Origin: Muricea muricata
Taxonomy: Eukaryota > Cnidaria > Anthozoa > Malacalcyonacea > Plexauridae
Assembly: GCA_963855995.1 (NCBI GenBank)
Contig: OY979721.1
Location: 16,037,893 to 16,101,892, forward strand
DNA: 64,000 nucleotides
Direction of reading: 5' to 3'
In this document: positions 1-64,000 of the stretch, piece after piece
Layout of the letters: every line of letters begins with the position of its first letter
Position numbering within the stretch: position 1 is the stretch's first letter
The notes under the pieces: generated by a model
The model's database searches: none
The model's input: the letters and a program-made list of their open reading frames with translations, nothing else
Told to the model about the DNA's origin: nothing
Translations under genes and position numbers: made by a program

Positions 1-65
1 AGGTAAAACATGGTACTCAAGATGACAGTTTCTCTGCTCGTCTCAACTCGTGCCTTCTACTTCAG

Positions 66-3000
66 AAACAATATCGCGATATGATAAGAACATTGCGAGA
101 TAATTTCGGCGCTGCAAGCTCGCACTCAACAACAGCACTTCTCGCGGGTACACCAGGACCACCTAACCCTATAAAACGCTCCTTTCTCCATCCTGGTAAT
201 ACTGCAGGCTCACAGTCTAGTACCTTACGACTGCCGTCGAATATGTCCACACTAGGTACGTCTAATGCGAGATCAATATTTCATCATGATTACTCAACAC
301 TGTAGGTCTAATGTAGGATCAATATTTCATCATGAATCATTGTCAAATAAAAAAATATGTAGATTGATAGTACTAACAAGAATAATTACAATCAAAAGAA
401 TCAGTAATACTATCAGCCCTGTACTAAATCCTGTGCATTAATTTTCTAAGATATTTCATGATAACCTGCAGACTAACATATAATGCGTCATGTCGTGTTT
501 TCTAGGCCATGCAAGGCATCGAGACTCGGACAGTACAAGTTTCCAAAGCTCTGCAGGGGTTTCTCTGGCCGACGAAGAAACTATTTTTACTTCGATGGAA
601 GTATTTTGTACCCGCGTACGAAACATGCTTGATATCATTAATACATTGGCTCAGTTTGGTAAGCTTCGTGAGGCTGTGAAAGATTTACCTCGACTACCAC
701 CAGGTCAAGTGCTGGCTACTGACGAGGAAATCACAGGCGAAGACGATGTGGGTGATGAAGATCAAACAGGAGATATACCATTAACTATTTCTGAGACAAG
801 TTTTGAAGAAGGTATAGACACAATGATTGCCTTGAGGAGAGGGGAGGGGGAGGTCATAGAGAGGTTTAGGGTAGACCATGCGACGCCAAACACAACGTAA
901 GAACAACGTGGAAATGCCGTGGGTACCTGTCTAGATGGATATTCACGCCATTTTCACCTCGTCATAACCACTGATGTGGGTGTGCAGCAGCGTCCAATTC
1001 AGACTGCTTTCCTTGTATGCATTTAAACTAGGCGGTCATTAGTTATGAAACGTGCCTTTGCCGTGTGCTGGGAATGGAGTAAACTACGATTAAACGTCGC
1101 CAGTGTATGCCATAGAGATTATAAATAACACTAGAGGGGACATCGATGGTAAAATTTGGGAGCACGGCGATTGGGGGGGGGGCAAATCCAAGTCCCGTAT
1201 GTTCACTCATTCACGATGTCCCAGACAAAAAAGTCGTTTTAGACGAGTTTTTCTGATTTTTGAAATGTTTTTCCTCGTAAAAATATTGAAAATATCATTC
1301 CAGATTGTCTAAAATAATAAAAACAATTGAGAAAGTACTATTTTGGCCTCAACAACGATGAGGAAAACATTCATACAGATTTCTGCTGTTGCTAAGGTGG
1401 TTGCTAAGGAAGCATTAGCTCAGCCAATAAGCGCCTGGCTGTGCATCCGGGACTTGAATTTGCCCCCAAAAAAACGCGTTGCCTTTTGTTTTCAGTGAAA
1501 AAGATTACGTTGCCTCCTCTAGTGTTATTTATAATCTCTATGGTGTAGGCAGCGTGGTTAATACTCAACGGGTATAATTTCTTTCACTGGCTGAAACAAT
1601 AAGGCTAAGGTCCTACGTCGATTTTCACTTTATTGTTTCAGGTAGTGAAAGAAACTATACATTTTGTGAGTTACAACGAGGCTAAAACAATTAAATACTT
1701 GTATATCTCTTTTATCTATGGTCGTCTTATTGTCGAATATAGCTTAGTTTGGATTCCTTCTCATAATAACAGTATAGCTTGATTAAAGGTATTAAACTAA
1801 TTAAGTAACCTACAATAATAAGGCTGGCTGTCATGGCAGACGTCAGTGTTGGAAGATAAGTAAAACCCGCTGTTATTTATTATCTTCTCAATCGTGAATA
1901 ACTTAGCTACGAAAATTGTGTGTTTGATTTCAGAAGAAGTTATTATTGATGATCCTCCAAGTATCTCGTCAGAAATTGAAGGGACGCTCGAAGAAATGAA
2001 GGATTCATTAGTCAAATCAGTCACAGCTCAAAGTATTTTTGACATCTTTGGAAAAAGTCGTGAAACATTTGAACTTGGTTACTCGGAATATGTCAACAAT
2101 GTCCGTAAGATTGAGGCTTACATTTGCCAGTACGTCGAGGTAAGCTTAACAATTCTAGTCCTTTACAGTTTGCATTAAATTCTAATTCTTTGCAATTAAT
2201 GCTAATTCTTCGTCACAGTTACTTATTAAATACACACTTCTTTATAAAATGTAATTGTCAGGGAATCTTCACGTTGAAATTAAGTGTTGAAAGATCACTG
2301 CAAATTTTATCACGGTAAGAACAATAGATTGCTTGAAAATATTTTGTATGATAGGGCGAGTGTGTTTTATTTTCACGAAATCAGTAGAGTAAGAGATACT
2401 GTAGAATATTAAACAGTTTAGCTAACAACAATCTAATTTTACTGTCTTCATTATTAAATGAAGACTGTAGAAACCTAGATTACGAGGTTGGACTGTAGAC
2501 TGGATCGGTTGTACGAAAGGTGGATAACCTATCCATCGGATGGCGATTTTCTCAAACTTTCGAGATAAAGTCACTTTTTAACTCTTGCGAGTTTAATATC
2601 CGTGGTGCCATTGCTTTTATCTTCGTGTGCATGTGGTTGTTTTTAGATTCGAGTGTGTGATGAATCGTCCTGGATTGCGAAGTACATTCTCTGAGAAATA
2701 TGTTGCTGTATTCTCTAACTTTGAAGACGTCCTTGAGCAAGTTCAAAGTCTGTACGAGGCACAAAAGGTATACATTTGGCTAGGATAATATCTCGAACTA
2801 ACGTTGTCGGTTTAGGTAGTGCAGTTGACAAGGAAGGTATAGGTTCTTTCGCTACCTGAAAGCTTAAAAGTAAAACTCGACGTTTCGATCCAAGATTTTT
2901 CTGCGAGAAGTTAATGGTGGCATCACTATCTTGCCGACCAAAGTCATTCGCATGTGACGTCAATTTTCACTTTATCGTTTCAGTTGGCAGAAGAACCTAT

Positions 3001-6000
3001 GCCTTCTGTGTGTTATTTAGCTCGAAAATTTTGTTTTTGTGGGCAACGTAGTACGGGTATTAACTAATAATACCTACAATATCTCCTTATTTTCACAGGA
3101 AAGTCCTCCGCTCTCACGAAATGCTCCCATGGTTTCAGGTGCCATTTCCTGGGCACGTGGTTTGCTCAGGAAAATAGAAGAACCAATGAAAATATTCAAG
3201 GAGAATAAATTCATCACGTCTTTGAGGGTATGTGCTATTTTTGTTGTGCCTTTTTTCCCCTCCGTTTCTTGTTCTCTCAACATTCCAGTCTTCTATTCTG
3301 CGTCTGCACAAACTGAAACAATGCTAACTAGGAATGCGAGTTATAAGCTTCCATACAAATTTATTTGCACAACGTTTTTTTCAGGACTTTAGTCGCATTG
3401 TGAAATTTTATAACAGAATTGCAACCGCTCTTGTGAAGTTTGAAAGTCTTTGGTTAACAATGTGGAAGTCACGAATAGAAAGTGCTAAAGTCGCATTGAA
3501 GTTGCCTTTGTTGACACAACATTTTGAAACAAAAGAACTTGTTGTAAATGCTGATGAGAGGTACAGTACATAGATTAAACAACATCATGCAGATCTTGAG
3601 GTTTCTGTTATCTTCTTTTGCCACACACAACAATTGATTGTATATTTTGCTTTAATGCTCATACGTGTCACTTCTGTTCCTCTGACAACCTACTTACTAT
3701 CTCCTTTTTTATTTCTGTAGAGTTATTGAATTAATCCAAGAGTGCAAAGGTCTGCTACGCTTTGGCATTCAACTTCCAGAGAATGCTTTAGACGTTTTTA
3801 GACAGGTATATAAATCTTCGTACTCCCTTGTCTGCATGCATGCAAAAGTTTTCCGCCTCATAGCATACTTGCAAATGTTTAAGGCCTAGTGTTCATTTGA
3901 ATGCAATGATCTTCTTTGTAGGAGGATCGCTTCAAGGACTACAAACAACACTTAGAGTTTCTGTTAAAAGACTACTCGAATATCTGCGCCTTGGTAGCGG
4001 AACCTTTGAAGAAACTTCTACTGCCTCACATGGAGTCCGTGATACAATACCTTCAACCTGGCCTGTCTACGTTGGCTTGGAACAGCATGAACATTGATGC
4101 CTATTTACATCAAGTACACCTTGCTAATGGTCGGCTCAGGGTCGTTGTTCAAAATGTTAACAAGGTTAGTGGTTTTTTAATCGAAACATTGAATTGTGGC
4201 TAATTCAAAATGTCTTCTATGGTTATACTAAAAGATAAATGTATTCAGTGCATGCCAAGCCCGTTTAGTTAATTTTAAATTTTCTTTAGATTGTAGCTAA
4301 TGGAATCCACAAATGTATTGAGTCTTTGGGGAAGAGTACATTGTTTGATGTAGATTTAGCGTACGAGAAGCGATGGAAAGCGGATGAATTTAGAGTTGAG
4401 TTGAAGAAAGACATCAAGGACAAACAAACTAAGTTATCTTCGTTGTTGAAAAGTATCGAGAATTCTATCCAGGTATGGCCATAATGACACACTTATTTTT
4501 CTAATATCTTTCTTGCATTCGTATCTTTCTCTCTCTCTTTCCCCTGCTGTCTTTGTGCGGATGACGGGAACTGTCATAACCAGGGTTTGGCCAGGTTATA
4601 AACAATGTAATGCTCTTTGTTTCTCATTTAGGAAGTTATAAGTCTTGCTGCATACCATCGGTCCGTGTCTCCTGTTTCCCCTTCCCAGACCCCACGGCTC
4701 AGCATCTCCCCTCGTTCAATACGAGCCAACGTTCTTGGTGCGCGCGCAGGCACGAGTGTCAGCGGTGTTACTGAAGAGAGTATAATTGGCGAGATCTACA
4801 CTTGCTACTGTGGCTTAGCTCACGAAGCTTTACTTCGATGCATCCAAAGATCCTTGGAGCTTTTCTATCACTGTGTGTGCCCTGCTGAGATGATCAGAGA
4901 TATACACAATGGGTAAGGTAGTTGAGTGTGATGTTATTTTGAGTCCACATCTAAACTGAAAAGTATAGCTGGCCACTGTGGGAATCGTACCTACCACGTT
5001 TGAAATGCTAGCCTGATACTCTGCCAACTGAGCTACGTGGTCAGGTCGGTTCGAGTATGTGATGTTTTGAGTCCTTCGATATCAAGCTAATCGTGAATGT
5101 TATCATGATTTTAATGTGTTTAATGTACGTAATCTAAGGCACCTTAAATTCATAGCAGATAAATAATATAGTTTCAGCAAATCATAAATGTTTGATCTTG
5201 TTTACATACGCGTATTAAAAAATAATTTTCAGGGCACAAAATTTCTTGTCTCCAGCAATTATTTGTGTTGTAGATCATTTACTCATGTGTTTGTTTTAGT
5301 TCTGAAGTGAGCTCCCGTCCCTCATCAGCAGCCTCAACTCTCTCATCCTCGTCAGAATGGGCTGTACCCAACCCATCTTCTGAACTGCTTCAGTTTGAGG
5401 TCGAGATTAAATTCAACATCCCTGACATTGTGATTGCACCTACGCTGGCTCTGGTACAGTCTGCAGTCAATGACGTTGCAACATGCTTGATAGATGTATG
5501 CAAAGATATTCAATGGTGGGCAGTTGATACTAGGGAAACATTATACCAGTCTATATCTCACAACTCTGCGGTTAGCGCCCTTGTGAGATACATCTCTGAT
5601 GTGGTCACATGTAAGTATCAGGATACTGAGATATTCAACTAAATAGAACCAAGTGCACAGTAGAACTATGAAAATTGCATGCATTGTGGAACCTAGACAA
5701 AGACCAGTTGAATGAGAATCAGCTCTAGGATCTTCAAACTACACGATATAAATAAACTCCTTGATAATTCGACTGGTAGCAACTGCTAAGAATATTCTGC
5801 ATTTTGCACATGAATTTTTCTAGGTCTTCAAAATTCTGTAGACCGGCAACTTCTGCGGTTCCATCGTTATGACTTTCTCTGGGAAGAAGACATGCATGCC
5901 TTATACCAAGCATTTGTCGACACGGAGCCCAGTCCAAGCGAATTTCGTAATGAGGTCGATCGCTTACAGAGCATAGAAAAAGACATATATGCTATACCAG

Positions 6001-9000
6001 ATTTGTTAACGATTGGCTCAGTATCTTTGAATACTACACCAGTCAAAGACTCGCTTCATGGCTTAGCTGTAGCGTGGAAAAAGAAATATTCTACTGAGTT
6101 GCATGAAATAGCTAAGGTATACAACTTGTTTATACTACTCTTTTTTATCAATTCATCTACGTTCCACAAAGTACTCAATTTTTTAGAAAAAGACATATAC
6201 TTGAGTGAAAAAAGTACTAGTATAATAGAATTTAATTGGACATTTATTCGGTAACAGCCCTGAGCCATAGCCCGGCCGAGCTCAGCACGTTCTCAACAAA
6301 ACTGTCTGCTCAACGCCGAATTCGCTTGGAGAATAATCATGAACTTTCATTACTTGCCAAAGAGTAACAAAAATAACGAAGTAGAAAAGTAAATGTTAAC
6401 AAAGTGAAAAAACGTTTATAGAAATTTGGTAACGAAGAAAGAAAGAAACGAAGTAAATTGTCTCCTTTACTGGATTATGAATTGAAACAGTTTGTATAAA
6501 CGTCTTAGCTAATGCTATGCGATGTTCTGTGTATGTTATAGGCTGATCTACAACAGTTAGTTGAATATCGCGAGGAAATGCAAGAACGCTTATCGCATAA
6601 AGTTATCTCGTTAGAAAACTTGAATGAGACATTGAAACTTCTTCAAGAACTTAATGATAAAGACAACACCATTGACGAGATTTATTTACCGGTAGAAAAC
6701 AGCTATGTTATGCTCAGGTATTGAATGCATTTTCAACATCACAAGATGTCAGGGTGTTTGCCAGCCCATATAGTGCCGTTGCACGAATTCTTCCCAACTG
6801 AGATAAATAGAAACTTTCCTAATGAGATCTATATTGTTTGGAAGTTTTCATTTCTATCAGAAGAATGTGTGTATATTTTTCCCTGCTTTTATTCTCATCA
6901 ATATCAGAAAGATACAAAACAATGTACATCGAGGTGAACAGTCGTTCAATTCCTGTTTATTTTATGCTGTAGAAATTTATGTCTTCATTATCTAAATAAA
7001 CCCAAATGTCTTCAAGCAGCTCGCCCCCAATATTACGTTCTTCCCAATTCACTTAATATTGTCTTAACTTTGGTATTATGGCTGACATCCTGGATACCGG
7101 TATGAACTGTAATAGAAAATCATTATGGCTTGCAACTGCTTCAAACTCTAGCGACGATGGACACGGTTTCATCCATCATCGTGCAAACGCAACCTCAAAT
7201 CGTATACACAGGTATAGGTGTTTCGTGCCGTTTCCAAACTGACGATATCGTAGGAAGGGGGTCTTAAACAGAAATTAGGGAGGTTCAGATTTGACCTCCT
7301 CTACCACTACCACTGCCTTTTCCCGATTTTTAAACAATTTGATTGGTTAATCGGGTAGGTACGACACATCGGATTGGCTGAAAGATACATTAAGGTAGCG
7401 GTAGAGGTATTGGAAGCGAAATCTGAACCTCTCTAATGACGCACTCCCTACCGCTCACTACCTGACGCTATGTACTGTATATTTCTGCAGAGAATATCAG
7501 GTTGCCTTACCAAGAAAAGAAGTAGAAGAAGTGAACAACTTAAGAGATCGTTGGAAGAATCTTATGGATCTAGCTGATCGGGTCAGTGTATTTCTCCTTC
7601 AGAGTAATATAAAATGAAACTATGTAAGAACTGTGCTTTAATATCTTAGGTCCAATCTGAGCTGATGGTGGAACAGAGAAATATATTTGAACAAGAATTG
7701 GACAAAGAAGTTAAGGTACGAAACACGCATTGGTCGGCGACAGTAATTTGGCAGATGATATTGGCTTTGTTAAAGCAGTCGAACGAGAATACGCACGTAG
7801 CAAAACAGATTAAGATCACAGATCTAGGGATCTGCATAAGACCATCTTCGTCCAAAAATTGTACTATTGTTATCTGTTGCTGCAATTCTTATGACCCATA
7901 AAGACTTTTCGAATGCCAGAAGCTCTTTGAATTTGAATTTATTACTCTGGGCTTTCAAACACTAGACTTTTTGAGGTCTGGGGTTCGATTCTAAGTAAGA
8001 ACTTCTCAATCTAACTGGAACACGTGTAGTTCTTATGTGAAAAGAGTATCAGTCGACATTCTGACGAAAGTCACGGGGTTTTTTCAGTTTCCTCCTACAG
8101 GAAAAGTTGACAGGGTCGATTAGGTGTTATTGGCCCACCATAATTGGCTTTGTTCACGACTGATTGCTCTTTTGTTTTTTTTCCATGTAGCGTTTTGTTG
8201 TTGAGGTGATTCAGTTCCGTAACAGTTTTGATTCTCAAGGCCCTGGAATACCAGGCGTTCTCCCAGCGGATGCTGTAGAAAGACTACATAAATTTCAAAA
8301 TGCATACTCACAATATGAAGCGAAGAGAAAGATATTGGATGCGGTGCAGTTGTTGTTTGGTGTCTCACCCAACCATTACCCTGAGCTTGACAGGACAGGT
8401 GAAGTAAGTCTACATAATTGATAGACGAGAATACAGTTTAGTATGGTAGCAATGGTTAAAAACAAATAAAGTCAGCGGAGGTTTTACCAAGTAGTCTTTC
8501 ATTGTAAAAGAATGGAAGGCCTGGATAGACTGATTTTACGGTTTTATTGTTTTGCATATTAAAAACGACCTGAAAGTATTTATACTTTCGTGTACCTTTA
8601 AGTGCATTCGTGATATTTTAGGAGTTGGTGCTTCTTGGTTTGCTCTATGGCTTGTTCCAGCAGTACATTTCTTTTGATGAAAGGTAAATATCCATCTTTT
8701 GCTGTCGCTCTCAGGCTCGACCTGCTCTCTTTCGCTTGTAAAATTTCTGTAAATAAACAAGGTTATATGGTAGTGAACACGTTACATAGTAAGGCTCACT
8801 ACAATGTGTCATTTGTTTGGTTTTTGTGTTTCAGTTTTCGCGAGAAACTCTGGGCGGATGTAGATTTGATAAGTGCTAACCGTGAAGTAAGAGACATTCC
8901 ACTCGTTTACATTTGCGACTTACTGTCAGCCTTTGTGAAAACTCTAAATGTTTTTTCCCAGGTCGAAAGCTACTGGCAACAATGTTTGACGTTGCCAGAG

Positions 9001-12000
9001 AGAATCCAGGAATGGCAAGCGTACAAGGATATGAAATCGTATATCAAGCAGTATCTTGATGTTTTTCCAATATTACATAAACTTGCATCAAAGGTAAATC
9101 CGCAAATGTTGTGTCATTATAAACTAACTTAGATTGATTGAAGGCTCGTTCTAATAACTCCTTACTCTTTCTTTGATACAAAAGTTGTTGTGTGATAAAT
9201 CATGATATAATAACCAATACTATTGTGGTAAAGGATTTCTGTGACGTGCTATTCTTTTGCACTTACCTTTCAGGAAATTCGTAATCGCCATTGGCTGCAA
9301 GTTATGAGTGTGACCGGCTCCTCCTTTCAGCTTGAGGCAAATGTGTTCAAATTAAAGTATCTTCTTGATATTGAATTGATCAAGTAAGGATTGTGCCCCA
9401 GGCACGTTGCCACAACATTTATTGTCTATTTAATGGAAGGTGGGGGGTGTCATAGACATAGAGTACCACCTATGGTAGGCTGTGTTTGCGATATCTTTTG
9501 TTAAGCTTTTTTTAGTCAATTATTGTATGGTGTTGTCTCTGTATTCTCTCTATTAAGCCTGCCGGGGACTATTCTTTTCAGACCCATATTTGGGTGGAAG
9601 GGCTAATTAGAGAGAGAGAGAGAGTACAGCACCTTTTTTGGTTGTATAGTTTTGAGATCTATGTATTTAATTTCCACTGCAATATGAGAAATGCATTCGT
9701 CTTTTGTATAGTCATCAGGATGAGATCAAAGATATCTGCAGCAGTGCCAGTCGTGAATTGGAGCTTGAGGTGAAAATGAGAAGTACAGAAGAAGAATGGA
9801 CTGAGCAAGTAAGATGAATCCTAACTGATGATGTGTAATATATAAACAATTGTAGTTAGTACAGAATGTCAATTATTGGAAGTAAGAATTGCAGGTGAAA
9901 TTATAAAGTAGTTTAGGCTGGTAAATCGAAAATGGGGGTGTTTAGGTCTAGTGCCCGAGATGGTAAACTCATTGTTTTTATTTATGTTTGTTATACAGGT
10001 TCTACAATTTGAGAAATTCAAAGACGCTGCGATGTACTGTCTTAGCAATCAACATACGGAGGGTTTACTTGAGCTTCTTGAAGATGCGCAAAGCTCTTTA
10101 GCGATGATGTTAACTTCAAAGTACATTGGACCACTTCAGCATGAAGCTGCAGCCTGGGCCATAAAACTGAAGGAAGTTAGTGAAGTCCTTGAGCAGGTAC
10201 AGTAGAAAGAAATTCAGGTTATTACAGATGTATTTTACCGAAAGATTTTTAAGGTGGCTCAGGGAATAGTATGTGGTCTATGTATTAGCATGCGTCCAAG
10301 AAACCCGAATATTTTCTGTCTTTGCAGTGGTTGGCTGTTCAAGACTTTTGGCGCTACTTAGAGGCTGTATTTAGTAATCCTGTTACAGCCAAGGAGCTCC
10401 CACAAGAATTTGCAAGATTTGCTCGAGTTGATAAAAGCTACATGAAGATGACAAAGCGAGCTCATGACACTAAGAATGTCTTACAGGTGAGAACGACCAA
10501 TTTATGTTTCCTTGCGCAATATCCTGACAATGTCCGTGCTAAATTCTTGTTTTCTTTGGTTTCATATGACTTCATAGATTTCAGTGGGGGTCAATTTAAC
10601 ATCGAGATGAACAAAATGTACATATCATGTGTGTTTGGTACAAGAAATTTCCAATTTCATATCATTTTGCCCTTCTTGTATATCATAAGCATCAATACAG
10701 TCTAGGTTGACCGCTGCTAAGATTCACTGCATAATGGCGCTGTGAAACAAGAGATGTGTAATAATAATTATGAATATTTTCAAATATTCTCTTGTTTAGT
10801 GCTGTGTTGGTGGAGATGTACCAAAAATTCAAGTTTTGAAACATCTTTATGAAGAGTTGGAGATATGTTTTAAGTCGTTGCAAGCATATCTCAATGCCAG
10901 ACGAAAGGTATGCTAAGAAACGTCTCTTGAGTAACGCTGTGTAGCTTTTTTTTAACACTACTGATCTGATGTGTTTGATACTTATAGGTTTTCCCAAGGT
11001 TCTATTTTGTATCAGACCTGGTCTTACTGGCTATACTAAGTCAGCAATACACACTGGATTCAGTAAAACCTCATCTCAAGTAAGTAACGGCTCGGTAATT
11101 TCTCCGAAACAGTTGTAGCCTCCTCAAGGAAATGGCGTGGCCCATGCATAAGTAGAGCATCAGCCTTCAATTTTAGTGGATAATTTTAGTTGGTAACTAC
11201 ATATTCCTTGAAAATCTGGAATAGCGGTTAGATTTGTGTACTAATCTTTGTTATAGGTCATTATTTGTTGGTTTCACTGACATAACTTTAACACCACGAC
11301 CGGAATGTTTGGCTAAAGCTGCTTGGAGTATGGTTGCAAGTAATGTCAAGAAAACCATAAAGGTGTAGAATTAAATTACCTTGCAGTAGTTTACTATTTA
11401 GATTATTAAAGTGTCTATGCAACGAGATATTTCACTTTGAATAAATAATACTCAAATAGCATACTTATGAACTGATGTCATCACAGTGAATAATGGGTGC
11501 TGCATGTTTTTCTCTTACAAAAGCACATAGCAAATGAATCTGAAGTTTGCATAGAACATTTTTACTTTTAATCCACCTTCTTCCAACGTCATTGTATACT
11601 GTGTTGTCACAAGTATTACAGGTACTATGGTATTTGCATATTGTTCAAAGTGAAATATCTCATGAAATAAGCAAGTTAATGATATTCTAGTCTAAAGAAA
11701 TTAAACTTTTCTTTACACTAAGATCATAAAAAATTGGAGTGGAATTTCGTTGTGAATTTAGCCATGACTAAGTTTAGTCTCCTATAAGTGGGATAATACA
11801 TTGCTACCTTCTGAACTGTTTTAGGAGGAAGACGATCCAGCAATGAGCCTTGGAGTACCGCCGTATAGAAAAGTATCCCAGAATCTTCAATCTGAGCATG
11901 ATATAGGCCGTACAATCAGTCGAAATTTGTCTACATCTGTCTCGACCTCATCATATGAGTGGAGAATCGTATTAAGTGATGCTGTTGCGGTCACATCGAG

Positions 12001-15000
12001 CGAAGGAGAAACTTTAGAATTAAAGAAAGAGGTATTACAACTGTAATATACCACAGTTCTTCATTCGCCAGTGAATTTTAAATGTTATTGGTTCGGTTTT
12101 GAAATCTAGGTGTTCCTAAACGGCGGCGTTGAACTCTGGCTTAGTGAATTATCTCAAGTTCTGCAAGAAACTATACATGATGCTGTGATGAATTGTGTAG
12201 AAGATGCAAAGACCTTGAGTTACATTGACGAAATTGCACAAAAGGTCCAACTTCATCATTTATAGTTCTCAGTTAGGTTGTTTACTTGGATGGGGGGGGG
12301 GGGGGGGGGGAGTAAAGCCCACAGCACAAAGTCTGAGGAAGTTTTTTCAGACTGCAGAAACACTGTAGTGGAGACCAACTTAAAGCCAGAGGGGCTGGCT
12401 ATCTGATATAAATACTTATATGTATATATAACTTTTTAGTATCCGCCTCAAATCGCTTGTCTTGGCTTGTTGTTTATGTGGACGAGAGAATGTGAAGCGG
12501 TAAGCTTAAACATAAGCTTAGCTTGTACAGGACAACATTGCGAAGTTTCAGATTCCATAAGATTCTAGTTTTAGCAATAAGTGAATGAAATAGAGTACTT
12601 GCTTGCTGTGGATTACCATATTGCCAATATAAGGATCCCATCTAGTATTTGTGTTCATCTTTTCAGGGTATTGCTGATATTCGTATTGATAGAAAAGCTC
12701 TGCCAAACGCAGTTAGACGGTTTTGGAGCATTCTCAGTAGACTACCTAACATGCTCGTGAAGGGCTACTGGAGAAGTGTTGATCAGAATTTAACTGCGGC
12801 AAGTCATGCGAAAATAGAGGCTTTGTTATCGGTAAGAACACGTATTAAAATATTAAAGCTCCCGATTTGTCTGCTCAAGTCTCTTCTGAAGAAGTTGGTT
12901 CCGTTTGAAAGTTCAATGTATAGCAATGCATTTCAATACCAGTGGTTCTTTGATTAATTTTATTTCCTGCCTTTAGTATGGTATGTATTTACGAGATATT
13001 GTGGATGATCTTGGACGACGTAAACTCAGAGATATCACTGATTTCGAATGGAAAAGAAACATGAGATTTTATGGAAACATACGTGACGAAGGACGTAAGA
13101 TTTACAGCTGTAATTTTTGTATCATTTTCACTTGCACCGTGTTTTGGAATGTGTAGTGGTTACGACTCTTGTCTTCCAAGCTGTGAGGCCTCCACTCAAG
13201 GTTTTAAAATAATTGAGAAGAAAGGGCTGCATTTGCAATTGTAAGGCTTTCGCATCTTGTCGGATAAGGACGTTAAACCGTACGTAATTGAATTTGGATC
13301 CCCTATCCCTTTGGCTATAGACTGTTGAGTAAATCCGCTTACCCAAAGTGAGGAACATAATAATCATTTTGGTTTTCGTATACATTCCCAGGTGACTATT
13401 GATTTTCCTGCGTTCTCGTTGGTCAAGAATGACTGAAGTGAATGGTCACTGGCCAGTGACTGACTAGATTTTTGCTTTTTTATTCAGTTATAAATTTAAA
13501 ATCAGTAAATCCGCTCATCCAACAGTGATGACTAGAATGAACCAAATAATTCAGTTTGAACAATGAGGCTATGTTCTTGGATATGTTTTCTCCTCCTATG
13601 TACTATGATATGTTTTCTCCCCCCCCCCGGTGCATTTTACATCCTCTGGACCACCTTTTCATTTGATTTTCCTGTATGTTTAGAGGATGGCAAACCTCAT
13701 TCATTGCTTCATCTGCTGGAGAGTGATCTGGAGTATGGCAATGAATATTACGGCTCAAGAATGCCTATTGTTCTTACACCAGTGACTGAGCGATGTTTCC
13801 TCACATTGATAAAGGTACATGTGCATCGTTTATGTGCATCGTTTATGTGGAAGTTGTGGTTGAAAAAACCGACTTGCAAATATTGTGTTTTTCTCCAGGC
13901 AACGACCGAGTTCCAGTGTTGTGCCATCGTAGGTGAAAGCGGTACGGGAAAGACAGAAACTGCAAAGGTGGGTTTAAAAATAAACCTATCTCTTGGTCAA
14001 TAGTATTCTCTGGTTGTACCTAAATGTGGGCAGTCGCTTATATTATTGAATCATTCAGAGATAGTGCATAATCCATTCTGTGCATCGGTTCTGCTCATAA
14101 CAGGGGAGGATCCCTGATGTGATCTAGCTGATCTGATCTTGAGTAAAAGGCCTGGGACTAGCTACCAAATAGAAATCCATTTTGCTGTTGTTAATCACTT
14201 ATATCTTTTGTTTTCTTTTGTGAAACTTGTTGAAACTCAGTAACTGTCGTTAATAAAGAAAATCGTAAGTCTGTCAGAAATTTAGAAACAAAGTATATCA
14301 TGAGAAATTTGATAATTTGGATTGAAAATGGATTTCTATTTGACAACTGGTGCCAGTACTTTTCCGTGTTTTCAGATCAACTTGATGGTTCCCAAATTTC
14401 AACTTTTCCGGATCGAAACTCTGGTTTATATTAATTTATAAGCATAACAAACCAAAACAGTGTTAGATATTTAGTTACTGTATCATATTTTACAAAACTA
14501 AGCCTTTGTTTACATTAGTAACTGTACAACATCTTTAGACAACAGGAGAGCTTTTCTTTTAAGGTGTTTCGATTACTTCCTAGGGTCTTGCTCATACGTT
14601 GGGACGATATTTTGTCAGTTTAAGCTGTACTCCAAAAATGGACTTTGGACAAGTTGCCAAAATTTTGACTGGTCTTGCACAAGTATGTTTTGAAATAATG
14701 CGATTTCAATGAAAGACCTGCTATAACTGACAGTATTGTTCTCTCTGGTAGGAGGGTTGCTGGGGCATATTGGATGAGTTTCATCGTGCTCCTCCCGCAG
14801 TGGTCTCTGTTATTTTTCATTATGTTCAAACTGTTATTGATGCTCTCAAAGCGGGCGAGACCTCGTGTTACGTTAACGAAGGGAAAGAGGTTAGTTGTAA
14901 GAATTTGCTTCACCTGAAATACTTTACAAATGTGGAAATATTTTCTGCGAACCGCATAATTTTCCTGAATCAATGGTCTTGCAGTCCGATACGTATCCAC

Positions 15001-18000
15001 CCTATCTATGACCTCCCCTCGTCTTAACTCTCGTCTTTCACTGGTGCAGTCATTTAAGCCCTCTCATCTTATAATGAAAATGTATATTTTCAGATTGTTC
15101 TCAAACCCACGTTCAACATCTTAGTCACAGCTACATCAGATAATCATGATTTCACCATGATAACCGAACTGAAGGCATACTTTCGTACTGTTGCCATGGT
15201 CCTGCCTGATATCTCGCTCATTCTTCGAGCTCATTGCGCAGGTCAGGGTTTGAAATCTCCCAAAGTTCTAGCTGATAGATTTACCATGGTGGCCAGGATT
15301 TGCCAGGGACAATTGTAAGTTCATTTCTATCCAACTACATGCGTAAGCCGTTTAGAAGAACCATTGTATTAAGCAATGTCAGCCTGAGATTCAAGTTTAA
15401 GATACCGGAAATTTTTCTAGCTGATTGTTAGTTACGAACTTCTACCTAAAGAAGAACATCGTTTGGGGAAGCAAATCCTTCCAAGTACAGGAGCAAGACC
15501 ATTTTTGAATAGTTTTCATTGTTTTTATTTTAGAAGCAGTAGTGCAGCAAAAACTTTCTGTCTTTCATCTCTAATTTCGGTGGTAAAAACGTTGGGTGCA
15601 TTGCGTAGAAGCCAAAATACAAATACTCAGAACAAGATTAGCATGATGACATCAGACTTTCAAATGAGACCTACGAGCAACACGTCAAGTAAGTAGTAAT
15701 GAATAGCGCTATCCACCGGATAGTGATTTCTAAACATTCTCAGTAACTTGTAAAAGTTATATTAAAGTTCATCCTTTTCAAGTTAAAGTCACTTTATATC
15801 TCTTGTGATGTCGATATTCTTAGTGTCACTGCTTTTCATGTCCTCTTGAGGCAGTTGAAAAATTCACTATCCGGTGGATAACACTATCCAGCTTTCGTAC
15901 AACCGACTCCAGAAGATTAGAGTTTTTAGATTTCTTTAAAACGTTAGGCATGACTAGAATCCACTCCATCCACTCCTGCGATCTCTATATGTACTATTTA
16001 CAACATGAGCGGCCGTGTTGTATCAGCATATACAAACTCGAGCCGAAGGCGAGAGTTGTATATCTGATACAACACGGACGCGAATTTTGTAAATAGCTTG
16101 TGAAACTCTCCAATTTTATAGATCGGTTTGCGAAGTAATTTTGAAAATACATCTTATATAAGACGAGAAAATCAAAGTTAAAAGTTATGAAAATCAACAG
16201 AATTCTGTATCAGAGTATACAGACTCCTTCATGTTCATGATTTCTTTTGTGTTTTCTTTATGAATTATTAATGAGTTTCACAAGAGGGTATTAATATATG
16301 GCAGACATTTGCATATTGCTGAAATGGAAAACCAGCTAGCGGTGTCTTGCAAGTAGCAGACAAATAAACGAATGTAATGTATGTGTACATATTTTAGTGC
16401 TAAGATCGTCGAAGTTTACTTCTGATAAAGAGAAAAAAGCAGCTTCGCCTTCAGGACTTACAACTGCTGCAAAACTTGATCATTCTTGTGCAATGCAAGT
16501 ATTACACCAGTGCATTGGACCACGGCTATCTCAAGAGGTATAAATATTTTGGTGATGTTTTTTTGTTCAATCGGATCTAATTTGACAACTATATATTTCA
16601 ATGTTGCAGGATCTTGGTATATTCAGTAGCGTGGTGGGTGATGTGTTTAGTGGCTTGCCGCGCGTTCCCTATGCAACTGACCGTCATATCATGAACGACC
16701 GAAATTTTGAATCATTGTTAGCAAAACATGCGTCGGAGAATGGTCTGGTAGCTCGACCTCAGTGGATTGATAAAGTTTTACAATTATATCACCTATCAGA
16801 GAACAACCATGGTATGTCGTGACACTCTCAATCAATTGAGGCGCGTTTAATTTAAAATGTTTTCTGGACATTTTCAAATATCCTACCCTTGTCAATTAGA
16901 ATCTACTACCCTATCAATTAGAAACTACTACTCTATTAGAAAAGAAATATAAGGCCGTAGCCTCGTGTGTGCCTTTCCGATTCATACTCCAGTCCATTTT
17001 CACTCTAATGTTTCGTACTTGATGTTCAAGGTATTATCGTGGCAGGTGGTCCTGGAAGTGGCAAGACGTCTTGCATTACATCACTGGTTGATACCTTAGC
17101 TCGATGGTCATTGGTTAAACATGGTAATACTGGAGCCCAGGTCCACGCACACAAACTACAACGTATCAATCCACTTGCTGTTTCTGATCTCTCGCTCATG
17201 TTTGGCCAGCTCGGAGCTAACGGCGATTGGCTAGATGGAATATTTACGTCCTATTGGAGGAAAGCGAATAAGGAGCATAATGTTCATAGAACTACCACGT
17301 GGTTATGCCTGGATGGACCTCTCCATCAAGGCTGGGCCGAAAACCTCTCCAGTGTGCTCGATAATGGCAAGGTCAGGACCATAGAAATAATAGATACATA
17401 GAGAAAATGTACTTGGTGACAAATCATGTCTCCGCTTTTTGCCGAGCCTTCCCTTCGAAATCAGCCATACTGATCAGGGGCCGGTTGTATCAAAGGCGTT
17501 TAGCTTACACAGTGGATAAGTGAAATTTAGAAATCACTTTTACACCTACATAGTACGGAACCAAAATTATGAGTTTAATTGAATAAATATTTAGTTTTAT
17601 ATAAAATTGTTCTTCTCAGGTCAAATAAATTTAGCTGGTTTGTTTATACAACATGAAAACTTGTTTTATATTTTTGACTTGTCCACCGTTTAAGCTAAAC
17701 GCCTCTTATACAACCGCCCCCAGAAGTGCAACCAGCTCTTTACTGCGCGAAGCTCCTTGCCACAAGACTGTGACTTTTCATGGTGCATCGAACTGTGGTA
17801 GTGAGTTGTTTGCCTCATACCTTGCACAGTACAATTTGAGTTGTAAGCGAATTGCATACGAGCGTTGTCAGCAAATGTTGTAAAGTGTTAAGTCATCCTT
17901 ACGGAGGATCGATATGTGAAGACCTTTACAGCTTGCGGTAATATGTTTGGTTTTCAAGCTTATATTTCCTATTCAATTTTTATTTTAGTGTCTGACTTTG

Positions 18001-21000
18001 GAAAACTGTGAACGACTTCATTTGGCTGATGATGTACGAATCGTGTTTGAGACAGATGATTTAACAAATGCTTCACCTGCTATCTTATCCAGAACGGTAT
18101 GTGAGGAATTGGGCGGGTTTCTGTGTGCCTCATTTTCTTAGCTCAACTTTTTTTTGTAATTTTTAGGCAGTGGTGTATATGGATGATGACGTGCTAGGCT
18201 GGCAGCCTTTGGCTGAAGCTTGGTTAAACGAAAGAAATTCAGCTATGGAACGAAAAGTAGGTCTTATACAAGATTAGCGGGGAGGAAAGGCATTTAAAAC
18301 TTCTTATAGCAGTATGTTTGACCTGCAAAGATAGTCATGTACTCATGTAGATATATTTTTTCTTATAGTGTCTCCAAAAGACATTCAACAACACACTTGA
18401 TCCAATATCTCAATTTGTACTTCACGATACAAGGTGAGATTATTAGATTTAATCATTTACGAATTTGTTAGTAGTGGCGTATGTGTTGTCGAACCTGTCT
18501 TTTCATTGTGTTCTTTGCTGCGTATCATTTCAGACCAATAATAAAGATTTGTGAAGTCGGATTATTCAATACATGTCTCGCTTTACTTGAAGCTCTCATG
18601 CATGTAAGTTAGTTATGATAATTATTACTCTAGCAAATACATGCTAATGTACCACGAATATTACTTACAACTACAGTAAAAGATACAGGTACCCCCATAC
18701 TAACAATAAAGCTCCAAATGACTAATTAGCTACTTAAGAACGTATATAAATGTGGGACATTCGATTGTTTTAAATAGCTGTAGAGTATCTCTTCTTAAAA
18801 CCTTCAATGTCTTTCTTATTTCATCGGGAAAAGCATTCCACATCTTGCTTGCTACATGTAAAATAATTTAAGTCCCTATCCGAGAAGACTTCTAATTGTA
18901 TATATGTGACACCAGTCATTCGTACTTTCCAGAACAATGCAGATATCAGCGGTGAACTGCATTTGGAGCGACTGTATTTGTTCTCATTAATCTGGTCATT
19001 TGGAGTTTTACTGGATGAACAAGATAGAAAGAAATTTGGAGACCTGCTTCTTACACTCACTAATGGGTAAGTTGGGCTACACAATACCACAACACTGTTG
19101 TAATGCGCTCAATATTGTTTTTTAACTATAGAAAATGCTACATAGGATACCATATTATAACTTTCGTATTATAATGACAGACTGCCTGATTATGATCAAG
19201 ATATTTCAGTATTTGACTACTATTTGGACGAGTCCGGAGAATGGGAACTATGGAGATCAAGGTACAATATAGTAGACGTGTAGCATTTTTCACGAAAGTG
19301 TTTACTGTGCTGCCCCTTGGCCAGATGGGAGCAGGTTTGCCATTTCTCATCACAAAGCAGGCATAATGGAATTCACATTGTACACTACACTATTACAGTA
19401 ATTTGAGTACATTGAAATGCAGTAATTTGAAACGGCGGGTGATTAAGACTAGCACAACTCAAATGCTCGACATATAGTCATTAGAGGTGGCAGACCACCC
19501 CCTACCTGATCTCGCTGCATTCATCCGTGGTGTTCTCTAGTCAGTCTTCATTACCACATTGAGTGATGCATAACGTTGTGGTTTATGTGTTTCAGAGTGC
19601 CTGATGAAAGTTACTTTGATGCAGCTGATCTGCTTGGTGAGGTTTTTGTTGAAACCGATCAAACGGTTAGTTATAAAATTGTTGCCTTTTTGGAAACTTT
19701 CCTTATCTAACACAAAGTTGCTATTAATAGTGTTGGTCTGCATCAAATTTTTCAAAAGCAAAACTGTTTGTCTTAATTTTGAGCAAAATTATTTGTCTTG
19801 ATTTTGAAAAACAGCTTTGTTTTGTGTTCTTGTACAGATCCGAATTCGATTCTTGATGGAGTTGGTTAGAATGTCTGGTCGAAATATTTTGCTTGTTGGA
19901 CCTGAAGGAGCTGGAAAATCATGTCTGGTCAACGACTTTTTAGACAAACAAGGTTTATTTTATAGCACATAGCACTTCTTTAAACAATGACGTTTCAAAA
20001 ATTATGAATTTCACTTTCTTGTACATTGAGAATTATTCACAGTACTATAGAAAGTTGGTTTTGCCCTTACCTTATAATTATTTTTGTGAACAGTTGCTGA
20101 AGACAAGAAGTTGCTGGTTCGTCGTTACGTGTACTCCAGTAACTCAACCGCTTCTTCTTTGCAACGTTTCATTGAAAGTAATATCCATCATAGACAAGGT
20201 AAGCTTATGTATGTACATGAAAAGGGGAGTGATACGTGAGAAGTTTAGTCTCAAGATGTTGTTGTTGCTTTATTTGATACCCAGGGTATGATTATGGCGC
20301 TCGAGGTGGAAAAACATTAAGTGTTTTCATTGAAGATCTTAACCTGCCCGAGGCAGATACATATGGAGTACAAGAAGTGAACGAGGTAATAAGAATATCA
20401 TATTCCACTAACGTTTATATCCTAGATTTAGGTCCGTCACAGGGATGGATTCACTGTGATTTTGAAGAGGAGAGGGGGGTGCTCTGCCATCTCTAACGAG
20501 TTAACGTCAAGTACTCGACTTGTGTTAGTCTTGATGATATGGGTAAAAAAACTCACCCCCCCCCCCCAATTCCCTTATCAATCTCTGATAGGTCATAACT
20601 TTGTGTTCATTTCTGCAGTTATTAAGGCAGTTGTTAGACAATCGAGCATTGTACAAGCTTCAAAAACCGTTTGAATGGCGACTGCTTGAAGACCTCGTGG
20701 TGGTTGCCACAATGAATACATCGTTCAAATCACCGGCTACTGGCTGCCGTGCATTAATATCGAAAAGACTAAAGGTTGGTTATTAGTTGATTCTTTCTCA
20801 AAGGCCAACTACCGTTGATTGTCGTAGTGAGCCAGCTTTCAGAACTTTATTCTGGAATATCTACACTTGACCATTACGTTTAGAAGCAACTATAACTGTG
20901 TGATGATGGTGCATGTTTGCTACAATACCATACTTGGTTTATATTTTAGCGTCACTTCGCTGTTTTCTGTCTGCCAACACCTGTTGCAAAAACCTTGTTT

Positions 21001-24000
21001 AGTATTGTCACATGTGTGTTAGAAGTAAGTACAGTAATATTGTTTCTTTTGTTTAATTTGGCTTGAAACTGATTGTTGAGAGACTTGTACCAATATTACA
21101 TTATATTTCAGGGTAATATGTCTCATAACCAAGGCATGGGTCTGCCACAAGAGCTTCATGAACAGATCAGTGAAGCTACATGTTCCTTGGTTGAAAGTGT
21201 ACAAGATGCCCTGAGAGCTTCGCCTACACCAGGACGTTTACATTACCGTTTTAATCTACGTGATGTTGCCAGAGTCTTTCAGGTAGTGACAGGTTGACCT
21301 CATGTGGATATTTGAATTAAGCTACAGGGATTAATTGTGTAAAATAAGCTAGATAGCGCTATCCACCGGGCAGTAATTTCTCTACTTGCGCTGAAAGCCA
21401 TAAACAACAATGACTCTAAGGATGATATTGAAATTGTAAGAGATAAAAAGTGACTTCAACTCAAAAATGCTGAACTTTGATATGAGTTTTACCAGTCACT
21501 GAACATGTTTGAAAAGCTGGAAAAAAATTACCATCAGCTGGACAACGCTATTCGCCTTTCGTACACCCAACATTTTTAATTAATGTACATGCTTGCGCAG
21601 GGATTAAAGAACTGCCCTGAAGAGATGAGAGCAGAAGAGGACTATGTCGTGTCTCTATGGCAACATGAAGTACAAAGAGTCATGGGAGATCGTATAAGTC
21701 GTTCCGATGATATCACGTGGTTTGAAAAGAAAGTGAAAGATTTGACTAAAACGGTTGGTTGAATCAATACAGAATGATGTCTGGGGAGTATTTGAGATCT
21801 TTATAAACAGTTTTTCTTTTCATAATAACCGGTCATTAGATTAATACTACATCGTATGAAGGGTCACTTGTTTCTCTATTTATACATTGATGAAAGATTA
21901 TTATTTAGAATGATTAGAATTAAAGATTCACACTCAGTGCTAGTTGACTAATTACGAAATATCTTACAGTATTTCCCTGAGAAACTGGCTAATTCTCCAT
22001 CGCAATTCTTTGTCACATTCAACACGGACACAAAGGAATTCTACACAGGAAGAGCAGTAGCTTCGTCAAAAGTTACAACCAAAGTACGCAGTTGGTGAAA
22101 ACTCACAATTCTGTTGGAATAATTATGTTTCATCTTATCCAACATGTTTTACAACCTAAGTATTTGGTTTTCTAGGCAAGCCATCAAGCAATAGTGAGTC
22201 TGGAAGAAGTAATTCCTTGCTTGGATACATATCTCAGTCGTTACAATGACGAGTTCTCTACATCTCCGCTCAACTTGATGCTGTCAAGTCACATTATCTC
22301 GCATATTATACGAATACATCGCATCTTGAATATCAAGAACAGGTAATGTCGTGTTCAATCATTGTAGAATAGTTAAAGTACTGTAGTTTTCTTACCTAAT
22401 TTTGCATAACAGTTCAGCAGTATTATTCTTTCTGCTCTAGTGGTAATTTATTGTTAGTTGGTCCAATTGGTTCTCAGCTATCTGACCTGGCGGCTCTCGC
22501 TCTTTACATGTTGGAATATCCAATACATGCTATTGATTGTTCATATCGCGGTTCATTTCTGGATGGTCTGCGCTCTGCTGTACGTAGAGCTGGTTGTGAT
22601 GGCAAGACCACCACTATAATTATCAAGGTATGTTGGCTCCTGGTTTGGCTTTCTCCAGCGTCACTGTGAGGTGTAAGTTATTCGTAGTTATCTAATTATT
22701 TTTTATCCTAATGATTCTGCATCAGGATCGCGAGCTTCTTGATGATTCCTATCTTGACGCCATCAACAGTTTGCTGGTCAGTGGAGAGTATCCACCCTTG
22801 TTTTCTGAAGATGAAACTAACAGTCTTCTTCAGGTAATTTATGACTTATTGTGTTCCTCATATTTGGGTGAGTGGATTTATCCAACAGGTTATTGCCCAA
22901 TTGTATGATAGAGGATAGGAGAGATTTGACATCCTTGTCTCAAAAAGTGGAGGTGTGACGAAGGCTTTTAACCCTGCCCTCCCAGCTTGAAAGACAAGAC
23001 TGATGACCACAATTAGTGTAGGTGAACAGCAGTGATGTACTCAGACTGGTACATGTGGAAAGGTGCGTGTAATAAGTCGAAATTTATGGCTAACAAAGTT
23101 CACTAAACGGTTCTAATAGTTTTCAAGATGAGTGTCTTTTATTTATATAGGCTCTAATGCCGTCAATAAAAAGAAAATTTTCCAGTTTTCTTACGGACCC
23201 AATGAAATTCTTCCTGACGAGGGTTAAACGAAATCTTCACATTATCTTATGTATCCAGCCAACACACAAGGTCCTGTCTTCTGTATCGAGGTGGGCAATA
23301 AATAGTTTTACAATGAAGTGATGTGATTTCTGTTTGAACTACTAGAATACTACAGTCCTGTAACTACATTAGACCTAACCGGAGGATAAGAACTTTTTAA
23401 GATAGCTCACATATACACTTTGGTAGCTTATTGCAGAATACAAGCTACACTGAAGTCTGTATGTGCTGAATATCGTTATTCTAACTTGTACTTTTTAGTC
23501 ATTATCCTGGCATCTTGTCCAACTGTCACATCAACTGGGTCAAACATTGGGGAGATGAGGCATTGATTGGAAAAGCAAAGCATTTTTTACAAAGGCACAG
23601 TTTGTTTCAGGATGATGCTTCTTCTGATTTAAGGTTAATCCTAGTTCCTCTGTATTAGTTGAAGTAACATAAGAGTATACATCACCAGTAGAAGTTCTTG
23701 GTTGGAGAAAGATCTAAGAACACCGTCGCCTCCTCAAGAACTGAGGCGTCTCAATGTCAAGAAAATTTACAAGCTAACTGAACAACATCCCTCAAGAACC
23801 CCTCCCCCCTTTCCCTCCCCCTCTTTCCGTGCTTCTGTAGGACCACTGTATATCAGTACCAGGAGTGTTTTATCAGAAATAGAGACGCACGGCTTAGCCG
23901 AGCGTTTTGTATCTAATAAAGCACGAACTGCGAGTATTGTAAACGTCAACCCATTATATACCCATCGTGCGAGTTTATTTACAGAGAAATTTTCAATATA

Positions 24001-27000
24001 AATGTTTTTTAAGCCGAGAAAATCAAGGCAAAAGTTTTACGTAAATCAACGTGGATCTTTATCGCATATAAAGACTTCTTTACGCTACGATCTTCTTTGT
24101 GTTTTTGAATGTCTTGAAAACTAAAACAATATTTTTTGTTAATTTTGCTTCATAATATCAGACCAAATGTAGTGTCTACTCTCGCCTCCATACACGAATT
24201 CGTGCTGCAAGATTGCCACCATATTCCATGGGCTGGAGGTATGGCTACTAACTCTGATACAAAGTCGGAATCAAAAGACTCCGAACAGCATGAAAATGTT
24301 AACGGAGCTTACGCTAGAGATTTACTTGCTGAGAGAATTGCTTTGGAAAACCGTCAAGTTGATGTTGCGATGCCGAATGAAGTGTTTGTTGGACCGACAA
24401 CCTACGACAGATTTTTACATTGTTTCATGAGTTTGCTAAAGAAGAAAGAAGGACAGATTAAAAACCTCCTTAATGATTCAAGGTATAGTAACAAAGGATA
24501 TGTTAGAGCTTTTGTCCGGAATTGAACTTGAGGCATTGCAGGGGTATTTAGGAGGGGAGTTTTTTGTTCTGTCAGGTAAGTCCCCAGGAAAAATTGCCCA
24601 ATGAATGAAAATTTTAGCGTAATTTTTGTATATCTAACTGTGGATCACTGCAGTAATAGGGTTAGAGGGAATCCACCCTGATAAAAAGTGCGTGGAGATC
24701 AGGGGGGGGGGGACTTCCAGTAAACTCCCAAAGGCTTGAATGCCCCTTCATTGTAATATAATTTGTTTTTTCTCCCATCAGATTGTGTCTCAGCACACTA
24801 TGCGAAGCGCGCAAAGATGCAGATAAATTGAAAGACTATATCGCAAAGACTAAAGTAGAATTCGAGGAAGCAAATGTAAATACAGCGAAACTTTTAGACG
24901 CCCTCACAGCCAAGTCAACTGTCTTGGAGAAACTGAAGGCAAAGCTTGGTGTAGGTAGTGATACATTGAGGTCATTCATAGCGTTGATTGATAGTGAAAT
25001 CGAGGATGATGATTCCTATCTTATTATGGATGAAGAAAAAGATGAATTGGATGAGGAATTTGAGCGAATTCAGGTATTACTCCATTTAGTTTAGGTATAC
25101 TTTTATGATAAAATTTTCCTTAGTTGTGCTTTAATTCTGCTTGAAAAACGTTTTAATCCAGGTGGCGAAAATGAAAAGTAAGAAAGCAAAAACGGTTGAA
25201 GAAATTGCGATGGCAGAAAGAGAACGTGAGAGATTGGAAGGCGAGTTAGCTGAGGCCGAGGATCAGGTAAGGTTATGTCTTCCTGGCATGTTGTATTTTA
25301 AATGCTTTTTATTGAGCCATTTCAGTAGTTAGTCGTATTCATAATAGGTTTTATATTTGTACATGAACATTGATTAAAGATTATCGCCCTTGAAAGACTT
25401 GCGTCAACTGTACAAGTTTAGGGACCGGTTGTTCGAGTTAGCGTTAACGTTCAACCCACTACTCTAGTTACGATATTTCGACACATTTTTTCTATCAAAA
25501 CCACAGCAACCAAAACTACATGTGATCCAGACAAGATTTCTGAAGAAATATTTCAAACTCTAGAAACAAGCTGCTCAGTAGCAGCTGGCTTTTGAACAAC
25601 CTCCCCCCTTGACCATAAACGTGTAAATGTTATATGACATATTTTTTACGTCTACTTTGGTGTTTTTCTCTTCGACTTTTTAAAAACGTTTTAGTTATAA
25701 TGGAGCTAAATTATTGAACGTAATACCAGAAGATCTTACATTGTACAACTCGTTTTGTAAAAGTTTCTCCTCCACGGCCTCCCAATTATTTGGTTAAACC
25801 TTGAGTAGTTTAGTTACTGAGAGTGAATATTTGATAGCATTTATAAACAATAGTTTGCATGTATTAGTAATTTTAGTTTAAAATTGTAATAGTTAGCTAA
25901 CACTGCTCTCGTGGAGCTCAGTGCAATGTTGAATAAGACCAGTGTGCATAAATTCATTCACTCGTTCATTCTTTACAGGTCAAACTTTGGCAAGAGCGTC
26001 TGGATCGTACTTGTTGTGAAAGACTAAAGGCTATGCAAAATCCGCCTACCATGATTGCAATGGTCATGTTGATGACAATGTCGCTGCTTGGAAAACACGA
26101 GTTCTCGCCGTACGGTTCCGGAAGTTCTGCGACAATACGTCATGATCGCAAGTCGTTCGATGCAACTGCTATGACAGATGATACATCCAGTTCAGGAGGT
26201 CAGAGCAAGAAGAGAACTAGACTCGAACCCAGTCAACCTCGGCCGCCACCGCAGACTACGTATGCGGGTAAAGATTATATTTTATCATTGTATACCTGTA
26301 CGTATATAGAGTTTATAGGCCGGTTTCTGTCATTAGAGAGCTTTAGATTAGACCACGGTTGCAAAAACGAGTACGACTACAAGATTTTTGTTTCTTAAAT
26401 CCTTTTTTAAAACCCGTATTGGTCTTAGATCTGCTTTTTTCAAGACTTGTTGGGTTAAAAAAAGGATATTTTAAATCTAAAGGTCCCTAATGACTTGTTT
26501 TGGACAACATAACCTGATTAGTAGAATCATACTAGCATACTAGTGCAAATGCTGTAATTTGATTGGCTACTCTACTCGCTATCTATTGCAAAACAATAAT
26601 TTTTCTAGTGTAATTCGAAGACAATTTATAATAGTTTTTTATGTAAAATGACTTAAAATCAATTATTTATCTCATATTCTACTAAAACAATGAGATTACT
26701 CGCTCTCAATTTTTATGCAGTGATGGTTGATTCGGGCTTCGTTTTCATCAACTGTCACCGCATAAAAATGTCGAGCTCGTAATCTAATTGTTGTTTGGTC
26801 TAAAATTCCAAGTAAACTGTCCAATAACACGTGTTCGTGTGTGTGTCCGTTTGAGCATGTTGATAGCTGAGCAATGCGACTTCGTAGGTATTTTGAGTGA
26901 TGGTAAGATGGATCGTCAAACATGGAAAGCTATACAATTAATCATGAGCGACTCTCAGAAGTTTGCTGAAGCTCTACATGGTGTTAGCTGGGAAGAGGGA

Positions 27001-30000
27001 TTGTCTGATGATATTGTGCGCAGTCTTGAACCATTCTTTGCCAAGAATGAACTGGGACAGCTGGGTAAACCAATGCAGACTAGCGGAGCAAAAGCTAGGA
27101 CACCTCCTGGAAAGAATTCTCCGCTCTCAGGTATGAAACCGAGGGAAAATGCGAGCTCTGTAGAGTTCAGTATGACCTCGGGAACAACTGTTTCAAAACT
27201 CTGCGTTAAAGTAAAATCATAAGCAAATTTCTCTAGCCGTGTGTTCATAATCTTGAAAGTATTTCTTCAAAAAATTTTTTTGGATCGTGGTAGTTTTAGT
27301 ATCTGAAAGAATAGACCTTACCCATAATGACGTCATTTAGTAGTTAAGCAAGTAAAACTATTTAAATATGGCAATACTGTTAAATTCTTTTAGGTCCTTA
27401 TTTGTCCAGAACATTAAATGAAACAAATAATTTAACATATTTATTTCACAAATAATCTTTTTGTTACTTAAACCATTCAATTATATTGGCATATTCAAAT
27501 AGTTTTACATGCTTAACTACTAAATGACGTCATTATGGGTATAGTCTATTGGACACATAGAGAAATACAGAAACAAAAACAGTGGGTTTAGCTTTCACCC
27601 AAGTAACCCAGCTTTGAATGACTGGCGCCTGCACTTCTATAAAGTATATATAATCACCCCAATGTATTCTTTCTCTGTTTAGAACGCCGCCATTCTTATG
27701 CAATAACAACAACAGCCGCAAGATACTCTTCAGAAGATGCCGTTATCCTGGTCGAATATGTTCTATCCTTACTGGAATACACTAAGAGATACAAACCATA
27801 CAGGAAAGTTATAGATTATATCACAGAACTAGCTGCTGAACAGGAGGAACACGAGAGAGTGCCAGATGACGACAGATACAGTGTGGATGACTTGCAGGAA
27901 GAGAAGGTACATACATACATACATACATAGAAGAGTTAGTTTTTGTTTGCAAAATGTAAAAGAGTGCTCAATGCCATATACATGTGGACAGAGTGGAACG
28001 CATAAGGACAAAATCCCGAAACTTACCACTACAGTTTGTTTCATCAAGACAAATTTCTTCAGCTCTACCACCTGAACTTTCCTCGTGGATGAAATCCGGT
28101 GTACACATGTCATAATACCCTACACTAGTGCAAATACATTCTGTGATTATTAAAATAAAAACTACTAGGCTATATTAAACAACAATAATAACTTAATTAA
28201 TGGCAAAAATAGTTTAGATCTTGTGCATACACTTTGCATATATGTACATACCTTTATCATTTGTATTCTTGAGAAGGTATCGCTATGATGTAAGTGCATT
28301 GTTATGGGGTTTCTTACTAATCTTAAATAGTAATCCACTATTTTTGTAGCACAATTAACTCTGGTTGTTTTTTGTTTCAGCCTGCAGAAAAATTAGAGCC
28401 AGAGCCCGTCCTAACCGAAGCAGATCTTCCACGATTAGAGGAAGAACTCAGAACATTGCAAGATGAATTTGATCAAGCAGTGATGGTGAAATACGATCTA
28501 CAGGATGAAGTAAAGGCTTCGTCAGAGAGACTGAGAGTTGCACAAGAACTCTTGCGAAGATTGAAAGATTTTGAAGAAGATTCAAGAGTCTTTGTCGCTG
28601 AGTATTCTTCTTCAGAAGTTCTGCTGTCTAATTGTATGTCAGCGGCTGCATTCTTGACCTACTGTGGAGCAATGGGAATTGACCAAAGGTGAAACTTGTG
28701 CATGTCTTCGAGTCTAATCAAGACGTGTGTTAATTGATATTAAAAAAAAAACATACTCCGGAAAATAACATGTACTCAAGATAAACTCAAGATGTGAGCT
28801 TGTTACACGTTTGGTTTAACAATGACTGAGGTGAAATATCTCCGCTAAATTGTTGTCTTGTTAAAAGTTCATATCTTCAGTTTACAAGATGTTGCTGTCC
28901 GGAGTATCTTTCTGATATGATATTTACGAACTATTCGTACGTTATTAGAAAAAAGATGGTGGCGTATTTCACGAACGCTTCACTGAAACATGGACTGCCA
29001 AAGGAGTCGAAGCAAGTGTTTTATGATTTTCCTCTTTGTGAATACCTCAATGGCAAGGTGAGATATTAACCAAACAAAGCTGGCATATTCGCTAGGAATT
29101 AACGATTTGCATGTTAGACTAACTTTCAATCTAGGCAAGACGAGCAAAATCTTTTACTATAGTTAAAAAGAGCATCCTAAAATTAGTAGAATTGCCAAGT
29201 TTGGTGGCGAAGTGTTGTAAAACATAGAAAATATGGCCTCGCAAAGTTTGCAAATTTGTATACATTTGTATTACGCGAGGAAAAAGTTACCACTTTTGAT
29301 ACAATTTTAGCTGAAAAGTGGTAACTTTTTCCTCGCGTAATACAAATGTATACAAATTTGCAAACTTAGCGACGCCATATTTTCCATGCTTTACAACATT
29401 TCGCCTCCAAACTTGGCAATTCTACTAATTTTAGGATGCCCTTTTTAACTGTGGTAAAAGATTTTGTTTGTCTTGGCTAGACTGAAAGTTAGTCTAACAT
29501 GCAAATTGTCCATTGTTTACAGCTCGTGCGCAATTTTGTAGCCGATTGTTTAGGCTTAGCTAATTTTTCGTCTCGCTTGATTTTTAGCTTGCATTAAAAA
29601 TGCTGCAACATTCGAAGGCCTTGACTGATCGTTTGTCTTTGGACAACTCCTGTCTGGTGAACCAAGAAGAGACTGCGAACACTTGGCCGTTGATCTGTGA
29701 TCCCCAACGTGTTGCAGGGTGTTTAGTTACAGCTCTTAACCAAGTTACCAGTGTCAAGTTTAAGGTAAACTTCCTCGAAATGAATCGTATTCACACCTGG
29801 TAATGATTCTGTTAGTTCTAAACTGCTCTGAACTGCGTTCCTCACTAACTTGTTGTTTTTAGTAGTCTCCTGTCCTTGTACTGTGTGTGTTATCATAATT
29901 GTGCGTATTATTGTATAAAGGCCCACTGTAATTGGTTTACACTGTTGTGGTGTCCCTGCCATTCTTGTCCATGTTTATTCTCTAGATGTCTGTTTGTAGA

Positions 30001-33000
30001 TCTGTTAAGTGTTTTGGGCAAAGTTAAATAAATAAATTAAGTATTGATCATCTGACTGTACAGGAATTGCGTGGCCATCTTGAAACGTGCCTTATGGAGG
30101 GGACGCAGCTGTTTGTTACCGATGTTGATCTTACCGCCCTTGTTGAAGATGACAGGTTTTATTATGTCTTACGAAGCGTACCAACCTTTTTAAACGCCAC
30201 TAATCCATTTAAATTACTGGTGAGTTAACCTTGCTGGGCAAAGGGGACTTCTGATAATATTTCGCCAGAAACAATAAACATGAATGTGTCCATAGTGCAA
30301 TATTTTATTTATAAATTTATAAAGTACAATATAATTGTCCAGCGTGGAGCTATTCTGAAAATATGTTCATTTTTAGGTTGGTGAACATGAGATTGAGTGT
30401 CAACCTTCATTTAGGTCAGGATTACATTTAATACTTTGTGATATGATGTCTCTCGCTATGGACTACTGTTTAGTAAACATATAGAGATAATTAAACACTC
30501 TTGAGTCGGAATCAGAATTTCATAACATCGCTAATACATGTTTATGCATTGCTTGATCTTTTCGTTAGATTGTTTATGTCTACCACAGTGCCCGCGTATC
30601 GTGTTCCTGCCGAACTGAGTGCATTTATAAATGTGATTGAGATGTACCTGTCACGTGATGGTCTGGAAGAAATGTTTCTAGATAGATTCATGGAAATGGA
30701 GAAGCCTAGGATCCAGGACTCTCGACTACAAACTGTATCGGTATGTGTCAAGATCTTGTATGTGATAAGAACATTGAAGAGTGCGTATCCTGCTAGTCGT
30801 GTATTGGTTTTCAATGAGATTTACATAGATATGTGCCAAATTTGTATGAGATATTTACATAAATATGGCAATTAAGTTTTGGAGATGATTCGTAAATGTC
30901 TCATATTCCAAAAGATCAATGACCTAATATTCATTCTTTAATACTGTTAGTGTAGTTCTATTTACTGTTTTTTGACTGATATAAAGCCCTCCCCCCTGCG
31001 TTATGATACTGACCATGAGGTTAAGACCCAGTAATCAGACTCGGTTCCTAATATTTTTCTGAACATTTCCCTTCAGGAAATTGTGCGGTTGCTAAAATTG
31101 AAGGATGAATCAGAGAGTAAATTCCTGGAAGTTTTGTTAAAAAACAGACAGTTCTTACATGATCTTGTCACCATGAAGAAAATCTCATCCATAAGAAGGA
31201 ATTTTGAAGAAACCGTGGAAAGGTAGTCCGATGTTACCATCACATCCAAGGATACGCTTCTTTCTTGAAGCATTCAATGATTCCATTTCTTTCCAATTTC
31301 CAGCATCACCCGAGCTGAACAATCCGAAGCGTCTCTGCTTCACTCACGTGAGGCATTCCGACCAATCGCACGTCGTGCTGCTGTGTTGTTTGACGTCACA
31401 CGTCACATGAGAGAAGTGAACGAGAACTACACTATATCACTGGCACAGTTTTTGAAGATATTTGATACAGCCATTCAACATTCTGAGAGGTTTGTCAATT
31501 ACTCTTCAAAAGCGTGTTCATTGTTTTCACAAACTGTTCTCACACATGTTTACTTAAAGTCACGTTTACTTTAGATAATTTTTTTGCTTCTCACAGAACT
31601 GCGGTGAAGGCGGTAGCAGAAAGAGTTGGACAAAGTGCTTTCTTCTTCGCTGCCCAGGGTTTTTTAGAAAAAGATCGAACACTGTTTGCATTATTGACTG
31701 CGATTGAGGTAGCTTTATATAAAAAAGAGTATTGAAGTTGACAGATCACTATATTTTATTGTTTTATTTAATATTTGTTTTATGATATAAAAATGTTTCT
31801 TTTTGTTTGTAGGTTGAAGATTCATTTGGCCGTGTTTCTGCAGGAGATCGGGAGTTTCTCCTGTATCCCGCCTACGGCTCTGCAGTTAAGACCGCTCTAA
31901 GTCATTTTGCGTTCACAACATCACAAACAAAAATAGTTAGTGCAAAAAAACCTTTTGATTGGATGACTGATGAACAGTACAACGGATTGCAGGTATAAGT
32001 GAAGACTGAAGTTAGCAATAAGTGAATTAATACCAGACTAATAGCCGTTTAGCAATAAATGAATGACCAATTAACATTCATTAGCAATAAATGAATCAAT
32101 ATTTTTTGACTTTACTATAATTACATTTATTTAGTAAATTTTAAACGTTATTGAATGCTTTCTAGTTACTTGCGCAGTCATTTGACTGGTTTCAAGATGC
32201 GTTTGAGAAAATGACAAAAGATGGACGTGAAACACAATGGAGACAACTAGTAGAACATGAAATACCTGAAATGGTCGCTTTGCCTGATAACCTCGACGAG
32301 AAGTAAGAAGGATATTAGTTACGACACAATGCTGATGATGTAGTGGTCATTGTGTATACCATGGCCATGTTGGAATGACTATATCATTGACTCTATGTCT
32401 TTTTTTAGATTTACTCCTATGCAAAGGTTCATGATCATCAGAGCTATTAGACCTGACCGTCTCATTCAGATATCTCGTTCTTTTATTATACAAGGTTTAG
32501 GACGAAGGTATTACGTTGAATATTGAACATTTAAATTATATAGCGAATACAATGTATGCGTGAAGTTTTATTTGTGGAGAAAAGTCACTATACGGTGGAT
32601 GGCCACTTTAATAACAAATCTTGATTATTTCAGATATGCATCAGACCTACCTCTAGATTTAGGCTTTGTTCATCGTCAAAGTGACGCGAAAACGCCAATC
32701 TTATTGTTGTATGACGAGGAATCTTCTACGTTGGAGAGTCTGGTTCGAGACATGGCTGGAAAGAAACAGGTGCTGCCATATTGCTGCTATGTAGAAAGAG
32801 CGTATTACGTAGACATCAGTTGAAAAAAATAAACTTAAAAAAACGACCATTCAGAACCATGTCCATATAATGACAGGCATACCATATCATACCATACCAT
32901 ACCATACCATACCATACCATATACCATATACCATACCATACCATACCATATCATATCATACCATAACATACCGTACCATAAATAAACTCTGTTTTTGCTA

Positions 33001-36000
33001 GGTTGATTTATCTGTACTGCACCTATCTACTGGTTGTTCGAACGAGGAAAGATATGCTAGACGAACCTTGCACAAAGCGATGACGGAGGTTAATACAATG
33101 TTAATATTAATAAGAAATACGTTTAGAAATGGTAGAAATATTCGTTCGGTAGTAAAAGAAGTTTCAGCTGATAGTTATACTATTTCATCTACAGGGTACA
33201 TGGTTATTGCTTCTTGATGGTCATAACTCTGCACGACTACTAGACATGCTTGACTCATTGATCTCTGACAACAAGCAGATAGAAAATAACTTCAGATTGT
33301 GGATCTCTGCTAAGATCTCGTCCTCATTGCCGGTCAGTTTACTGCAGCTTACAGTCAAAGTGGTTGCTGATTCCCCTAAGGTACTGAAACTGTCATGGAC
33401 ATCTAAAAACGCGCGGGTTGCAACAAGTCCGATGAAATATTTAAACAGCTTGACGAACAAGCCGATATCAGGATGCGTGCGAATGGCGTGCGAATGGCTT
33501 GTGACAGACGAACCTTTTGCAAGTTATCAACAGACTTGTTGCAACTTGATTGTCAAAACGTCTTATCCACAGGCTGCTTCAACAAATTTGATCAATAAGC
33601 CAGTAAATGACAAGTTTCAACTAGCCTGATTTTGACAGGCTTGATGAAATTGACAAGTTTGTTGCACCTTGTTGACGAGATTTAACAAGCTGTAAAACTG
33701 ACCACTTGCAGCAAGTTTGTGATTTTTTTGGCTCTGTGTCATGAACATATGCGCTACATGCTGCCGTTTTCTGTACAACTATGCATGCACAGTCTACATC
33801 CACACATGATGTTTTCTTCAGAACATCCGGGACAACTTGGTGCGATCAATGTCATTGGTTGATAGCGATATACTTGGTGCGAGCAGTCGAGCGGAGTGGC
33901 CAGCAGTCTTACACAATGTGTGTGTACTTCATAACGTCGTGCGTTTAAGATCGCAATATCAGTTGGTTGGTTGGAATGAGCCTAGCGTGATCAATCCAGG
34001 AGCGCTTGAATTATATGTAAGTGTTTGATTTGGTGCAACTTCTACATCTGATAGTACAGGATTAGAGAAGTTAATGTGTTATCAATTACTTAGGATGCAA
34101 TCAGAACGGCAGGTAAAGAATTTGGTGAACACAGCTCTGGCGAACGTTCAAACACACCTGTTACTGCTACATGCAAAGCGATACAATGGAATGCTTTGAG
34201 ATATATGTTGTCTGAGGTAATTTCAATTTACAATTCACATGTGCTAGTCTTATGCATATTGATTCATTACTTAGTGGCAAAGTAATTCGTTACTGAATCT
34301 TTTTCTGTGCCCTGAAGATAAGGGCTCAAGATATCAAAAGGTTTGTCCAGAGTAATCCATAACTTAGATTCGAATGTAGTGGTAATAATACTGCGATATT
34401 GTTAGGTTGTGTACGGCAAAGGTATTCGGGATGAGTTTGATCACCAATCTCTCAGCGCGATGGTGGATTACTGGATCAGTCCTGCAGCTGTTAAAAAGGA
34501 GTTTGAGGCTTCGAGAGGTAAAAACGTATTTCTAACGATTATTTTGCTAAATGATTTCGTTCGCGTGTTAATGTCTTGGAATCTGTTTTCTATAGTCAAA
34601 TACAGATTACCATCCGTGTTCTTCTCTGGTAATGTTCGTCTACCTACTTTGGTCCAGTCTCTCGAGTCTCTTCCTGCAAACATTCTCGGCTCACCCGAAG
34701 CTTGTGGTCTCCATTCATCTCCTGAAGTAAGTAAACCATTAACTACTGCGAGGATTGTCGTCTGTACACACAGTCCTTTTCACGTGTTTTACTAGGCGAA
34801 AGATTTAAAACGAACTATTTCCTTGATAACACAACCTTCAAACAATATGTAGTAATTATGTGTGATTATTAAATATAATAACATTTCATCTATTATCTAT
34901 AGACTGTCGTTGCGCACGATCAGTACATCTTCTCCCGTCTAAACTTGATTTATGATCGAATGCCCGTGAGTGATACCTTAACCCATGCCTGTGTAGAGTC
35001 CGACTTCTACACGCCACAAAAAGGTGTCGTCGTCGTCAGCGGTCAGACACATTTGCCAGGCGCTAGTTTCCTTGCAGTTGAGAAATCTGGTGTGTTCGCT
35101 AGTGCCAGTCTCTGGGCGGTGCGAAACAGAAAGGATGTCGACTTATTCGAAATTTGTACTGCAGCTTTGAGCAAAGTACCAAAACCCTGGAGTAAGGTGA
35201 GACTGAATTATGCTGGATAGCTATGTTAGCTTGTTACTCTTCTCCTGAGAGATCCAATAAGAAACTGTTCTTTCGTAATGTGCTGGCGTTCGTCGAATGT
35301 AGGACACTAATTTATACCACGAAATTATAAATTATTTTAATGGTAATCCGATAAGAGTCACATGTACTGTAACCTCAGTAGGAAAGATGAGTAGTATTTC
35401 TGAGCCTAGAAAGTATAAGGAAATGGCATTTCATTTCTAGGAGTCTATAAACGACAAGCTTAAGAAAGGAGGTGTAACATCATTCAGTTTGTTTGTGTTA
35501 GCTGAAGTGGAACAAATGCAGAAATTGGTTCAAACTGTAAGAGATGATCTTCAGGTGTGTTATGTATTTAAACTACAGGGTCCGGTTGTATCAAAGGCGT
35601 TTAGCTTAAACGGTGGATAAGTAAAAAATATAAAACAAGTTTGCATGTTGTATAAACAAACCAGCTAAACTTATTTGACCTGAGAAGGACAATTATTTAG
35701 AAAACTAAATATTTATTCTATTAAACTCATAATTTCGGTTCTGTACTAGATATAAAAGTGATTTTTAAATTTCACTTATCCACCGTTTAAGCTAAACGGC
35801 CTTCGAACAACCGGCCCCAGATGTTTTTCACTCCAACCTACACTGCATCAATGCTGAACTTTAGTGTATCGTGTACATTTGAAGAAGCCGCCCTTGGCTG
35901 CGTTCATAAGTCAAAGTAATAACCAGCTTAAAATGATGCTTATTTCCCACCTTAGATAATCAAGGCATCAGTAGCTGATGGTATCCACGGTGATATGGTA

Positions 36001-37114
36001 CCACCAGATGTCCTAGAAGCAGCAGCTGCTCTCTCTTATTTGCGTATACCATTACGTTGGGTACAGCTAGCTGGTCACTCATCTCCTCCTGCCTCATGGA
36101 GTCTGTCTGCTTGGTTAACAGATTTACAGAACAGACATTCTCATATCGAACGACTTGTCACACAGGTGTGTTGTGCAATACTTGGGTTTCACTAGGACAT
36201 TTTACAGTAAATCTGAGTGGGGGTCAACGCAAAATGTTTTAATGATTATACTGTACAGAAGTGAACAAATCTCACGAAATTGTACATATTTGCTGCCAAA
36301 CAAAAGTTCAACACATGCAGTGAGAAATTATTTTCCTCCAATGACTGTGTATCGATTTGGACTTGACCCCCAGTGAAATTCATGACGTCACATGAAACCC
36401 AAGAATAATGGTTTACTTCTCACTAGACTTATTTTTAAAGAAAAAGCTATGTTTTGTTCTCTTTCCAGGGACGAGATCGCGTTCCTGCTTACTGGCTTGG
36501 AGCATTCTTCAATCCTAAACGCCTCCTTGCTATCGTCAAGCAAGAAGCGATACGAAATTTTGAAAGTAGCGGACGATCTTCCGTTATGGAGTTGTTCGTA
36601 TTACAGAGCGACATCACGGGCAGGGATAAAGATCATGTAAGTTGAGGCTTGAACACGTTAAAATTTCTGTGAAGCAGAAACGGTATCTAAAATCATGTGG
36701 TTTGGGGAGTGGAAAGCAAAGAATTCTCACCATTAGCATTGTGAGCGATTTTATTCAGCTTTTTGTGAACATTTTTGTCCGTTTCAGCTACGTGAACCGC
36801 CGCTTGAAGGAATCTTCGTCTATGGTTTGTATATGTGGGGCTGTGCTTGGGAGAAGACTACGGGCGATCTTATGGATGCCTCACCTAGACACGGTCCCAC
36901 ACCTTTACCTGTCATCCACCTAACTGTTGTACCGCAGTCTGAGAAACAAACCTTAAATGACCCACAGAGGGCTGCTGTATCCTACTCTTGTCCCTGTTAT
37001 CCATCAAGGATTTCTCCTCGAGATCCTGTGCTGCAGTTAGATATTGATAATAAAGATGTTTCGGCCAGTCGTTGGCCCCTGCGTGGTTTGTGTGCCACAT
37101 TAAGACCATTTTAA
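66..37114 (+). CDS. DNHD1: Divergent dynein heavy chain, DNHD1-like (5' partial)
   Basis: About 90 exons joined by GT..AG introns encode roughly 4,700 residues ending at a TAA at 37112-37114. The order is DHC tail, linker, AAA1-AAA4, stalk with microtubule-binding domain, AAA5, AAA6 and C-terminal domain, so this is a dynein heavy chain motor. The first bases (ag|gtaaaac) look like the end of an upstream exon, and the N-terminus lies outside the window. Canonical hallmarks are eroded: the AAA1 loop NPGYAGR is absent, AAA4 has no P-loop lysine, and AAA5 and AAA6 are only loosely conserved. Length and degeneracy fit DNHD1, which in mammals acts in the sperm flagellum. That assignment is inferred from divergence, not from an alignment; another divergent axonemal DHC is the alternative. 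Exons are detailed in the module entries below. Confidence 0.85.
1110..1543. mobile_element. MITE/foldback element in dynein intron
   Basis: The two ends are inverted copies: the left begins ccatagagattataaataac and the right is its reverse complement, about 28 bp identical. A second inner pair (ggcaaatccaagtcccg near 1181 and its near-complement near 1449) makes most of the element self-complementary. No coding capacity. A target-site duplication is not clear. It lies in the 812-1933 intron. Confidence 0.75.
1569..1657. mobile_element. Small foldback element, family A
   Basis: An inverted repeat of about 30 bp: ttctttcactggctgaaaca on the left and its near-complement ending gaaagaaactatac on the right, with about 25 bp between. 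Related copies occur at 2834-3004 and, in part, at 63880-63920. Confidence 0.6.
2460..2590. repeat. Partial copy of a foldback family (family B)
   Basis: Contains ggttgtacgaaaggtggata followed by atccatcggatggcgat, the inverted end sequence of the elements at 15695-15912 and 21346-21570. Only one end is recognisable. Confidence 0.4.
2834..3004. mobile_element. Foldback element, family A
   Basis: The left end aaggtataggttctttcgct and the right end (agaagaacctatgcctt) are imperfect inverted repeats over about 42 bp. They resemble the 1569-1657 element. It lies in the intron before the 3099 exon. Confidence 0.5.
4965..5052 (-). repeat. Degenerate tRNA-like sequence (SINE head or tRNA relic)
   Basis: On the minus strand a box A (tagctcagttgg) is followed 30-odd bases later by ggtacgattcc, a one-mismatch box B, then ccac and an imperfect acceptor complement (accacg...agtgg). 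The T-stem has one mismatch, and I could not fold a convincing anticodon stem. It lies in a dynein intron. A functional tRNA is unlikely; a SINE-derived head or pseudogene fits better. Confidence 0.5.
6117..6541. other. Intron, nothing recognised
   Basis: A 425-bp intron between linker exons. I see no repeat pair, RNA gene or ORF of interest. Confidence 0.5.
7275..7436. mobile_element. MITE family C, copy 1
   Basis: A 162-bp element whose ends ttagggaggttcagatttga and tctgaacctctctaa are inverted repeats of about 20 bp. The interior holds ttaaacaatttgattggtta. A close copy is in an MPP8 intron at 49313-49474. Confidence 0.75.
7955..8135. repeat. Possible SINE-like fragment
   Basis: Contains ggggttcgattctaag (box B-like), then a stretch with cacggggttttttcagtttc. 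I found no box A, so this is only suggestive. Confidence 0.25.
9384..9711. other. Intron with (AG)n microsatellite
   Basis: A 328-bp intron. A run of AG dinucleotides lies at 9609-9624; otherwise nothing is recognised. Confidence 0.6.
10487..10799. other. Intron with one MITE-end-like stretch
   Basis: A 313-bp intron. The sequence tcagtgggggtcaa near 10573 matches the ends of the candidate element at 36215-36390, but no partner end is visible here. Confidence 0.35.
11420..11664. mobile_element. Candidate MITE with 18-bp inverted ends
   Basis: The sequence gagatatttcactttga at 11424 has its complement tcaaagtgaaatatctc at 11644. The sequence between is AT-rich with weak extended pairing. It sits in the 11363-11824 intron. 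Confidence 0.45.
12292..12310 (+). repeat. Poly(G) tract
   Basis: An uninterrupted run of 19 G in a short dynein intron. Other G/C runs are at 52405-52417 and 52817-52834, also non-coding. Confidence 0.9.
14120..14388. mobile_element. MITE family D, copy 1
   Basis: The left part (gatctgatcttgagtaaaag, then caaatagaaatccatttt) is the inverted counterpart of the right part (aaaatggatttctatttg, ending gtgttttcagatcaact). A second copy of similar length lies in an MPP8 intron at about 49876-50137. It fills much of the 13968-14583 intron. Confidence 0.7.
15695..15912. mobile_element. Foldback element, family B
   Basis: Left end gcgctatccaccggatagtg; right end cactatccggtggataacac. A further copy is at about 21346-21570 and a partial one at 2460. 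Just outside the right end is tttcgtacaaccg, also seen beside the other copies. Confidence 0.65.
15990..16275. repeat. Hairpin-bearing dispersed repeat, family E
   Basis: It starts with a stem-loop (cgtgttgtatcagcatatac ... its near-complement gtatatctgatacaacacg), then a tail containing agacgagaaaatcaaag and tttcttttgtgttttcttta. The tail is shared with 23830-24115, so this is a dispersed repeat of unknown class. Confidence 0.5.
17479..17733. mobile_element. MITE family F, copy 1
   Basis: Ends ccggttgtatcaaaggcgtt and gcctcttatacaaccg are inverted repeats with internal subterminal gtggataag/cttgtccac. The reverse complement of 35580-35818 matches this element along its whole length, so the two copies lie in opposite orientation within the same gene. 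The interior includes caggtcaaataaatttagct. Confidence 0.8.
18730..18857 (-). pseudogene. Relic of a LINE reverse transcriptase C-terminus
   Basis: Read on the minus strand, codons ending at the stop 18730-18732 give SKMWNAFPDEIRKTLKVL and then LQLFKTIECPTFIYVLK. WN.lP..IR....l..FK is the usual end of non-LTR retrotransposon (Jockey/CR1/RTE-like) polyproteins. Nothing upstream of it is recognisable, so this is a 5'-truncated copy in a dynein intron. Confidence 0.55.
19262..19595. other. Intron, nothing recognised
   Basis: A 334-bp intron between AAA2 and AAA3. I see no element or ORF of interest. Confidence 0.5.
19596..21753 (+). other. AAA3 module
   Basis: Exons: 19596-19665, 19838-19952, 20094-20198, 20285-20385, 20619-20774, 20950-21024, 21112-21282, 21601-21753. 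Walker A is LLVGPEGAGKSCL (near 19892) and Walker B is LSVFIEDLNLPEADTYG (near 20318), close to the dynein consensus FIDDLNMP. Later signatures are RHFAVFCLP, HYRFNLRDVARVFQ (near 21240) and WQHEVQRVMGDRIS. AAA3 is the main regulatory nucleotide site in cytoplasmic dynein. The usual glycine-rich loop after AAM.PP is replaced by MNTSFKSPATGCR. Confidence 0.8.
21346..21570. mobile_element. Foldback element, family B
   Basis: Left end gatagcgctatccaccgggc; right end ccatcagctggacaacgctat, followed by cgcctttcgtacaccc. It is related to 15695-15912, with weaker pairing. It lies in the intron before the 21601 exon. Confidence 0.55.
22834..23150. other. Intron, nothing recognised
   Basis: A 317-bp intron inside AAA4 with no recognisable repeat or RNA. 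Confidence 0.5.
23830..24115. repeat. Dispersed repeat family E, copy 2
   Basis: Shares gccgagaaaatcaaggcaaa and the tail ending cttctttgtgtttttgaatg with 15990-16275. The 5' part has a weaker imperfect hairpin. It lies in the 23634-24161 intron, which also holds a C-rich tract. Confidence 0.45.
25430..25620. mobile_element. Candidate MITE, ends like family F
   Basis: The left flank ggaccggttgttcgagttag and the right flank cttttgaacaacctcccccc are inverted over about 12 bp and resemble family F ends, but the interior is unrelated to the 17479 and 35580 copies. Confidence 0.45.
25687..25797 (+). pseudogene. Relic of a LINE reverse transcriptase C-terminus
   Basis: Plus-strand codons from 25690 give FSYNGAKLLNVIPEDL, then NSFCKSFSSTASQLFG and TAA at 25795. 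This matches the YsG..LWN.lP..l......FK ending of LINE-type polyproteins. It is a truncated relic in the stalk intron, on the opposite strand to the one at 18730. Confidence 0.55.
26518..26686. mobile_element. MITE family G, copy 1
   Basis: Left end ttagtagaatcatactagca, right end attctactaa, with interior caaatgctgtaatttgattg and tactctactcgctatct. The left half is nearly identical to 61158-61348 in a CDC5L intron. Confidence 0.7.
27310..27550. mobile_element. MITE with about 60-bp terminal inverted repeats
   Basis: The left end (aatagaccttacccataatg, then acgtcatttagtagttaagc) and the right end (acatgcttaactactaaatg, ending gggtatagtctatt) are inverted repeats over about 60 bp with few mismatches. 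The interior is AT-rich. It lies in an intron within the microtubule-binding domain. Confidence 0.8.
27907..28380. other. Intron with (CATA)n microsatellite
   Basis: A short CATA repeat at 27909-27929; the rest of this 474-bp intron shows nothing recognisable. Confidence 0.6.
29105..29508. mobile_element. Long near-perfect foldback element
   Basis: Two arms of about 190 bp are reverse complements around a short loop near 29300-29312 (ttttgatacaattttagctg). The outer ends are atttgcatgttagactaact and agttagtctaacatgcaaat; the inner stem is gtggtaactttttcctcgcg. It is non-coding and fills most of the 29058-29587 dynein intron. Confidence 0.9.
30741..31076. other. Intron, nothing recognised
   Basis: A 336-bp intron in AAA5 with no recognisable element. 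Confidence 0.5.
32015..32102. repeat. Short degenerate repeat
   Basis: The word tagcaataaatgaat or a close variant recurs three times in about 90 bp of an AAA6 intron. Confidence 0.5.
32877..32976. repeat. Pentanucleotide microsatellite (ATACC)n
   Basis: About 20 units of ccata with a few interruptions (atcat, atata) in the intron before the 33002 exon. Confidence 0.9.
33381..33821. other. Intron with scattered short inverted words
   Basis: The words ttgcaacaag, cttgttgcaac and gacaagttt recur in both senses, which suggests an old repeat, but I could not define its ends. Confidence 0.3.
35580..35818. mobile_element. MITE family F, copy 2 (inverted)
   Basis: Starts ccggttgtatcaaaggcgtt and ends ggccttcgaacaaccggccc. 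Its reverse complement runs parallel to 17479-17733 throughout. It lies in the 35555-35955 intron of the dynein gene. Confidence 0.8.
36205..36392. mobile_element. Candidate MITE
   Basis: The sequence gagtgggggtcaa at 36215 and its complement ttgacccccagtg near 36363 form short inverted ends. The interior is AT-rich. It lies in the 36166-36468 intron. Related ends appear once at 10573. Confidence 0.4.
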
Positions 37115-37503
37115 TGGTAAATTAAGTATTTATTTGTACAAATTTCAACTTTTGTTGATAACAAATTTTGGATAGAAAAACATCGACATAACTATAGAAG
37201 ATTTTGAACGGTTCGTTTCTTTTTCTTCTCTTCTTTTTTCAACTATACAACAAAAATCAACCTGTTCAGGGTCGATGAAGACAGCATGTTATGCTGCACA
37301 TATTATTCAACAATATCTTTTTGGCGTTTGTTGAGCATGAATTCAGACTCAAAACTGCACATTATTCTATCCTCACGGATATAATATTCATTGTATGTTT
37401 TCTATCTAAAGTTTTCTTGCATATATTTTTTGAATGTATATCCAAGGCTTTATTATTTATTTGTCGTTTAATTACGTTAACTCTGTTGTTACATATTGGT
37501 AGT

Positions 37504-37509
37504 AATAAA
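37504..37509 (+). terminator. Poly(A) signal of the dynein gene
   Basis: AATAAA about 390 bases after the stop codon, so 37115 to about 37525 is read as the 3' UTR. No other gene feature is seen in the UTR. Confidence 0.55.
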
Positions 37510-37583
37510 TGTTAGCGTCTTTGCATTTTTTGTGAACTTTTCAAGGGTCTTGTGTTTAGCATGAAAATGTAAAAAAATACTTA

Positions 37584-37708
37584 GGCCTATTTTACGTGTC
37601 GCGTTGCAATCGCGTCGAGAACAATAGATGATAATGAAGTTGGCTCTGTCATTACCTATTGTTAGGATTGCACTCGACGAGACTGAAATGCGACGTATAA
37701 AACAGGCC
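37584..37708. mobile_element. Harbinger-like MITE (125 bp)
   Basis: The ends ggcctattttacgtgtcgcg and cgacgtataaaacaggcc form imperfect inverted repeats extending about 55 bp inward, and TTA flanks both sides (37581-37583, 37709-37711). A 3-bp TTA duplication is typical of PIF/Harbinger elements; no transposase is present. Confidence 0.7.
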
Positions 37709-37800
37709 TTATTACACCAAAAAAATGTTAAAATACTACACCCCCGGGCCTGTAATTCACTATAGCAAGAGGGAAATGAAGTACTGGGCGCTGTAATGTA

Positions 37801-38340
37801 TGGAAAGCCATAGCTGTCTTAAGTGATAAAACGTCATTTCATTAGGTGCTTTATACATTATATACGGTGCTTTAAACATGACATGCGGTGCTTTGAGTAT
37901 TATATGCGGTGCTTTAAACATTATATGCGGTGCTTTGAGCATTATATGCGGTGCTTTGAGCATTATATGCGGTGCTTTAAACATTATATGCGGTGCTTTA
38001 GACATTATATGCGGTGCTTTAAACACTATATGCGGTGCTTTAAACATTATATGCGGTGCTTCGAGCATTATATGCGGTGCTTTAAACATTATATGCGGTG
38101 CTTCGAACATTATATGCGGTGCTTTGAACATTATATGCTGTGCTTTGAGCATTATACGCAGTGCTTTCATCATTATACGCAGGTATTTCATCATTATACG
38201 CGGTGCTTTCATCATTATATGCGGTGCTTTCATCATTATACGCGGTGATTTCACCTTTGTACGCGGTGCTTTCATCATTATATGCGGTGCTTTCACCTTT
38301 ATACACAGTGCTTTGAACATTATACGCGGTGGTTCCAGCG
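37801..38340. repeat. Left arm of large inverted repeat, 21-bp satellite
   Basis: After a unique end (tggaaagccatagctgtctt) come about 24 tandem units of a 21-bp sequence around gctttaaacattatatgcgg. Units near the centre change to tttcatcattatacgc. The right arm (40343-41088) matches it in reverse complement, unit by unit, including the variant inner units. Because 21 is a multiple of three, several frames stay open; these are not genes. Confidence 0.9.
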
Positions 38341-38890
38341 TCATTATACTCAGTGAGCCAGTACCTTTGGTCAGCGTTGTGGAATGTTACACGATTCTGC
38401 TATACGTCATGTCATCAAGAATATCTAAACACTCATCGAATATTCATAGGGCGATCACGTGTCATTTCCTGCTTCGAAATTTACAAGTTGAGCGCAGTTA
38501 TAAAACGGTAAAATATATAAGACTTTTCTGGCGTTTTAAATCGAAAGTAAACCCAGGGCACAGTATAGGGTATAAACAGTAGGGCCACTCAGCAGTGCAA
38601 CATGTCCCCCTATTTTTATGCACGTATCTGGCCAGAATAATGGCGGAACGGCCAGTTCAGCGTTCCTATTGGCCAGAAAAGGCAATTGACTGGCCAGAAC
38701 CTGCATAATGAACATGCGTAATGAGACATGCGTGGAGACACAAACTTCAAAGGTTCCGACTCGAGTGGCCTTTCTGTTTATTTCTATTCTGTGCCCAGGG
38801 GGTTTGAAATATGGAACAAATACTGCAATCTTTAAATTTGGGGACTTTGCGTGGCCGATTTGAAGCACAGCGAATAGAACCGCAGGCAGT
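38341..38890. other. Spacer between the arms, no gene seen
   Basis: Unique-looking sequence with normal base composition between the left satellite and the A/T-rich core. It has a few ggccag words and no convincing exon. Confidence 0.4.
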
Positions 38891-40342
38891 TTTAAATTTA
38901 ATGGGAAAAAAATTGAAAAAAAATTTGGGAAAAAAAATTTGAAAAAAATTCGGGAAAAAATTTTGAAAAAAAATTTGGGAAAAAATTTTGAAAAAAGTTA
39001 AGGAAAAAAATTTGAAAAAAAAATCTGGAAAAAATTTTGACAAAAAAATTGGGAAATCATGAATAATTCATGATATTTCATGATTAATTCATGAATATTC
39101 ATGATAATTCATGAAATCATGAATAATTCATGAATTTTTCAGGAAAAAATCTTGAAAAAAATTCCGGAAAAAATTTTGAAAAAGAAATTGGGAAAAAATT
39201 TTTTGTCAAAACTTTTTCCTAATTTTTTTTCAAATTTTTTTCCCAAATTTTTTTTCAGAATTTTTTCCCAAATTTTTTTTTCAAATTTTTTTTCCCAAAC
39301 TTTTTTTCAAAATTTATTCCCAAATTTTTTTAGAATTCTTTTTCCAAATTTTTTTTTCAGAATTTTTTTCCAAATTTTTTTTCGAAATTTTTTCCCAAAA
39401 TTTTTTCCCAAATTTTTTTGGGAAATTTTAAAAAAAATTTGGGAAAAAAATTTTGAAAAAAAAAATTATTCATGAATGATTCATGAATAATTCATGAATT
39501 TTCCAGGAAAAAATCTTGAAAAAAAATTCAGGAAAAATTTTGAAAAAGAAATTGGGAAAAAAATTTTTGTCAAAACTTTTTCCTAATTTTTTTTCAAGAT
39601 TTTTTCCTGAAAAATTCATGAACTATTCATGATCATGAATTATTCATGATTTTCATTAATTATTCATGATTATTCATGAAATATTCATGAATTATTCATG
39701 AATATTCATGAATTATTCATGAATTTCCCAAAATTTTTTTCAAAATTCTTTCCAGAATTTTTTTTCAAGATTTTTTCCCAAATTTTTTTCAGAATTTTTT
39801 GTCAAAGTTTTTTGTCAAAATTTTTTCCCGAATTTTTTTCAAATTTTTTTCCCAAACTTTTTTCAAAATTTTTTCCCAAATTTTTTATTCAAAATTTTCC
39901 CCAATATTTTTCATGAATTATCATGAATTATTCATGAATATTCATGAATTATTCATGAATTTCCCAAATTTTTTTTTAAAATTTTTTCCAGAATTTTTTT
40001 TCAAGATTTTTTCCCAAATTTTTTTCAGAATTTTTTGTCAAAATTTTTTCCCGAAATTTTTTTCAAATTTTTTTCCCAAACTTTTTTCAAAATTTTTTCC
40101 CAAATTTTTTGTTCAAAATTTTCCCCATATTTTTGTCAATTTTTTTTTCGGAATTTTTTCCCAAATTTTTTTTTTAGAATTTTTTCCCACATTTTTTTTC
40201 AAAATTTTTTTCCAAATTTTTTTGTTCAAAATTTTCCCCAATATTTTTCATGAATTATCATGAATTATTCATGAATATTCATGAATTATTCATGAATTTC
40301 CCAAATTTTTTTTTAAAATTTTTTCCAGAATTTTTTTTCAAG
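38891..40342. repeat. A/T-rich satellite-like core with ATTCATGAAT palindromes
   Basis: Runs of the type aaaaaatttgggaaaaaatt on one strand switch to the complement near 39210 and again later, separated by blocks of the palindrome attcatgaat (39060-39130, 39465-39500, 39620-39725, 39910-39960, 40245-40300). The block starting attcatgaatttcccaaa recurs at about 39712, 39951 and 40290, giving higher-order repeats of about 240 and 340 bp. It is non-coding; the Phe/Lys-rich open frames are composition artefacts. Confidence 0.85.
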
Positions 40343-41088
40343 ATGATGAAAGCACCGCATATAATGATGAAAGCGCCGCGTATAATGATGAAATAACTGC
40401 GTATAATGACGAAAGCACTGCGTATAATGCTCAAAGCACAGCATATAATGTTCAAAGCACCGCATATAATACTCAAAGCACCGCATATAATGTTTAAAGC
40501 ACCGCATATAATGCTCGAAGCACCGCATATAATGTTTAAAGCACCGCATATAATGTTTAAAGCACCGCATATAATGTTTAAAGCACCGCATATAATGTTT
40601 AAAGCACCGCATATAATGTTTAAAGCACCGCATATAATGTTTAAAGCACCGCATATAATGCTTAAAGCACCGCATATAATGCTCAAAGCACCGCGTATAA
40701 TGTTTAAAGCACCGCATATAATACTCAAAGCACCGCATGTCATGTTTAAAGCACCGTATATAATGTATAAAGCACCTAATGAAATGACGTTTTATCACTT
40801 AAGACCATTGACATATATACATCTGGACTGCCAGCTCGGCTTTGAAAAGCGTTATCAAAGATGGCCGAAATATGAGAGTGTTTGCTCATGAAGTTGACTG
40901 CTGACCAGTATTTTTTGTATTATTTAAGAGCCAGCGATGTTCAATCACTCTCATATTCGTCATTTTTCGTCAGTATTCGTCAGCCTTCGTGATTTTCAAC
41001 TGATAACGCAAAATTCAAGCGAAAATATTGCGAGCAGGCAGTCCAGATGTATTTATGTCAATGCTTAAGACAGCTATGGCTTTCCATA
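40343..41088. repeat. Right arm of large inverted repeat
   Basis: Reverse complement of 37801-38230: about 21 satellite units, then gcacctaatgaaatgacgtt, a block matching the left arm, interrupted by a 258-bp MITE, then cagctatggctttcca. The arm starts abruptly at 40343 inside a satellite unit, where the A/T-rich core joins. Confidence 0.9.
40806..41063. mobile_element. hAT-like MITE in the right arm (258 bp)
   Basis: The termini cattgacatatatacatctg and cagatgtatttatgtcaatg are inverted repeats of about 30 bp with few mismatches. An 8-bp duplication, cttaagac, flanks it (40798-40805 and 41064-41071); 8 bp is the hAT hallmark. The left arm carries the same site once (gtcttaag, near 37815), i.e. 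unoccupied. No transposase. Confidence 0.85.
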
Positions 41089-41267
41089 GTAATGGCAGAG
41101 ACCACTGACCTCAATAATAACTTTAGTCGCCATTTTATCGCCGATAATTACGGGACATATATTTCGTGGTATTCGCATTCGATTCATCAAAACAAATTAA
41201 AGTGAGCGTAACAAATGAGAGGAGACAATGATACCCATTGAAAATCATTTCATTTATTTTCTATGCT
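41089..41267 (+). promoter_or_regulatory. Presumed 5' UTR/promoter of MPP8
   Basis: The 180 bases between the inverted-repeat arm and the first ATG hold tagtcgccattttatcgcc, which contains a YY1-like gccatttt word. No TATA box at a useful distance was seen. Assignment is positional. Confidence 0.3.
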
Positions 41268-44200
41268 ATGGAGGCAGAAGATAATGTTTTTGAAATAGAA
41301 AGAATTCTCGATAGTTCTGTTGGAAAGGTTTGCAATTTTTCTTGTTTAAACTTGTACTTGATTTTTCAACATATGTCATGTGAATTTTGTGTATAATCAT
41401 AGTATAAGTGTATTTTTATCAAATACGCAAGTAGTAAATAGCACTGCTTCTGTATCGTCAATGATTGGATGTGTAATGATATCTAAATATTTTGTTGAAG
41501 AGCGGAAAGATATCACGTAAAATTGGCAGATAGTAGAAGTTGTTATAGTATTGTAAGCGTTTAGCATAGTACATTGCTGTTCGCGAGCGTCCTAGACTGT
41601 TCGAAGTGTTCATTCTGAATACGTGTCGTCCTTACGCTTGACTGTATTAATACCTTTAGCTGTAGTGATCTCTCTTGGCCCTTTTTTAGTACATTCGAAA
41701 TGTTAGTCATTTACTAATGTTTTATGTACTAAAACGTGGCTGCATAATAAAGGTCTATTAAATGATAAGGGCTAATGTTTAAATGGCTTGGTCTATTAAA
41801 TTAGTTTTGTGTATTAAAATCTCTATAGGGGCTTGATATCAGTTAACATCTACTATACAGCTTTTTAGTGTAAGGTAGAGAGAGGATACATCTGCCAAAT
41901 TTTAATTTGCTGTCAATTTTACAGTACAAAATATCAATAGTACAATATTGTTTTTCTTTGCATCTTTTCATAAGTATAAACATGAAAAAGTAGCAATTAT
42001 TACTTTTGTAACATGATTAATTTTGTAACATTTGCAACTAGTTTGCTACTTGGAAACTTGTAATGACCAGGGAATTAATTTTAAAAAAATGCATCATAGA
42101 CTGTATTTGGGGGGGATCAGTATAATAGATTATATTATACACTGTTTGGAAGTTCTTTGCCTTTCCCCCCCCCCCACCCCTTGATGAAATTAGCCAGTTT
42201 TAGTTCATACAGTAGCCATTTCCTAATTGAGACAGAGAGAGAGCACCAGTCATGAAACATCCAATGAATAGTGCAAAGGTTTTTTCTACATTTATATTTT
42301 CTTTCTCCATTTTTAAATTTTAAAGATTCCTACCTCTTTACAATGCCCTGCAAACATTCTTTGCAGTTCCCAGTTGGGAAATGGCTAATTCCCCCACTTT
42401 TGACCAACTCTTTTGATAAATTGTTTTCAAGGGCATAAGATATTATCGTGTAAGATGGAAAGGTTTTGGAACTGAAGAAGACACTTGGGAGCCTGAAGAA
42501 AATTTATTTGATTGTAAGAATGTTCTCGATCAATACTGGAAGAAAGCTGCTCAAGCGAAAAAGGCAAGGGTATGTAAAAGAGTATTTCTTTGTGCTTGAC
42601 ATGGCAGAAAACATAGTTAATCTCTTTAGTCGTAAAAGCTGCAGGAAAGCTTGCAGAGGTAAATATGTTGCCTTCAGGGTTAACAGAATAGCCTGCTATG
42701 TGTTGCAAGATTGTAATTTTTAAAAGTAACATGGCACTTAACATACAGAGTGCATAAAAAGGTAAATTGTATTTTGGAGTGCTCTAGGCCACTCAATAGT
42801 CTGCATACAGATGGGAAAGTTTTTCGTTGAAATTACACGTTTTTGTAAAATTTGAAGAAAATTGAGCTAATACAAACCAGATTAGAAATATTGGCCAAAA
42901 TTACATTTTTTCACCGTCGGGAATTTATCAAAAATCTTTTGGAATTTAATCTCATTTAGGAAATAAAATTGACAAATTTTAGTAAGCTAAATTAATACAT
43001 CTTATTAGCGATCTTAATTGTTTCTCATGAAAGATAAATGATTAATGGACTTTTCTGAGTTGAAAATATGCTATTTTAAAAATATGCTATGTTCAATTTT
43101 TATTCAAATTTCACGAAAATGGTGACAATCGAAAGCTAAAAGTCTGGTATTTTCAACTGTGAAAGAATGATTTCTATAAATTGTGTAATGAATGCGTGTA
43201 TTCCAAAGTTCAATTACCTTCTTTTTATACACCCTGTTAACTCAGTTGTACATACAACAAAGTCTTTGTGTGTTTATGCATCATTATCCAATAAACGAAG
43301 TCGTTCATGTGACAGTATGTTTTATACTAGGTACAAGATAATACATGTGGATTTTTCACAATATGTATATTTACCCGAAATGGATGAATTTAAAAGTTTG
43401 TACTGTACTTGTATCGCCTTTAACACAGCTCCGTTTTCATCATTATTCTAGGCTAAGAAGCGCAAGTCTGAATCAGCGTCTAAATTTGAAACTGCCAAAG
43501 CAAAGAAAAAAAAGAGTGGACGAACCACAAACAATAGCACAATTGCTCGTATTGACTCTAGCTCATCACAAGAGGGACAAATTATACTTCCAGGGGAAGA
43601 GAAGAAACCATCTGATGATAAGAATTCAAAAAGAAAACAAAAGCGTAGATCGGAAAAAGGAATACGAACAAAAAAGCGCTTGGATCCCAAGCAAGAAATG
43701 AAAACTTCCAGTAAAGGCAAAGAAAATACGACAAAAAGGAAAAAGGGAAAAGGCGACATTGATAAAAATTGCTCAGATGAAAACAAAGGAAAGCAGTCTG
43801 ATGATACTAAGCAAATGTTAGACGAAAATGAAAACAAAGCAGAGCAGTCTGATGGCACAAAGCGAATGTTAGACGAAAATGAGAACAAAAGGGATACTAA
43901 CTACAACATTAGCGTGGAGGATAAGCCTACAGATGAAGCAACATGTAGTAAATATGATTCAAATTTACAACATGAAAATTCTGGTGAAAGTTTTGGAGAT
44001 AAAAGTCTTGAAAGAAGAAGCTGGTCCTCTTACGAAGTTTCACCTGAATATGTTCCAGAATATTGTGATGAAACGTTAGCTTATGATATTTGTGATGAGG
44101 AGCAAGATTTTGATTGTTTTGGAGATACCGGGTACTTTATTAAGGATAGTGTTGGATATGAGCAGGATAGTTATTTCGATCGAAGAGAGAGTCTTGATGT

Positions 44201-47200
44201 GGATAATGATGAAATCAAATGTGATAAAGATGGCACAAAAGCTGAGGATGATGGGAAAGAGAATGAGGGTCACGTGGACGATGATGAGAATCACGTGAAC
44301 GATGATGAAGATCACGTGGACGATGATGAAGATCACACGGATGATGATGAAGATCACGCGGATGATGACGAAGATCACGCGGATGATGATGGCGATCACG
44401 ATCATAACGATGAAGATAACGTGGACAATATTGATAAAGGGGATCACGATGGTAATGGGGATCGCGATGATGATAAAGATTATCAGGTGAACGATTGTCA
44501 CGTAAATGACGACCAGGTGAACGACAGTAAAAATCGTATGAATGATGATGGAAGCCAACTGAAAAAACTTGATGGGCTTGTGGATGACAAGAGCAAAATT
44601 GGATCAACGTCACCTTTGAGGGAAATAGAAAGAGATACCGAGATAGAGAAGAGTGGAGGGAGAGATACTTCTGAATCTGTATCGGAAGAAAAACGTCAGA
44701 TAAGTAGTGCAACTTGCAGGGACACTGGTGTTAAAGAGAATCAGGAGCCCAATGAGGACGCTTCCTTAAAGACCAGTGATGGACAAGAGCAGGAGAAAAG
44801 TTTAGATAAACTCGTTGGCTGCAACACAGGAGCAGAGCTGATTGCAAAGAAAACCGACAATGTCTTAAAAAGTCGGCAAAATGACGATGTCAAGCATGAT
44901 CTTGGTTCGTCTGATGTTGTTGTTAACACTGTAAGTGGTGATCAAGTAAGGACAGTAGGGAACAAGCTAACACTTAAAATGAGGTCAAGTAGTTCTGGAG
45001 AGAGTGCAGGTCTTACTGATGGGGAATGTATGTCACCTGAGTTTGCTAAACTACCGGAACCAGTTAAAGGGTATTTCGACAAAGTCTTTGCTGAAAGAAT
45101 GGACGATCAAAATACAATAGAGCCATCAACACAAGAGAAGGGAGATAAAGGGAGTGAAGTTATAAAAGATGATACTGAAAGTGAACTGGAGAACAAGGCA
45201 AACGACGACTCGTGCGTTGAAGTGCACGAGGATGAGAAAAATCTTTGTGAAATTATTTCAACGAACGCAGACGTTAATCCTCCCGAGAAACCCGCGAGTG
45301 TCGATGGTATTAGACAACATGGCAGTGTAAAAGATCAACCACCCATTCAGTTGGCGAAAGAAACGAGTGCCTTCGGTATCAAAACTGTTGAAATAAATGA
45401 TAACTATAATGGAAATAATAAGTATTCTACCAAGGATATTTTGTCAGATACATCTCTGAGCAAGTCAGGGACTGTTTCAAATATTGTTGATACGAAGAAG
45501 CAGATATACTCAAAGACAGAGAATAGTTCTGTTGAGAAGGAACGAAAGTTGTCTGAGGAAGAAACGGCACATTGCCTGTTGAATTTGTCCAGTGTTAGAC
45601 TTGGTAAATCAAATAAAATGGAAACAATTGAAACAAATGTTCCTGCTCCTAAGGACAAGACAGACAACTTCGTAGAAAGTTCCATAACAGGAGACGTGGA
45701 GATAAGAACGTTTGATCAATTGGAATCCGGGAATGAACTGAGTAATATCAAACCAGAAGACGACCCTACAAAGATGGAAAATGTAAACAAGGATAAGCAA
45801 CAATTCCCTCTCAAGAGAAAACCGCATGAAAACAAGAATAGTGCGTTAAGAACTGAAAAGAAGTGTAGAGTACCTTTCAACTTGCCTTTTATTGAAGAAG
45901 ATTGTAAGGAAGTATTAGATATTTTAGATCATGGTGCGAAACCAGCTGGAAAGGGAGCAATAGAGCATTCAGTTGCTCAGTTAGGCTCGCGGAAGAAACA
46001 AATAGTGCCACATGTGCAAGCCACTTCCCAGAAATCTTCAGTCAACTTGACATCCGCGTCCAACATTACTTTAGAACAGAAGTCGACGACTACTTCAAGT
46101 CATGATCATTCAGAACTTACGTATACACGTGAAACAACTAGCGCCACAGCCAATATTAAAAAGCATGAAACACTTACGATGTCTAAGATACGCTTGCCAT
46201 CGTTGCTCATCTCTGAAAAGAAGTCGGAAAGTGTTGAAGTGGAGAAAACTAAAGATAACACGGAGAACATGTTGGCTATAGTTAGCGTTAGCAATGTGTC
46301 AAACTCTGGCTTGATTTCGTCTCAGGATAGCTTATCTTCACCAGTACTGTCATCAGTTTCTAACGAGAAGGTCTTGCAGTCCCAGTTTATCCAAACCGTT
46401 AAACAACCTTCCACTCCTATTACATTAAAACATAGTTCACCATCAAGTGGTAATGTTGAAGTTTTGAAAATCACGCAGGTTTATGGTAAAGGCAAGTATG
46501 ACGGAACCATACAAGGAGTTGATCCAGTTTCATGGAGTGGTGAAACCACAAAGACATATCCTTACTCGTCACAGTTTAGTCCCTCGGGAACTCTGCATAT
46601 TAACTCGAACCTGTACCCCAACACGCCAAGTGGGAACACCTTTATTGTTGGCCATTTACACGCCGTTTCACCGAGCTCTTGTATAAGTCAGTTTTCGCAG
46701 CAAAATTTTTCAACACAATCTAGCACTCACCCGAACCAAAAGCCATTTTCAGCTGTTGCTGGTATCAACTGGTATCCAGACAATAACCAACCTGGGCCAC
46801 GGCTTGTGCCTACCTTAAACGTTCTACCAAAGCCGATCTATTATGTCCCAGAGTTTCCTGCATCCGCGCAGCATTCGAAACAACCATTACACCATCATGT
46901 GTATGCCAGAGCCTTACAAGAAATGGCCAAGAGACGACAGATTAATAGTTCAGGCCAGTCAGTTTCATCTGAGTTTATTAACCAGGACCAATCACCACCT
47001 TTCGATGCGGATAGGACATTGTATTTGAAACATGCAGGAGGTATGAGTTCACAAGCAATCCAAGCAGAGGTGCAAGATGGAAACACTAATGTATATCCCA
47101 GTATTATTAATCAAACGGATGTAGGAGTCAGAAGATTATCAAATAATATAAAGGTTACCATTGCTGATTCTGAAAAGAAGGATGATTTATTATCAGTTAC

Positions 47201-50200
47201 TAAGCTGAAGAGTAGCGAAACCAAATTTTCATCGAAGGTTAGTGAAACGAAGGAAGTAGATGTAATTGCTTCATATCCCAGTGTGTCTTCGACAGGCAAT
47301 GAAAATTGTTCTACAAGCAAAGAAAATACACTGCAATTTATTGAGAATGAAAATTCGGATGAGAAGATTTCAGGCAAAAAAGAACTTGAATGTGATTCAG
47401 ATAAAAGTAAAGAGAGCAAAAGTGAATCAAACCTGTCGGAATCAAAGGCCCAACAACAGATTTTGGAAATAACCGATTGTAAGAGTTGCAGTGCCAAAGA
47501 CGACGCTGCAAAGGTGAAAGATAAAAATGTTAATGAAGACAAAAATAAAGGCGAAACTTCCAAGTCAAGCTCTGAATCAAATAAGTTGAAGTCGTCTGTC
47601 GTATCGGAGTCCAAACAATCCTCTTTGAATGAGAATGAACTAAAAATTGTCAGTCAAAAATCATCAAGCGGCTCTGACACGCGATCATCTGGTAACAGGT
47701 CGAGGGGAGGCTCAAAGGAGCGGGCTAGAGACTCGCCCCAAGATCATAAAGAGAAAAGAAGTGATTCTGAGAAATCGCGTGGAAAGGACAAAGAAATTTC
47801 TCGGAAAAAGGAAGATTCGTCAAAACGTTCTCGCTCGAAGGAACGTGACCGGCAAAGTAAACACGATTCGAAAGGAAAAGAACTTAAGGTTCGTATAAAA
47901 GTATTCATAAACATCTTTATTTCTGAATTTTTTATGTCTGCATTTTTTTCTACTGCGAAGCAAGGTATTTTCCGTGTTGTTTGTTTGTAGAAACAAGAAT
48001 CAAGTGATTCGGAGTTGGAATTTGATTTTGATGAGCACAGTCCTGGCGAGGTGATCAATGAAAAGGTTTGTTTTTTTTCTTATTTACTTTGTCCTCAAAA
48101 TCAACAGATGTGTTTTAACCTTGTTGGGGTATAGAGCCATATCTCGCTAAGAAATTAATTAAGTTTACCAGAGTATAAGACAGCACGAAGATATATTACA
48201 AATTGTGTTTTGAAGGAACACATTATAACGTAAACTTTTCTTACTGTTTTAAAGTCAGAGAAAATGGAAGTGTCACAATCTGGGATTCCCATGGCCACAT
48301 CATTGCGTAAGTATTCTGAACATGCAATTCAATCATATACAGTCATAGCAATTCATAGAACTCAACAAATAGATAGTCGTATCAGTAGATATCAGATAAT
48401 TTACTGTGCTTAAGAATTAAGAACTCGTGTAAGATACAGTCAGTGACATCCTGGTTCAAAGTTTTTGGTCAGGAGTATTTTCCCAAGTGTATTCTCAACA
48501 ATAATAGGTGAGGTAAAGTCTGCCATCAAGCAAGGAGACTCTGCCACAGTTCTGGCATCTTTAGCTGGGGGAATGAATATTGATTCACAAGATAGTGTCA
48601 CTGGGATGACATTATTAATGAGAGCTGTGTCCTTTGGCCAGGAGAACATCGTGAAATTATTGCTTAATCATGGCGCCAATATTAACATCAAGGATAACAC
48701 TGGCAGTACCCCTCTTATTGCAGCCTGCGAACAGGTAAAAGTTGAAAATCTACTGGTTGTACTTTATGTTATGGTCGCTTGATTTTCTTAGACTATACAA
48801 GCCAAGTATTTTTGTTGTAGGGGTTTGAAAATATTGTGTCTCTTTTACTCAATGTTGAAGTTGATATCAATGCCAAACAATCAGCTAGTGGTGAAACAGC
48901 GTTAATAAAGGTAGGTTTTTAAAAATGTCATTGACTTCAGAGGTTGGGGGAGAATTGATAATACCATGTAACCACCTTCACATTACTATCTATGTATTGT
49001 CGTATATCGTAATTCTGTGAGCTTTTGTGCGTCATATTTAATCCAATATAGAACATGTCGAGCCAGCTTTTTTGCTCATTCAGCTGTTCAACTGTGACTC
49101 GTTTGATCATTCATTTGGTCTTCTCTTTCAGGCGTGCATGAAAGGACATCACTCAGTGGTTTCCATGTTGCTAGCTCATGGTGCTGACTGTCAGATGAGA
49201 AGTGTTTCTGGCTTAACCGCTGCCCAGTTAGCTGTGCAATGTGGGCAATTCGAGATAAGAGATCTACTTGAATCCTACAGCAAAAAGTGCGTAATTTGAG
49301 TGTCAAACGAAATTAGAGAGGTTCAGATTTGACTTCCTCTGCCACTACCGCTACCTTTTCCCAGTTTTTAAACAATTTGATTGGTTAATCGGGTAGGTCT
49401 GGTGCATCTAATTGACTGAAAGATTGATTAAGGCAGCGGTAGAGGTATTGGAAGCCAAATCTAAATTTCTCTATTTATACTTGATAGCGTTACCAGTGAG
49501 AGCGACGCTGTGATTTATTAACACGGACCTGCTCTATAATTACTAGATTATACAGTATATAAATACTATATATAATAGATATAAATACTAGATTAAGTAT
49601 TTTTCTAAACAGACAAACAGATATCACTACACATCCACTTCATTACACCGAAAATATATTCCTTCAAATGATGTTTCCCCTTTCCAGACTTCAACGTTGT
49701 GTGGAGACAACGATCGCCAGTTGTTTATGTGATTCAAGCAAACTGATGTATCCTCCGTTGCTACCGTTTGTCAGTTTATATCCAGCTGAGGGCCAGGAAT
49801 TCACGTATCATTTTCATTGCAGCAACGTGCTTCTAAGTATGTTTATACAATCATAAACTCACCATATACCCAACTGATCTGACAGTGAGTAAAAGGCGTG
49901 GAACTAGCTATCGAATAAAAATCCATTTTTCTGTTTTAATCACTTATATCTTTTGTTTTCATTTATGAAACTTTGTAAAGGAAATCATGTTCAGTAAAGA
50001 AAATTATAAGTCCACCAAAAATTTGGAACCAAAGTAAATTATACTTAATAAGAAATTTGCTAGTTTGGCTCGGAAAATGGATTTCTATTTGACAACTAGT
50101 GCCAGTTCTTTTCCGTGTTTTCAGATCAACTAGACAGTGGTTGAAACAACATAACATAACATTGTATGCAATAACTACCAAATGTTTTGGTCTGATTTTG

Positions 50201-50788
50201 TTGTTAATTTCAACTGCTAGGTAAAACAATCTTACTTTTCTGCCTTCGTGCAGTATTCTCGAGAAGTGGCGAGGTTGATCTTAGTTTCTCAAAAGACAAT
50301 GGATTGCATACAGTTTTGTTAAATGGATCTTTACAGTCGCCAGTCCTCAATGTAAGTTTTCTGTTTCCACTGATAATCTGGTATTTATGCCTGCCTCTCT
50401 GCTCATACTGGCTGCAATGAAAGTAACTTTTATTTTAAGCACTATAATTTTGTAGAAACATCACGTAAATTTACCAATGATCGCAAAGCTTTTGATCCGC
50501 TAGCACCGATGAAGATCCGAGCTTACGGATCGGAAGTTTTGCGATGATAAATTTACGTGATGTTTCCACAAAATGTATACTGATTAATATATTCACCATC
50601 AAGCAAACTTACAAGGAATTTTTATTTTGTAGAATAATAAATCTGTCTTCGTACTCCAACCAAAGCTCGACACGAATCGATTAATCCTACAGACCTATCA
50701 GTCACATGTTCATTTGCTGGTTTGTATATATGCAACTGAGTTCGATGAAAACAGTGCAAATGAGGAATCCAGTCCCATGACGTCATAG
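41268..50788 (+). CDS. MPHOSPH8: M-phase phosphoprotein 8 homologue (chromodomain + ankyrin)
   Basis: Eleven exons: 41268-41327, 42432-42569, 43452-47888, 47991-48065, 48255-48306, 48508-48734, 48821-48910, 49132-49286, 49688-49836, 50254-50351, 50633-50788; 1,878 residues with phases consistent throughout. Residues 6-66 are a chromodomain ([30 protein letters not shown]), which in MPP8 reads H3K9 methylation. Residues 67-1545 are one disordered exon rich in Ser, Lys, Asp and Glu, with an Arg/Ser/Lys end. Residues about 1590-1745 are four ankyrin repeats ([40 protein letters not shown]). The last 130 resemble the MPP8 C-terminal domain. MPP8 is the reader subunit of the HUSH silencing complex. 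Human MPP8 is about 860 aa; the extra length is all in exon 3. A different chromo-ankyrin protein is less likely because of the domain order. Confidence 0.8.
41328..42431. other. Intron 1 of MPP8, nothing recognised
   Basis: This 1.1-kb intron splits the chromodomain after VGK. It has a C-rich tract near 42166-42179 and no recognised element. Confidence 0.5.
42746..43236. mobile_element. Tc1/mariner-like MITE family H, copy 1
   Basis: Left end cagagtgcataaaaaggtaa, right end ttaccttctttttatacacc..ctg; the inverted repeats extend far inward (gacaatcgaaagctaaaa on the right). It is similar over its length to 55295-55869. TA precedes it; the right flank is TT. It lies in MPP8 intron 2. Confidence 0.75.
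44269..44415 (+). repeat. 21-bp coding repeat: His-Asp heptads in MPP8
   Basis: About seven units of gatcacgtggacgatgatga encode heptads of the type HVDDDED within the long MPP8 exon, with H-x-D/N-D-D-E-D/N nearly invariant. The repeat is in frame and sits in a wider Asp/Glu-rich stretch to about 44560. Confidence 0.9.
49313..49474. mobile_element. MITE family C, copy 2
   Basis: Starts ttagagaggttcagatttga and ends ccaaatctaaatttctcta. The interior ttaaacaatttgattggtta is identical to the copy at 7275-7436. It lies in MPP8 intron 8. Confidence 0.75.
49876..50137. mobile_element. MITE family D, copy 2
   Basis: Shares gagtaaaaggcgtggaacta, atcacttatatcttttgttt and aaaatggatttctatttgac with 14120-14388 in the same order and orientation. 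It lies in MPP8 intron 9. Confidence 0.7.
50448..50572. mobile_element. Short foldback element
   Basis: The left half (attttgtagaaacatcacgt, then aaatttacc) and right half (aaatttacgtgatgtttcca, then caaaat) are inverted repeats of about 55 bp. It lies in the last MPP8 intron. Confidence 0.75.
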
Positions 50789-51597
50789 TAGTTTTTAAAA
50801 AAATGTTGATATTAGATTATTTATGAAATACTGTTTTATACAGGCTAAATGTATCGGGTACAAAGTTCGGGTAGCTTAACTCCACAGACTCACTTAAATC
50901 AAAACCAGTCGTTAAGCAGTTTACTTACAAATTTGAATGTCGCAATCGATATTTTCTTTTTCTGGTAGTCCAGAAAAAACAATCTGGTTGGTATTTTTGT
51001 CATCTGTAGAGTTGGTGCAAAACATATATTCACATTCATTTGCGGAGCTTTTAAATTGCTATTTTGTAAAGGTATTTTAGTATTACTATTATTTATAAGG
51101 AATCAGATATATGTGTAATTTTAACTGTAAAACACCGCTTTTTAAGAGCTCTTTATTTTTGATGGGGGTGAATTGTTCACATTTTTAGCGTATTAAATAA
51201 ACGCTGATATAAATAGTATATGCAAGTATTAGAATTCATGTAACAGTACATTATGTACAAATAATACATGTCTATACATTATTTTTATTTGGATATTATT
51301 TATTTTCTTGTTGATAGTTAAGTAGATCAACTAGGGTCTAATTGTTTCCTTGAAATGCTTTCCGCTACTCCGCTTTGTCAATTGTCTTGAAAGATCTTAT
51401 CATGAGCAAGATTGGTACTAGGTTGATATCGGACGTTTCGTTATTAGGGTCTACACGCAATATCGTTCATACATGACATTGAAATGTAAAGAGATCGCCC
51501 CCATTCAGAAAAAGAAGGAATCTCTACGATTCTTGATAAATGTAATAGAAATAGAAAAAACGCTGTGATGAGTTAAGGTCGGTAATATTTTTAACGT
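50789..51597. other. Convergent 3' region of MPP8 and RPUSD1-like gene
   Basis: An AATAAA on the plus strand at 51196 could end MPP8, and tttatt (AATAAA on minus) near 51298 could end the RPUSD1-like transcript, so the two 3' ends would lie about 100 bp apart. No other gene is seen. Confidence 0.4.
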
Positions 51598-52942
51598 CTA
51601 CAAAATAGAACAAAATGGATTTACAGTTGTGATATGAACTGGAGAATGTTTTAATGGTATAGTTAGTTTCCAGGCATGTAACATCATACGATAAGGTTTA
51701 GCGTCAGTCTTTCCAGAGTACGTATAATCCCCAAGAATAGGATGACCAATGTCCAAACAGTGTACTCGGATCTGATGTCGGCGGCCAGTAACTGGATGAA
51801 TGGTAAGCTTTGAGATGGGTTCACCCTTGTAGGAACCTCGCGCCAGAACTTCTATTCGTGTTTCTGCAGGCTACAAGGAAAAAAAGAATTTTTTTAGATT
51901 TTGCAGTCTGAATTGCAAAAGTCACAACTTTTAACATGACTGAGTTGAAGGCTTTTCAACGGCGTTTGTGGCCGGTACTTTTAGCGTTGTATGATATACT
52001 ACCTAAATATAAATATTCTTTTTGAAGGAGAGTTAGGTAGTTGGACCTTGGTGAGATTAAACTTAGTAGTGTGCATATCATAATCCGTTGTCCTTAGAAG
52101 CCAGCGAAAAGGTGATACCTTTGGATTTAAACATTTGGTCTTGTCTGACGTCATAGAAAATCCAGTGACGTCACTAGAATCTTCTCCAATCACAGATTTG
52201 ACAACATGGATATCTTGTGTGACATGACCACGCACCTTGAAAGCAATCAAATAAATTTTTGCAATTCATTTTGTTAGGCATGGGATTTGGGGCACAAGGG
52301 CAATGAGTATTTTCTCTATAATTCAAGGCTTAATATACTGCAGTTTTGTTCGCATGCAATATTTCTTGCTGGATACAAACACCAAAGTATCTTGGTACAG
52401 TTGGGAGGGGGGGGGGGTAACAACATTGTCAACATTCCACATCATCCTTACCAAAGCAAGGTATTCCTTTTCCACTTGTCTATTTTTAAACAGTTTCACA
52501 ACATCACTTGTTGTCTTTTTATTCAGTGTTATGCACAATGCCCCACTTGTGGCATAGTCTAACTGGTGTGGAAAGCGAAAACCTGAGCAAACATTGTGGT
52601 CGACGAGTTCTGGTCTTTGGTGGCTCAATAAACTGGCGACAGTTCTACCATGTGCTAGTAATTCCTTTTCACCATTAATACACAAGTCATAAGGTTTATC
52701 AACAACGATGTAGTCTAGTGTTTCGGCAAGAATGGATAATATTGGTACTGCCAGTTTGTTGATAAATCTATCTACTTTTGTTACCTATAGCTGATGACTT
52801 CATTTGTATTTGCATTGGGGGGGGGGGGGGGGGGCTCATGTACACGGCTTAAAATACAGTTTCAAAGGGGGACAAAATTCCTCCCCCCCCTGAATTTATA
52901 ACCGCTGCTCACTAAAACAGTATGTACCACAGGCTCATCCAT
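51598..52942 (-). CDS. RPUSD1: RPUSD1-like RNA pseudouridine synthase
   Basis: Exons on the minus strand: 52942-52928 (start ATG, MDEPV), 52784-52452, 52235-52119, 51870-51598 (stop TAG); all phase 0, 245 residues. Catalytic motif HQLDYATSGALC (with the nucleophilic Asp of the RluA family, residues about 74-85), then EYLALVRGHVTQDI and GRRHQIRVHC, followed by GHPILGDYTYSG and PYRMMLHAWKL. The order and wording match vertebrate RPUSD1 (FCHQLDFSTSGALC, GRTHQLRVHC), which is somewhat longer at its C-terminus. It isomerises uridine in RNA; the substrate cannot be told from sequence. The five-residue first exon is inferred from a good donor and phase and is the least certain part. Confidence 0.85.
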
Positions 52943-52964
52943 TCTTTAAAAGTCCTGCAAAAAG
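52943..52964. promoter_or_regulatory. Gap between head-to-head genes; likely shared promoter region
   Basis: Only 22 bp separate the inferred RPUSD1-like ATG (minus) from the MRPL19 ATG (plus). Transcription must start inside or beyond the neighbour's first exon, so a bidirectional promoter is expected here. No core element is recognisable. Confidence 0.4.
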
Positions 52965-53939
52965 ATGTCTTTTACAACTTTTCGTAAAATAAGTAGAATT
53001 TTCCACTATTTTGGATCACGAACACCCAAAAATTCTTCGCTATCAAGATTTTACACTCATTCACCTGTTCTATTTCATTCAGGTAAGTAATTTGGCTTGT
53101 TCTCAAAATAATATTAATATTATAATAAATATATCGAAATCTGTTTAATTTTTAGAACAACAAAATCCTGTAGCGAAACTCAATAATACAGCAAATAATA
53201 ACAAGAAAAAATATGCAATTGCTGTCAAAGCTTTTAAGAAAAAGATTGAAAAGACTAAAACGGCTCTGGTTAAAGTTGAATCAGTGTATAAGGTGATGCC
53301 AAAGGCAGAGAAGTATATCCCCAAGTCAGAAATACCAGTTCCAAGGTTTATATGGAAAGAACAAGATTGGTGTGAAGGATTTCCAGCTTCACCAGAGGAG
53401 GCAAATGTGGATGTGTTTACATATTTAGAGCAGAGAGATTGTTATCGAAGGTTGAAAAAGATGCAATTCAAGGAGTTCTGTGTTGGTAGTTTCTTGGAAG
53501 TGACGTATGCTGATCAGTATGCAACTGATGGTTTTAACAGGTAATTTTCATAGCGTACAAATTAGATAAGGAAAAGGGATTTAATGTAAAACATACACAT
53601 TCTGTCTTTAGGTTCCGTGGAATTTGCATTTACAAAGGACATTGGCAAAACACTCTTGGTGCCTCATTCACATTAAGAAATGTCATTGACAGTGAAGCCT
53701 TAGAGATCAATTTTCAGCTCTATTCTCCACTCATCCAAGAACTAAAAGTTCTGAAACATCAGAGATTCAAAGAACACCAGTTGAAATATTTACGTGATTA
53801 CCCACCGGCGTTTAGCTATGTCAGTGAGAAGATGAAAGAACAGCCATATACTGAAGAACCCATCCTGTTTGAATTTAATGAGGAACATAGAAAGAAAATA
53901 GACAGATGGTTTTCTAGATTTAATCAAAGAAAATTGTAG
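52965..53939 (+). CDS. MRPL19: Mitochondrial ribosomal protein uL19m
   Basis: Three exons, 52965-53082, 53156-53540, 53612-53939, give 276 residues (human about 292). The N-terminus is rich in Arg, Ser and Phe without acids (MSFTTFRKISRIFHYFGSR), as in a mitochondrial presequence. The L19 core follows: GSFLEVTYADQYATDGFNRF, RGICIYKG, LGASFTLRNVIDSEALEINF and QLYSPLIQELKVLKHQR, ending with the mitochondrial extension YLRDYPPAFSYVSEKMKE. It is a large-subunit protein near the subunit interface. Its 5' end abuts the RPUSD1-like gene. Confidence 0.95.
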
Positions 53940-54252
53940 TCTTCAAACATAAATATGATATTTTTAAATATACAATGGGTTATTTTTTGCTGTAGAATTT
54001 TCATACACCTCCTTTTGTGTTTCGGTATTTACATGTTAGAACGTATTGCGTGCGCACGTTGTTGCGTGTTCCTGTGTGCGTTTTCAGCGAAACGTGTGCG
54101 CGTAAATTGCGGAGCAGGAAGGGAGACTATGAACTAGTTTTGTCTGCCATATTGAATTTTGCAAATTAAGTATATTTTTGTGTATTTCTTTTGTAAAAAC
54201 GTGATAAACGTGGGTTATTTTTCTTACACTTTTTGCTTAAAATCTGTCCATA
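53940..54252 (+). promoter_or_regulatory. MRPL19-CDC5L intergenic region with CpG-rich stretch
   Basis: At 54039-54125 the otherwise AT-rich sequence holds many CpG, including gcgtgcgcacg, which resembles an NRF1 half-palindrome. This is the likely CDC5L promoter. CATAAA at 53948 may serve as the MRPL19 poly(A) signal. Confidence 0.35.
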
Positions 54253-62358
<8,106 letters not shown>

Positions 62359-62630
62359 TAATGTAGCGACGGTTCGTATGGTTGTATATAGATATAGATC
62401 ACCTAACGGTGCATATCTGTAGTAATGTAAACTCGAGCAAGCCCTAACAGACTAGCGGGCTGAATTCTGGCAAAGAGCACGCTTACGTTTTGTGATTAAT
62501 AAATGAAAATTAGTTCAGTGCTGTACATGACCGTAAAACGCAATGCCTGAATGTATAGAAAATATGGAAAATCGAAAATAATGTTTTCTATGCATGTTTT
62601 TAAGTATCCTGATCTTCTAGCTGCTAGTTT
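62359..62630. terminator. CDC5L 3' UTR and convergent gap to the GPCR
   Basis: AATAAA at 62498-62503, about 140 bases after the CDC5L stop. The GPCR stop on the minus strand is at 62631, so the two 3' ends are close or overlap. Confidence 0.6.
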
Positions 62631-63545
62631 TCAACAGTCGCAATAAAGTCTTTTAAACGTCTTTCTGTATCTTGGTAATCGCCACAGATATACAAACACA
62701 TTAGCAGCTGAATTGGAACCTATCAAAAATGCAGCGAGTTTAAAGTACTGCGGTGGGGATCGTTTGTTATTTTCTCTTATAAGGTCGATCCAAAATACAA
62801 AAGAGATTGTGAGAAATGGCAAGACGGTAACAACAAGTACACCACAAACAACTGCAATTGTAAAAAGAAAGCTCTTTTCATTTTGCAGTCGGATTTTTGT
62901 TGTTCTTTTGTCCACCTCGCTTATATCGCTTCTACTGTGGAGACGAAAGCTTTGTCTCCTTATTGAAACATATGATGCGCTGTAAACGCAAAGTATTAGT
63001 AGCGTCATGAAGCAGATGAAACTCACGAGTGATACTTGTGACTCAACGCCGGTTGTGACTTGATTCACAGCAAAATATATTGTTCCTATGCCAGCACTTG
63101 TTATCCATATTCCTAGCACCCAGTATCGGCAAACGCTCGCTGTGATTCTGACACGATGCCAGATTGGATATGTCACGGACAAAGCTCTCTCTATACCCAG
63201 GCTTAAGTAGGACCCAAATAGCACAGAAAAAATGAAGCTTGCCACTAAAAGTATCATAGGGTTGTTATTATTAATTGAGATATGAACCATGTCTTCATTG
63301 TTCAAAGAGAATGCAATAGCTGTTAACATTACAGACGACACAAGCATATCCATGAAGGCTAGGTTGAAAATAAAGGGCGATGATGGAGTGTTTAAGAGGC
63401 GCTGTGGATCCTTTACATGGGCCACGATTAACAGAAAATTTCCTAGAACTCCGATCATATTTATTAGCATCATGGCAAGGCCTGAGTGTGGCAAAATTGA
63501 CGGATCGTTTGTAGAACTGTGGTTTGCCTTTGTCGAATTATCCAT
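62631..63545 (-). CDS. Class A (rhodopsin-like) G protein-coupled receptor
   Basis: Intronless, 304 residues from the ATG at 63545; the open frame continues upstream but without an ATG. Seven hydrophobic segments are visible. TM1 has GNFLLIV (N1.50), TM2 NLAFMDMLVS (D2.50), and the end of TM3 has ERALSVTYP in place of DRY. TM4 has W, TM6 has VLPF without the usual W, and TM7 has SNSAANVFVYLW in place of NPxxY. The extracellular N-terminus has three N-glycosylation sites (NST, NHS and nearby). The cysteine at the top of TM3 is missing, so the standard TM3-ECL2 disulphide cannot form. Single-exon receptors like this are common in cnidarian expansions. Ligand unknown. Confidence 0.85.
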   Translation of the reverse strand: MDNSTKANHSSTNDPSILPHSGLAMMLINMIGVLGNFLLIVAHVKDPQRLLNTPSSPFIFNLAFMDMLVSSVMLTAIAFSLNNEDMVHISINNNNPMILLVASFIFSVLFGSYLSLGIERALSVTYPIWHRVRITASVCRYWVLGIWITSAGIGTIYFAVNQVTTGVESQVSLVSFICFMTLLILCVYSASYVSIRRQSFRLHSRSDISEVDKRTTKIRLQNEKSFLFTIAVVCGVLVVTVLPFLTISFVFWIDLIRENNKRSPPQYFKLAAFLIGSNSAANVFVYLWRLPRYRKTFKRLYCDC

Positions 63546-64000
63546 ATTTCTCGAGTTAGTTGTGTTTTGCACTGTGCGACATATATACAACAATTTCTTT
63601 TCAATTTATTAATTTTTAATTCACTTTTACATAACCTAGTATTATTACGCGTTCTTTGATCTTTATTAAAAAACTGTCAAATTAATGATAGGCTGATATA
63701 TAACTATTATACCATAATAATCATAGAGTAAAATGTCACGTGTTGTCGAAACATCCATGCTCGCGAGCGGCGCCTGAAATCTTTGGAGCGAGGCTAATAG
63801 CCCCGTAGTGATGATATTACTGTGGTAGATTGGGGGTGGAGGCAGATGTGTAATTTTGGTACACGAAACGTATGAGTCTCTTCACTGGCTGAAACGATAT
63901 TTAAAATAGTCGTTTCGAGCGAATACCCTTTCTTGAGAAGCTTGTTGTATAGGAAAGCAACTTTCCCCCCTATCTTGTTACAATTTCATGTCTTCGCCGC
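63546..64000. other. Region upstream of the GPCR
   Basis: Presumed promoter/5' UTR of the receptor. At about 63880-63920 it has tcttcactggctgaaacgat followed by tcgtttcgagcgaa, a fragment of foldback family A. No gene seen. Confidence 0.4.

What the first reader, a model, noticed from the sequence alone, without database searches (positions are those of the whole stretch)
37801..41088. 3.3-kb inverted repeat built from a 21-bp satellite
The two arms match in reverse complement unit by unit, including the same variant units (tttcatcattatacgc type) near the centre. They therefore arose by inverted duplication of an existing array and not by two independent expansions. The right arm begins abruptly inside a unit where A/T-rich DNA joins, marking a rearrangement breakpoint. 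Such a structure could extrude as a cruciform, stall replication or produce dsRNA between the dynein and MPP8 genes.
Basis: seen in the sequence. Interest (0 to 1): 0.7.

Follow-up and report, generated by a model that had tools for sequence, protein, structure and literature searches.

The report
Satellite-armed transposon copy, IS3EU type
The inverted repeat is one copy of a young "jumping gene" family whose two ends are each built from rows of a 21-letter DNA repeat; the copy shows no gene of its own, and a related copy elsewhere in the genome that does carry pieces of an enzyme gene has the same kind of repeat row at the end that was read.

Summary
The structure is real, but it is not a local rearrangement. 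Window 37799-41088 is one copy of a dispersed DNA transposon: TATGG..CCATA tips, a 6-bp target-site duplication (GTAATG), and terminal inverted repeats (TIRs) made of a 21-bp array around an A/T-rich core. The genome holds 115+113 tips (control 0). Of 81 paired ends listed, 71 have exact 6-bp duplications, against 0.96 expected. The arms come in two haplotypes; 16 of 21 elements could be classified at both ends, and each has one of each. The window's left arm is 99.3% identical to an arm on another contig, 92.7% to its own partner. The abrupt right-arm edge is an internal deletion.

Tips and duplications match the IS3EU superfamily. A gene-bearing relative with the same 29-bp tip and an exact duplication has a diverged 21-bp array of about 22 units in the TIR read, then a broken SAM-HTH-integrase frame; a HECT domain lies on the other strand. 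Another element holds an integrase match in an open frame. So the array is an old part of the TIR; its inferred role is a phased multi-site platform for the transposase. I did not find this design described for IS3EU (partial library).

The parts
37793..37798 (+). Left target-site duplication GTAATG
37799..37844 (+). Left TIR tip TATGGAAAGCCATAGCTGTCTTAAG..., IS3EU-type TATGG terminus
   Evidence: terminus signature
37845..38331 (+). Left 21-bp array, 23 units, alpha haplotype FEBAGGAaaADACIKLSHMNHpO
38340..38897 (+). Inner unique TIR domain (about 330 bp) interrupted by a nested 235-bp insertion; boundaries approximate
38559..38793 (.). Nested 235-bp mobile element (CACAG..CTGTG ends) flanked by CCCAGGG repeats; one of 20 places identical over all 235 bp among 40 scored
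38898..40345 (.). A/T-rich core: 24-25-bp and 236-bp period AAATTTTTTCCC/TTCATGAA satellite, itself partly palindromic (75% over about 1 kb)
40340..40352 (.). Internal deletion junction: array unit cut at ...TTTCATCATC joined to the core; the innermost units, the inner unique domain and an unknown amount of core are missing relative to full-length copies
40349..40776 (-). Right 21-bp array, 20 units, FEBaGJAAAAAADABIKlQR; assigned to the beta haplotype by its units Q and R (assignment weaker than for the left arm)
40777..41088 (-). Right TIR tip, split by a nested 258-bp insertion
40806..41063 (.). Nested 258-bp element with imperfect TIRs (CATTGACAT..), 8-bp duplication CTTAAGAC on both sides
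   Evidence: copies elsewhere not tested: unanswered
41089..41094 (+). Right target-site duplication GTAATG

Best explanation
A copy of a young, non-autonomous, Foldback-like DNA transposon family of IS3EU type, inserted between a dynein heavy-chain gene and the next gene, flanked by a 6-bp target duplication, and later damaged by two nested insertions and an internal deletion (shown). No gene is seen in it, and it was presumably moved in trans by the SAM-HTH-integrase transposase of gene-bearing relatives with the same tips (inferred from shared tips, TSD length and array). The 21-bp array is an old part of the TIR, since a gene-bearing relative has it too (shown for one TIR of one element). 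It most likely serves as a row of transposase-binding sites spaced two helical turns apart (inferred, about even odds). Arrays gain and lose whole units, and the A/T core expands, by slippage or unequal exchange (inferred from lengths).
For: 35-mer tip at <=3 mismatches: 115 forward and 113 reverse, control 0. 71 of 81 adjacent tip pairs have exact 6-bp duplications, 0.96 with shuffled partners; 66 different target words among the 71. TA..TA termini and usually 6-bp TSD, or TAYGG..CCRTA and 6-bp TSD, are given for IS3EU (passages). Interiors: 51 of 58 sampled middles are A/T satellite. Gene-bearing copy at C1:110960159-110966158 (same 29-bp tip, TSD GAGCTG): array of about 22 units, 79% like the window family over 470 bp, then one frame with a weak SAM match (E 0.0023, below cut-off), a weak HTH match (0.013, below cut-off) and the start of an rva_4 integrase (3.5e-4, below cut-off); a second piece matches rva_4 at 8e-34; IS481 3.4e-6 and IS3 0.004, both far below their curated cut-offs; HECT on the other strand at 6.2e-7. 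C1:24263231-24263788, inside element C1:24262039-24268432 with TSD CGCATG, matches 187 of 194 rva_4 positions in an open frame of 453 aa. Array length equals 16 modulo 21 in 27 of 36 arms.
Against: No phylogeny with reference IS3EU transposases was possible. Transposase binding to the 21-mer and movement in trans are untested. 10 of 81 pairs lack an exact 6-bp duplication: 5 differ by one base, 5 do not match at 6 bp (one of these matches at 7 bp). The transposase frame in C1:110960159-110966158 is broken by a gap. The window's right arm is less tidy than the left: its best match among the arms is an alpha arm (L057R, 96.2%), its unit string is 5 edits from both haplotypes, and the beta call rests on its last units (1 against 3 mismatches over four units).
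Confidence: 0.9

Rival explanations
1. Local inverted duplication of a pre-existing 21-bp satellite array.
For: Arms share unit order and 92.7% identity; an abrupt breakpoint exists. The right arm is not cleanly of one haplotype.
Against: The same two-armed structure recurs on many contigs with target duplications, with one arm of each haplotype in the 16 of 21 elements classified at both ends. The left arm is 99.3% like an arm on C4 but 92.7% like its partner. 93 of the 100 listed satellite dimers (537 in all) lie within 8 kb of a transposon tip.
Confidence: 0.03
2. Assembly fold or collapse artefact.
For: Inverted repeats are prone to mis-assembly.
Against: Arms differ by 7%, the window copy has its own GTAATG on both sides, and 71 other elements have matching target duplications.
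Confidence: 0.01
3. The 21-bp arrays are passive satellite expansions inside TIRs with no role in transposition.
For: Unit number varies freely (15-40 among 36 arms), and the core satellite also expands (elements to 18.2 kb). No binding data.
Against: An array of about 22 units with nearly the same unit consensus persists in a gene-bearing relative although 21% diverged; 27 of 36 arms keep the 21-bp register; two of four Galileo TIR repeats bind its THAP domain (abstract and section 2.6).
Confidence: 0.35
4. Another superfamily with 6-bp duplications (for example Polinton or Dada) mobilises the family.
For: 6 bp is also the characteristic TSD of Polinton; Dada's 6-7 bp is recalled.
Against: TATGG..CCATA termini are IS3EU-like, and the gene found inside same-tip elements is an rva_4 integrase with IS481/IS3 similarity.
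Confidence: 0.05

Closest known systems
IS3EU superfamily (IS3EU/GingerRoot)
   Same: TAYGG..CCRTA termini, 6-bp TSD, integrase-like transposase related to IS481/IS3 in the gene-bearing relatives
   Different: Long TIR with a 21-bp tandem array and a Foldback-like derivative; SAM-like N terminus and HECT cargo. Not mentioned in the IS3EU passages that I saw
Galileo (P superfamily, Drosophila)
   Same: Long internally repetitive TIRs, arm lengths varying by tandem units, non-autonomous copies; two of four repeats bind the THAP domain
   Different: Other superfamily; repeats of about 210 bp, at most three per TIR, in the F group of D. mojavensis
Tetris (D. virilis foldback)
   Same: Three-part TIR: outer domain, tandem array, inner domain; no transposase in the copies; middle part variable (passages)
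   Different: About 220-bp repeats, superfamily unsettled, and it seeded longer free arrays; here the listed part of the dimer search shows almost none
Oyster satDNAs CgiSat35 (690 bp) and CgiSat47 (129 bp)
   Same: Tandem repeats labelled DNA/IS3EU in a table of PMC8268682 (passage), so a satellite-IS3EU link has been noted before
   Different: Much longer units; no TIR array or foldback structure described in the passages seen
FB (Drosophila) and TU (sea urchin) elements
   Same: TIRs made of short tandem repeats (recalled, not tested)
   Different: Other termini and TSD lengths (recalled)

Membership tests
IS3EU | TA..TA termini, TAYGG..CCRTA | tested here: met
   The window copy and fetched whole copies begin TATGG and end CCATA exactly where the target duplications begin. 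The genome counts required this tip, so they do not test it on their own
IS3EU | 6-bp target-site duplication | tested here: met
   71 of 81 exact; window GTAATG
IS3EU | Integrase-type DDE transposase related to IS3/IS481, in elements with these tips | tested here: met
   rva_4 inside C1:24262039-24268432 and C1:110960159-110966158; no transposase is seen in the window copy itself
IS3EU | Clusters with reference IS3EU transposases in a tree | not testable with these tools
   No reference IS3EU sequences at hand
Foldback-type element | Long TIRs containing tandem repeats, around a variable core | tested here: met
Foldback-type element | No coding capacity in the copy | tested here: met
   By inspection, the long frames in the window copy are translations of the arrays or the A/T core; they were not scanned against a family library
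Conventional satellite DNA | Long free-standing arrays | tested here: inconclusive
   537 exact dimers genome-wide against about 570 expected from about 110 loci; 93 of the 100 listed lie within 8 kb of a tip, 6 of the other 7 form one inverted pair. This speaks against large free arrays, but 437 places were not listed

The most novel reading that the evidence does not exclude
IS3EU transposases with an N-terminal SAM-like domain polymerise along a TIR array of 20 or more binding sites spaced exactly two helical turns (21 bp). This would be a filament-type transpososome in which the tandem array is the specificity device, and from which gene-less, satellite-like elements that collect at the ends of the smaller contigs have evolved.
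Probability: 0.15. Interest if true: 0.75.

Novelty: new variant of a known kind. Interest (0 to 1): 0.42.

Why it matters
It links a short-period tandem repeat to a named transposon superfamily through a gene-bearing relative that carries the same repeat; for Tetris no transposase-bearing copy was found. It also gives a natural series of 15-40 phased units for testing what TIR arrays do. For this locus it replaces a "rearrangement" with an ordinary insertion.

Tried and rejected
Searching for the transposase with NF033577 returned 67 places of 3,024 candidates; the 8 loci read are Gypsy-like LTR retrotransposons by their frames (label from my reading, not from a family scan). A 15-bp tip with a different continuation gave 5 places; three are one-base shifts of the family tip, L059 is an older family copy (78% over 231 bp), and L062 is 73% alike over 127 bp only. 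The 15.8-kb copy is A/T-core expansion in the 6 kb read, with no gene seen. Arm-to-arm homogenisation in the inner domain is weak: 0.72% within elements against 0.84% with random partners, p 0.03, 14 elements; larger contrasts included badly aligned rows. Rows left out: WINL, L046L, L046R, L048R, L050L, arms without a found inner domain (WINR, L040L, L040R, L045L, L052R), and L048L by distance. The unit-letter strings run out of register for some arms (for example L047R, L051L), and WINR there is cut short by the nested insertion; one search gives it in full.

Full report
Observation. The window holds two inverted 21-bp arrays at 37845-38331 and 40349-40776, 92.7% alike over 463 bp, separated by an A/T-rich core. 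The right array ends inside a unit. The repeated arms are about 0.5 kb each.

It is one copy of a mobile family. A 400-bp query from the left arm gives 80 matches, with 40 scored of 310 candidates. The 35-bp outer tip occurs 115 times forward and 113 times reverse, with 0 in the reversed control. Three searches with a free 6-base prefix counted 40 + 51 + 108 = 199 exact 29-bp tips, of which 191 were listed; the 8 unlisted ones fall at the end of the last list, on C15 or later. Pairing neighbours gave 81 elements of 372-18,226 bp (median 3,926) and 29 single tips. 71 of the 81 have identical 6-bp flanks, against a mean of 0.96 with shuffled partners. Of the other 10, five differ by one base and five do not match at 6 bp; one of these five matches at 7 bp (L046). 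The window copy is not among the 81, because its right tip is split by a nested insertion; its flanks are GTAATG on both sides.

Anatomy. Full-length copies have a 46-bp tip, a 21-bp array, an inner unique domain of about 330 bp and an A/T-rich satellite core. L041 aligns with its own reverse complement over its whole 2,901 bp at 86.7%. The 36 arms with a measurable array hold 15-40 units, and 27 of the 36 keep the same length modulo 21. The window copy lacks the innermost units, the inner domain and some core on the right, and carries two nested insertions. In place of a "rearrangement breakpoint" this is an internal deletion; the joined pieces share the letters ATC (read by eye).

Two arm haplotypes. 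Unit order shows an alpha array (...DACIKLSHMNHPO) and a beta array (...ABADCCIKLQRMNHPO). Of 21 elements (20 fetched plus the window), 16 were called at both ends and each has one alpha and one beta arm; 5 have an arm that could not be called, one of them (L053) because its end was not fetched. One uncalled arm (L043 left) mixes diagnostic units. The window left arm is clearly alpha: 99.3% over 541 bp to an alpha arm on contig C4, and 2 unit edits from alpha against 8 from beta. The right arm is called beta by its units Q and R, with 1 against 3 mismatches over its last four units. Against this, its unit string is 5 edits from both, and its best match is an alpha arm (L057R, 96.2%) ahead of a beta arm (L050, 93.6% with a one-unit gap). 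Whatever the right arm's class, the left arm is closer to arms elsewhere than to its partner, so the inverted duplication predates the spread of the family. The inner domain differs from consensus by 0-1.7% in 31 of 32 arms aligned, so the family is young; the 32nd did not align.

Superfamily. A 2023 paper gives TA..TA termini and usually 6-bp duplications for IS3EU (PMC10045372, passages). A 2025 paper gives TAYGG..CCRTA and 6 bp for fungal members (PMC12730594, passages). Of the 61 pairs not fetched, the middles of 58 were sampled: 51 are A/T satellite and 7 are not. Of the other three, one was read in part and is A/T satellite (L064) and two were not sampled. Among the 7 are four elements on contig C1. 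In C1:110960159-110966158 (TSD GAGCTG) the left TIR has the same 29-bp tip and a 21-bp array of about 22 units, 79% like the window family. It is followed by one frame with a weak SAM match (E 0.0023, below cut-off), a weak HTH match (E 0.013, below cut-off) and the start of an rva_4 integrase domain (3.5e-4, below cut-off). A second piece matches rva_4 at 8e-34, and about 75 domain positions between the pieces are missing. The first piece also resembles IS481 (3.4e-6) and IS3 (0.004) transposases, far below their curated cut-offs. A HECT domain lies on the other strand (6.2e-7). A family search scored 150 rva_4 places of 1,177 candidates. One, in a 453-aa frame without a stop, lies inside C1:24262039-24268432 (TSD CGCATG); another lies 2.2 kb from a tip at C1:30.7 Mb.

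Mechanism. Shown: insertion with a 6-bp duplication, no gene seen in the copy, and an array shared with a gene-bearing relative. Inferred: mobilisation in trans by the SAM-HTH-integrase protein, and use of the array as repeated binding sites. The consensus unit is nearly the same in both groups although individual units differ, and 21 bp is two helical turns (general knowledge). In Galileo, two of the four repeats inside the long TIR bind the transposase's THAP domain (PMC3688188, abstract and section 2.6), and unit number differs between the TIRs of one copy (PMC3573991, passages).

Is it also a satellite? The exact 42-bp dimer occurs 537 times, close to about 570 expected from 103 in 20 elements (L053 incomplete) times about 110 loci. 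Of the 100 listed, 93 lie within 8 kb of a tip, and 6 of the other 7 form one inverted pair. I see no large free arrays in that part; the other 437 were not listed.

Distribution. Contigs C1-C3 (256.5 Mb) hold 12 of the 110 listed loci, and the remaining 196.5 Mb hold 98. On seven smaller contigs whose length was then known, 52 of 63 loci lie in the outer 20% at either end. The cause is unknown. Of the 150 rva_4 places scored, 131 are on C1-C3.

Setting. The insertion lies between a dynein heavy-chain C-terminal match ending near 37.1 kb and a long open frame from about 43.4 kb, with ankyrin repeats at 49 kb.

Novelty. The papers library holds one paper with both "IS3EU" and "foldback". In its passages "foldback" occurs only in a reference title, but its table labels two oyster satellites DNA/IS3EU (PMC8268682), so a satellite-IS3EU link is not new in itself. 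Among the 10 papers listed for IS3EU with HECT, none holds both words. The library is partial, so this is weak evidence. I file it as a new variant: a Foldback-like IS3EU family.

Noticed in passing
window 38559-38793: A 235-bp nested mobile element: 20 places in the genome (the window included) share the top score, 100% over all 235 bp, among 40 scored of 3,192 candidates, so a very recent burst. Six near-identical copies sit 2,216 bp apart at C2:68.63 Mb.
   Followed up: partly
window 40806-41063: A 258-bp nested element with imperfect TIRs and an 8-bp duplication CTTAAGAC, hAT-like by duplication length (recalled). Copy search did not complete.
   Followed up: partly
whole genome: The family is about ten times sparser on the three largest contigs and clusters near the ends of smaller ones, while 131 of the 150 scored rva_4 integrase places are on the three largest.
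   Followed up: partly
L073, L076, L075, L110: Gene-bearing or part-deleted relatives encode HECT (L073, L076), SAM-like (L075, weak) and zinc-finger-like (L110, weak) pieces, suggesting a ubiquitin-ligase cargo gene.
   Followed up: partly
C6:793964, C10:13156106, C10:13538185, C11:389543: Four unpaired tips share the same flank CGCGCA, as if one truncated copy were carried in a duplicated near-end block.
   Followed up: no
L040 (C2:2972225-2972596): A 372-bp element of two tips around one 14-unit array, with no target duplication; possibly a recombinant.
   Followed up: no
elements C7:1086412-1102260, C11:661850-680075, C13:12694364-12710055: The A/T core seems to swell elements to 15.7-18.2 kb: the parts read (6 kb, 500 bp, 500 bp) are A/T satellite.
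   Followed up: partly
window 44263-44426: A 21-bp tandem repeat inside the long open frame 43452-47987, with a unit unlike the transposon's.
   Followed up: no
window 32878-32980: CATAC pentamer array, 19.8 copies.
   Followed up: no
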